From: an uncultured Clostridia bacterium
GTDB lineage: Bacteria > Bacillota > Clostridia > TANB77 > CAG-508
Assembly (NCBI GenBank): GCA_947631185.1
Contig: CANRKJ010000022.1
Span: 1 to 41,949, forward strand
Reading direction: 5' to 3'
DNA length: 41,949 bases
A program made the translations under genes and the position numbers. Positions 1-41,949 of the stretch are shown one piece after another. A model generated the notes under the pieces. It was not told the DNA's origin and searched no databases. It worked only from the letters and a program-made list of their open reading frames with translations. The first letter of the stretch is position 1; the number at the start of each line of letters is the position of its first letter.

Positions 1-69
1 TTAGATATTTTTTTATAAAAAATATATTATTTTAAAAATTTTATTAATTAAATAATGCTTGTTTTTCAA

Positions 70-160
70 CAGCCTCCCCAATGTGCGCCCCTACATAATT
101 TTAATACAAATATAAAATTATTAATTAAACATTTGTAGGGGCGTCCATTGGACGCCCGCA
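70..160. repeat. Two opposed GC-rich hairpin repeat modules downstream of ftsH
   Basis: A module at 134-160 reads GTAGGGGCGTCC-ATT-GGACGCCCGCA, with arms GGGCGTCC and GGACGCCC. A degenerate, oppositely oriented copy lies at about 71-95 and ends in GCGCCCCTAC. About 40 bases of AT-rich sequence separate them. The same module recurs at 25476-25830 and 41502-41949. It lies just past the ftsH stop, so the folded RNA could slow or stop transcription, but no T-run follows. The rest of 1-201 is AT-rich and shows no gene. Confidence 0.75.
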
Positions 161-201
161 TAAGCATAACTTTAATTAAAATTAATAATATATTCCTTAA
201 T

Positions 202-2031
202 CTATTTAAAACACTCCTCAAACTCTTCCTCTGTTATCTTTTCTTTTTCCAAAAGTTTTTGAGCTACACAATCTAAAATATCCATATTTTCTGTTAAAAT
301 TTTCTGTGCTGTAATATATGCATTTTCAACTAACTCACTAATTTGCTTTCCAATTTTATCAGTAATTTCCTCTCCAAATACCTGTATTTCATAAGGATCA
401 TCTACTTTAAGAGATATTGGACCAATCTCTTCACTCATTCCATAAACCACAATCATATCTTTCGCAATTCCAGTTGCAACTTCTATATCATTACTTGCAC
501 CTGTTGAAATTTCATTTAAAACTATTTTTTCAGCAGCTCTTCCTCCCATAAGGGAAACCATTTTTTCCAATAATTCCGTTTTTGATACATAGAACTTATC
601 TTCTGTTGTTTTATACATTGTATATCCTCCAGCTACTCCTCTAGGAATAATTGAAACTTCTTTAACAGCAGTCTGAGTAGGTAAAAATTTGCTAACTACA
701 GCATGACCAGCTTCATGATAAGCAGTTAATTTCTTATCTTTCTCTGATATAACTCTATTTTGTTTTTCAAGTCCTACTGTAATTTTTCTAACTGCATTTT
801 CTATATCCATTTTTGTTATAGCTTCATGTTTTTCTCTAGTAGCAATTATTGCAGCTTCATTTAAAATATTTGCCAATTCTGCACCAGTAAAACCAGAAGT
901 ATCTCCAGCAATTTCCTTAAAGTTTACATCACTAGCTATTTTTTTATCTTTACAATGAAGTTTTAATATTTCTTCTCTTCCCAATAAATCTGGAGCTGGT
1001 ACTGTTATTTGTCTGTCAAATCTTCCTGGTCTTAATAAAGCTTTATCAAGCATTTCTGGTCTATTTGTAGCAGCTAAAACTATAACAGTTTCATTAGTTT
1101 CAAAACCGTCCATCTCTACTAATAGTTGATTTAAAGTTTGATTATTTTCTGATTCTGCTCCACTATTACTAGTTCTTCTAGAACCAATTGCATCTATCTC
1201 ATCGATAAATATTATACATGGTGCAAGTTTCTTTGCTCTCTCAAATAATTTTCTGACTCTTGATGCCCCAAGCCCAGCAAACATTTCTATAAATTCAGAT
1301 CCACTCATTGATATAAAAGGAACACCAGCTTCTCCTGCAATTGCTTTAGCAATTAAAGTTTTTCCAGTTCCTGGTTTACCATATAAAAGTATTCCTCTAG
1401 GAATTTTAGCACCCATTTTTTGATAAGCTTCTGGATTCTTCAAAAAATCAACTATTTCAACTAATTCGCCTTTTTCTTCATCTAAACCTGCAACATCATC
1501 AAATTTAACATTTGTCTTTTTATTTTCTTCTCCGCCATATACTTTTCCGTTGTCTCCGCCAAATCCTTGCATTTTAAATATCATCAACATTAAAACAATT
1601 AATAATATTGTTGGCAATAATGAGAATAATCTTTCTGATATATTCAACATTGGGTTTACAGGTTCTTGTATAATTTTAGCATCTATTTTTTTCGAATCTA
1701 TTTTATCTTGAAGCCACTCCATAAAAGCTTGAAGACTTGGCACTATTACTTCTTCTGTCCTATCTTTCTCTTCTAATCCAGATTTTTCTCCTTCAGCTTT
1801 ATAAATTACAGATAATTTATTGCTTCCAGTTGTTAATTTTATTTGCTCGATTTCATTACTATTTATTTTTTCAATAAATTCATTATAAGCTAAATCTTCC
1901 TCTTTTTTGTTTTCAAAATAACTATAACTAATAAAAGCTATTATAATTATTGTTATTATTGAAAATATTAAATAACTTGCCCATCCATTTTTCTTCTTAT
2001 TATTGTCATTATTATTGTTTTCTTTTTTCAT
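202..2031 (-). CDS. ftsH: ATP-dependent zinc metalloprotease FtsH
   Basis: Membrane-bound AAA+ protease that extracts and degrades membrane and short-lived soluble proteins. It has a cytoplasmic Asn/Lys-rich N-terminus, a transmembrane segment at about 18-39, a short external domain, and a second transmembrane segment at about 134-153. The AAA module follows: Walker A GKPGTGKT (218-225), Walker B IIFIDE (273-278) and the SRH with the arginine finger in RPGRFDR. The M41 protease domain has the zinc site HEAGH (439-443) and a third-ligand Asp near 515. Two small deviations are visible: Walker A has Lys where Pro is usual, and the pore loop reads FAGLG rather than the usual FVGVG. At 609 residues it is of normal length. 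The ATG at 2031 follows an AAAGGA site. It is the last gene of a cell-wall gene run and has hairpin repeats immediately downstream. Confidence 0.97.
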   Translation of the reverse strand: MKKENNNNDNNKKKNGWASYLIFSIITIIIIAFISYSYFENKKEEDLAYNEFIEKINSNEIEQIKLTTGSNKLSVIYKAEGEKSGLEEKDRTEEVIVPSLQAFMEWLQDKIDSKKIDAKIIQEPVNPMLNISERLFSLLPTILLIVLMLMIFKMQGFGGDNGKVYGGEENKKTNVKFDDVAGLDEEKGELVEIVDFLKNPEAYQKMGAKIPRGILLYGKPGTGKTLIAKAIAGEAGVPFISMSGSEFIEMFAGLGASRVRKLFERAKKLAPCIIFIDEIDAIGSRRTSNSGAESENNQTLNQLLVEMDGFETNETVIVLAATNRPEMLDKALLRPGRFDRQITVPAPDLLGREEILKLHCKDKKIASDVNFKEIAGDTSGFTGAELANILNEAAIIATREKHEAITKMDIENAVRKITVGLEKQNRVISEKDKKLTAYHEAGHAVVSKFLPTQTAVKEVSIIPRGVAGGYTMYKTTEDKFYVSKTELLEKMVSLMGGRAAEKIVLNEISTGASNDIEVATGIAKDMIVVYGMSEEIGPISLKVDDPYEIQVFGEEITDKIGKQISELVENAYITAQKILTENMDILDCVAQKLLEKEKITEEEFEECFK

Positions 2032-2076
2032 TTTGATTTTCCTTTCTATATTATTAAATATTAAAGATTTATTAAG

Positions 2077-3132
2077 TTAAACTTCAGATCCATCTGGTTC
2101 CACATCTGGATTTTCCGTTTTAGGCTTTGGCTCATCTTGCTTATTATCATTTTTTGAATCGTCTTTTTTTTCATCATTTTCTTTATCTGTTTCATCATTA
2201 TCTTCTTTATTTTCTTGTTCTTCTAACTTTTTCTTTTCTAATTCTTCTTTTATCTCTTCATCAACAGTTTTTATTTTCATAAGATTTTTTGACATTTTCA
2301 TTAAATCTGTTTTTATAATCAAAATTGCTGCAATAATATATATATAAGCTATCATTAAGTACATTGCACTAAAATATTTTATTTCAAATCCTGTTAAATT
2401 ATACACTACACCATAAATTAAACTACATAAAACAGGAACTGTAAGTGAATAAATCGATAATGCTATAGCAACTGGATATTTAATCACTATTCCACAAATT
2501 CTTCCTACAAATATAGCAACAATTGATACTAATAAAATATAAGTCACAACCTCTATTATATTCTCAATTAATAAAGTTAAAAATAACACTACAAATCCAG
2601 TAGCAATAATTGACTTATTACCACCTAAAGACTTAAATTCTTCTAATACATCTGCTTTATTTAAATTATTTAAGTTAAATCCGGTATTAATATATTCGTA
2701 AGTATAATCATTCTGAATATCATAATTTCTATAAATGATTTTATCTTTTAAAATAATTATAGAAGTCGTTGCATCTTTAGTTTTTTTAATATATTCATCT
2801 ATTTGTTCTTTTCCTATTTCTGACGTATCTGCAATTACTTTTATATCATATTCCTCATCATAGCCTTCTTCATATCTTTCAACATTAAGGGTAGTGCCAT
2901 CAAAAGAAAAATCTGGAAATTGATTTTCAAAATAGTTTATTCCCTTTGTTAACTCTTTTGAAAGTAAATAATCTGTTACACCAGCTAAAACAATTGAAGA
3001 AAAAATTATAATTAAAAGCATAAATTTTATAGAAACACTTAATTTTTCTTCAATAAAAATTCCATATTCATCTAAATTAAATATAGCTATTTTTAATCTT
3101 TTAAAAAAATTTAATTTTCTTTTTTCTTCCAA
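2077..3132 (-). CDS. DUF1189-like membrane protein with acidic tail
   Basis: A 351-residue multi-pass membrane protein of unknown role. It has an amphipathic N-terminus, one transmembrane segment at about 35-55, an external Asp/Glu/Tyr-rich domain at about 60-170, then roughly four hydrophobic segments up to about residue 275. A highly charged Lys/Glu/Asp/Asn tail covers about the last 70 residues and is probably cytoplasmic and disordered. The layout resembles the DUF1189 family; I infer this from the pattern, not from a strong motif. The start is TTG at 3132, one base after the alr stop, with GGGAG about 10 bases upstream, so translation is probably coupled to alr. ftsH follows after 45 bases. 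The tail is compositionally unlike the rest and may be a docking or low-complexity extension. Confidence 0.6.
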   Translation of the reverse strand: MEEKRKLNFFKRLKIAIFNLDEYGIFIEEKLSVSIKFMLLIIIFSSIVLAGVTDYLLSKELTKGINYFENQFPDFSFDGTTLNVERYEEGYDEEYDIKVIADTSEIGKEQIDEYIKKTKDATTSIIILKDKIIYRNYDIQNDYTYEYINTGFNLNNLNKADVLEEFKSLGGNKSIIATGFVVLFLTLLIENIIEVVTYILLVSIVAIFVGRICGIVIKYPVAIALSIYSLTVPVLCSLIYGVVYNLTGFEIKYFSAMYLMIAYIYIIAAILIIKTDLMKMSKNLMKIKTVDEEIKEELEKKKLEEQENKEDNDETDKENDEKKDDSKNDNKQDEPKPKTENPDVEPDGSEV

Positions 3133-3133
3133 T

Positions 3134-4219
3134 TTAAATATACTCCCTTCTTATATTAGAATTAGCATTTAGTGGATTAATAAATAATATTACTGTATCT
3201 CCTTCTTTAATATCTGAATCTGTTATATCAACTATAGCATGATACATTCCAAGTCTTCCAATAACATTATATTCTTTATTTTCAATTAAAACTTTTATAT
3301 TATTATCTTTAAATATCTTTTTTAATTCAATTAAAACTGAAATTATATTTTCTGATAACTTAAAACTATCTCTATTTTTTTTGTAATTAAGACCATCTAC
3401 ATATCCGACAGGAATTATAGCTATTCTAGTTTTTCTTCTAGTTTTATAATTATTTCCATAACTAATATAACTACCTTTAGGAACAATTTTAATCTCACTG
3501 ACTATTGATTTGAATACACCTATTTTTTTTAATCCTTCTTTTTTATATAAAGTTCTTCCTTGAATTATTGAACCTAATCTTACAGCATTTAAATACATAT
3601 TCTTATATAACATAAACGCTGTAGAATTACAACAGTGTAATAATTTTGGATCTATTCCATTTTTCTTCAAAAATGAAATTACATTCATAAATCTTTCAAA
3701 TTGAATAGTTGTCCATTTTTTATCAATAGCTTTTGAAAAATGAGTATAAAATCCTTCAATTTCTACTAAATCACACATTTTTACAGCTTCCAAAATTTCT
3801 AATTTTCTTTCATATTGAAATCCATATCTACAAAAACCCGTATCAATTTTTATATGAGCTCTAATTTTTTTATTTGAAAAATTTTTTTCACATATTTCAA
3901 TTTGTTTTTTATTATCAATTGTAATTATTATATTATTTTTTATTAATTCCTCTAGCTGATTTTTTAAATTAACAGGAGTTAACATTAATATATCAACACT
4001 TATACCTGCTTCTCTTAACTTTATAGCTTCATCTATAGTTGCAACAGCTAGAAAATCTATTCCATTTTCTATTAAAAATTTTGAATATTGAATAAGATCA
4101 AGACCCATTCCATTAGCTTTAACTACAGCAATTATTCTTGTATCAGTATTACACAAATCCGATTTTATTATGTTTAAATTGTTTTTTAAGTCTTTTTTAT
4201 TTATTTCAATTTTTTTCAT
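3134..4219 (-). CDS. alr: Alanine racemase family PLP enzyme (divergent)
   Basis: Fold-type III PLP enzyme expected to interconvert L- and D-alanine (or L/D-serine) for peptidoglycan. The PLP lysine lies in AVVKANGMG (Lys34; the family usually has KANAYG). The KIDTGFCRYG block is at about 124-133, and the opposite-face catalytic tyrosine is in ISYGNNY (Tyr254). The conserved C-terminal CMDQ block is replaced by GMYH at about 324-327, and YGHG near the lysine by GMGL, so this is a divergent paralogue that may have different substrate preference or be a VanT-like racemase. Length 361 is normal. It sits six bases after the FemAB gene and one base before the DUF1189-like gene in the same operon. 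The family call is firm; exact substrate is not. Confidence 0.85.
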   Translation of the reverse strand: MKKIEINKKDLKNNLNIIKSDLCNTDTRIIAVVKANGMGLDLIQYSKFLIENGIDFLAVATIDEAIKLREAGISVDILMLTPVNLKNQLEELIKNNIIITIDNKKQIEICEKNFSNKKIRAHIKIDTGFCRYGFQYERKLEILEAVKMCDLVEIEGFYTHFSKAIDKKWTTIQFERFMNVISFLKKNGIDPKLLHCCNSTAFMLYKNMYLNAVRLGSIIQGRTLYKKEGLKKIGVFKSIVSEIKIVPKGSYISYGNNYKTRRKTRIAIIPVGYVDGLNYKKNRDSFKLSENIISVLIELKKIFKDNNIKVLIENKEYNVIGRLGMYHAIVDITDSDIKEGDTVILFINPLNANSNIRREYI

Positions 4220-4225
4220 TTTAAT

Positions 4226-5290
4226 CTATTTTTTATCCTTTATTTTTCTCAAGAAACTTCTTAAACTCCTAAAAGCTTTTTCAGAAAATTTGTATGCCTT
4301 ATGAACTAGTGGCTTATATGATATATATACTTCTCCAATGAATTCTGTAAAAACAGCATTAAAACCTTTTTTAAATCTATATAATCCATATTGTGGGTGT
4401 GACTCATCAACTACTCCAGCTACACCTCTAAAATCATACATATCAGCACCTAAATCAATTGCTTCTTGTATCATAGTCCATTGAAGTAAATAATTTGGCA
4501 TCAAATTTCTATGACTATTACTACTTGCTCCATATAAATACCAAACTTTATTTCCATAAATGATTGGAATAATTCCGGCAATAGGCTTATCTTCATAATA
4601 TGCTAACAGCAATTTCATATGTCCAAATGGTACAAGTTCATCATACATTTTTTCAAAATATTCTAAACTTCTTATACCAAATTCATCTCTTTTTCCTGTT
4701 TCTATCATTATATCATGAAAAGCCTTTAAATCATCTCTTGTTCCTTCTTTTATTACTACTCCTTTTTTTATAGCATATCTTACATTATATCTAGTTTTTT
4801 GATGGAACTCTTTAAAAATATCATCTTTGGTTTTACCTCTTAAATCCAATCTAAAAACAAATCTAGGTTGTATTTCATCTTTAAAATCTTTACTATCATC
4901 TTTTATTTTATATCCTAATTCTTCAGCAATTTTTCTATATTCATCATTTGATTTTTCTATATCAGGCTCCATCCTAATAGCAAATGCTTTATATTTTTTA
5001 GCTAGCAAATCAGTTCCATCTTTAATATCTTTTAAAATTTCTTTATTAGTAATATCGCAAACTGGACCTCTGGCAGAATACATTAGATTACCAAAAATAG
5101 GAATTTTCCTTATCCATACACATAAGCTTCCTCTAATATTTCCATCATCATCTTCTGATAATATAACTTCTTTAATCCAATTTGTTTTTACATTTCCCCA
5201 TTCTAAAGATTGCTGAAAATTGCATCTTTCATTTTTGCTTAGAAACTCTTTATATCTATCTCTATCTTTTTCTTCTAAAAGCTTTATCAT
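4226..5290 (-). CDS. FemAB-family lipid II aminoacyltransferase
   Basis: Peptidoglycan branch-forming transferase using aminoacyl-tRNA to add amino acids to the stem peptide of lipid II at the inner membrane face. The 354 residues cover two GNAT-like halves: NFQQSLEWG near the start, the QKTRYNVRYAIKKGV block at about 165-180, and the WYLYGASS and MYDFRGVAG motifs in the second half. These are typical of FemX/MurM/FemA proteins. There is no long coiled-coil arm as in staphylococcal FemA, so it is closer to the short FemX type. The start ATG at 5290 has GGAGG nine bases upstream. It follows the PBP gene by 26 bases and precedes alr, so the operon places branch formation beside racemisation and polymerisation. 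Which residue is added cannot be read from sequence. Confidence 0.88.
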   Translation of the reverse strand: MIKLLEEKDRDRYKEFLSKNERCNFQQSLEWGNVKTNWIKEVILSEDDDGNIRGSLCVWIRKIPIFGNLMYSARGPVCDITNKEILKDIKDGTDLLAKKYKAFAIRMEPDIEKSNDEYRKIAEELGYKIKDDSKDFKDEIQPRFVFRLDLRGKTKDDIFKEFHQKTRYNVRYAIKKGVVIKEGTRDDLKAFHDIMIETGKRDEFGIRSLEYFEKMYDELVPFGHMKLLLAYYEDKPIAGIIPIIYGNKVWYLYGASSNSHRNLMPNYLLQWTMIQEAIDLGADMYDFRGVAGVVDESHPQYGLYRFKKGFNAVFTEFIGEVYISYKPLVHKAYKFSEKAFRSLRSFLRKIKDKK

Positions 5291-5316
5291 TGTATTATGT
5301 CCTCCAAAATTATATT

Positions 5317-7872
5317 TTAAGGTGTTGTAGCTCCGCTCGCTGTGTTTGTCTGCGTAGAAGCAGATGGCTGTTGAGTAACAGCAGGTGTTGTAGAATTAAC
5401 AGGTTTTTCTGTAGCTGGTGGAGCAGTAGGTTTTTCTGTAACTGTTGATTCTGCTGGTGCTGTTGGCTGAGTTGGTTGTGCTGGTGTTGCTGGCTGAGCA
5501 GGCTGAGTTGGCTGAGCAGGTTGAGCTGGTTGTGCCGGTTGAGCTGGTGTTGGAGATTGCTGTATAGTCTCTCCAGTAGTTTCAGGAGCAGGTTGTGGAA
5601 CACTGTGATTTATATTGCAAGTTTCTGATGGCGCATTTCCACTAGTACCATAACCTAATGTAGTCCATGGAGCATTCTGTTCAGAATCCAAAATTTTTGG
5701 ATAACTAAGCGAAGAAACATTGGTACATCCTGGTTTTGCAAGTAATCCAGAATCATTACAAATTGTATAAAATCTATGTCCATCACATGGAGATGGTACA
5801 GTACCTTCTGCAAACACTTCTACATATACATCAGAACATCCTGCTGAAGCTGTATGACCAGTTGTTCTACAAATATTTGCTCTAACAATTCCTGCTGGTT
5901 CAGTGAAAGTTTTATTTTCTAAACCAGTATGTATTTTCTTCATTATTGAAGACCATATAAGTCCTGCTGGATTTCCATTATAAAATACTTGTGCTCCTTT
6001 TTCATATCCAAACCAACATGCTGCAGTATAATATGGAGTAAATCCACATAACCATCTATCTTTATCTCCATTAGTTGTACCTGTTTTAGCACCAACTTCT
6101 ATTCCAGGAATACTACAATATGTAGCAGTTCCTCCAGGTTGTACAACTGATTGTAAAATATTCTGAGTTATATAAGCATTTTGTTCACTTAATACTCTTT
6201 TTGACCTTTCTTCTGGAGTTTTACATTGAACATATATTGTTCCATCTTCATCTACAACTTTTGTATAAAATGTAGGTTCAATATATACTCCATTATTTGC
6301 TATTGCTGCATATGCTGCAGCCATATTTAGTGCAGATGTTCCATTTTCTAATCCACCTAATGCTAATGATAGGCCTTCTGAACCCAAACCTGTTATACCT
6401 ACGCTTTCACAAAAGCTCATAGATTTATCAACTCCAAGTTTTGCTAAAGCTTTAACATTTGGAATATTTGCTGATAATGCAATAGCCTGTCTCATTGTCA
6501 TTGGTCCTTTATAACCAACATAATAGTTTTTTGGAGAATAATTTCCAAAATTTGTTTGTCCATCATAAAAAACTGTTGCACCTGTAATAACTTTATTTTC
6601 TAAGCCAGGAGCTATAACTGATATTGGTTTCATACAAGAACCTGTTTGTTTTTTCAAATCTAATGGATAATTAAAATTACCTATATTAGTGCTTTTTTTA
6701 TCTTCTCCAATTCCTGTTCCACAAGAAAGTACTTCTCCTGTTTTATGATCTATAACAACGAAAGTCGCCATAGATGATTGACTACCACTAAATATTAAAT
6801 ATTTTTGATTAACTAATTCATCTTCAACTATTTGTTGAATTGGTGTTTTTTGAGTTGTATATATTTTATATCCTCCACTATATAAAATCATTTCAGCCAT
6901 TTGTTTGTTAACACCTTTTTCTTCCATTATTTGTTTAATAATTTGTCTTAAAGCAGCTTCTGTTTGATATGAAATGATTGTGGTAGGATTTGTATCTCCT
7001 TTTTGAAAATTTAAACCTTTATCTGTTTCTGCAATTGATTGATTATATTGTTCTTCTGTTATATATTGTAATTCATACATCTTAGCTAAAACTGTTTTTG
7101 TCCTTGTTTTTATTTTTTCAATCATTTTTGGGTCAGAACTAAATGGTTTGTAACCATTAGGAGCATGATTTATTCCAGCCATAAAGGCACATTCTGCAAT
7201 TGATAAATCTTTAGCAGTTTTATTAAAATAATATTTTGCACCAAGTTCTACTCCATTTATATCATTTCCACCAACAAAAATTATATTTAAATATAATTCT
7301 AAAATTTGATTTTTATCTAAATATTTTTCTACCTGAATAGCTTTAGCCATTTCTTTAACTTTTCTATTAGCAGAATCCTCTTTATCTTCAGTTATATTTT
7401 TAACAACTTGCTGTGTAATTGTACTTCCACCAAAATCAGATTTTCCCATGTGAATTATATATGACATAGTAGCAGCAACTGTTCTTTTTACATCAACTCC
7501 AAAATGCTCATAAAATCTTTCATCTTCTATTGCTATATATGCTTTTGGTAAATATTCACTCATTTCATCTAAAGAAACACATTTTCTTTTTGTACCACTA
7601 CTTAATGTAGCCAAATAATTTCCATCTATATCATAAACTGTTGAATTCTCATATTTAATTATTAAATCATCTTTAGATATTTTTAATTCATCACATTTTA
7701 AAATAGTTTTAGCACAAATTGCAATATATACTATTCCACTTATTAAGCAACACATTATTATAAATTTAAAAATAGTAATAATAGCAGGATGTCTATATGT
7801 AAAATTAGGTTTTTTTACCCAGAATTCTTTTTGATCTATATTTTTCTTCTTAGATTTTTGTTTTCCTTTCAT
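5317..7872 (-). CDS. Class A penicillin-binding protein (PBP1A type)
   Basis: Bifunctional peptidoglycan synthase anchored by one transmembrane segment at about 30-52. The GT51 glycosyltransferase has the catalytic Glu in EDERFYEH (about residue 117) and the FGGSTITQQ motif. The transpeptidase domain has the active serine in GSCMK (S412), SAN (467-469) and KTG (596-598). The last 90 or so residues are a Pro/Ala/Gln/Thr low-complexity tail with repeated PAQ units, probably wall-spanning. Several cysteines outside the membrane may pair. I chose ATG at 7872 (851 residues) with GGGGGG five bases upstream; an in-frame TTG at 7884, preceded closely by GAGGAG, would add four residues and is equally possible. 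A separate promoter lies upstream at about 7935. FemAB and alr follow in the same run. Confidence 0.95.
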   Translation of the reverse strand: MKGKQKSKKKNIDQKEFWVKKPNFTYRHPAIITIFKFIIMCCLISGIVYIAICAKTILKCDELKISKDDLIIKYENSTVYDIDGNYLATLSSGTKRKCVSLDEMSEYLPKAYIAIEDERFYEHFGVDVKRTVAATMSYIIHMGKSDFGGSTITQQVVKNITEDKEDSANRKVKEMAKAIQVEKYLDKNQILELYLNIIFVGGNDINGVELGAKYYFNKTAKDLSIAECAFMAGINHAPNGYKPFSSDPKMIEKIKTRTKTVLAKMYELQYITEEQYNQSIAETDKGLNFQKGDTNPTTIISYQTEAALRQIIKQIMEEKGVNKQMAEMILYSGGYKIYTTQKTPIQQIVEDELVNQKYLIFSGSQSSMATFVVIDHKTGEVLSCGTGIGEDKKSTNIGNFNYPLDLKKQTGSCMKPISVIAPGLENKVITGATVFYDGQTNFGNYSPKNYYVGYKGPMTMRQAIALSANIPNVKALAKLGVDKSMSFCESVGITGLGSEGLSLALGGLENGTSALNMAAAYAAIANNGVYIEPTFYTKVVDEDGTIYVQCKTPEERSKRVLSEQNAYITQNILQSVVQPGGTATYCSIPGIEVGAKTGTTNGDKDRWLCGFTPYYTAACWFGYEKGAQVFYNGNPAGLIWSSIMKKIHTGLENKTFTEPAGIVRANICRTTGHTASAGCSDVYVEVFAEGTVPSPCDGHRFYTICNDSGLLAKPGCTNVSSLSYPKILDSEQNAPWTTLGYGTSGNAPSETCNINHSVPQPAPETTGETIQQSPTPAQPAQPAQPAQPTQPAQPATPAQPTQPTAPAESTVTEKPTAPPATEKPVNSTTPAVTQQPSASTQTNTASGATTP

Positions 7873-7934
7873 TTTTCCCCCCAAAAATCTCCTCTATACA
7901 TATTACAAAATTATATATTTCTACAACTTAAAAT

Positions 7935-7940
7935 ATTATA
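7935..7940 (-). promoter_or_regulatory. Extended -10 promoter for the PBP-femAB-alr-ftsH run
   Basis: The minus strand reads TTATGATATAAT, an extended -10 (TG-A-TATAAT). The -35 position (CTTTAT region) is weak. The expected start is near 7928, giving a leader of about 55 bases before the PBP start. Confidence 0.45.
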
Positions 7941-7991
7941 TCATAATTTCTTAAAATATAAAGTATTTTACAAAATTAATTTAATAAAATT

Positions 7992-8855
7992 TTATATAAT
8001 AACATCACTTATTTTTAAAAACGGAAATGCACCATCTTGAATTAGTTTATTGGTACCACTAGAATGAAAATTATTAATATTTCCTGGAACTGCATAAACA
8101 TCTTTTCCTTGTTCTAGAGCATATTCTACAGTTATTAAAGATCCACTTTTCTCAGATGCTTCTACAACAATTATTTTATCAGATAATCCACTTATCAATC
8201 TATTTCTTTGTGGAAAATGATAAGCAATTGGTCTCTCAAAAAAAGGATATTCAGTAATTATTGTTCCACCTTCAGATAAAATTCTTTGATATACTTTAAG
8301 ATTTTCAAATGGATAAAACACATCTTCACATAATCCAGAACCCAAAACAGCAATTGTGTTTCCTCCTTTAATATCTAATGCACCTAAATGTGCAAATTTA
8401 TCTATTCCAACAGCCAAACCACTTACAGTATTAATATTTAAACTTGACAAATCTTTAGCAATTTTTCTTGAAATACTTTTTCCATATTCACTTGCTTTTC
8501 TAGAACCTATAATAGCAACATTATTTTCATATAATTTTTTAATATTTCCTCTAACATATAATTGAGTTGGACAATCAGAAATATTTAATAATCTTATTGG
8601 AAACTCTTTATCATACATAGACACAATTTTTATGTTTTTATCTAATAAAATTAGATATTCTTTTTCTAAATTCATTTTTTTATTACTATCAAAAATATTA
8701 AATATTACTTTTTCAGAATACCTTTTTTCTTTTAGTTCTTCTTTAGTAGCTTTCCACAAATTCTTCGCATTTTTAAAATCTTCTATCAATTGTAATTTTA
8801 TTCTATTATTTAAATTTAATTTTGAAAACCATATTTTATATTCTATTTCTTCCAT
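7992..8855 (-). CDS. dprA: DNA processing protein DprA
   Basis: DprA/Smf binds incoming single-stranded DNA and loads RecA during natural transformation. It is also widespread in bacteria not known to be competent. The Rossmann-like core is clear: VAIIGSRKASEYG, the NTVSGLAVGID motif, TIAVLGSGL, FPQRNRLISGLSD, VVEASEKSGSLITVEYALEQGKDVYAVPG. An N-terminal helical (SAM-like) region covers about 1-80. The protein stops soon after the core, without the C-terminal winged helix found in some members. The upstream extension of the open frame to 8936 is not used: ATG 8855 has GGAGG at ideal spacing, giving 287 residues. A hairpin terminator separates it from folD. Confidence 0.93.
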   Translation of the reverse strand: MEEIEYKIWFSKLNLNNRIKLQLIEDFKNAKNLWKATKEELKEKRYSEKVIFNIFDSNKKMNLEKEYLILLDKNIKIVSMYDKEFPIRLLNISDCPTQLYVRGNIKKLYENNVAIIGSRKASEYGKSISRKIAKDLSSLNINTVSGLAVGIDKFAHLGALDIKGGNTIAVLGSGLCEDVFYPFENLKVYQRILSEGGTIITEYPFFERPIAYHFPQRNRLISGLSDKIIVVEASEKSGSLITVEYALEQGKDVYAVPGNINNFHSSGTNKLIQDGAFPFLKISDVII

Positions 8856-8910
8856 AATTCCTCCAATTTTATAATATACATTTAATTTTTTAGCAAAGTA
8901 AAAAAGAAGA

Positions 8911-8929
8911 CAAATGATATAATCATTTG
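8911..8929 (-). terminator. Hairpin terminator after folD
   Basis: Perfect 8-base-pair stem (CAAATGAT / ATCATTTG, loop of 3). On the minus strand it is followed by CTTCTTTTTT. Moderate strength; some read-through into dprA is likely. Confidence 0.55.
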
Positions 8930-8949
8930 CCCCCAATATTATTTATATT

Positions 8950-9789
8950 TTAATTTTTAGCAGATTTAACTAAATTTTCCATTAAACAAGCTACTGTCAT
9001 TGGTCCTACTCCACCAGGAACAGGAGTTATATAACTTGCTTTTTTCTCAACATTTTCAAAATCTACATCACCAACTAATGAACCATTATCTAATCTATTA
9101 ATTCCAACATCAATAACTATTGCACCTTCTTTTACCATATCCTCTGTTACAAATTTAGGCTTTCCTATTGCAGAAATAATTATATCCGCCTCTTTAGTGA
9201 TATTCTGAATATCTCGCGTTTTGGAATGACATATAGTGACAGTAGCATTTTTTGAAAGTAAACATTGAACCATAGGTTTACCCACAATATTGCTTCTTCC
9301 TAGAATCACTGCTTTCTTTCCTTCTATATCTATTTTATATTCTTCAAATATCTTCATAATTCCAAGTGGTGTACATGAAATAAAAGAATCTATACCAATT
9401 GATAATTTTCCAACATTTATTGGATTAAAACCATCTACATCTTTTTTTGCATCTATTCTTTCAAAAGCTTTATTAATGTCTAAACTATTTGGAATCGGAG
9501 ATTGAAGTAATATTCCTGACACAGAATCATCTACATTAAGCTTATCTATTACATCAAATAATTCCTCTTCTTTAATATTTTCATCAAGTAAATATTCCTC
9601 AAAGTCTACTCCAATATATTTACAAGCCTTAGATTTATTTCTAACATAAACACTTGAAGATGGATTATTTCCTACCATAATTACTGCAAGTTTTGGATTT
9701 ATTCCTTTTGTCTTTAAATTTTGTACTTCAATTTTCAAATTATCTTTTATTTTTTTTGAAAGCATTTTTCCATCTAATATTACTGCCAT
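8950..9789 (-). CDS. folD: Methylenetetrahydrofolate dehydrogenase / cyclohydrolase FolD
   Basis: Bifunctional cytosolic enzyme converting 5,10-methylene-THF to 10-formyl-THF for purine, fMet and one-carbon metabolism. Seen are the substrate-site block with YVRNKSKACKYIG (catalytic Lys), the GILLQSPIP motif, KDVDGF, the Rossmann segment VILGRSNIVGKP, and the C-terminal PGGVGPMT. Length 279 is typical. The ATG at 9789 has GAGGT upstream. It lies nine bases after the SH3 surface protein gene and ends near a hairpin terminator, so it is the last gene of the TPR-dpaA-uppP-sortase run. Nothing unusual was noted. Confidence 0.97.
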   Translation of the reverse strand: MAVILDGKMLSKKIKDNLKIEVQNLKTKGINPKLAVIMVGNNPSSSVYVRNKSKACKYIGVDFEEYLLDENIKEEELFDVIDKLNVDDSVSGILLQSPIPNSLDINKAFERIDAKKDVDGFNPINVGKLSIGIDSFISCTPLGIMKIFEEYKIDIEGKKAVILGRSNIVGKPMVQCLLSKNATVTICHSKTRDIQNITKEADIIISAIGKPKFVTEDMVKEGAIVIDVGINRLDNGSLVGDVDFENVEKKASYITPVPGGVGPMTVACLMENLVKSAKN

Positions 9790-9798
9790 ATATTTACC

Positions 9799-10704
9799 TC
9801 ATTTTTTACTATTATTTTTTACTATATATATAAGTGATATTATAGATAATAATAAAATCACTATAAATAAAATTATATTATAATTTTTTCCTACTTCTGG
9901 AATTGTACCAATTTTAGATACTATATCCTGATAAACTTGATTATCTTGTTCTGGTAATTGCTCAGTATTGGTATCTTGAACTGTATCTTCTGTAGAATTT
10001 TGATCTAGCTCTTCTGGTTCTGGCTCTTCTTTAATCTCTTCTGGATTTTCAGTAGTTACTAAACTACTAGCCACATATGCTACATTTCCATTATATATAA
10101 TTCTAGACCACCCATTACTAGCTGTACCTGTTCTTGTAACAGATTGTCCTTTATTTAAAAAACCTATTTTTGTACTATCTTTACTCCAACTACTTCTAAC
10201 ATTCATTGATTGAGTGGCATATACTGTTTCATTAGCTTCAATAAAATTCATTTCCGGCTCTGCTGGTTGTGGATTTTCAACAGTATTTTGTATATTATTA
10301 GTAGTATCAACATTTTTTATTACATTTATTGACCCAGAACCTGTTGCATTTTCTGTTGTTCCATCACTTTTACATAAAACTAAATTAACAGAAATATTTG
10401 CACTACCTTCAGATATTCCTGTAAAACTAACAGAAAAATTAGGGACTTGTTCTAAATTAAAATCCGCATTAGCTACTTTTATAATACCAGAATTTCCTGT
10501 TGATGATAATTTTCCTGTATCATATGAAATTGTACCTTCATACGCAACAAATCCGTTTGGAATGCCTATAGTAATATCTGCAGTATCTCCCATATTAATT
10601 GTAACACTGCTTACTGTTAAACTGGTAGCTTGTACATTTTGTAACATACCCAAACATAAAAAAATAAAAATCATTTCTACAATAATCTTTTGTATTTTTT
10701 TCAT
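9799..10704 (-). CDS. Cohesin-like/SH3 surface protein with C-terminal membrane anchor
   Basis: A secreted protein of 301 residues. It has a signal peptide (about 1-26, ending VQA) and a beta-sandwich domain at about 28-130 resembling cohesin/Ig-like folds (the TINMGDTADITIG start is typical). A bacterial SH3 domain (about 162-217, with MNVRSSWSKDSTKIGFL and GWSRI) follows, then a Glu/Asp/Gln/Thr linker. The C-terminus has the motif IPEVG (268-272), a hydrophobic span and the basic end KNNSKK. That tail has the layout of a sortase sorting signal with Thr replaced by Val; it may equally be a simple membrane anchor. The sortase gene is directly upstream (47 bases), which makes it a candidate substrate. 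ATG 10704 is preceded by AAAGGA. Ligand of the SH3 domain is unknown; cell-wall peptides are the usual suggestion. Confidence 0.75.
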   Translation of the reverse strand: MKKIQKIIVEMIFIFLCLGMLQNVQATSLTVSSVTINMGDTADITIGIPNGFVAYEGTISYDTGKLSSTGNSGIIKVANADFNLEQVPNFSVSFTGISEGSANISVNLVLCKSDGTTENATGSGSINVIKNVDTTNNIQNTVENPQPAEPEMNFIEANETVYATQSMNVRSSWSKDSTKIGFLNKGQSVTRTGTASNGWSRIIYNGNVAYVASSLVTTENPEEIKEEPEPEELDQNSTEDTVQDTNTEQLPEQDNQVYQDIVSKIGTIPEVGKNYNIILFIVILLLSIISLIYIVKNNSKK

Positions 10705-10751
10705 TAGCCAAAATATCCTTTCAAAAATGAATATTAAATTTTTATAAAATT

Positions 10752-11519
10752 TTATTGAATAGAATTATTCGAATTTTTAGTTATATCTTTTGATAACTGA
10801 TCTTCATTTTCTTCTAAAGCTTTAACTACTAGTCTTTGATTTGAGCCATAAGTACAAGTTATTAAAGTTACTTCAATAACATCATCTTTTGGCATTAAAG
10901 CCTTTAAATCAGTAGGATCAATATTATATATCTCAGTTATTATGTATTTCTTACAACTATCCAATGTTTTTATAGAAAATTTATCTCCAACTTCTAATTC
11001 ATTTAATATAGAGAAATTTTTATCATCATTATGGCCAATTATAGAAAAGTTTCCTTTTTGGTTTATTTTTTCACCATACAATTTTACTAATCCATATTTT
11101 AAAGCATCTGCCATTTTTGAAGAATTATTATCAATATCTATTGATATATTTTCATTATTTTGATTTTCATCTACAGCACTATTTGTTTCATTCGAAACTT
11201 GATTTTCTGATGATGAATTTGACTTTGACTCAATATTTTGTGTATCTAAAATATATTGAGAAAAATTGTTTTTTTCTATAATCAATTCACCCAAAATTTT
11301 ATATCCATGTAATTCTTTTGGAATTTCTTCTACATTACTCTCCTCTAACTGGTTATCTGTATATGAATTTTTTCCTGCACTAAAAGATGTATATATCTTT
11401 CTTCCACCAATAAATAAAAATAAAACTACGAGAGTAACCACTATAATAGAAAATATTTTTGTATATGGAATAGTATTAAATTTAAAACTTTGTTTAGACG
11501 AGTGTTTTCCCCTTGACAT
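10752..11519 (-). CDS. Sortase, class D-like, with low-complexity insert
   Basis: Membrane-anchored transpeptidase joining surface proteins to peptidoglycan. There is one N-terminal transmembrane segment (about 22-40) and an external catalytic domain. The catalytic His is in SIIGHNDDK (H163), Cys in TLITCTYG (C222) and Arg in NQRLVV (R229); the TLxTC signature fits class D-type sortases. Residues about 93-136 are a Ser/Asn/Glu-rich run that splits the usually compact catalytic domain, an unusual insertion. Length 255. ATG 11519 follows AGGAGGT. It sits between uppP (17 bases) and the SH3 surface protein (47 bases). The second likely substrate is the large surface protein at 37251-41366. Class assignment is from motifs only. 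Confidence 0.88.
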   Translation of the reverse strand: MSRGKHSSKQSFKFNTIPYTKIFSIIVVTLVVLFLFIGGRKIYTSFSAGKNSYTDNQLEESNVEEIPKELHGYKILGELIIEKNNFSQYILDTQNIESKSNSSSENQVSNETNSAVDENQNNENISIDIDNNSSKMADALKYGLVKLYGEKINQKGNFSIIGHNDDKNFSILNELEVGDKFSIKTLDSCKKYIITEIYNIDPTDLKALMPKDDVIEVTLITCTYGSNQRLVVKALEENEDQLSKDITKNSNNSIQ

Positions 11520-11536
11520 CTTTTGTACCTCCTGTA

Positions 11537-12364
11537 TTATTTAAAACAAATACAAGCAAATATTAGAATTCCTAAAACAATTCTATATAATGCAAAAATT
11601 TTAAAACTTCCTTTTTTCAAATAATTCATTAAAAATTTTATAACTATTATACCTACAATAAAACTAGTTAAAACTCCTATCCAAAAAGGAAGTGAAGTTA
11701 AAGAAAATTTTCCTATATCAGCTAAAACAGCCGCAGCTACAATTGGAGTTGAAAGTAAAAAAGAAAATTTTGCAGCACTTTCTCTATCTATTTCATAGCC
11801 TCTAGCAACAGTCATAGTTATTCCAGAACGTGAAACACCTGGAAAAGCAGCTGCTAATGCTTGAGAAACTCCTATAACAATAGCTTGTTTTAGTGTTATA
11901 TCTTCATACTTAATTTTGTTTTTTGCATTTTTATCCACTATATATAGAATAATACCCATTAAAATTAAAGCTATAGCTATTAATGACATTTCTAATTTAA
12001 AATTTTCTCCAATTATTTCATCAGATACTACATTTAGAATTAAAGCTAAAATTGCAGCTGGTATTGTAGCAATTACTAAATACCAAAACATTTTTCCATC
12101 AAAAGATTCCTCTTTTTTTATTGCCTTTTTATATCCTGCTTTAATAAGTTTTATCCAATCTTTATAAAAAAATAATACTATTGCTACTAGTGTTCCAAAA
12201 TGTAAAGCTACATCAAATGCGCCTTTAAAATCTATCAAAAATGCTTCATTTTCGGTCCAACCTAAAATCCATGGAATAACATTTAAATGAGCTGAACTTG
12301 ATATTGGTAAAAGCTCTGTTAAACCTTGAATGATACCTAATATTAAAGCTTGTAATATTGTCAT
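11537..12364 (-). CDS. uppP: Undecaprenyl-diphosphatase UppP (BacA)
   Basis: Integral membrane phosphatase that regenerates undecaprenyl phosphate for peptidoglycan and other wall polymers; extra copies give bacitracin resistance. The signature QGLTELLPISSSAH lies at residues 13-26 and the second one, PGVSRSG, near 175-181. There are about eight hydrophobic segments over 275 residues, as in the family. ATG 12364 has AGGAGG upstream. The gene follows dpaA by nine bases and is followed by the sortase. Together with uppS at 22233 the window holds both the synthesis and the recycling enzyme of the lipid carrier. Confidence 0.97.
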   Translation of the reverse strand: MTILQALILGIIQGLTELLPISSSAHLNVIPWILGWTENEAFLIDFKGAFDVALHFGTLVAIVLFFYKDWIKLIKAGYKKAIKKEESFDGKMFWYLVIATIPAAILALILNVVSDEIIGENFKLEMSLIAIALILMGIILYIVDKNAKNKIKYEDITLKQAIVIGVSQALAAAFPGVSRSGITMTVARGYEIDRESAAKFSFLLSTPIVAAAVLADIGKFSLTSLPFWIGVLTSFIVGIIVIKFLMNYLKKGSFKIFALYRIVLGILIFACICFK

Positions 12365-12373
12365 TTTATCCTC

Positions 12374-13246
12374 CTATTTTAATTCTTCTAATACATTATC
12401 TAAAGTTTCTTTTATAAATTCTGCTGATGTAATTGGAGCTACTTTTCCTGGTAAAGAAAGTGCCCAAATAAGTTTTAATTTTTTTTCTTTTGCTGATTTT
12501 CTATCTATTCCTCCAGGATTAGAGGCAAGATCTATAAGTAAAACATCTTTTTTTACTAAGTTTAACATTTTTTCGTTTAATACTTCAAATGGAATAGTAT
12601 TAACTATTATCTCAAAATTTCCTAAATTCTCAGACAATTCCTTTAATTCTATTGGATTATATCCATATGCTTTAATCCAAGCTATATCTTCATTTTTTCT
12701 AGCTTCACAATAAACTTTTGCTCCCATACCATAAAGTTTATTAGCTAAAACTTTTCCAACTCTTCCAAATCCCATAATCAAAATATTACTACCATGAATT
12801 GTTCTTCCTGTTTCTCTAATAATTATTTCTATAGTACCTTCAGCTGTAGATATAGCATTTAACACAGAAAATTCTTCTCTTTTTATTAAATCTATATATT
12901 GAACTTTTTTAGATTCAAATTTTTTTCTTACATCTTCTGAAAAATTTCCACCTATAACAATTTTCTCTTCAACATTATTCAAAAATTCTTCTATTGATAT
13001 CTTCTCATCACTAAAAGTCATTAACAAATTTTTTCTATCACTTGAAAATGGAATAGGAGAAATAATTAATTTAGATTTTGAAATTGCCTCCTTATAGTTT
13101 GAACATCTAATTATATTTTTTTCATTAGATAATTCTTCAGATAATTCAAAGCCATATGTATAAACTTTTTTATTTTCCTGACTAAGAAGTTCTATTAATT
13201 TTATACTTCTTAAATCACCACCAATAACAGAAATTGAATTTTCCAT
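12374..13246 (-). CDS. dpaA: Dipicolinate synthase subunit A
   Basis: DpaA (SpoVFA) works with flavoprotein DpaB to make dipicolinic acid from the lysine-pathway intermediate in the mother cell during sporulation. Recognised by the N-terminal SVIGGDLRS block, the NAISTAEGTIEI segment, the Rossmann motif ILIMGFGRVGKVLA, the VNTIPFEVL segment, LIDLASNPGGID and the C-terminal LPGKVAPITSAE. All match the known arrangement; length 290 is normal. It indicates an endospore former or recent descendant. dpaB, asd and dapG, its neighbours in Bacillus, are not adjacent; uppP is next by nine bases and a TPR protein precedes it by 71. ATG 13246 has an AAAGGAA site. I saw no clear mother-cell (SigK/SigE) promoter directly upstream. 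Confidence 0.9.
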   Translation of the reverse strand: MENSISVIGGDLRSIKLIELLSQENKKVYTYGFELSEELSNEKNIIRCSNYKEAISKSKLIISPIPFSSDRKNLLMTFSDEKISIEEFLNNVEEKIVIGGNFSEDVRKKFESKKVQYIDLIKREEFSVLNAISTAEGTIEIIIRETGRTIHGSNILIMGFGRVGKVLANKLYGMGAKVYCEARKNEDIAWIKAYGYNPIELKELSENLGNFEIIVNTIPFEVLNEKMLNLVKKDVLLIDLASNPGGIDRKSAKEKKLKLIWALSLPGKVAPITSAEFIKETLDNVLEELK

Positions 13247-13317
13247 TTTATCATTCCTTTCAATGACGTATTCATCTACGTCGTTCTTTTGTATATATAT
13301 ATTAAAAAAATATATAA

Positions 13318-14619
13318 TTATTCATTATTTGTATCTGTAATTTCTTTTATATTTGTTTTTTCAGGATTATTATCATTCTCCTTCTCATCCATTTCCTCTT
13401 CTCTTCTCAATTTTTCTGAATCTATTAATAGTGAAACTTTTTCTTCAATTCGTTGTTTATTAGTATTTTCCTTAATATCATCAACTAATTCATTTGTTTG
13501 CTCTAAATATATTCTAGCTTCTTTAGCTCTTTTATCTATTTTTGATTTTTTCCTTGTTTTATTCTTTTTCTTTTCATCTTCCATTTTTACTGATACAGTT
13601 ATGTATTGTCTAATATATTCAAAAGCTTTATCATTTGAAGCTTTTTCTAATAAACTAGAATCTAATTCAATAGCCTTATTTAAAAAGGTTATTCCTCTTG
13701 CTTTATCTCCTTTTAAAACTGCTATTTTTGCCAAATTATAATATGCCATTGGTTCAAGTTCTTCATCATATAAACATTTTTCAAAATATTCTTGTGCCTG
13801 ATCTAATTCTTTCTGAATCATTGCTATTAAAGCTAAATTATAATTAACTTCATATAACATTGCATTTATTTCTGCAGCACGTTCATACATTTCTTTTGCT
13901 TGTTGGAAATCATTAAGTCTTGTATAAACTATTCCTAAATTATAATATAATTCAAAATCAAATGATCTATATTTTAATGCATCTTGATAAACAGATGCAG
14001 CTTCTTTAAATCTTTCTTGATCACATAGCATTTCACCTAAAACAATAGAAGCTTCATAATAATCAGGTTGAGTTTTTAGGAGATTTTGAAGCATTTCAAT
14101 CGCTTCATCTTTCTTATCTAAATCATTAAGAAGTTTTGCTATTTTAAAATATGATTTTGAGTCTGTCTTTTTTAAATCTATTGCTTTAACATATTCATCT
14201 ATAGCTTTCCTCATTCCGCCTTCTTTTTCGTATATTTCTGCTAAAAGCTTATGACCTAGATAACTATCAGGGTATTTATTAACTAAATTTATAAGTTCCT
14301 CTTTTGCTTTTCTATTATTACCTAATTTAAAAAATAAATGAGCTCTAATTATACTAATTATTTCAGAAAAATTAGTTCCTTTTCTTTCTATAAGTACAAT
14401 TAACAATGGAATAAAAATAGATAAAACATATCTTAACAAAAAAAAGAAAACATTACTATTTATTCCTATATTTAATTCAAAAAAACATATTGCAATTCCT
14501 AAAAGTTGTATTAATAAAATACCAAAATAATTTGTATCATTTTTTTTAATTATTTTTACAAATACTATCAAAATTAAGGAAATTGCTACAACATTAAATA
14601 AAATTTTTTCTAGTAACAT
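13318..14619 (-). CDS. TPR-repeat membrane protein
   Basis: Protein of 433 residues with three or so N-terminal hydrophobic segments (up to about residue 80), then a tandem array of tetratricopeptide repeats at about 95-330. The repeats have the spacing and A-x-x-x-Y / G-x-x-Y pattern typical of the fold (for example YYNLGIVYTRLNDFQQA and VNYNLALIAMIQKELDQA). A Lys/Glu/Arg-rich charged C-terminus follows. The array probably faces the cytoplasm and serves as a protein-binding scaffold; no specific partner can be read. ATG 14619 has GGAGG six bases upstream. It is the first gene behind the promoter at 14674-14702 and leads a run into dpaA, uppP, sortase, SH3 protein and folD. Confidence 0.75.
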   Translation of the reverse strand: MLLEKILFNVVAISLILIVFVKIIKKNDTNYFGILLIQLLGIAICFFELNIGINSNVFFFLLRYVLSIFIPLLIVLIERKGTNFSEIISIIRAHLFFKLGNNRKAKEELINLVNKYPDSYLGHKLLAEIYEKEGGMRKAIDEYVKAIDLKKTDSKSYFKIAKLLNDLDKKDEAIEMLQNLLKTQPDYYEASIVLGEMLCDQERFKEAASVYQDALKYRSFDFELYYNLGIVYTRLNDFQQAKEMYERAAEINAMLYEVNYNLALIAMIQKELDQAQEYFEKCLYDEELEPMAYYNLAKIAVLKGDKARGITFLNKAIELDSSLLEKASNDKAFEYIRQYITVSVKMEDEKKKNKTRKKSKIDKRAKEARIYLEQTNELVDDIKENTNKQRIEEKVSLLIDSEKLRREEEMDEKENDNNPEKTNIKEITDTNNE

Positions 14620-14673
14620 ATTTCCTCCTCAACATATACACTTTTCATTTTAAACATCCTTATTTTTTTGATG

Positions 14674-14702
14674 ATTATATCATATCAAAATTTTTAAAAC
14701 AA
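14674..14702 (-). promoter_or_regulatory. SigA-type promoter for the TPR-dpaA-uppP-sortase run
   Basis: The minus strand carries -35 TTGTTT (14697-14702), a 17-base spacer, and TATAAT (14674-14679) with a TG extension one base upstream. It lies 55 bases ahead of the TPR start codon. Confidence 0.7.
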
Positions 14703-14758
14703 TACTAATATACAATTTTTTTAATATAAAATTGTATATATGTATATAAAATTAAATT

Positions 14759-14774
14759 AGGGTGTTAACACCCT
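14759..14774 (-). terminator. Palindrome after the DUF1294 gene, probable weak terminator
   Basis: A perfect palindrome, AGGGTGTTAACACCCT, lies five bases past the stop codon. On the minus strand it is followed by TAATTTAATTTT. The short stem and interrupted T-run suggest a partial terminator for the frr-polC operon. Confidence 0.45.
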
Positions 14775-14778
14775 ATAA

Positions 14779-15075
14779 TTATGCATATGGATTCCATATA
14801 AATATAAAATAAATAGCAAGTACAATTTCTAAAATTAATATAGTTGGAAAGCCTAATGTAAAATACCATTTTTTTGTTTTATGATGAAAAATATACATCC
14901 CTGCAATGGTTCCAATTCCACCAAATAAAAAAGTTACTAAAAATAAAGTCTTCTCTGGTATTCTCCATTTATCATTTTGAGCCTTATATTTATCTATACC
15001 CATAAGAAAAAAACCTAATAAATTAATTATTAATAAATATATAAATACTTTTTTCCAGTTAACTATTGGTAACAT
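14779..15075 (-). CDS. DUF1294 small membrane protein
   Basis: A 98-residue integral membrane protein with about three hydrophobic segments. It carries the DUF1294 signature: LMGIDKYKAQNDKWRIPE, then FLFGGIGTIAGMYIFHHKT with a closing KKWYF. The function of the family is unknown. ATG 15075 has AAGGGAG upstream. It lies 25 bases after polC and is the last gene of that run. Confidence 0.88.
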   Translation of the reverse strand: MLPIVNWKKVFIYLLIINLLGFFLMGIDKYKAQNDKWRIPEKTLFLVTFLFGGIGTIAGMYIFHHKTKKWYFTLGFPTILILEIVLAIYFIFIWNPYA

Positions 15076-15100
15076 TTTTTTCTCCCTTTTTTATAAAAAT

Positions 15101-15997
15101 TTAAAAGAAACTAAGTTGATTAGATTGAGTCATTCCTTTTAAACAACCAAATTTTTCTAAAAGCTCTATAACAGCTTTTCCACATTTTGAACGTTCTTGC
15201 AAATCATCGATACATTCAAACTCTCCTTCTTGAGCTTCTTTATAGATTCCTTCAGCTGCAACTGTTCCAAGACCAGGAATACTATTTAAAGGTGGCCTTA
15301 TTTTATTATCTTCTATCAAGAATTTACTACAATGAGATTTATATAAATCTACTGGTAAAAATTCATATCCTCTCTCATACATCTCTAAAACCAATTCAAG
15401 AACTGGATACATTTCTAAATCCTTATTAGCAGAATTATTTCCAGCTTCATCTATTTCTTGCATTCTTTTAACAACTCTTTCTTTTCCATAACACATAACT
15501 TCTGTATCAAATTGTTTTGCTCTAATAGTAAAATAAGCACTATAATATGCAAGTGGTATATGAACCTTAAACCACGCAATTCTAAATGCATTTGTAACAT
15601 AAGCTGCTGCATGAGCTTTTGGAAACATATATTTTATTTTTTTACAAGATTCCATATACCAGTCTGGAACATCATGTTCTTTCATCATTTGAACATATTC
15701 TGGCCACTTTTCTTCTTTACCTTTGGCAACTTTTCCTTTACGTACAGCTTCCATTATTTTAAAAGATACATCTGGAGGTAATCCTTTTCTAATTAAATAT
15801 AACATTATGTCATCTCTACAACATATTGCTTCACTTAATGTAACTGTTCCAGCTCTAATAAGTTCTTGAGCATTTCCAAGCCACACATCAGTACCATGAG
15901 ATAATCCAGAAATTCTTATAAGTTCTTCAAAAGTTGTAGGCTTAGTTTCTAAAAGCATTCCGTCTTGCAAATGGTGTACCATATTCTGGAACTCCAT
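15101..15997 (-). CDS. polC: DNA polymerase III PolC, C-terminal part (frameshifted)
   Basis: Continuation of the PolC polymerase. The reading frame covers the end of the catalytic region, including GLSHGTDVWLGNAQEL, CRDDIMLYLIRKGL, VPDWYMESCKKIKYMFPKAHAAAYV, then the beta-clamp-binding/HhH-type C-terminus and ending in QLSFF. That terminal motif matches the clamp-binding QLSLF of Gram-positive PolC. The frame is offset from the N-terminal part by two net bases. The first dozen residues from ATG 15997 do not match PolC, because the true frame enters only after about 15958. A weak AGGA lies four bases before this ATG, so separate translation cannot be ruled out, but I infer one original gene spanning 15101-19554. 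Confidence 0.85.
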   Translation of the reverse strand: MEFQNMVHHLQDGMLLETKPTTFEELIRISGLSHGTDVWLGNAQELIRAGTVTLSEAICCRDDIMLYLIRKGLPPDVSFKIMEAVRKGKVAKGKEEKWPEYVQMMKEHDVPDWYMESCKKIKYMFPKAHAAAYVTNAFRIAWFKVHIPLAYYSAYFTIRAKQFDTEVMCYGKERVVKRMQEIDEAGNNSANKDLEMYPVLELVLEMYERGYEFLPVDLYKSHCSKFLIEDNKIRPPLNSIPGLGTVAAEGIYKEAQEGEFECIDDLQERSKCGKAVIELLEKFGCLKGMTQSNQLSFF

Positions 15998-16040
15998 ATG
16001 TTCCTACTTCAGAATGAATTTGATCTGGAGTAACTCCGAA
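15958..16040 (-). other. polC: Two single-base insertions that break polC
   Basis: Read down the minus strand, the PolC frame holds to ...FSSTEAL, then one extra base at about 16038-16040 throws it out. Removing it restores GVTPDQIHSEVGTYGVPE and on to PEYGTPFARR in an intermediate frame. A second extra base at about 15958-15961 must be removed to continue with MLLETKP. The intermediate 26 codons have no stop and match the conserved PolC sequence, so both events are single-base gains on an otherwise intact gene. Confidence 0.85.
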
Positions 16041-19000
16041 GAGCTTCTGTAGAACTAAATATACTCATAGTTTCTTTATCATCTAAAGGAACTTTAGTTG
16101 GATCATATCCAGTTATGTCTTGAAGCATTCTTATAATAGTTGGATCATCATGACCAAGAATATCTAATTTTAATAAGTTTTGATCTATTGAGTGATAATC
16201 AAAATGTGTTGTTATTATATCTGAAGATGCATCATCTGCTGGATGTTGAACAGGAGTAAATTCATATATTTCTCTACCTTTTGGTACAACTATTATTCCT
16301 CCTGGGTGTTGACCTGTCGTTCTTTTTATTCCAGTACATCCTACTGATAAACGCGTTATTTCTGCATTACTTACTGGAATTTCTTTATCCTCAAAATATC
16401 CTCTAACATAGCCATATGCAGTTTTATCAGCAACAGTACCAACAGTTCCAGCTTTAAATGTTGTTCCTTTTCCAAATATAACTTCAGTATATTTATGTGC
16501 CTTTGCTTGATATTCTCCAGAAAAATTCAAATCTATATCAGGTTCCTTATCACCTTTAAATCCCAAGAATGTTTCAAATGGGATATCCATACCATCTTTA
16601 TCAAATTTATGTCCACATTTTGGGCAATTTTTATCAGGCAAATCAAATCCATTTATTACTCCATAATCTGTAAAATCAGAATATTTACATTTAGGACATC
16701 TATAATGAGCAGGTAAAGAATTTACTTCTGTAATACCTGTCATAAATGCTACTAAAGAAGAACCTACAGAACCACGAGATCCAACTATATAGCCATCTTC
16801 ATTAGATTTCCAAACTAATTTTTGAGCAATAATATACATAACAGAATATCCATTTGAAATTATTGAATTTAGTTCTCTATCTAATCTTGATTTTACTATT
16901 TCTGGTAACTCTTCTCCATATAGCCTGTGTGCTTTTTCATATGCAATATTTTTTATATCTTCTTCACAACCAGGAATATGTGGTGCACATTTTTCTGGAG
17001 AAATCGGACTTATATTTTCACACATATCAGATATCAAATTAGTATTTGTAACAACTACTTCATAAGCTTTTTCTTCACCCAAATATTCGAATTCTTTTAA
17101 CATTTCTTCTGTTGTTCTAAGATATAGTGGAGGCTGAAAATCAGCATCATCATACTTTTGACCGGCCATTAAAATTCTTCTATAAATTTCATCTTCAGGA
17201 TCCATAAAGTGTACATCACATGTAGCTACGACTAATTTATTTAAACTTTCTCCTAATTCTACTATTTTTTTATTTATATTTATTAAATCTTCTTCTGAAT
17301 TTACACTTCCATTTCTAAGTAAATGCATATTGTTTCCAATTGGTTGAATTTCTAAATAATCATAATCATTTGCTATTTGTTCAATTTCACTATCAGACTT
17401 TCCTTCTAAAATAGCTCTATATAATTCACCTGCTTCACATGCACTTCCTAATATTAATCCTTCTGAAAATTGTTTGTATAAAGATTTAAGTATACGAGGT
17501 TTTCTATAAAAATATTTTACATGCGAATATGAAACTAATTTGTATAAATTTTTTAATCCTACATAATTTTTAGTGAGTATAATTGCATGAAAAGTAGTTA
17601 ATTTTTTATATAAATCTGGATCTTTTTTCAAATCAAAGACTTCATTTATTTCATCTAATGTTTTTATTTCTTTTTTTCTTAATTTTTCAAGCATCACGTT
17701 AAAAACTTTAACCGTAGTATCTACATCATCTAAAGCTCTATGTGCCACTAATACTTCTATTTCCAATCTAGATGCTATTGCACCCAATTTATACTTTTTA
17801 AAATCTGGAAATAATACTTTTGCTAGAGCTAAAGTATCTAAATATGTATTATCAAATTTTAATCCTAATTTTTTGCTATTATATTTTAAAAAGCCAACAT
17901 CAAATCTTGCATTATGAGCCACAATAACTGAATCACCAACAAAATCTATTATTTTTGGCATTACTTTGTCAATTGTCTCAGCATCTTTAACCATTTCATC
18001 TGTTATATGAGTAACTTCTGTTACTCTAGGTGGAATAGGTTTTTCTGGATTAACAAAACATGAAAATTCATCAACTACTTTTCCATTTACTACTTTCATT
18101 ATTCCAACTTCTGTAATCTTTTCGGTTTTTGGAGAAAAACCTGTTGTTTCTAAATCTAACACACAGTATGTAGTATCATCTATATTTTGATTTTTTGAAT
18201 CTACTACAATTGGCGGAACATCATCATTAACCAAATATGCTTCAACACCATAAATTACTTTTAAATCTTTATTATTTACTCCTAATAAATGATATGCATC
18301 TGGAAAAGACTGAACAACACCATGATCTGTTATAGCAATTGATTTCATCCCCCATTTCATGGCTCTTTTTAATAAATCCTGACAAGATGTAACTGCATCC
18401 ATTTGACTCATTTGAGTATGCATATGAAGTTCTACTCTTTTTACTTTACTGTTATCCATTCTAACTTGCTTTTTTGTTCCTTCAGTCTCTAGAATTATAT
18501 TTGACATAACAGTTACTTCTTTTGAATAATTATCATATTTTGCTACACCATCTATTTTTAAACCTTTAGAATTTTTAATTCTTTTCTCTACTTCACCAGC
18601 TATTTCAGGCGAAATAAAAGCTTTACAAGAAATAGTACTAGATCCATCATAAACATTATATGTAAGAAGGACTCTTTCACTATTATCCTTTTTTATTTTA
18701 ATCGTTCTAGAATCAATACTTCCTGAAACTAATTCACCAGATAGAACGACTCTTTTCTCTTCATTTTCGTTCAATCCTGCAATATCTTTTATTTTTACTA
18801 GTTCTCCCCTAAGATTCATTGTTCGTCCTAAAATCAAAGGAGATGGTCCATCATCAGTCATTTCAATAACTGGCGCTAGTTCACCTTTTTCTATAAGTTT
18901 TTGTTCTTCTTCTTTTTTCTTTTCAATTTCTTCTAATTTTATTTTTTCCTCTGCTTCTTTTTGTTTAGCTAAAATTTGTTTTTTATTCTCAGCTTCTAAT

Positions 19001-19554
19001 AAAGCCTCTTCATACATTCTTTTTTTACTTTCTTCTTCTTCATGCCTTCTCATTTCCTCAAGTTTTTGTTCATAATCATCATCAATGTTTTCTTCAAAGG
19101 TAACTTTATATTTATTACCATACAAATTACAAAATATATGTTCTAATCCTTTATCAAATTTTTTTGATTCTAAAAATTCTTTTCCTTTAATTTTTAATTC
19201 AACATTAACATTATTATTATCTATCTTTAAAAAACTTCCTGTAAGCATAGCTTTACTAAAAGGCTCTCTTTTAGCTATGTACATTATTATATTTTTCCAT
19301 TCGTTTTGTAAATCTGGTTCGATAACAACACCATCTTCATATTTTACATCAATTAAAGTCTTCGAAACATTAAACTTTTTACATAAAAAATCTTCAAAAC
19401 TTGATATATCTACAATACTAATTTTTTTGCCAGCCAATACATTCATTTGTAATTTATTTGTTTTTTTAAATAAATTTATATTCTCAATTTTTGATTCAGT
19501 TAAATTATTTTCAATTTGATAATCTTTGAATACTTCATTTATGTATTTTTGCAT
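16009..19554 (-). CDS. polC: DNA polymerase III PolC, N-terminal and catalytic part
   Basis: The replicative polymerase of low-GC Gram-positives. In order: N-terminal domain (about 1-160), a Lys/Glu-rich coiled coil (about 165-230), an OB-fold (about 245-365), the first half of the PHP domain (VELHMHTQMSQMDAVT; ITDHGVVQ), the inserted DnaQ-type 3'-5' exonuclease (YCVLDLETTGF, VAHNARFDVGF, HRALDDVDTT), the second half of PHP, then the polymerase core. The core has GSRGSVGSSLVAFMTG, a four-cysteine zinc site (CPKC and CPKCG) and the catalytic PDIDLNFSGEYQ. The protein should be about 1470 residues; here it ends after 1181 with a shifted tail (RSYSRSNSF). ATG 19554 has GAGGTG upstream. It lies 13 bases after the PH-domain gene in the frr-uppS-cdsA-rseP run, a usual Firmicute context. 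Confidence 0.95.
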   Translation of the reverse strand: MQKYINEVFKDYQIENNLTESKIENINLFKKTNKLQMNVLAGKKISIVDISSFEDFLCKKFNVSKTLIDVKYEDGVVIEPDLQNEWKNIIMYIAKREPFSKAMLTGSFLKIDNNNVNVELKIKGKEFLESKKFDKGLEHIFCNLYGNKYKVTFEENIDDDYEQKLEEMRRHEEEESKKRMYEEALLEAENKKQILAKQKEAEEKIKLEEIEKKKEEEQKLIEKGELAPVIEMTDDGPSPLILGRTMNLRGELVKIKDIAGLNENEEKRVVLSGELVSGSIDSRTIKIKKDNSERVLLTYNVYDGSSTISCKAFISPEIAGEVEKRIKNSKGLKIDGVAKYDNYSKEVTVMSNIILETEGTKKQVRMDNSKVKRVELHMHTQMSQMDAVTSCQDLLKRAMKWGMKSIAITDHGVVQSFPDAYHLLGVNNKDLKVIYGVEAYLVNDDVPPIVVDSKNQNIDDTTYCVLDLETTGFSPKTEKITEVGIMKVVNGKVVDEFSCFVNPEKPIPPRVTEVTHITDEMVKDAETIDKVMPKIIDFVGDSVIVAHNARFDVGFLKYNSKKLGLKFDNTYLDTLALAKVLFPDFKKYKLGAIASRLEIEVLVAHRALDDVDTTVKVFNVMLEKLRKKEIKTLDEINEVFDLKKDPDLYKKLTTFHAIILTKNYVGLKNLYKLVSYSHVKYFYRKPRILKSLYKQFSEGLILGSACEAGELYRAILEGKSDSEIEQIANDYDYLEIQPIGNNMHLLRNGSVNSEEDLININKKIVELGESLNKLVVATCDVHFMDPEDEIYRRILMAGQKYDDADFQPPLYLRTTEEMLKEFEYLGEEKAYEVVVTNTNLISDMCENISPISPEKCAPHIPGCEEDIKNIAYEKAHRLYGEELPEIVKSRLDRELNSIISNGYSVMYIIAQKLVWKSNEDGYIVGSRGSVGSSLVAFMTGITEVNSLPAHYRCPKCKYSDFTDYGVINGFDLPDKNCPKCGHKFDKDGMDIPFETFLGFKGDKEPDIDLNFSGEYQAKAHKYTEVIFGKGTTFKAGTVGTVADKTAYGYVRGYFEDKEIPVSNAEITRLSVGCTGIKRTTGQHPGGIIVVPKGREIYEFTPVQHPADDASSDIITTHFDYHSIDQNLLKLDILGHDDPTIIRMLQDITGYDPTKVPLDDKETMSIFSSTEALRSYSRSNSF

Positions 19555-19567
19555 TTTTCACCTCGTA

Positions 19568-20128
19568 TTAGCCAATTTTTGTTCCAATTAAATCAGTTAA
19601 TTTTTTAAATACTTCTTCAGCATTAGCAACATCTTCCATAATTATTCCTTTAAAAATTATACCTGTCTCTTTATTTATAATATTAAAATTTCCTAATCCA
19701 AATTTTTTTTGAAATCTTCTTCTATTTAAGGTAATATCTCTTATTTGTGAATATTTTAATACTTTTTGTCTATGAATAAATAAAAAATTAAATCTATATA
19801 CAACTTTTGTTTCATAAAAAGTAAGTTTTGTACCCATAGCTTTTCTTTTACTAAAAAACATACTAATTCCTAAAATAAAAGATACAAATAAAATACATAA
19901 AACTGCAGAAAGGAAATTTTTGCTTAAAATAGCTAATAAAACTATTAATATACAAAACATTATCCATTCCATATTAACCAAAAGATTATATTTTGGATTA
20001 AATTTCCTAACTATATTCATCAAAACAACATTATCATTATCAGAAGCTTTATCTTTTTGCATTTTTTCATAACAATTTTTACACAAAGTTCCATTTTGTA
20101 TAACAATTCCACAATTTTTACATCTCAT
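19568..20128 (-). CDS. Zinc-ribbon, two-TM, PH-like domain protein
   Basis: A 186-residue protein of unknown role. It starts with a short zinc ribbon (CKNCG at residues 3-7 and CKNC at about 16-19). A linker and two hydrophobic segments (about 52-92) follow. The C-terminal beta-rich domain (about 100-180; TKLTFYETKVVYRF, KYSQIRDITLNRRRFQKKFGLG) resembles the bacterial PH domain family (YdbS/YdbT-like, bPH2). The arrangement suggests a small membrane adaptor. ATG 20128 has GGAGAG upstream. It lies between rseP and polC with tight spacing, so it is co-transcribed with them. Confidence 0.65.
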   Translation of the reverse strand: MRCKNCGIVIQNGTLCKNCYEKMQKDKASDNDNVVLMNIVRKFNPKYNLLVNMEWIMFCILIVLLAILSKNFLSAVLCILFVSFILGISMFFSKRKAMGTKLTFYETKVVYRFNFLFIHRQKVLKYSQIRDITLNRRRFQKKFGLGNFNIINKETGIIFKGIIMEDVANAEEVFKKLTDLIGTKIG

Positions 20129-20143
20129 AGCTATCTCTCCAAA

Positions 20144-21391
20144 TTAAAAAATTCTTATAACATCATTAAACGAAATATATAAAGATAGAAAAATTATCAA
20201 TGAAAAACCAATTAACTGAATTTTTAGTTCTAATTCTTCTTTTAATGGCTTTCTTCTTATTGCTTCTATTATTAAAAGAAGTAATCTTCCTCCATCTAAC
20301 GCAGGAATAGGTAATAAATTAGAAACACCTAATGATAAAGATATTATACTCAAAAAATAAATAAATTGAGATATACCATTTGTTTTAACAATAACATTAG
20401 AAATTCCAATCGGTCCCATCATTTGATCCATTTTTACATTACCTTTTATTAGCATCATTAAATTATCACCAATTGCTTTAATATAAGAAATACTTTCCCA
20501 AAATCCATAGTATATTCTATTTTTTATATTAGAATCTGCTTTTTTAAGCATTACACCAAGAACTAAGGTTTCTACATTTTCTGGTTCAAGTACAGCTGTA
20601 AATTCTTCTCCTTTTCTGTTTATGATAAATTTTATTTCATCAGAATTAATATTTTTTGCAATTTCTAAAGGATCCTCTGTTCTTAAATCATTTATCCCTA
20701 TTATTTTATCTCCAGCTTTTAATCCAGCTTTTTCGGCAGGACTATTTTCTTGAATATATTGAATTTCTGATGTAGCAGACTCTTCTGTACCAAAATATAT
20801 CCCTACATAACTATTAACTGTTTTACTAGCTTTTACTGTTATGTTTTTTTCCTCACCATCTCTTAAAACAATTAATTTGATATTTTCATCTTTTGTATTA
20901 TTTAATCCCTCATCCAAATCAGATTTTAAATGTATTTTTTTTCCATTAACTTCTTTGATTACATCTCCAGCTTTTATACTAGATAAATTTTCACTATATT
21001 CAGGAATTATACTATCTATTGTAGTAGATACTTCATTGAAATTAATTGATACTAAAGAAAAATAAACCACTAATCCAAATACTATATTTACAGTAGCACC
21101 TGCAACTACTATTGCCATTTTCTTCCAAACAGAAGCACTACTAAAAGAACCTTCTTGATCAATTCTTTCACTTTCTCCTAACATATCTACATATCCACCA
21201 AAAGGTATAATTCTTAAAGTATATTTGGTTTCTTTACCTTGATATGAATAAACTCGTGGTCCAAATCCAATTGCAAACTCTCTAACTTTTACCTTGCAGG
21301 CTTTTGCCATTAGGAAATGGCCACCTTCGTGTATAAAAACCAAAAATCCTAATACAAAAATTATTTTTAATGCACCTATAATAAAACTCAA
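20144..21391 (-). CDS. rseP: Site-2 membrane protease RseP (RasP)
   Basis: Intramembrane M50 zinc protease that cleaves anti-sigma factors and leftover signal peptides. It has the zinc motif HEGGH in the first transmembrane segment, GFGPRVYSY and the RIIPFGGYVDMLGE strip. One PDZ domain has its ligand loop around SPAEKAGLKAGDKIIGIN, and the second catalytic motif is in NLLPIPALDGGRLL. There are four transmembrane segments. The longer open frame from 21409 is not the start: its first six codons contain the AGGAGG site itself. The real start is TTG at 21391, six bases after AGGAGG, giving 415 residues and ten bases of clearance from cdsA. Confidence 0.95.
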   Translation of the reverse strand: MSFIIGALKIIFVLGFLVFIHEGGHFLMAKACKVKVREFAIGFGPRVYSYQGKETKYTLRIIPFGGYVDMLGESERIDQEGSFSSASVWKKMAIVVAGATVNIVFGLVVYFSLVSINFNEVSTTIDSIIPEYSENLSSIKAGDVIKEVNGKKIHLKSDLDEGLNNTKDENIKLIVLRDGEEKNITVKASKTVNSYVGIYFGTEESATSEIQYIQENSPAEKAGLKAGDKIIGINDLRTEDPLEIAKNINSDEIKFIINRKGEEFTAVLEPENVETLVLGVMLKKADSNIKNRIYYGFWESISYIKAIGDNLMMLIKGNVKMDQMMGPIGISNVIVKTNGISQFIYFLSIISLSLGVSNLLPIPALDGGRLLLLIIEAIRRKPLKEELELKIQLIGFSLIIFLSLYISFNDVIRIF

Positions 21392-21401
21392 TTTTTTCCT
21401 C

Positions 21402-22211
21402 CTAACCAAGCAATATTATAAAACTATAATATGCAAATGGAGCAATAAATATAATACTATCTATTCTATCTATCATTCCACCATGTCCTGGAAATAAATC
21501 ACTAAAATCTTTTACGTCAAAGTGTCTTTTTACAACTGAAGCAGAAAAATCTCCAACTTGTCCTAATATTCCTAAAATAGCACAAATAATTGCTATATAT
21601 AAATAATTCATATTCAAGTTATAAGTTTTATTGACAAAAACTGTATATAATAGACTCAAAACTACAGCTCCAACTAAACCAGCTATACACCCTTCTATAG
21701 TTTTATTGGGACTAATTTTACTAAATTTATGTTTTCCGAAATGTTTACCAATAATATAAGCAAAAATATCTGATCCCCAAGATGATAATATTACATACCA
21801 AAAATATATTTTACCATTTTCTTTACCATATAATAGTGGTAAAAAAATTATAAGAGATATTAGATAGATTACTCCAGCAATGGTATATGCAACATCTTTA
21901 TATGTAGTTTTTCCATCTGTTATTATAACTTTCATGAATAAAAATAGTAAAAAAACTGGAATTATCATTGGCAAAATCTTCATCCACAAATCCACTGGTA
22001 TTATATGTATAAAAGCAATGAAAATAGCTGGTATATAAGCTAACCAAGAAATCACATTACATGTGTTTTTTGCACATTTACTATATTCATAAATACTTCT
22101 AATCGCAATTAATGATACTATAATATCTAATATTTTTATATTAGCAAACATAAATACAGCCACTACTATTGGAATACCAACAACAGTAGTAATAATTCTT
22201 TTCATATTCAT
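21402..22211 (-). CDS. cdsA: Phosphatidate cytidylyltransferase CdsA
   Basis: Makes CDP-diacylglycerol from phosphatidic acid and CTP, the branch point of phospholipid synthesis. A 269-residue polytopic protein with about eight hydrophobic segments. The C-terminal CdsA signature is visible at about 225-250: SVVKRHFDVKDFSDLFPGHG followed by GMIDRIDS. Two nearby ATGs (22211 and 22205) are possible; AAGGA sits upstream of the first. It lies between uppS and rseP in the standard frr-uppS-cdsA-rseP order. Confidence 0.96.
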   Translation of the reverse strand: MNMKRIITTVVGIPIVVAVFMFANIKILDIIVSLIAIRSIYEYSKCAKNTCNVISWLAYIPAIFIAFIHIIPVDLWMKILPMIIPVFLLFLFMKVIITDGKTTYKDVAYTIAGVIYLISLIIFLPLLYGKENGKIYFWYVILSSWGSDIFAYIIGKHFGKHKFSKISPNKTIEGCIAGLVGAVVLSLLYTVFVNKTYNLNMNYLYIAIICAILGILGQVGDFSASVVKRHFDVKDFSDLFPGHGGMIDRIDSIIFIAPFAYYSFIILLG

Positions 22212-22232
22212 AATAATTTTTCCTTTTTAATT

Positions 22233-22940
22233 TTATTTTCCACCAAATTTTCTATTTCTTTTATTATATTCTTCTATACAATAATCTAAATCTTCTGTAG
22301 TAAAATCTGGCCAATTTTTTTCTAGAAATATGAATTCAGAATATACTAATTGCCAAGGCAAAAAATTACTAAGTCTATATTCTCCACTTGTTCTTATTAA
22401 TAAATCTGGATCAGGCATTCCAGAAGTATATAAATAATTGTTAAAATTTTCTTCTGTAATTGAATTTTCATCTAAAATTCCTTTTTTAACATCTTTAGAA
22501 ATATTTTTTACAGCTTTAAGTATTTCATCTCGCCCTCCATAATTAAGAGCAACTGCAAAAGTAGTTCCTGTATTATTTTTCGTTCTTTCTATTGCATCAT
22601 TAATACTTTTTTGTAAATCATCTCTTAAAGCTGTTATATCTCCTAACACCTTTATAATAATGTTTTCTGTTTCAGCTTTTTTGCTATATTTATCAAGATA
22701 AGTTTTTAATAAATACATCAAACTTGAAACCTCTTCTTCACTTCTTTTCCAATTTTCTGTGGAAAACGCATATACAGTAATATATTTAAGTCCAATTTTA
22801 TTAGCATATTCAACTATTTTTTCTATAGTTTTTGCACCTTCTGAATGTCCCATTTTTATTGGAATTTTTTTACTCTTTGCCCATCTTCTATTTCCATCCA
22901 TTATAATAGCAACATGAGCAGGTAGATTTTCCTTATTCAT
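22233..22940 (-). CDS. uppS: Undecaprenyl diphosphate synthase UppS
   Basis: cis-Prenyltransferase that extends farnesyl diphosphate to the C55 carrier lipid. It starts with the diagnostic HVAIIMDGNRRWAKSK (catalytic Asp and adjacent Arg), then GHSEGAKT, YAFSTENWKRS and, near the C-terminus, PDLLIRTSGEYRLSNFLPWQ and the FTEFIFLEKNWPDF equivalent (YSEFIFLEKNWPDF). Length 235 is normal. ATG 22940 has AAGGAG upstream. It lies 18 bases after frr. Confidence 0.97.
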   Translation of the reverse strand: MNKENLPAHVAIIMDGNRRWAKSKKIPIKMGHSEGAKTIEKIVEYANKIGLKYITVYAFSTENWKRSEEEVSSLMYLLKTYLDKYSKKAETENIIIKVLGDITALRDDLQKSINDAIERTKNNTGTTFAVALNYGGRDEILKAVKNISKDVKKGILDENSITEENFNNYLYTSGMPDPDLLIRTSGEYRLSNFLPWQLVYSEFIFLEKNWPDFTTEDLDYCIEEYNKRNRKFGGK

Positions 22941-22958
22941 ATTTTAAGCTCCTTAAAT

Positions 22959-23510
22959 TTAAATAGACATAACTTCTTTTTCTTTATCTTCTAGCATTTT
23001 ATCTATTTCAGAAATATATTTATCTGTTAATTTTTGAATGCTCTCCTCATCTTTTGCCAGTTCATCCTCTGTTATTATATTATCTTTATTTGCTTTTTTA
23101 GAACTATCAATTCCATCTCTTCTTATTGATCTAATACTTACTTTAGTTTCTTCTGCCATTTTCTTAATATCTTTTACTAATTCTTTTCTTCTTTCCTCTG
23201 TAAGTTCAGGGAAATTTAATCTTATAACTTTTCCATCATTATTAGGATTTAAACCAATATCTGATGCAATAATAGCTTTTTCAATTTCTTTTAATACACT
23301 AATATCCCATGGTTGAATAACTATCATTCTAGCTTCAGGAACTGAAATTCCAGCAACTTGATTTATAGGAGTTGGAACACCATAATAATCTATAGATATT
23401 TTATTTAATATTGATGGATTAGCTCTTCCAGCTCTAACCTCTGATAAATTTTCAGAAAAAACACTAATTGTTTTTTTCATTCTTTCTTCAAAACTTGACA
23501 AATCTGACAT
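22959..23510 (-). CDS. frr: Ribosome recycling factor
   Basis: RRF splits post-termination ribosomes together with EF-G. The 183 residues show the usual features: the [20 protein letters not shown] start, the [20 protein letters not shown] block at about 28-47 and a long charged helix near the C-terminus. ATG 23510 is preceded by TAGGAGG. The usual upstream genes pyrH, tsf and rpsB are absent: a 387-base intergenic region and greA lie upstream instead. It is the first gene of the run to DUF1294. Confidence 0.97.
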
Positions 23511-23866
23511 AAAAACCTCCTAATTATATTATTTGATATATTTTTATAATATTTAAATATTAAAATGTATAAATTATATTTAATTGATTTTATTTTATCT
23601 TTTTATTGCATTTCTTTCATTTTAACATTAATAAAATTTTTAAGTATTGTATCATAAAACAAAAAAAAATACAGTATTTTTTTTCATTTTATTTAATTTT
23701 TATCACACAAAATTATAACGTTGCTATTTATATAGCGAACTTTAAATATTAAAATGTTAAAAATTATTGTAATGTCTACGACCGTTGTTCTCACACAAAA
23801 ATTTAGTAGAAATTTTCTGTGGAATGTTTTATATTATAGTAAATTTGGAGAACTTTCATATAATAT
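23511..23866 (-). promoter_or_regulatory. Leader/promoter region of the frr-uppS-cdsA-rseP-polC run
   Basis: About 350 bases without a gene. The best promoter on the minus strand is an extended -10, TGATACAAT, with TACAAT at 23646-23651, but its -35 is only a T-run. Further TATAAT boxes on the minus strand lie at 23712-23717 and 23833-23838, both without good -35 boxes. Two imperfect hairpins are visible, at about 23719-23741 (GCTAT/ATAGC core) and about 23799-23831 (AAAATTT/AAATTTT core). I see no open frame with a ribosome site. Confidence 0.4.
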
Positions 23867-23892
23867 AAAAAATAGAAGGATAAAATCCTTCC
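23867..23892 (-). terminator. Rho-independent terminator of greA
   Basis: A 7-base-pair stem, GAAGGAT / ATCCTTC (23875-23881 and 23885-23891), loop of three. On the minus strand it is followed by TATTTTTTAT. It lies six bases past the greA stop. Confidence 0.75.
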
Positions 23893-23897
23893 GAAAT

Positions 23898-24371
23898 TTA
23901 TTTTTTTATAGATAATATTTTCATTTTTATAACACCTGAAGGAGCTTCAACATTAACTATTTGATTTTTCTTTTTTCCCATTAATGCTTTTCCTATTGGT
24001 GATTCATTAGATATCTTATTTTGAGATAAATCAACTTCTGTTGTTCCTACTATTGTATAAACCAAATCTTCATCAAATTCCATATCGTGTACTTTAACAA
24101 TATTTCCTACTTGAACAGTTTCTGTATCGATTTCTGATTCATCTATTATTCTAGCAAATCTAATTTTTTGCTCTAACTCTGCAATTTTATTTTCATTAGC
24201 AGCTTGAGCATTTTTAGCTTCATCATATTCAGAATTTTCAGATAAATCTCCAAATCCTAGAGCAACTTTTATTCTTTCAGCTATTTCTTGTCTTTTAACT
24301 GTTTTTAATTCTTCTAGTTCTGCTTCTAATTTATCATATCCTTCTTGTGTTACTAAAAATTCTTTTTCCAT
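23898..24371 (-). CDS. greA: Transcription elongation factor GreA
   Basis: Rescues backtracked RNA polymerase by stimulating transcript cleavage. The N-terminal coiled coil (about 1-75) carries the acidic tip in GFGDLSENSEYDEAKNAQA. The C-terminal FKBP-like domain includes SPIGKALMGKKKNQIVNVEAP. Length 157 is normal. ATG 24371 has AGAAGGGA upstream. It has its own strong promoter and terminator, so it is a single-gene unit between the unrecognised gene and frr. Confidence 0.97.
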   Translation of the reverse strand: MEKEFLVTQEGYDKLEAELEELKTVKRQEIAERIKVALGFGDLSENSEYDEAKNAQAANENKIAELEQKIRFARIIDESEIDTETVQVGNIVKVHDMEFDEDLVYTIVGTTEVDLSQNKISNESPIGKALMGKKKNQIVNVEAPSGVIKMKILSIKK

Positions 24372-24435
24372 TTTACACCATTCCCTTCTAATATCTTAAA
24401 AACTTGGAATTTGTCCTAAAATTTATTTCCACACT

Positions 24436-24464
24436 ATAATAAGATTTATTTCATTTTTTGTCAA
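24436..24464 (-). promoter_or_regulatory. Strong SigA-type promoter of greA
   Basis: -35 TTGACA (24459-24464), 17-base spacer, -10 TATTAT (24436-24441) on the minus strand. It overlaps the last codons of the upstream unrecognised gene and leaves a leader of about 58 bases. Confidence 0.8.
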
Positions 24465-25389
24465 GTATTTTCTTAACATCTTGAAAAAAATCTTCTATCT
24501 TTATAATTCCATTTTCATTTTCTAAACAGATAATTTGTATTTCATCTTTTTGTATCTCATTAAGTATATTAGATATACTTGTTCTTTTTTTTATAAAACT
24601 CTCATATACATTCATATAATTGAAATTATAAAAAAGCTCACTATATATAAGATATTTATTTGGCATAGCTATTTGAATTTTAGTTACATTAATTCCAGAA
24701 AAATCTTTTTTATTTATTTCATATTTATTACCTAAATTTATAAAACAAGCTTTATTATAAATCGTGTATTTCTTTATTCTATCTTCACTAAAATCAATAT
24801 TTACAATAATGTTGGATTTATTTAAACTTTTTCGATAATTATTTACTAAATTTATTTCAATTCCACAATCTTTAAAATATTTTTCTTCTATTTTTGAAAA
24901 TCTTTTAATATTACTCGTAACCACAGTTACCAATTTAAATCTACTTGCTAATAATTTTATATATTCTATAACTATTTCATAATCTGAATCTACTAAAAAA
25001 GCAATTTCATCAGTTTCAAAATCTTTTTTAGAAATATCATAAATATAATCTAATATATTTATAAGCATATATTTCATGCACCATAATCCATCACATATGT
25101 TTATTTCGTTTTCTTTAAAAAAATTCAAAACTTCATCTTTGTAAAACAATTCATCAGATATACAAACATTTTTCTGCCCTGTAATTTTTATTATTTTTTT
25201 TATTTTATTTATATATCTTTTATTAATTCTTGGAATAACATAAATAAATTTATCTTCCAATTTTTTCTTAACTACAATGCCAATTATAGACTTTATATTC
25301 CATATTATTCTTCTAAAATTTCCAAATTTAATATATTCATTTTCAGTTAAATAATCTTCATTATTTATTCCTAATTCAAAATACAACAT
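24451..25389 (-). CDS. Unrecognised Lys/Ile/Asn-rich protein, possible Rossmann-type domain
   Basis: I do not recognise this 312-residue protein. It lacks a signal peptide and transmembrane segments. The middle part (about 135-215) has an alternating pattern, DEIAFLVDSDYEIVIEY then KLVTVVTSNIKRF and SNIIVNIDF, that looks like a Rossmann-type strand-helix series, but no glycine-rich nucleotide loop is present. The C-terminal third has FINLGNKYEINKKDFSGINV and KIQIAMPNKYLIYSE. The open frame begins with GTG at 25401, but that codon overlaps the GAGGTGG ribosome site; ATG 25389, eight bases after it, is the likely start. Base composition matches the neighbours. It lies between the hairpin-repeat cluster and the greA promoter. 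Confidence 0.6.
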   Translation of the reverse strand: MLYFELGINNEDYLTENEYIKFGNFRRIIWNIKSIIGIVVKKKLEDKFIYVIPRINKRYINKIKKIIKITGQKNVCISDELFYKDEVLNFFKENEINICDGLWCMKYMLINILDYIYDISKKDFETDEIAFLVDSDYEIVIEYIKLLASRFKLVTVVTSNIKRFSKIEEKYFKDCGIEINLVNNYRKSLNKSNIIVNIDFSEDRIKKYTIYNKACFINLGNKYEINKKDFSGINVTKIQIAMPNKYLIYSELFYNFNYMNVYESFIKKRTSISNILNEIQKDEIQIICLENENGIIKIEDFFQDVKKILDKK

Positions 25390-25475
25390 AAGCTTATCCA
25401 CCTCTATATTAATATATTAAGAATAATTTATTTTAGAACAAATATATTTTATAAAATTAAATATTGTAAATTTTC

Positions 25476-25850
25476 TGCGGGCGCCCAATGAGCGCCCCTA
25501 CAAAATTAATTTAAAAATATTATTGTTCTCCAATAATTATCATTAAAATATATCATTTATTCAATTCATAAAAATACGTATGGGCGCTCATCGGGCGCCC
25601 GAACATATTTAATTTAAAAATATTATTGTTCTCCAATAATTATCATTAAAATATATCATTTATTCAATTCACAAATACGTAGGGGCGCTCATTGGGCGCC
25701 CGCACAGATTTAATTTAATAATGTTATTGATTGAATTATATTTTTATTTTATATTTTATTATGATAAAAAAAATATATAATTTATTCAATTCATAAAAAT
25801 ACGTATGGGCGCTCATCGGACGCCCGCACAAATTTAAAATGTTATTGATT
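25476..25850. repeat. Cluster of four GC-rich hairpin modules in AT-rich repeats
   Basis: Four modules of the form GTA(G/T)GGGCGxxCATxGGxCGCCCGCA lie at 25476-25502 (reversed), 25578-25602, 25679-25705 and 25803-25830. The first two spacers are near-identical tandem copies with a period of about 103 bases. The third spacer differs: bases 25721-25765 match 41532-41576 at 44 of 45 positions. A truncated copy of that arm starts at 25839 and is cut off by the aspS terminator. The non-coding span 25390-25886 contains nothing else that I can identify; no -35/-10 pair for the unrecognised gene was convincing. Confidence 0.85.
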
Positions 25851-25852
25851 GC

Positions 25853-25882
25853 AAAAACGGGCACCCACTTTTGGGTGCCCGT
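25853..25882 (-). terminator. Rho-independent terminator of aspS
   Basis: A perfect 11-base-pair stem, ACGGGCACCCA / TGGGTGCCCGT (25857-25867 and 25872-25882), with a four-base loop. On the minus strand a TTTTT run follows at 25853-25857. It starts four bases past the aspS stop. Confidence 0.9.
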
Positions 25883-25886
25883 TTAT

Positions 25887-27650
25887 TTATTTTTTGTCTT
25901 TAATATCTAATTTAATATGAACTTCTGAAAGTTGTTTATCTGTAACTTCACCAGGAGCTGACATCAATAAATCTTGTGCTTTACTATTCATTGGAAAAGC
26001 TATAACTTCACGAATTGATTCTTCTTCTGTTAATAACATTATCATTCTATCTACACCTGGTGCCACACCTGCATGAGGTGGAGCTCCAAATTGAAAAGCT
26101 TTATATAATGCACCAAATTTATTTTCAACAGTTTCTTCTGAATAACCTGCTATTTCAAATGCTTTTTTCATAATTTCAATATCATGATTCCTAACAGCAC
26201 CTGAAGACAATTCTATTCCATTACAAACTATATCATATTGATAAGCTAAAACTTCTAATGGATTTTTATTATTTAAAGCATCTAACCCACCTTGTGGCAT
26301 AGAAAATGGATTATGAGAAAATGCCACCTTTCCTCTTTCATCTAACTCAAACATTGGGAAATCAACAATCCAGCAAAACTTAAATACATCTTTTTCAAGT
26401 AAATCTAATCTAATTCCTATCTCTTTTCTAATTTCTCCTGCAAGTTTTTCTACAATTGGATGATGTTCTGCTATAAAAAATATACTATCTCCTTCTTTAG
26501 TTCCTGTTTGAGTAAGTAAAGCTTCTCTAGATTCATCTGGAATAAGTTTTGCAATAGGACCTTGGAAAGTTCTATCTTCGTTGACTTTTAACCATGCTAA
26601 ACCTTTTGCACCACACTCATTTATTGCAAACTCAGTCATTCCATCATAGAAGTTTCTAGTTTCATTTGCACCACCTGGAAGTGTAATTGTTCTAACAATT
26701 TTTCCATTAAAAACTTTGATATCTAATTTTTCAAAAATATTAGTAACATCTTGAATTATAAGAGGATTTCTTAAATCTGGCTTATCAGTACCATATTTTA
26801 ACATTGATTCATTATATGGAATTCTAACAAATTTTTTATCCATTTTTTTATTAGAAAATTTTGTAAAAGTATTATATAAAGTTTTCTCCATTACTTCAAA
26901 AACATCTTCTTGTGTAGCAAAAGCCATTTCCATATCTAATTGATAAAACTCTCCTGGAGATCTATCTGCTCTTGAATCTTCATCTCTAAAACAAGGAGCT
27001 ATTTGAAAATATTTATCAATTCCTGAAACCATTAACAATTGTTTAAACTGTTGTGGTGCTTGTGGTAATGCATAAAATTTTCCTGGGTAAATTCTACTTG
27101 GTACTAAATAATCTCTAGCACCTTCTGGTGAAGAACTTGTAAGAATTGGAGTTTGTACTTCTAAAAAGCCTTGCTCAATCATCTGATTTCTTAAATATTG
27201 AATAAGTTCTGCCCTTAATTTTATATTTTCTAATGATTTTCTTGATCTTAAATCTAAAAATCTATATTCTAATCTTAAATCTTCCCTAACACTTCTATTA
27301 TTTGCTATTTCAAATGGTAAAGTTTTAGTTCTTTTTCCTAGAACTTTAATTTCATCTGCAAAAAGTTCTACTTTTCCTGTTTCAATTGATTCATTAACAG
27401 TTTCATCATCTCTAAGTCTAACTTTTCCAGATACAGATATTGTTGATTCTATTGGAATTCTTGATGCAAAGTCAACTTTTTTCTCATCTCCTGATACTAC
27501 AATTTGAGTAATACCATATTGATCTCTTAAATCAATAAACAAAACTCCACCTAAATCTCTAATAGTATCAATCCAACCTGCAAGCTTAATTTCTTCTCCC
27601 ACGTTTGATTCTCTAATTTCTGAACAATTATATGTTCTGTACTCATTCAT
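25887..27650 (-). CDS. aspS: Aspartyl-tRNA synthetase
   Basis: Class II synthetase charging tRNA-Asp; in organisms without AsnRS a non-discriminating form also charges tRNA-Asn for the GatCAB route. Bacterial-type layout over 587 residues: N-terminal OB anticodon domain (VGEEIKLAGWIDTIRDLGG), class II motif 1 region, motif 2 (FRDEDSRADRSPGEFYQLDME, shown in part), the bacterial GAD insertion, and motif 3 (GVAPGVDRMIMLL). ATG 27650 has AGGAGGT upstream. It is controlled by the T-box leader at 27661-27885, whose predicted specifier is an Asn codon. That makes a non-discriminating enzyme plausible, though the sequence alone does not prove it. A terminator follows directly. Confidence 0.97.
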   Translation of the reverse strand: MNEYRTYNCSEIRESNVGEEIKLAGWIDTIRDLGGVLFIDLRDQYGITQIVVSGDEKKVDFASRIPIESTISVSGKVRLRDDETVNESIETGKVELFADEIKVLGKRTKTLPFEIANNRSVREDLRLEYRFLDLRSRKSLENIKLRAELIQYLRNQMIEQGFLEVQTPILTSSSPEGARDYLVPSRIYPGKFYALPQAPQQFKQLLMVSGIDKYFQIAPCFRDEDSRADRSPGEFYQLDMEMAFATQEDVFEVMEKTLYNTFTKFSNKKMDKKFVRIPYNESMLKYGTDKPDLRNPLIIQDVTNIFEKLDIKVFNGKIVRTITLPGGANETRNFYDGMTEFAINECGAKGLAWLKVNEDRTFQGPIAKLIPDESREALLTQTGTKEGDSIFFIAEHHPIVEKLAGEIRKEIGIRLDLLEKDVFKFCWIVDFPMFELDERGKVAFSHNPFSMPQGGLDALNNKNPLEVLAYQYDIVCNGIELSSGAVRNHDIEIMKKAFEIAGYSEETVENKFGALYKAFQFGAPPHAGVAPGVDRMIMLLTEEESIREVIAFPMNSKAQDLLMSAPGEVTDKQLSEVHIKLDIKDKK

Positions 27651-27660
27651 AAAAATACCT

Positions 27661-27885
27661 CCTTTTTATGCAATACAAAAAACCTTCCGTTCCTGTATTG
27701 CTACAGGGACGAAAGGTTAACTTCCGCGGTGCCACCCTATTTGAAAACATTATTTGTTTTCCACTTTATAATTTTTAAGCTCCAATGTGTTGCGTAAATT
27801 ATTCTTATTTAAGTGTTTCCAGCCAAGACACTTTTCTCTATAAAACAGTTTATAATTACTCCCATTTTCATTGCTTTTTTATATT
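27661..27885 (-). promoter_or_regulatory. T-box riboswitch of aspS
   Basis: Leader RNA that senses uncharged tRNA. The conserved T-box AGGGTGGCACCGCGG lies on the minus strand at about 27725-27739; its TGGC bulge suits a tRNA with discriminator base G. The terminator that competes with the antiterminator has arms around CCTGTA / TACAGG and ends in TTTTTT (27676-27719). Stem I occupies about 27782-27872, with base pairing CAATG/CATTG, an AGTA loop strand, the AGAGA bulge and a distal AAGTGT/ACACTT helix. By alignment with known Stem I structures the specifier is AAC at 27789-27791, followed by A and CAT. No GAC or GAT occurs in the Stem I region. Confidence 0.93.
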
Positions 27886-27889
27886 TCCA

Positions 27890-27919
27890 ATTTTACTACA
27901 GTTTTATTCATTTTGTCAA
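27890..27919 (-). promoter_or_regulatory. SigA-type promoter of the aspS T-box transcript
   Basis: -35 TTGACA (27914-27919), 18-base spacer, -10 TAAAAT (27890-27895) on the minus strand, just after the mltG stop. The predicted start near 27883 fits the beginning of the T-box leader. Confidence 0.75.
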
Positions 27920-27927
27920 CATAATTT

Positions 27928-29022
27928 TTAATAATTATACCACAAATTTGAATCTTTTAAATTTTGAATTAAATCCTGATGTTCTTCATATGTATCAGTA
28001 AAATAAACCTTTTTATTTTTATCTGAAACAAAATATAAGGCAGTAGTTTCCTTTGGATTAATCACAGCTTCAATTGAAACTTTACTAGGATTACTTATTG
28101 GTCCTACTGGTATAAAACCTTTCATTGATTCAGCTCTTGTATTATAAGGATTATCTATCTTTATTTCTTCTTTTGATAAATCACCATCAGATAATTCTTT
28201 TTTTACTGCATAATATGTAGTTACATCACTTCCAAGTGACATATTTTTATTTAATCTATTATAAAAAACTCCAACAATCTCTTGTCTTTCTTCAAAATTT
28301 GATCCTTCTAATTCTACAATTGAAGCAAGTGTTAACAATTGATGCACAGAAAGTTCTGTTTCTTCTATTTTTTCTCTATTTGATGATAGATATTTATCAG
28401 TATATTCTAAGATTTTATTAAATATTTCTTTAACTGTTACATCCTTATTTTCAAATGTATAAGTATCTGGTAATAAATATCCTTCTAAAGAATAATAAAT
28501 TCTATCGTCTTTTATTTCATCTGTTATAAACCAATATTTATCTATAATTTCATCTAAATATTCGGTATCTTTTAATAAATTAAATACATCTTCTTCTTTA
28601 TTATTAGTATTTTCTGCAATTGTTTTTGCTATATACCTCATATTTTTTCCTTCAACAAAAGTAATTGTTACAGATTCATCTATAATTTCACCAGAACTTA
28701 ATTTTTCTACTACAGCTTTAACATCATCAGTTCCATTATTAAATTTATATTTACCAGCCTGAAGTTTAGTTTTATTATTTAATTTTAAATAAACTTTAAA
28801 TGTAAAAGAATTCTTTATAACTTTATTATCTGCTAAAACATTTGCTATTCCAACTATTCCTGTATTTTCTGGAATTTCTATTATAATATCTTGTCCTTCT
28901 TCTTTATTATTATAAGACTTTAATGAATTATTATAATAAATAATTCCTCCCATAAAAAATATAACACCTATAATAAAAATAATTAACAATATTATTAATA
29001 TAACTTTTACAAATTTATTCAT
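27928..29022 (-). CDS. mltG: Endolytic murein transglycosylase MltG (YceG)
   Basis: Membrane-anchored lytic transglycosylase that cuts nascent glycan and sets chain length. A single N-terminal transmembrane segment (about 7-30) is followed by an external LysM-like subdomain and the YceG catalytic domain. The catalytic Glu lies in LLTLASIVELEG (about 240), then the RLNKNMSLGSDVTTYYAV block, NPYNTR and GPISNPSKVSIEAV. Length 364 is normal. ATG 29022 has AAAGGA upstream. It follows the stalk/SH3 gene by 29 bases and probably shares its promoter. Confidence 0.95.
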   Translation of the reverse strand: MNKFVKVILIILLIIFIIGVIFFMGGIIYYNNSLKSYNNKEEGQDIIIEIPENTGIVGIANVLADNKVIKNSFTFKVYLKLNNKTKLQAGKYKFNNGTDDVKAVVEKLSSGEIIDESVTITFVEGKNMRYIAKTIAENTNNKEEDVFNLLKDTEYLDEIIDKYWFITDEIKDDRIYYSLEGYLLPDTYTFENKDVTVKEIFNKILEYTDKYLSSNREKIEETELSVHQLLTLASIVELEGSNFEERQEIVGVFYNRLNKNMSLGSDVTTYYAVKKELSDGDLSKEEIKIDNPYNTRAESMKGFIPVGPISNPSKVSIEAVINPKETTALYFVSDKNKKVYFTDTYEEHQDLIQNLKDSNLWYNY

Positions 29023-29051
29023 ATATTCTATCCTTTTCTTTAATCATACTC

Positions 29052-29711
29052 TTATATTATTTTTTTTGATTTTACATACCCTATTATACCGTCTTTTGTT
29101 CTAATCTTATAGTAATTTCCATACTTTTCTAAAATTGTTACCTTTTCATCTTTTAACAGTTTTGTTATTTTTTTCGCAAAAAAAGATCTATCATCTTTTA
29201 CATAAGTATATTTTTTTGCAACTGCAGTTTCCTTTTTATCAGATATATTATCCAAAATAACAATATTTGTTTTAGCTGAATAAGTAATTTCAAAATTATA
29301 TATATCACCAAAATCTGAAAAAGGTAAATATAGATTACCGCTAGAAAATTGCATTCTTCCACTAATTGTTCTTTCATTACCATCAATTTTAATTTCATTA
29401 CTATCTAACTTTAGTGTAACTTTATGATTTTCATATGAAATATTTAAAGCTTTAGTTTCTTCATTATAATCCATTTCTTGTTCATAAATAGTTTTTATAT
29501 CATTCATTGATAAATATATATTTTCTATTGAATCTATAATTATATTATCTTTTAAATCAACAAAATTTGCATCAACCATTAAAACCGGTTCATCATATTT
29601 AACCTCTTTTGCTGTAAAAAAAACTTTATTAATAATGCAAATTATCAATATTATAAATATAACTATAATTAATCTTCTAATAATTAAATTTTTTTTAATT
29701 TTTTTACTCAT
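29052..29711 (-). CDS. Secreted stalk-domain and SH3 protein
   Basis: A 219-residue protein with a basic N-terminus and one transmembrane or signal segment (about 11-32). The middle part (about 43-150) resembles the copper-amine-oxidase N-terminal 'stalk' domain common in clostridial wall proteins; the LYLPFSDFGDIYNFEITYSA end is characteristic. The C-terminus (about 160-219) is SH3-like and ends KIRTKDGIIGYVKSKKI. It presumably binds wall material beside MltG. ATG 29711 has TAGGAG upstream. Domain calls rest on pattern, so they are moderate. Confidence 0.7.
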   Translation of the reverse strand: MSKKIKKNLIIRRLIIVIFIILIICIINKVFFTAKEVKYDEPVLMVDANFVDLKDNIIIDSIENIYLSMNDIKTIYEQEMDYNEETKALNISYENHKVTLKLDSNEIKIDGNERTISGRMQFSSGNLYLPFSDFGDIYNFEITYSAKTNIVILDNISDKKETAVAKKYTYVKDDRSFFAKKITKLLKDEKVTILEKYGNYYKIRTKDGIIGYVKSKKII

Positions 29712-29839
29712 AATTACTCCTAGAAATTTTATTAATTAAAATATATCTTATAATAAAAAAAAAGTAAATACAAATTAAAAATTATTTTTGTACTTTGCTA
29801 TATAGTTATATTTTTCTACAAAATATTTTAATATACTAC

Positions 29840-29905
29840 TTTATTTTTTTTTATTTTTATTGTATAATATAAATTGAAATTTATATGTCAAGTTTTTCCT
29901 TGACA
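29840..29905. promoter_or_regulatory. Divergent promoter pair sharing one -10 region
   Basis: On the plus strand TATAAT at 29863-29868 (weak T-rich -35 at 29840-29845) faces nfeD. On the minus strand TTGACA (29886-29891), a 16-base spacer and TATTAT (29864-29869) face the stalk/SH3-mltG unit. The two -10 boxes are the same bases on opposite strands. A 7-base-pair inverted repeat, TGTCAAG / CTTGACA (29886-29892 and 29899-29905), covers the minus-strand -35. It ends one base before the nfeD ribosome site. Confidence 0.6.
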
Positions 29906-29918
29906 GAAAGGAGAACTT

Positions 29919-30344
29919 ATGTGGCAAATTTGGTTAATAATTGCAGGGTTATGTATCATAATTGAAATAATAACAGTTGGTTTCTTAGCTTTTTGGTTTG
30001 CAATTGGAGCTTTAATTACTATGGTATTTAGTATTTTTGTAGATTCTATAATTATACAATTTACTTTATTTTTAATTTGTTCTACTATTCTTTTATTTGC
30101 AACAAAACCATTTGTAACAAAATTTCAGAAATCAACACCAAATTATAAAACAAATTCAGTTTCAATCGAAGGAGAAACAGGAATTGTTACATCAGAAATA
30201 AACACAACTCAAGGAACTGGTCAGGTAAAAATAAAGACAGAAACTTGGTCAGCTATATCTTCTAATGAAGATATAATTCCTGAAGGAACAAATGTTATAG
30301 TTGAAAAAATCGAAGGTGTTAAGGCTGTAGTTAAAAAAATATAA
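29919..30344 (+). CDS. NfeD-family membrane protein
   Basis: Short NfeD (141 residues): two or three N-terminal transmembrane segments (up to about 63), then a soluble OB-fold-like domain with SVSIEGETGIVTSEI, GTGQVKIKTETWSA and the closing GTNVIVEKIEGVKAVVKK. Family members pair with SPFH/stomatin proteins and are linked to membrane-domain organisation or quality control. ATG 29919 follows GAAAGGAG. It is 22 bases ahead of its SPFH partner and is one of only two plus-strand genes in the window. Confidence 0.92.
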   Translation: MWQIWLIIAGLCIIIEIITVGFLAFWFAIGALITMVFSIFVDSIIIQFTLFLICSTILLFATKPFVTKFQKSTPNYKTNSVSIEGETGIVTSEINTTQGTGQVKIKTETWSAISSNEDIIPEGTNVIVEKIEGVKAVVKKI

Positions 30345-30366
30345 TTAAATTTAGGAGGATTTTATA

Positions 30367-31281
30367 ATGGTTTTTTTAGTAATTTTATTATTGATAATTG
30401 TAGTTATTGCATTTAAATCAATAAAAGTAGTTAGACAATCAGAAGTATGTATTGTAGAAAGATTAGGAAGATTTCATAATGTTGCAACAGCTGGTCTTAC
30501 AATTATAGTTCCATTCATTGATACTATTAGATCAGTAGTTAGCTTAAAGCAACAAACAATGGATGTTCCACCTCAAGGTGTTATCACAGCAGATAATGTT
30601 ACAATCACAATTGATACAGTTGTATTCTATAAGATAACAGATCCAGCAAAGGCTGTTTATGAGATTCAAAACTTGAAAAAAGGTATTGAATATTTAGCAA
30701 TTACAACTATTCGTGATATTGTTGGTAAAATGGAACTTGATGCTACATTCAGTTCTAGAGATACTATAAACAATCAATTAAGAGTTATACTTGATGAAGC
30801 AACAGATGCTTGGGGATGTAAAGTTGATAGAGTTGAAATTAAAGATATTACTCCACCTGCAGATATTAGAGATGCAATGGAAAAACAAATGAACGCAGAA
30901 AGAAATAAAAGAGCTTTAATTTTACAAGCGCAAGGTGAAAGAGAATCTGCAATTACTTTAGCTGAAGGTAGAAAACAAGCTGCTATATTAGATGCTGAAG
31001 CTGATAGAGAAGCAAGAATCAGAAGAGCTACTGGTGAGGCTGATGCTATAAAACAAGTTGCTGAAGCTAAAGCTAAAGAAATAGAAATGGTTTATGAAGC
31101 AATTAAATCATCAGATCCTGACGAAAAATTAGTTCAATTAAAATCATTAGAAGCTCTTAAAGAAGTTGCTAAAGGTGATGCAAACAAAATATTTATACCA
31201 TTTGAAGCAACATCAACATTAAGTAGCTTAGGAGCAATAAAAGATGTTATGTCAGATAAAAAGCAAAAAAATAATCAATAA
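30367..31281 (+). CDS. SPFH/stomatin-family membrane protein
   Basis: Membrane-scaffold protein with one N-terminal hydrophobic segment and an SPFH (band 7) domain (SEVCIVERLGRFHNVATAGLT onward, shown in part; QQTMDVPPQGVITADNV; DIVGKMELDATFSSRD). A long Ala/Glu/Arg-rich coiled coil (about 180-250) with AEGRKQAAILDAEADREA follows, then the stomatin-type tail with IFIPFEATSTLSSLG. At 304 residues it is close to QmcA/stomatin. ATG 30367 has AGGAGG upstream. The NfeD-SPFH pair forms its own operon and ends at a strong terminator. Role inferred: organising membrane microdomains or regulating FtsH-type proteases. Confidence 0.95.
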   Translation: MVFLVILLLIIVVIAFKSIKVVRQSEVCIVERLGRFHNVATAGLTIIVPFIDTIRSVVSLKQQTMDVPPQGVITADNVTITIDTVVFYKITDPAKAVYEIQNLKKGIEYLAITTIRDIVGKMELDATFSSRDTINNQLRVILDEATDAWGCKVDRVEIKDITPPADIRDAMEKQMNAERNKRALILQAQGERESAITLAEGRKQAAILDAEADREARIRRATGEADAIKQVAEAKAKEIEMVYEAIKSSDPDEKLVQLKSLEALKEVAKGDANKIFIPFEATSTLSSLGAIKDVMSDKKQKNNQ

Positions 31282-31320
31282 TTAGAATATCAAGAACAAA
31301 GCTATTTTTCTAATATATAA

Positions 31321-31355
31321 AAAAAGCAAGCTGAGTATTACCCAGCTTGCTTTTT
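31321..31355. terminator. Bidirectional terminator after the SPFH gene
   Basis: A 13-base-pair stem, AAAAAGCAAGCTG / CAGCTTGCTTTTT (31321-31333 and 31343-31355), loop of nine. T-runs lie at the end of the stem in both directions, so it can stop the plus-strand nfeD operon and any minus-strand transcript. Confidence 0.9.
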
Positions 31356-31391
31356 AGTTTGTGTGTAATTTACTTCATATAAAAATAATAA

Positions 31392-31421
31392 TTATAAAAC
31401 AATTATAGTAAAAATTACCAT
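31392..31421 (-). CDS. Possible nine-residue hydrophobic peptide
   Basis: A tiny frame encoding MVIFTIIVL. Upstream on the minus strand are a strong GGAGGG (31427-31432) at good spacing and TATAAT (31439-31444) with a weak -35. Downstream is the bidirectional terminator at 31321-31355. A unit of about 110 bases bounded by promoter and terminator would result. The -10 lies so close to the ribosome site that the mRNA leader would be almost nil, which argues for caution; the unit may be a small RNA or chance. In the rest of 31282-31638 I see only the two terminators and AT-rich filler. Confidence 0.25.
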   Translation of the reverse strand: MVIFTIIVL

Positions 31422-31484
31422 CGCATCCCTCCTTTTTAATTATACTAATTTGATACCGATAAGAGAAATACAAAAGAACTTTGT

Positions 31485-31541
31485 TTGAAAAAAAATAATA
31501 GAGGGACAAAATATTATAAAAATAATATTTTGCCCCCCTAT
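31485..31541 (-). terminator. Terminator downstream of yhbY
   Basis: A long hairpin on the minus strand with arms AGGG...CAAAATATTA and TAATATTTTGTCCCT (31502-31516 and about 31523-31539). After it come TATTA and a run of about nine T at 31486-31494. It should stop the GNAT-methyltransferase/yhbY transcript. Confidence 0.85.
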
Positions 31542-31638
31542 TTAGCTCTCTCTTTATATTATTTGAAAAATATAAAAGATTAAAATTCTCAAATTAGCTA
31601 TATATATTATACATCATTTTTCTCAAAAATCAAGCAAT

Positions 31639-31926
31639 TTATGGTAATTCTATTTTAGAATCTTCCTTTTTCTTTCTAAATAGTGTTATTTTATTTCCAA
31701 TAACTTGTACTAATTCAGAATTTGTTTTCTCAGAAATCTCTAATCCATATACTTTTGCTGTATCTGGAGATGTTTCTAATACAGTTATTTTAATTAATTC
31801 TCTTGCTTCTAGAGCTTCATCTATTTGTTTTATTAAATTGTTATTGATTCCATTTTTCCCAATTTGAAATATAGCAGTAATATTATTAGCTAATCCCCTT
31901 AAATATGCTCTTTGTTTGCTTGTCAT
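31639..31926 (-). CDS. yhbY: YhbY-type CRM-domain RNA-binding protein
   Basis: Small ribosome-associated protein with one CRM domain, thought to help assemble the 50S subunit. The GxxG RNA-binding loop is in FQIGKNGIN, and the fold runs TSKQRAYLRGLANNI, DEALEARELIKITVL, LVQVIGNKITLFRKK. The open frame reaches back to 31944, but that first ATG lies ahead of the AGGAGG site; ATG 31926, six bases after it, is the start (95 residues). It follows the fused GNAT-methyltransferase gene closely. Confidence 0.93.
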   Translation of the reverse strand: MTSKQRAYLRGLANNITAIFQIGKNGINNNLIKQIDEALEARELIKITVLETSPDTAKVYGLEISEKTNSELVQVIGNKITLFRKKKEDSKIELP

Positions 31927-31952
31927 TTCATTCCTCCTATACAAATATATTA

Positions 31953-33290
31953 TTAGATTTTCTCACAAATATATAAAGCATGTGAACTAAAACCAATTAA
32001 ATCTTGTCTTTCACATGTTGCCAAATGATATTTTATCCATTCTTCAAATTCTTCATTTTCTAAATATTCTATATCTTCACTTAAAATACTGGTAATTCCA
32101 TCTGTAGCTATATTGTTTAAAAACTTTGTATTATAGTTTTTCATTTTATTTTTAAAACTTTTTGTAGTACATACATAAAAAATTTCTTTTGGATCATTTT
32201 TTAATATAAAGTTTTCATCATGTAAATCTTTTTTATCTAATAAATGATGCTCTTTTAATAAATAATTTATAATTACACTATCATTAGTAATATATGAGAA
32301 AAATATTTTTCCATTTGGTTTTGTAACTCTTATTGCTTCTTTTATAGCTAAATCTTGTTCTTCTTCTGTAAATAAATGATACATTGGTCCTAAACAAAGT
32401 GTAATATCAAATGTATTATCAGGAAATTTCGTTAAATCTATAGCATTGGCTTTATGTATTCTTAAATTATCATTTTCAATTAATTTTAATTTTTCAAAAT
32501 TTACATCTAATAATTCTACAGCATCAACTTCATATCCTTCTTTAGCATAATAATTAGAATATACACCTGTTCCTGCCCCAATTTCTAAAATTTTATCACC
32601 ATTATTTAAATATTTATTTATGTATGTTGTTGTAGTTATAAATTCTAAATTTCCAACTCTTGATTTTTTTAAACGATTATCCTCATCACAATGTTCTGTA
32701 TAAAATTCTGATAATATATTATAAACACTATCTGTTTCTTTCTCATCTTCTTTAGATATGATTATTTGGGGAGTATCATTTTGTGCTTTATCTTCCTGTT
32801 TTACAATATTTTCTTCTTTTTCTATATAATAAGCCATAGGAGTAAATTCAATTCCATCTTCTTTTTGCATACTTGCTAAATCTTCAAAATCACAATTATG
32901 ATAGAAAGCAACTGAACATGGTGATGAATTTACTGTAATTTTTTCTATTTCTTCATCATTGTATTTACATATATCTATTGCAAATTTTAATAAATTTTTT
33001 CCAATACCTTTTCTATGAAATCTTTTATCAACAAATAATAAACTAATATGGTTTTCTGCTGATATAGCAACCATACCTATTATCAAATTTTCAGTAGTTC
33101 TAGCTACTAAAATTATCATATTTTGAGATTTTATTCTAGTTCTTATTGATTCTAAATTAATAAAATTATAAAAACTCTCGATTCCTTCTTGTTCATAATC
33201 AATTCCAACAAATTCATCAAATACTTTTTTTACTAAATCTAATGTTGCTGGTAACTCTTCTTCTTTTATGTAGTCTATTTTATATTGCAT
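31953..33290 (-). CDS. Fused GNAT acetyltransferase and class I SAM methyltransferase
   Basis: A 445-residue two-domain protein. The N-terminal half (about 1-155) is a GNAT N-acetyltransferase with the acetyl-CoA loop region RFHRKGIGKNLLKFAI and the later PCSVAFYHNCDFE. A Glu/Gln/Asp-rich linker (about 157-195) follows. The C-terminal half is a class I methyltransferase: motif I KILEIGAGTGVYSNYYAKEG, acidic end of strand 2 (VDAVELLD), and DITLCLGPMYHLFTEEEQ. The motif I glycines are intact, and both domains look active. Substrates are unknown. ATG 33290 has GGAGAG upstream. It is followed by yhbY and preceded by a terminator after the YdbC gene. Confidence 0.85.
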   Translation of the reverse strand: MQYKIDYIKEEELPATLDLVKKVFDEFVGIDYEQEGIESFYNFINLESIRTRIKSQNMIILVARTTENLIIGMVAISAENHISLLFVDKRFHRKGIGKNLLKFAIDICKYNDEEIEKITVNSSPCSVAFYHNCDFEDLASMQKEDGIEFTPMAYYIEKEENIVKQEDKAQNDTPQIIISKEDEKETDSVYNILSEFYTEHCDEDNRLKKSRVGNLEFITTTTYINKYLNNGDKILEIGAGTGVYSNYYAKEGYEVDAVELLDVNFEKLKLIENDNLRIHKANAIDLTKFPDNTFDITLCLGPMYHLFTEEEQDLAIKEAIRVTKPNGKIFFSYITNDSVIINYLLKEHHLLDKKDLHDENFILKNDPKEIFYVCTTKSFKNKMKNYNTKFLNNIATDGITSILSEDIEYLENEEFEEWIKYHLATCERQDLIGFSSHALYICEKI

Positions 33291-33337
33291 AATACTCTCC
33301 TTTATATTTTTAATAATATATAATCAAATTTAAGCCT

Positions 33338-33366
33338 AAAAATAGCGACTTGTTGTCGCTATTTTT
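33338..33366 (-). terminator. Terminator of the ydbC-like gene
   Basis: A 12-base-pair stem, AAAAATAGCGAC / GTCGCTATTTTT (33338-33349 and 33355-33366), loop of five. On the minus strand the stem ends in TTTTT. It overlaps the last bases of the stop codon. Confidence 0.85.
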
Positions 33367-33583
33367 AAATTTTTTCTTTTAAAATTTGCATTAAATTTTG
33401 TGCCTCATCTTTTGATAAAGTAATTCCTTTACCCATTTTTTCATGAGTTTCATTCCAATCCCTTAAATCATATTTAGGCTCTCTTTCATTCCAGCTAACT
33501 AAATTTAATTCTTTTTTCCATCCTTTGTCTGTTTCTGATAGTATGCCTAAATGTTCAACTATTTCAAATTTAATTTCAGCCAT
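33365..33583 (-). CDS. YdbC/PC4-family single-strand nucleic-acid-binding protein
   Basis: A 72-residue protein of the bacterial YdbC group, related to transcriptional coactivator PC4, a dimeric single-stranded-DNA binder. Diagnostic sequence: VEHLGILSETDKGWKKELNL, then NLVSWNEREPKYDLRDWNE and GKGITLSKDEAQNLMQIL. Four strands and a C-terminal helix fit the fold. The cellular role in Firmicutes is poorly defined. ATG 33583 has GGAGAGGG upstream. It has its own promoter and terminator and stands alone. Confidence 0.9.
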   Translation of the reverse strand: MAEIKFEIVEHLGILSETDKGWKKELNLVSWNEREPKYDLRDWNETHEKMGKGITLSKDEAQNLMQILKEKI

Positions 33584-33608
33584 ATTTTCCCTCTCCTAAT
33601 TTTTTTTC

Positions 33609-33637
33609 ATTCTACCATATAATTAATTATTATGCAA
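33609..33637 (-). promoter_or_regulatory. Promoter of the ydbC-like gene
   Basis: -35 TTGCAT (33632-33637), 17-base spacer ending TGG, -10 TAGAAT (33609-33614) on the minus strand; the TG gives an extended -10. Start codon is 25 bases downstream. Confidence 0.65.
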
Positions 33638-33654
33638 GAATATTTTAGCTATTT

Positions 33655-35001
33655 TTATTTTTGTAACCTAATTGTAAAAATTGTTCCTTTTGGTTTATTA
33701 TGACTAGCTTTTATTGTACCATTATGAGCTTTAATTATTGAAAAAGCAATTGCAAGCCCCAATCCTGTACCACCTGTTTCTCTATTTCTAGCCTTATCTT
33801 CTCTATAAAATCTGTCAAATACTCTTTTTATACCTTCATCACTAATTCCAATTCCTGTATCTTTAACTTCAATTAAACATTTTCCATCTTTATTAAATGT
33901 TGATATAGTTACACTATCTTTTTCTTCAGTATATTTTAATGCATTATCTAATAAAATCACAAGAACTTGATGTATTTTATTTACATCAATACTTATTATA
34001 TTATCAAAATTAAGATTCAAAATAATTTTTTTATTTTGCATTTCAGCTAATTCAATATAAGGTTTAACAAAATTCTCTATAAACTTATCTATTTCTATTT
34101 CTTCTTTATTTATTTTCATAGTTTTTGAATCAGCTCTTGCAAGCAATAATAAATCTTTTGTAAGTTTACTAATTCTTTTTGTTTCTTCTATTGTTAATGA
34201 AATATCTTCTATTTTATCTATTATTTTACTATCAGGCTCTTGTAACAATAGTTCTTGTTTAGCTTGAATTATTGTAAGAGGTGTTCTAAGTTCATGTGAA
34301 ACATTTTCTACAAATTCACTCTGACGTTCAACTGTCTCCTTTATTGGATTTAAAGTTTTTTTGGAAATTATATAACTAGCTATTATTGATATACTTATAC
34401 CAAATAAAATTGAGCATAAAATAATCTGTTTATATCTGTCAATTAAATTTTTTTCACTATCAACATTTATCATAAGTTGTATATATCTATCTTGATTATT
34501 TTCTTCTGAATCTAATTTTAAATTAATTGCTCTATAATAATAATTATTGTCAAAATTTATTTCATAAATCTTATTAAGATTATTTGCATCAAAATCTAAA
34601 TCTTCATAATAATCATCATAATTCTTACCTAAATCATCAACATTTATTATATTAAAATTATTATCTCTTAATATAAAAACAATCTTTGGATTATTTATTT
34701 TTCTAGTTAAAAAATAATCTCTTTGATTTGTAATTCCTAATCTAGGTATTATATCTTCATAATCAAAATAATTGCTATCCTCATTTTCAAAACTGATATA
34801 AGGTACTTTATAATTATACTCTATTATTTTGAATTCATCTATTGCATTTAACAGTTCTTGATCAATAGAATTATATGTTGTTATTCTTACTGTTACAAAA
34901 ATAAATATACCAAAAATTATAAATAATATTGCAAATACTATCATATTGAAAATCATGTGATTAAATAATTGATGATTTAAATTGACTTTTTCATTATTCA
35001 T
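33655..35001 (-). CDS. Sensor histidine kinase (HisKA type)
   Basis: Membrane sensor kinase of 448 residues. Transmembrane segment one at about 16-40, an external Asn/Asp/Tyr-rich sensor of about 145 residues, transmembrane segment two at about 190-213, a short linker, then HisKA with the phosphoacceptor in VSHELRTPL (His236). The ATPase domain shows LLDNALKYTE (N box), VKDTGIGIS (G1), FDRFYR (F box) and TGGTGLGLAI (G2). The external domain matches nothing I can name. The gene starts eight bases after its response regulator. The signal sensed is unknown. Confidence 0.95.
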   Translation of the reverse strand: MNNEKVNLNHQLFNHMIFNMIVFAILFIIFGIFIFVTVRITTYNSIDQELLNAIDEFKIIEYNYKVPYISFENEDSNYFDYEDIIPRLGITNQRDYFLTRKINNPKIVFILRDNNFNIINVDDLGKNYDDYYEDLDFDANNLNKIYEINFDNNYYYRAINLKLDSEENNQDRYIQLMINVDSEKNLIDRYKQIILCSILFGISISIIASYIISKKTLNPIKETVERQSEFVENVSHELRTPLTIIQAKQELLLQEPDSKIIDKIEDISLTIEETKRISKLTKDLLLLARADSKTMKINKEEIEIDKFIENFVKPYIELAEMQNKKIILNLNFDNIISIDVNKIHQVLVILLDNALKYTEEKDSVTISTFNKDGKCLIEVKDTGIGISDEGIKRVFDRFYREDKARNRETGGTGLGLAIAFSIIKAHNGTIKASHNKPKGTIFTIRLQK

Positions 35002-35009
35002 ATTAACAC

Positions 35010-35681
35010 CTATTCAGACCATATATATCCAACTCCTCTAATTGTTTTCAAATATTGGTCATAACCTATTTTTTTTAATTCTTTTCTAAGTCCACTTGTA
35101 TAAACCTCTATTACATTAGTGCTTGTATCAGAATTAAATCCCCATATCTTATCAAAAATTTGATCTTTGGTAATAATAGTATTTTTTGAATTTATTAGAT
35201 ATTCTAAAACATCAAATTGTTTTCCTAAAAGAACAATCTCTTTATCTCCAACTTTAACTTTTCTATTATCTAAATCTAAAATCAATTCTTTAAATTTTAT
35301 AGTATTATTTTCAGAATAATTTCCTGATGTCCTTCTTATTAAAGCATCTATTCTAGCAACAAGTTCTTCCCTTTCAAAAGGTTTTACTAAATAATCATCA
35401 GCTCCCATTCTAAAACCTTTTAATTTATCATCTAAACCATCTTTAGCGGTTAAAATCAAAACAGGTGTAAGAATTTTTTCATCTCTAATTTTCTTTAAAA
35501 CATCATACCCGTTCATTATTGGCATCATTAAATCTAAAATAATAACATCATAAATATTTTGTTTAGCATAAATAATTCCTTCTGCTCCATCATAAGCTTT
35601 ATCTGTGTCATATTTTGTGCAAATACATTGTTCAATTGTTTTAGATAATATTTTATCATCTTCTACTATTAATACTTTCAT
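35010..35681 (-). CDS. OmpR/PhoB-family response regulator
   Basis: DNA-binding partner of the kinase, 223 residues. Receiver domain with acidic pocket VEDD, phosphorylation site Asp50 (VIILDLMMP), and the conserved Lys in LTAKDG. The winged-helix effector domain (about 128-223) ends NVIEVYTSGLRKELKK and IRGVGYIWSE. ATG 35681 has AGGAGA upstream. It is 74 bases after mgtE with no terminator seen between them, so both may share transcripts. Family members bind direct repeats with about 11-base spacing; such a repeat lies at 41473-41500. Confidence 0.96.
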   Translation of the reverse strand: MKVLIVEDDKILSKTIEQCICTKYDTDKAYDGAEGIIYAKQNIYDVIILDLMMPIMNGYDVLKKIRDEKILTPVLILTAKDGLDDKLKGFRMGADDYLVKPFEREELVARIDALIRRTSGNYSENNTIKFKELILDLDNRKVKVGDKEIVLLGKQFDVLEYLINSKNTIITKDQIFDKIWGFNSDTSTNVIEVYTSGLRKELKKIGYDQYLKTIRGVGYIWSE

Positions 35682-35755
35682 TTAATTCTCCTAATTTATT
35701 CTGTAATATTATTTTAAAATATCAACCTTAAAATTAACTAAAAATTTTGTATTTT

Positions 35756-37099
35756 TTATATATTAACATCTATTCCCATAACAAATGTTGCTACTTTAAA
35801 GAAAATTAAAACTGAACACATATCAGAGACAGTTGAAATTACAGGTGTAGCCATAAGAGCAGGGTCAATTTTAAATTTTTTTGCAAGCATTGGAAGAGTG
35901 CATCCTAAAAATTTAGCTAATGTAACAGTTCCTAATAATGATATTGCTACAACTATAGCCAATTTTAAATCTTGATATTGAATTAAAATTCTAATACCAT
36001 TAGCTAATCCCAACATAAGTGCTACCAAAATAGCAACTCTAAATTCTTTCCAAACTACTCTAAAATAATCTTTTAGTTGAACTTCATCATTAGACATACC
36101 ACGAATAATTAGAGTAGAAGTCTGAGATCCACAATTACCAGTAGTTCCCATTATCATAGGAATAAAAGCCACTAAAATTGGAACCATAGCAAAAGCATTT
36201 TCATATCTAGTAATAATAGCTCCTGTAACAATTGAAGATAGCATAAGAATAATTAACCAAAAAATTCTATTTTTAGCATGTTTAAATACACTTGTTTTGA
36301 AATATGTATTATCACTTGGTGAAATAGCAGCCATTTTTACAAAGTCCTCATCGACCTCATCTTGCAAAACATCAATAGCATCATCTATTGTTATTATTCC
36401 TACTAATCTTTTTTCTTTATCTACAACAGGTAATGCAAAAAAGTTATATTTATCAAACATTTTTGCTACATTTTCTTTATCCTCCAAAGTATTAGTTGTT
36501 ATAACATTAACATTCATTATATCTTTTAATTTTTGATCTTTTTCTGCTATTAATAAATCTTTTAAATCAATTATTCCCTTAAGTTTTCTATCTAAACTTA
36601 ATACATAACAATTGTAAACAGTTTCTTTTTGTAACCCTATTTTTCTTATTTTATCAAATGCTTGTTCTACAGTCATATTCTCTTTTAAATCTACAAATTC
36701 TGTAGTCATAATGGTTCCAGCACTATCTTCTGGATAATTTAATAATTCATTAATAACTTTTCTATCACTATTCTTAACATTTTTTAAAATTCTTTTTACA
36801 ACATTAGAAGGCATTTCTTCAATTAAGTCTACTGTATCATCCATAAAAAGTTCATCTATGATATCTTTTAATTCTTTTTCAGAAAAACTATTTATAAGTT
36901 TCTCTTGAATATCTGAATCAAGCTCTGCAAATACCTCTGCAGCTTTTTCTTTAGACAAAATTCTATAAATTACAATCATTTTTTCATCTGAAACTTCTTC
37001 AAAAATCGATGGAAAATCAGCTGAGTTTAAACTTTCTAAATATTCTCTTAAATCATTAAATCTTTTTTCTGAAATTAGATTTTCTATTTTCTCATTCAT
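35756..37099 (-). CDS. mgtE: Magnesium transporter MgtE
   Basis: Mg2+ channel of the MgtE family. It has an N-terminal helical Mg-sensing domain (about 1-125, EMPSNVVKRILKNV, DSAGTIMTTEFVDL), a pair of CBS domains (about 130-250) and five C-terminal transmembrane segments with the PMIMGTTGNCGSQTS pore motif and TPVISTVSD. The longer frame from 37129 is not used: ATG 37099 has GGAGGT seven bases upstream, giving 447 residues. The short upstream region holds no M-box riboswitch. The transport role is well established for the family. Confidence 0.96.
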   Translation of the reverse strand: MNEKIENLISEKRFNDLREYLESLNSADFPSIFEEVSDEKMIVIYRILSKEKAAEVFAELDSDIQEKLINSFSEKELKDIIDELFMDDTVDLIEEMPSNVVKRILKNVKNSDRKVINELLNYPEDSAGTIMTTEFVDLKENMTVEQAFDKIRKIGLQKETVYNCYVLSLDRKLKGIIDLKDLLIAEKDQKLKDIMNVNVITTNTLEDKENVAKMFDKYNFFALPVVDKEKRLVGIITIDDAIDVLQDEVDEDFVKMAAISPSDNTYFKTSVFKHAKNRIFWLIILMLSSIVTGAIITRYENAFAMVPILVAFIPMIMGTTGNCGSQTSTLIIRGMSNDEVQLKDYFRVVWKEFRVAILVALMLGLANGIRILIQYQDLKLAIVVAISLLGTVTLAKFLGCTLPMLAKKFKIDPALMATPVISTVSDMCSVLIFFKVATFVMGIDVNI

Positions 37100-37131
37100 A
37101 ATATACCTCCGAATTTCCATTTTCCACAATT

Positions 37132-37137
37132 ATTATA
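37132..37137 (-). promoter_or_regulatory. Probable -10 of the mgtE promoter
   Basis: TATAAT on the minus strand, with TTTAAA at the -35 distance (17 bases). It lies 33 bases before the mgtE start and downstream of the terminator of the surface protein gene. Confidence 0.5.
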
Positions 37138-37200
37138 ACTCAAAGAACCTATTTTTTAAAGAGTATATTTTTTAAATTATAATATTTAATAATTTATGAA

Positions 37201-37242
37201 AAAACAGATGCAAATTATCAATAGATAATTTGCATCTGTTTT
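37201..37242 (-). terminator. Strong terminator of the large surface protein gene
   Basis: A perfect 19-base-pair stem (37201-37219 and 37224-37242) with loop AATA, starting AAAACAGATGC. On the minus strand it runs into a TTTTTT tract. It lies nine bases past the stop codon. Confidence 0.93.
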
Positions 37243-37250
37243 ACATTATT

Positions 37251-40200
37251 TTAATGTTTTGATTTTCTCTTTGGTTTACGTTTTAATCTATTCATATATA
37301 TAATTAAAATTAACGAAATTGTTAATATAGCAATATAAAAAGTTATATTATCACCTGTTCCTGCACTTTTAGTTTGAGCTGTTTTATTTTCTTTTTTAGC
37401 ACCAGCAGTTATTGTAACTGTAGCAGAAGCATTAAATGTTGAAGGACTTGTATTTGGATTTGTTACTCTAATATATACTACTTGTCCATTTATTTCATCT
37501 TTAAATTTAGGAATTTCTGATGTCCAATTTACTCCATCAATACTATACTCTACTTTATCACCTGGGATTATTCCATTAACTAAAATAGAATGTTCTTCTC
37601 CATCATATTCACCATTGTATGATGATACATCTAAATTAGGATGATCAATAGGTGTTATAGAAAGTGTAGAATTTACAACTGAAACTACATAATTATCTTG
37701 ATATTTTTGAGCATTAACTGTTATAGGATATTCTCCAACATTATCTCCTTGTTTAGCAGTAGTACTTAATTCATATTTTATCTTATATGATTCATATGTT
37801 TCTGTTACATTAGCTGTTAGTTCTGGAATCTTTTCATTATATTTTACTGATTTAGAATCTGCTGTAATTACTATCTCTATTGGAGTTATTGTAACAGTTC
37901 CTGATTTAATTAATTCTTGTGGTTCTGCATTTTTGTTTGTTAATTTTACATAAACAATTGAAGAATCAGTAATGTTAATAAATTCTGGTAATTCATTACT
38001 CCAAGTTTTTCCATCTAAACTATATTCAACTATGTCATCTTCTAAAATTCCATTTATAGTTATTGAATGATATTTAGCATCATATACTCCTACATATGAT
38101 TTTATTTCCAAATCTTTACGAGCATTTTTAGAAATAGTTAATTTTCCATTTTTATGTTTAACTATATAATTACCTTGATTTTCATCAGCTTCAACTTCAA
38201 TATCATAAGTTCCACTATCAGATCCTTTTTTAGCATTTGTATGAACATTATAAGTAATTACATCATCACCAATAACTCCATCAATAACAACATCAAGATC
38301 TGGTATATCCTCATTATAATTTACTACTTTATCCTGTGCTACAACAGTAACTTCTTTTGGAGAAATCTCCACTTTTGCTTCAGATTCTACAACTGTTTCA
38401 GTAGTATTTGGATTTGTTACTTTTACTTTTATAGTAGTATCAGTAACATCTTTAAAATCTGGCAATTCTGAAGTCCAAGTATCTCCTCCATCTATACTAT
38501 ATTCTACTTTATCACCTGGAATTGTTCCTTCTAATGTAACTTTGTGTTCTAATCCATCATATTCACCAGTATATCCATTTAAAGTAATATCAGGATGATC
38601 AGTAGCTGTAATTGTTAATACACCTTTTTCAGTGCTTACAGTATAATTTCCTTGAACTGTTTCAGCTTTTATTAAAATATCATAATCTCCAATATTACTA
38701 TATTTTTCAGGTAACTCATATAATTCATATACAACTTTTCCTTCATCACCTTCTAATATGCCATCTGGAACAATTGAAAATGAAGGATTTGCTTCACCAT
38801 ATCCACGTGATGCTTTTTCAGGACTAACTTTAAGTACTACAGGTCTTGGTGAAATAGTTAATTTAGCTGGCTCTACTGTAATCTCATAATTTTTATTTGC
38901 ATATTCAGCATCAACAATATCTTTATAATTTTCAACTTTTATATCATAATCTCCTATATCTGATTTACTAGTTGCATTTGTTGTTAAATCAAATTTTAAT
39001 TTATCAGATTCTAGTAAAGAACACTCTTCTCCAGCTTCATTATAATATTTTACTGTCCAACTATTTTTATCAAATTCATTTCCATATACAGATGTAACAT
39101 CATCTGGAACAATTTTTATTTTAAAAGGTTTTATTACTAGTTTAGCAACACCTTCTTTTTTGTATGTTCCACTTGTATTAGTAACAATAAGTTCGTAATA
39201 TATATCATATTCTCCTACATCTTTAAATTTTGGTGGCTCACTAAAAGTATAATCTGAATCACTTTCGCTATTTTTATATTTTACTTGTTTGTCTTTATCT
39301 AATGATTCAAATTGATCTAAATAATTTTTAGTTCCATCAGCACCTTGGATAGATTCAAAAACAGAGGTATCTAATTCTACCTGTATACTATCTATTGTAT
39401 GTTCCTGTTTAGCATTATAAACTTTTTCTGCTGATGTTCCTTTAATTTTTACCCATAATGCATCAATTGTATATTCTTTATTAGATGCCATTATATAAGT
39501 TCTGGTTGTTTGAGTTGATTTATCATTTGGATTATATATATTTGCATCTTGTCCATCTCTTTGTTTGTCAAACCAACCAACAAATACATAACCATCTATT
39601 TGAGGTGTAATATCAAATACAGATATTGTATCACCTTCCTTAAAATAAGTTTTCTTATCTTTATAGCATAAACATCCTTTAGAAGTAGTAGATAATTCAT
39701 GTTCAAAATAATCATTTATATCTACTTCTTCTCCAGAATTATCTATCCATGTTATGTCCTTTTGTTCTATACCAGTTAAATTAATATTGTAAACTAATTT
39801 TCCAGCATCAGCACTTTTATATACTGCTACATATGTGTTTCCTGCTTCTTTTGACGTTGGTGTAATTGTAGGGTTTGATGAATAGAATTTTCCATTTAAT
39901 TGCCATTCTACAAATTCAGCTGTAGCAGAATTTATAGCTGTACAACCATTTATAGTTCCACCTTCATATATATAATCAACTTCATTTGTTAAAACTCCTA
40001 CTCCACCTGATTCATTTTTAATTTCGTATTTTATATCTTGACTTGGGCTTGAACCTGTTGGTCTAAAATAAGCTTTTATTATTGTAGGACAACCATATGT
40101 TAGTTTTTTATCTTCATATCCATTTGTACCTGCAAAAGCATGACTTGTATGAATTGAATTTTCACTATATCTACTACCATTTACTGATAGAAAATCCAAT

Positions 40201-41366
40201 TCATATCCTGGATTTGGTACACCTGTAATTGTACCACTATATGGAGCCTCTATTTTATTTGTTAAATCTTTAGTTGTTGAACTATCAAATTTACCTAATT
40301 TTCCATAATTTTCATTATTTACCAAATAAGCTACTTTCTTTTCAGAACTTGTTGAAAAAACAGCTGTATATGTAGCTCCTTCAACTACTAAATCTCCACT
40401 AGGAATAAACACTGGATTTATAGAAACCACTTTTCCTTCACTATCTACCCATCCAACAAAATTATTACCTGAATTTGGAACAGCTTTTACTCCAGAAAAA
40501 CTACCTTTTTCTCCTCTATCTTTTGTTTTATCTTGAGATTCATCAACTGTTTTAGTTTTTCCAGAACCTTCAACACTATAGTTAATTGTAACATATTTAT
40601 TTTCAAATTTTGCAGTATAAGTTACATCTCCAGAAATGTCACTGACATTTGGTTTAAAATTAAGATCTGTTGATTTTGGACTATCATCTACTCCATCATA
40701 CCAACCCTTGAAAACATAACCCTCATCAACTGGAGAAAGATTAACACCTTTTACATATGTGTCTGTATTATCAACCACAAAATCACAAGCATCATCATTT
40801 GATGTTCCACAAACTGTTTTAAAATCTTTTAGTGAAGGAAGATATCCTCCTGATAAAATTCCTCCAGCTTCTGTTTTATATGTTATTGTATGAACATTAT
40901 CACCAATAGGTTTATAATATGCTGTAATTGTAGTATCTTTTGAAATTACAGGTTGAACTTGATGATATTCATTATCTGTATAATTCATTTCACTACTATT
41001 TACGTCATTAGTAGCCCATGCAACAAACTCAAATTTTTCAGGATCTAAAGCTTTTGTTCTAAGACTCTTATTAATTTTACCTGATTTTACATCGCCATCA
41101 TAAACAAAATTGTATTCAACATTTTTTTCGTATTCATTAGTATATGGTCTATCTACTTGTCTGGTTTCTAATTCAGTAATATTAGTATTATTTGCCAAAT
41201 TATATAAATATGCAACATTTTCATCATTTAATTTAATAGTAACATTGTGCTTATTTGAACTTGCCAAAAGTTCTGTTTCAGTTGCAAATATAAATACATT
41301 ACCTAATAGAAACATGCTTATTATTAAAATCAACAAAATTGCAATAATATTCTTAGTTTTACTCAT
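37251..41366 (-). CDS. Large repeat-rich cell-surface protein (InlB-like and MBG-type repeats)
   Basis: A 1371-residue secreted protein, likely an adhesin. Signal peptide at about 1-28. The N-terminal half holds five InlB/Flg-type units, each with a Phe/Val-x-Trp motif: FVAWATN (114), VFKGWYDG (218), FVGWVDS (303), FVEWQLN (485) and FVGWFDK (595). The C-terminal half has MBG-like Ig domains at about 748-840, 842-922, 1005-1080 and 1164-1240. The later ones alternate with a 72-residue module that begins Y-x-G-x-YD and contains VEYS(I/L)DG (about 931, 1091 and 1249). The tail has SAGTG (1334-1338), a hydrophobic span and a Lys/Arg end, like a sorting signal but without LPxTG. ATG 41366 has AAAGGGAG upstream. 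No function is proven. Confidence 0.85.
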   Translation of the reverse strand: MSKTKNIIAILLILIISMFLLGNVFIFATETELLASSNKHNVTIKLNDENVAYLYNLANNTNITELETRQVDRPYTNEYEKNVEYNFVYDGDVKSGKINKSLRTKALDPEKFEFVAWATNDVNSSEMNYTDNEYHQVQPVISKDTTITAYYKPIGDNVHTITYKTEAGGILSGGYLPSLKDFKTVCGTSNDDACDFVVDNTDTYVKGVNLSPVDEGYVFKGWYDGVDDSPKSTDLNFKPNVSDISGDVTYTAKFENKYVTINYSVEGSGKTKTVDESQDKTKDRGEKGSFSGVKAVPNSGNNFVGWVDSEGKVVSINPVFIPSGDLVVEGATYTAVFSTSSEKKVAYLVNNENYGKLGKFDSSTTKDLTNKIEAPYSGTITGVPNPGYELDFLSVNGSRYSENSIHTSHAFAGTNGYEDKKLTYGCPTIIKAYFRPTGSSPSQDIKYEIKNESGGVGVLTNEVDYIYEGGTINGCTAINSATAEFVEWQLNGKFYSSNPTITPTSKEAGNTYVAVYKSADAGKLVYNINLTGIEQKDITWIDNSGEEVDINDYFEHELSTTSKGCLCYKDKKTYFKEGDTISVFDITPQIDGYVFVGWFDKQRDGQDANIYNPNDKSTQTTRTYIMASNKEYTIDALWVKIKGTSAEKVYNAKQEHTIDSIQVELDTSVFESIQGADGTKNYLDQFESLDKDKQVKYKNSESDSDYTFSEPPKFKDVGEYDIYYELIVTNTSGTYKKEGVAKLVIKPFKIKIVPDDVTSVYGNEFDKNSWTVKYYNEAGEECSLLESDKLKFDLTTNATSKSDIGDYDIKVENYKDIVDAEYANKNYEITVEPAKLTISPRPVVLKVSPEKASRGYGEANPSFSIVPDGILEGDEGKVVYELYELPEKYSNIGDYDILIKAETVQGNYTVSTEKGVLTITATDHPDITLNGYTGEYDGLEHKVTLEGTIPGDKVEYSIDGGDTWTSELPDFKDVTDTTIKVKVTNPNTTETVVESEAKVEISPKEVTVVAQDKVVNYNEDIPDLDVVIDGVIGDDVITYNVHTNAKKGSDSGTYDIEVEADENQGNYIVKHKNGKLTISKNARKDLEIKSYVGVYDAKYHSITINGILEDDIVEYSLDGKTWSNELPEFINITDSSIVYVKLTNKNAEPQELIKSGTVTITPIEIVITADSKSVKYNEKIPELTANVTETYESYKIKYELSTTAKQGDNVGEYPITVNAQKYQDNYVVSVVNSTLSITPIDHPNLDVSSYNGEYDGEEHSILVNGIIPGDKVEYSIDGVNWTSEIPKFKDEINGQVVYIRVTNPNTSPSTFNASATVTITAGAKKENKTAQTKSAGTGDNITFYIAILTISLILIIYMNRLKRKPKRKSKH

Positions 41367-41408
41367 GACTATTCTCCCTTTCTATCATTTAAAAATATAC
41401 CTAGTATA

Positions 41409-41437
41409 TTTATATTATATGTAAATATATTTTTCAA
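41409..41437 (-). promoter_or_regulatory. Promoter of the large surface protein gene
   Basis: -35 TTGAAA (41432-41437), 17-base spacer, -10 TATAAA (41409-41414) on the minus strand, 43 bases before the start codon. Confidence 0.6.
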
Positions 41438-41472
41438 TAATTATCGGTGATGATACATAAATTTAATCTAAA

Positions 41473-41500
41473 TGTAACATTTTTGTAATATTTTTGTTTT
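41473..41500. promoter_or_regulatory. Three TGTAAC-like direct repeats at 11-base steps
   Basis: TGTAAC (41473), TGTAAT (41484) and TGTTTT (41495) recur every 11 bases, one helical turn. They lie just upstream of the surface-protein -35. This is the pattern of OmpR-family regulator sites; the sequence is AT-rich, so chance is possible. Confidence 0.3.
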
Positions 41501-41501
41501 T

Positions 41502-41635
41502 TGCGGGCGCCCAATGAGCGCCCATATAAATATGTTATTGATTGAATTATGTTTTTATTTTATATTTTATTATGATTTAAAATATAACTAATTCAATTCA
41601 CACAAAAAACATGCGGGCGTTCTGGACGCTCGCAT
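41502..41635. repeat. Hairpin modules and shared AT-rich arm upstream of the surface protein gene
   Basis: A reversed module at 41502-41526 is followed by the AT-rich arm 41532-41576, which matches 25721-25765 at 44 of 45 positions. A degenerate module, GCGGGCGTTCTGGACGCTCG, lies at 41612-41635. This is the same family as the copies at 70-160 and 25476-25850. There is no gene in 41367-41949. Confidence 0.85.
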
Positions 41636-41949
41636 TTCATCATTTTGATTTTTTCATATGTAGGGGCGTTCATCGGACGCCCGCAAAAATATTTTCTGAA
41701 TTTAAAATAAATGTATGGGCGTTCATCAGATGCCCGCATTTCATCATTTTGATTTTTTCATATGTAGGGGCGTTCATCGGACGCCCGCAAAAATATTTTC
41801 TGAATTTAAAATAAATGTATGGGCGTTCATCAGATGCCCGCATTTCATCATTTTTAATTTTTTCATATGTATGGGCGTTCATCGGACGCCCGCAAAAATA
41901 TTTTCTGAATTTAAAATAAATGTATGGGCGTTCATCAGATGCCCGCATT
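41636..41949. repeat. Tandem array of about 104-base units, three copies, open at the window edge
   Basis: Each unit contains two hairpin modules, GTAGGGGCGTTCATCGG... and GTATGGGCGTTCATCAG..., separated by AT-rich arms (for example TTTCATCATTTTGATTTT and AAAATATTTTCTGAATTT). The modules lie at 41660-41684, 41713-41738, 41764-41789, 41816-41842, 41869-41893 and 41922-41948. The period is 104-105 bases. The array reaches the last base, so its full copy number is unknown. A frame reads through on the minus strand, but it follows the repeat, has no ribosome site and is not a gene. Confidence 0.9.

Follow-up and report, generated by a model that had tools for sequence, protein, structure and literature searches.

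Why should the leader of an aspartyl-tRNA synthetase (AspRS) gene present a codon for asparagine? The question is raised by a window of 41,949 nucleotides, the whole stretch of DNA analysed here, which is contig C22 of genome G000 (2.05 Mb, 78 contigs, 96% complete, 6.5% contamination). We suggest that a T-box responding to tRNA-Asn controls an AspRS that feeds Asp-tRNA-Asn to the amidotransferase GatCAB in this genome, a reading to which we give a probability of roughly 0.8.

The aspS leader and its specifier codon

A single Rfam match reached the gathering threshold within the window, a T-box (RF00230; 27880-27702, minus strand) scoring 94.8 bits where the gathering score is 93, with the model covered in full (1-219). 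It was recovered again by a T-box search over the whole genome, and the T-box that the first-pass annotation had placed upstream of aspS is confirmed by this score. The parts of the locus are:

27890..27919 (-): promoter-like site, -35 TTGACA (27919-27914), 18-nt spacer, -10 TAAAAT (27895-27890); consensus scan
27702..27880 (-): T-box leader RF00230; covariance model, 94.8 bits
27777..27876 (-): Stem I with the specifier loop, distal AGAGA at 27839-27835; covariance-model alignment
27789..27791 (-): specifier codon AAC (Asn), then A 27788; covariance-model alignment, clade leaders and eight control T-boxes
27785..27787 (-): 3' side of the lower helix, CAT, pairing with ATG 27865-27863; covariance-model alignment and pairing across the clade
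27743..27762 (-): Stem III hairpin GGAAAAC...GTTTTC; covariance-model alignment
27703..27740 (-): antiterminator with the 7-nt bulge TGGCACC (27734-27728); RNAfold of the segment
27677..27718 (-): intrinsic terminator, hairpin 27718-27681 and T run 27682-27677; segment fold
27658..27664 (-): ribosome-binding-site-like AAGGAGG ahead of aspS; sequence
25887..27650 (-): aspS, bacterial-type aspartyl-tRNA synthetase of 587 aa, T clade; profile matches and tree

The promoter had been described as clear. A TTGACA/TAAAAT sequence with 11 of 12 consensus matches does lie directly upstream of the leader, but it is weak as sole evidence, the scan returning 3 sites against 1.7 in shuffled sequences. Folded as segments with RNAfold, the antiterminator (40 nt, -11.8 kcal/mol) leaves its 7-nt bulge unpaired and the terminator (42 nt, -21.8 kcal/mol) is followed by the T run; the two overlap and are mutually exclusive. 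The terminator hairpin is also present in the MFE structure of the whole leader, and a simple consensus terminator scan did not flag it. Stem II is largely absent, the alignment having 0 bases for 40 model positions that separate Stem I from Stem III. Folding Stem I by itself produced no signal (z 0.99), and the evidence for the specifier loop therefore comes from the covariance model and from covariation.

The covariance-model alignment places AAC (27791-27789) under the consensus specifier 'uuc', with A 27788 and CAT (27787-27785) coming next; AAC is the asparagine codon that had been proposed here in place of an aspartate codon. As had also been stated, neither GAC nor GAT occurs in Stem I (27876-27777), and an Asp specifier elsewhere in that stem is ruled out for this reason. 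A Glu codon, GAA, read two bases upstream was ruled out too, being absent from the window sequence. The architecture proposed around the codon stood in part: the lower helix ATG/CAT agrees with the alignment and with pairing in related leaders (below), and the middle helix is present, but it is one pair longer than ATTAT/ATAAT, namely AATTAT/ATAATT (27857-27852 / 27802-27797), so that five bases (TACGC) and not six precede the codon.

The eight other G000 T-boxes with E<=3e-9 (nine in total with aspS) served as a control set, their genes being named from reading the protein sequences. The specifier position holds the cognate codon in all eight, in seven by model alignment (argS AGA, valS GTA and ileS ATC, L001-L003; serS TCT, tyrS TAC, pheS TTC and glyS GGA, L005-L008) and in one by eye (proS CCT, L009, which the model alignment did not return at its threshold). 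Among the nine, aspS is the sole mismatch between codon and downstream synthetase.

The tRNA-Asn of G000 has anticodon GUU, U1-A72 and G73. Its anticodon matches the AAC specifier, and the bulge matches its G73, with TGGC able to pair with GCCA-3'. The tRNA-Asp (G1-C72, G73, anticodon GUC) has a mismatch with the first base of AAC. Since both tRNAs carry G73, the bulge is unable to distinguish them, and it is the codon that does.

Two other genes of the window, both on the minus strand, deserve mention. A 316-aa ORF between aspS and greA (24451-25401) has no NCBIfam match at E 0.001. A 445-aa protein (31953-33290) shows weak matches to acetyltransferases around residues 45-145 and matches to methyltransferases that start near residue 218, and is possibly a fusion of the two.

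Related leaders and the two AspRS types

The comparison covered 38 genomes of the genus and order (G000 included), 42 genomes found via AspRS similarity, and 114 aspS genes. In a midpoint-rooted FastTree tree, 55 genes, including the window's, fall in a T clade (support 0.975) and 47, including a second G000 aspS on contig C5, in an N group (support as one clade 0.17), with 12 in neither. The nearest AspRS matches to the window's protein, at most 85% identical, come from uncultured Clostridia from metagenomes. From 80 AspRS-similarity loci, 43 were used and 37 left out (L021 and L026, which are G019 C2 and G011 C16; L039, L041, L048, L066-L095, L097, L098); among the latter a motif scan found the T-box motif only in L021. 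Also left out were some aspS fragments (G024 C110 and C134, G056 C68, G073 C14) and, in G078 and G079, the second AspRS; given the fragments, the status of G024 as N-only and of G056 and G073 as genomes with one AspRS is provisional.

The T-box motif was found upstream of 46 of the 55 T-clade genes and of none of the 47 N-group genes, 45 of which have at least 250 nt of upstream sequence. All 46 leaders carry AAC then A at the specifier (set by eye in four: G043, G058, G065, G068). AAC lies exactly 5 nt before GGAG[CT] in 42 and 6 nt before it in one, while GGAG is changed in three. In 44/46 leaders, the three bases that follow AAC-A on the 3' side can pair with three bases located 74-81 nt before the codon (ATG/CAT 32, ATA/TAT 7, GTG/CAC 2, GCG/CGT 1, AGG/CCT 1, ACA/TGT 1). 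Five equally wide control ranges yielded 8, 1, 2, 9 and 11 such leaders out of 46; a narrower test range gave 43/46 but picked up another ATG in the window. In predicted ensembles of the 46 leaders, AAC is unpaired with a mean probability of 0.78, against 0.50 for an average base (lowest 0.28, in G056).

The leader could also read another or a second codon, either CAA (Gln) in the -1 frame, which would make it a Gln/Asn two-codon switch, or ACA in the +1 frame. The window's loop is CAAC, so CAA and AAC share bases, and overlapping codons for two tRNAs are said to occur in the Clostridium acetobutylicum leader. The TBDB paper also permits frames of -1 and +1. We consider this highly unlikely, since the base preceding AAC varies (A 40, C 4, T 2), giving AAA, CAA and TAA as -1 codons, while AAC itself is constant in 46/46, and the same model position is cognate in every control T-box.

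The motif is missing in 8 of the 54 T-clade genes with at least 390 nt upstream; a ninth gene without it (G064) has only 16 nt. Five of the eight (G040, G042, G047, G062, G063) belong to genomes without AsnRS over the cut-off, which indicates that genomes relying on the indirect route alone can do without the switch. The genes without the motif include L022 (G040), L108 (G011), L047 (G062) and L049 (G063); in G040, which has no AsnRS over the cut-off, a promoter-like sequence immediately precedes the T-clade aspS.

The window's AspRS scores 643.1 bits with TIGR00459 (cut-off 373.85) and 790 bits with NF001750. The second G000 aspS has no T-box, and both enzymes are bacterial-type (TIGR00459 over cut-off). 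Given this T-box-free AspRS, the T-boxed one need not be the sole AspRS and may be a specialist of the asparagine branch. At the E. coli Lys81 site (script numbering), Lys is found in 42/42 alignable N-group sequences (of 47), Glu in 49/54 T-clade sequences (of 55) and Gly in two non-discriminating enzymes, the loop being aligned across a two-residue gap that adjoins the site in the N group. At the His position (R-D-H-G motif) of the P. aeruginosa and M. smegmatis enzymes, the T clade has Leu (42/54), Phe (10) or Met (2), and the N group Leu in 42/42, as in E. coli. We take His31 and Gly82 of P. aeruginosa AspRS to be determinants of non-discrimination; the window's enzyme has Leu at the first site and Glu, not Lys or Gly, at the second.

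We examined 40 T-clade loci for gatB, 36 of them with more than 2.5 kb available downstream. It lies 1.8-2.5 kb downstream on the same strand in nine (L027, L029, L031, L032, L033, L035, L045, L050, L057), eight of which have an AAC leader, that of the ninth (L050) being cut by the contig end; gatC and gatA sit between aspS and gatB in both loci checked (L029, L045). These nine are more distant relatives. Within the window's genus, gatB was found in 12 T-clade genomes, each time on a contig other than that of aspS.

In G043, G062, G065, G066 and G070, the T-clade AspRS is the only AspRS found, together with a LysRS-like match and gatB and with no AsnRS over the cut-off, so it should serve both tRNAs there. 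AsnRS is present in 10/10 genomes counted as N-group-only (for G024, with one aspS fragment left out). Conversely, all 18 AsnRS-lacking genomes have a T-clade AspRS (Fisher p 0.05, 65 genomes), a weak statistic, since similarity to that very AspRS is what brought 40 of the 65 into the set; in the genus alone the counts are 3/3 AsnRS-lacking vs 12/22 AsnRS-bearing genomes. This genomic context suggests that the T-boxed AspRS is non-discriminating.

The opposite assignment would make the T-boxed AspRS discriminating, for tRNA-Asp only, and leave Asp-tRNA-Asn to the T-box-free AspRS; the Asn-specific leader would then act as a nitrogen signal or be a relic. We find it improbable in view of the aspS-gatB arrays under an AAC leader, of the genomes in which a T-clade AspRS is the sole one found and AsnRS is lacking, of the Lys kept at the E. 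coli Lys site throughout the T-box-free group (42/42), and of the AsnRS that always accompanies a T-box-free AspRS on its own (10/10 genomes). It would nevertheless fit the Leu where two non-discriminating enzymes have His, an intact asnB (see below), and the absence of the T-box from five T-clade genes in genomes without AsnRS over the cut-off.

The route to Asn-tRNA-Asn in G000

A search of G000 with the AsnRS family found no asnS over the family cut-off. In family searches, gatB and gatA are adjacent on contig C7; gatC was recognised by similarity only, as a small gene near them that resembles the gatC-like gene of relatives. According to PMC4206432, bacterial GatCAB recognises U1-A72. For indirect formation of Asn-tRNA-Asn, G000 combines gatA and gatB, no AsnRS found, and a tRNA-Asn with U1-A72. 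The first-pass annotation had implied a genome with gatCAB and without asnS, which agrees with the presence of gatA and gatB, the lack of asnS over the cut-off and the loss of its locus described next.

The relatives G015 and G016 have asnS between scpB and mazF, and in G041 it follows scpB near the contig end. In G000, SMC, scpB (inverted), mazF, dus, rodA and minD, names assigned by reading the sequences, are together on contig C7, which contains no N; scpB and mazF are about 90 bases apart, with asnS absent between them. A tblastn search of C7 for an asnS remnant found none, matching only a LysRS-like gene. An earlier one-gene synteny test was uninformative, as the gene beside asnS is also unmatched in G038, which has asnS. 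An assembly gap as the source of the AsnRS absence in G000 was rejected, because the asnS locus is missing from a gap-free contig. The absence is not trusted for G001 (72% complete) and G012 (where gatA and gatB are missing too). The same region of C7 (~37900-43300; L219, L220), with its inverted scpB, also lacks a 480-aa ProRS-like gene that in relatives sits, like asnS, between SMC/scpB and mazF; G000 instead has a ProRS-like gene with a T-box (CCT) on contig C65 (L009).

Could asnS be present in the cell and absent from the assembly? Both routes would then coexist, as in most of the genus, where AsnRS is over the cut-off in 22/25 genomes, and the switch would serve on-demand tRNA-dependent asparagine synthesis. 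Genes do drop out of these assemblies, gatA and gatB being missing in G012, G018 and G022 despite no GlnRS over the cut-off, and asnS could still sit in the missing part of a genome that is 96% complete. Against this, the genes that flank asnS elsewhere lie together in G000 on one N-free contig without it, and we regard this alternative as quite unlikely.

Some observations on the other genomes are added here. Both gatA and gatB are missing from the assemblies G012, G018, G022 and G072 (GlnRS was not found over the cut-off in the first three), most likely through assembly gaps. Extra class II synthetase-like proteins scoring 209-266 bits with the AsnRS model, below its cut-off, occur in G013 C2 (L179), G030 C16 (L178), G031 C17 (L177) and G073 C15, and are perhaps archaeal-type AspRS or AsnRS relatives.

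The T-box search of G000 found none on C7, the contig of gatA and gatB, which implies that the mischarging and amidation steps are not co-induced. No GlnRS was over the cut-off in 38 genomes, so GatCAB should be needed for Gln-tRNA too. An asnB gene over the cut-off, with an intact open reading frame, indicates that G000 can probably make free asparagine as well. Loss of asnB was rejected as a cause of the indirect route, since asnB is over the cut-off in 26/38 genomes, G000 among them.

Proposed regulation and comparison with known systems

In the mechanism that we propose, a transcriptional T-box would bind tRNA-Asn through GUU on the AAC specifier and G73-CCA on the TGGC bulge. Uncharged tRNA-Asn would allow the antiterminator to form and the T-boxed AspRS to be made; with charged tRNA-Asn, the terminator would halt transcription of aspS. 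The T-boxed AspRS would load Asp onto tRNA-Asn, and GatCAB, encoded elsewhere, would amidate it to Asn-tRNA-Asn. If asnS has been lost, these two enzymes would be the sole source of Asn-tRNA-Asn in G000, with the T-box-free AspRS serving tRNA-Asp. An Asn-specific switch on aspS fits the apparent loss of asnS, since Asn-tRNA then needs a route through aspartate. From sequence we infer the cellular response to tRNA-Asn, the use of this tRNA by the T-boxed enzyme and the division of labour between the two AspRS. The earlier interpretation, an asparagine-tuned AspRS supplying the amidotransferase, is the most likely one, and the second AspRS is what we add to it.

A further step is possible, if rather doubtful. 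In lineages with two AspRS, including this genus, the T-boxed enzyme could be a dedicated maker of Asp-tRNA-Asn that prefers tRNA-Asn, is induced by its own tRNA and is uncoupled from the amidotransferase. A tRNA-Gln-specific GluRS2, known from other bacteria, would be its counterpart.

A T-box specifier can reveal the true substrate of a synthetase about which family models say only AspRS. Specifier callers that lean on gene annotation, as TBDB does in part, could miss the Asn reading. The T clade offers natural comparisons, with one or two AspRS, AsnRS present or absent, gatB linked or not, and the T-box kept or absent. There is also a testable question of fidelity, namely whether, with induction confined to the mischarging step, the amidotransferase is present in surplus or Asn codons are translated as Asp.

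The AspRS-GatCAB operon of C. acetobutylicum, an experimental precedent, reportedly has a T-box that responds to tRNA-Asn, with overlapping Asn and Glu codons. In contrast to that overlap, the loop is CAAC in the window and AAAC in 40/46 leaders. The G000 aspS differs further in lying apart from gatA and gatB, which are on C7 without a T-box, and in the apparent loss of asnS. T-box control of the C. acetobutylicum amidation route is cited (Saad 2012, 2013) in PMC4206432, which also gives this species three AspRS and an extra GatCAB and describes acquisition of a second AspRS as rare in bacteria; one of the three aspS genes bears a T-box (Wels et al. 2008, PMC2494555). The two cases share an Asn-specifier T-box ahead of the AspRS gene of the indirect route, as well as multiple AspRS genes. 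In the literature searched, from which subscription journals were mostly absent, no T-box on aspS together with a second AspRS was described outside C. acetobutylicum.

The aspS leader resembles the eight other RF00230 synthetase T-boxes of G000 in its Stem I, its antiterminator and terminator, and the single base that separates specifier from lower helix, and departs from ordinary synthetase T-boxes in that codon (Asn) and enzyme (Asp) disagree. Deinococcus radiodurans and Thermus thermophilus likewise have two AspRS, one of them assigned to tRNA-dependent asparagine formation with GatCAB (PMC4206432); there the second AspRS is archaeal-type, whereas both G000 enzymes are bacterial-type, one with a T-box. 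The principle is already known from C. acetobutylicum, and the G000 case is a well-supported variant of it, new in its stand-alone aspS, its T-box-free partner, the apparent loss of asnS and the conservation of the specifier across a broad clade.
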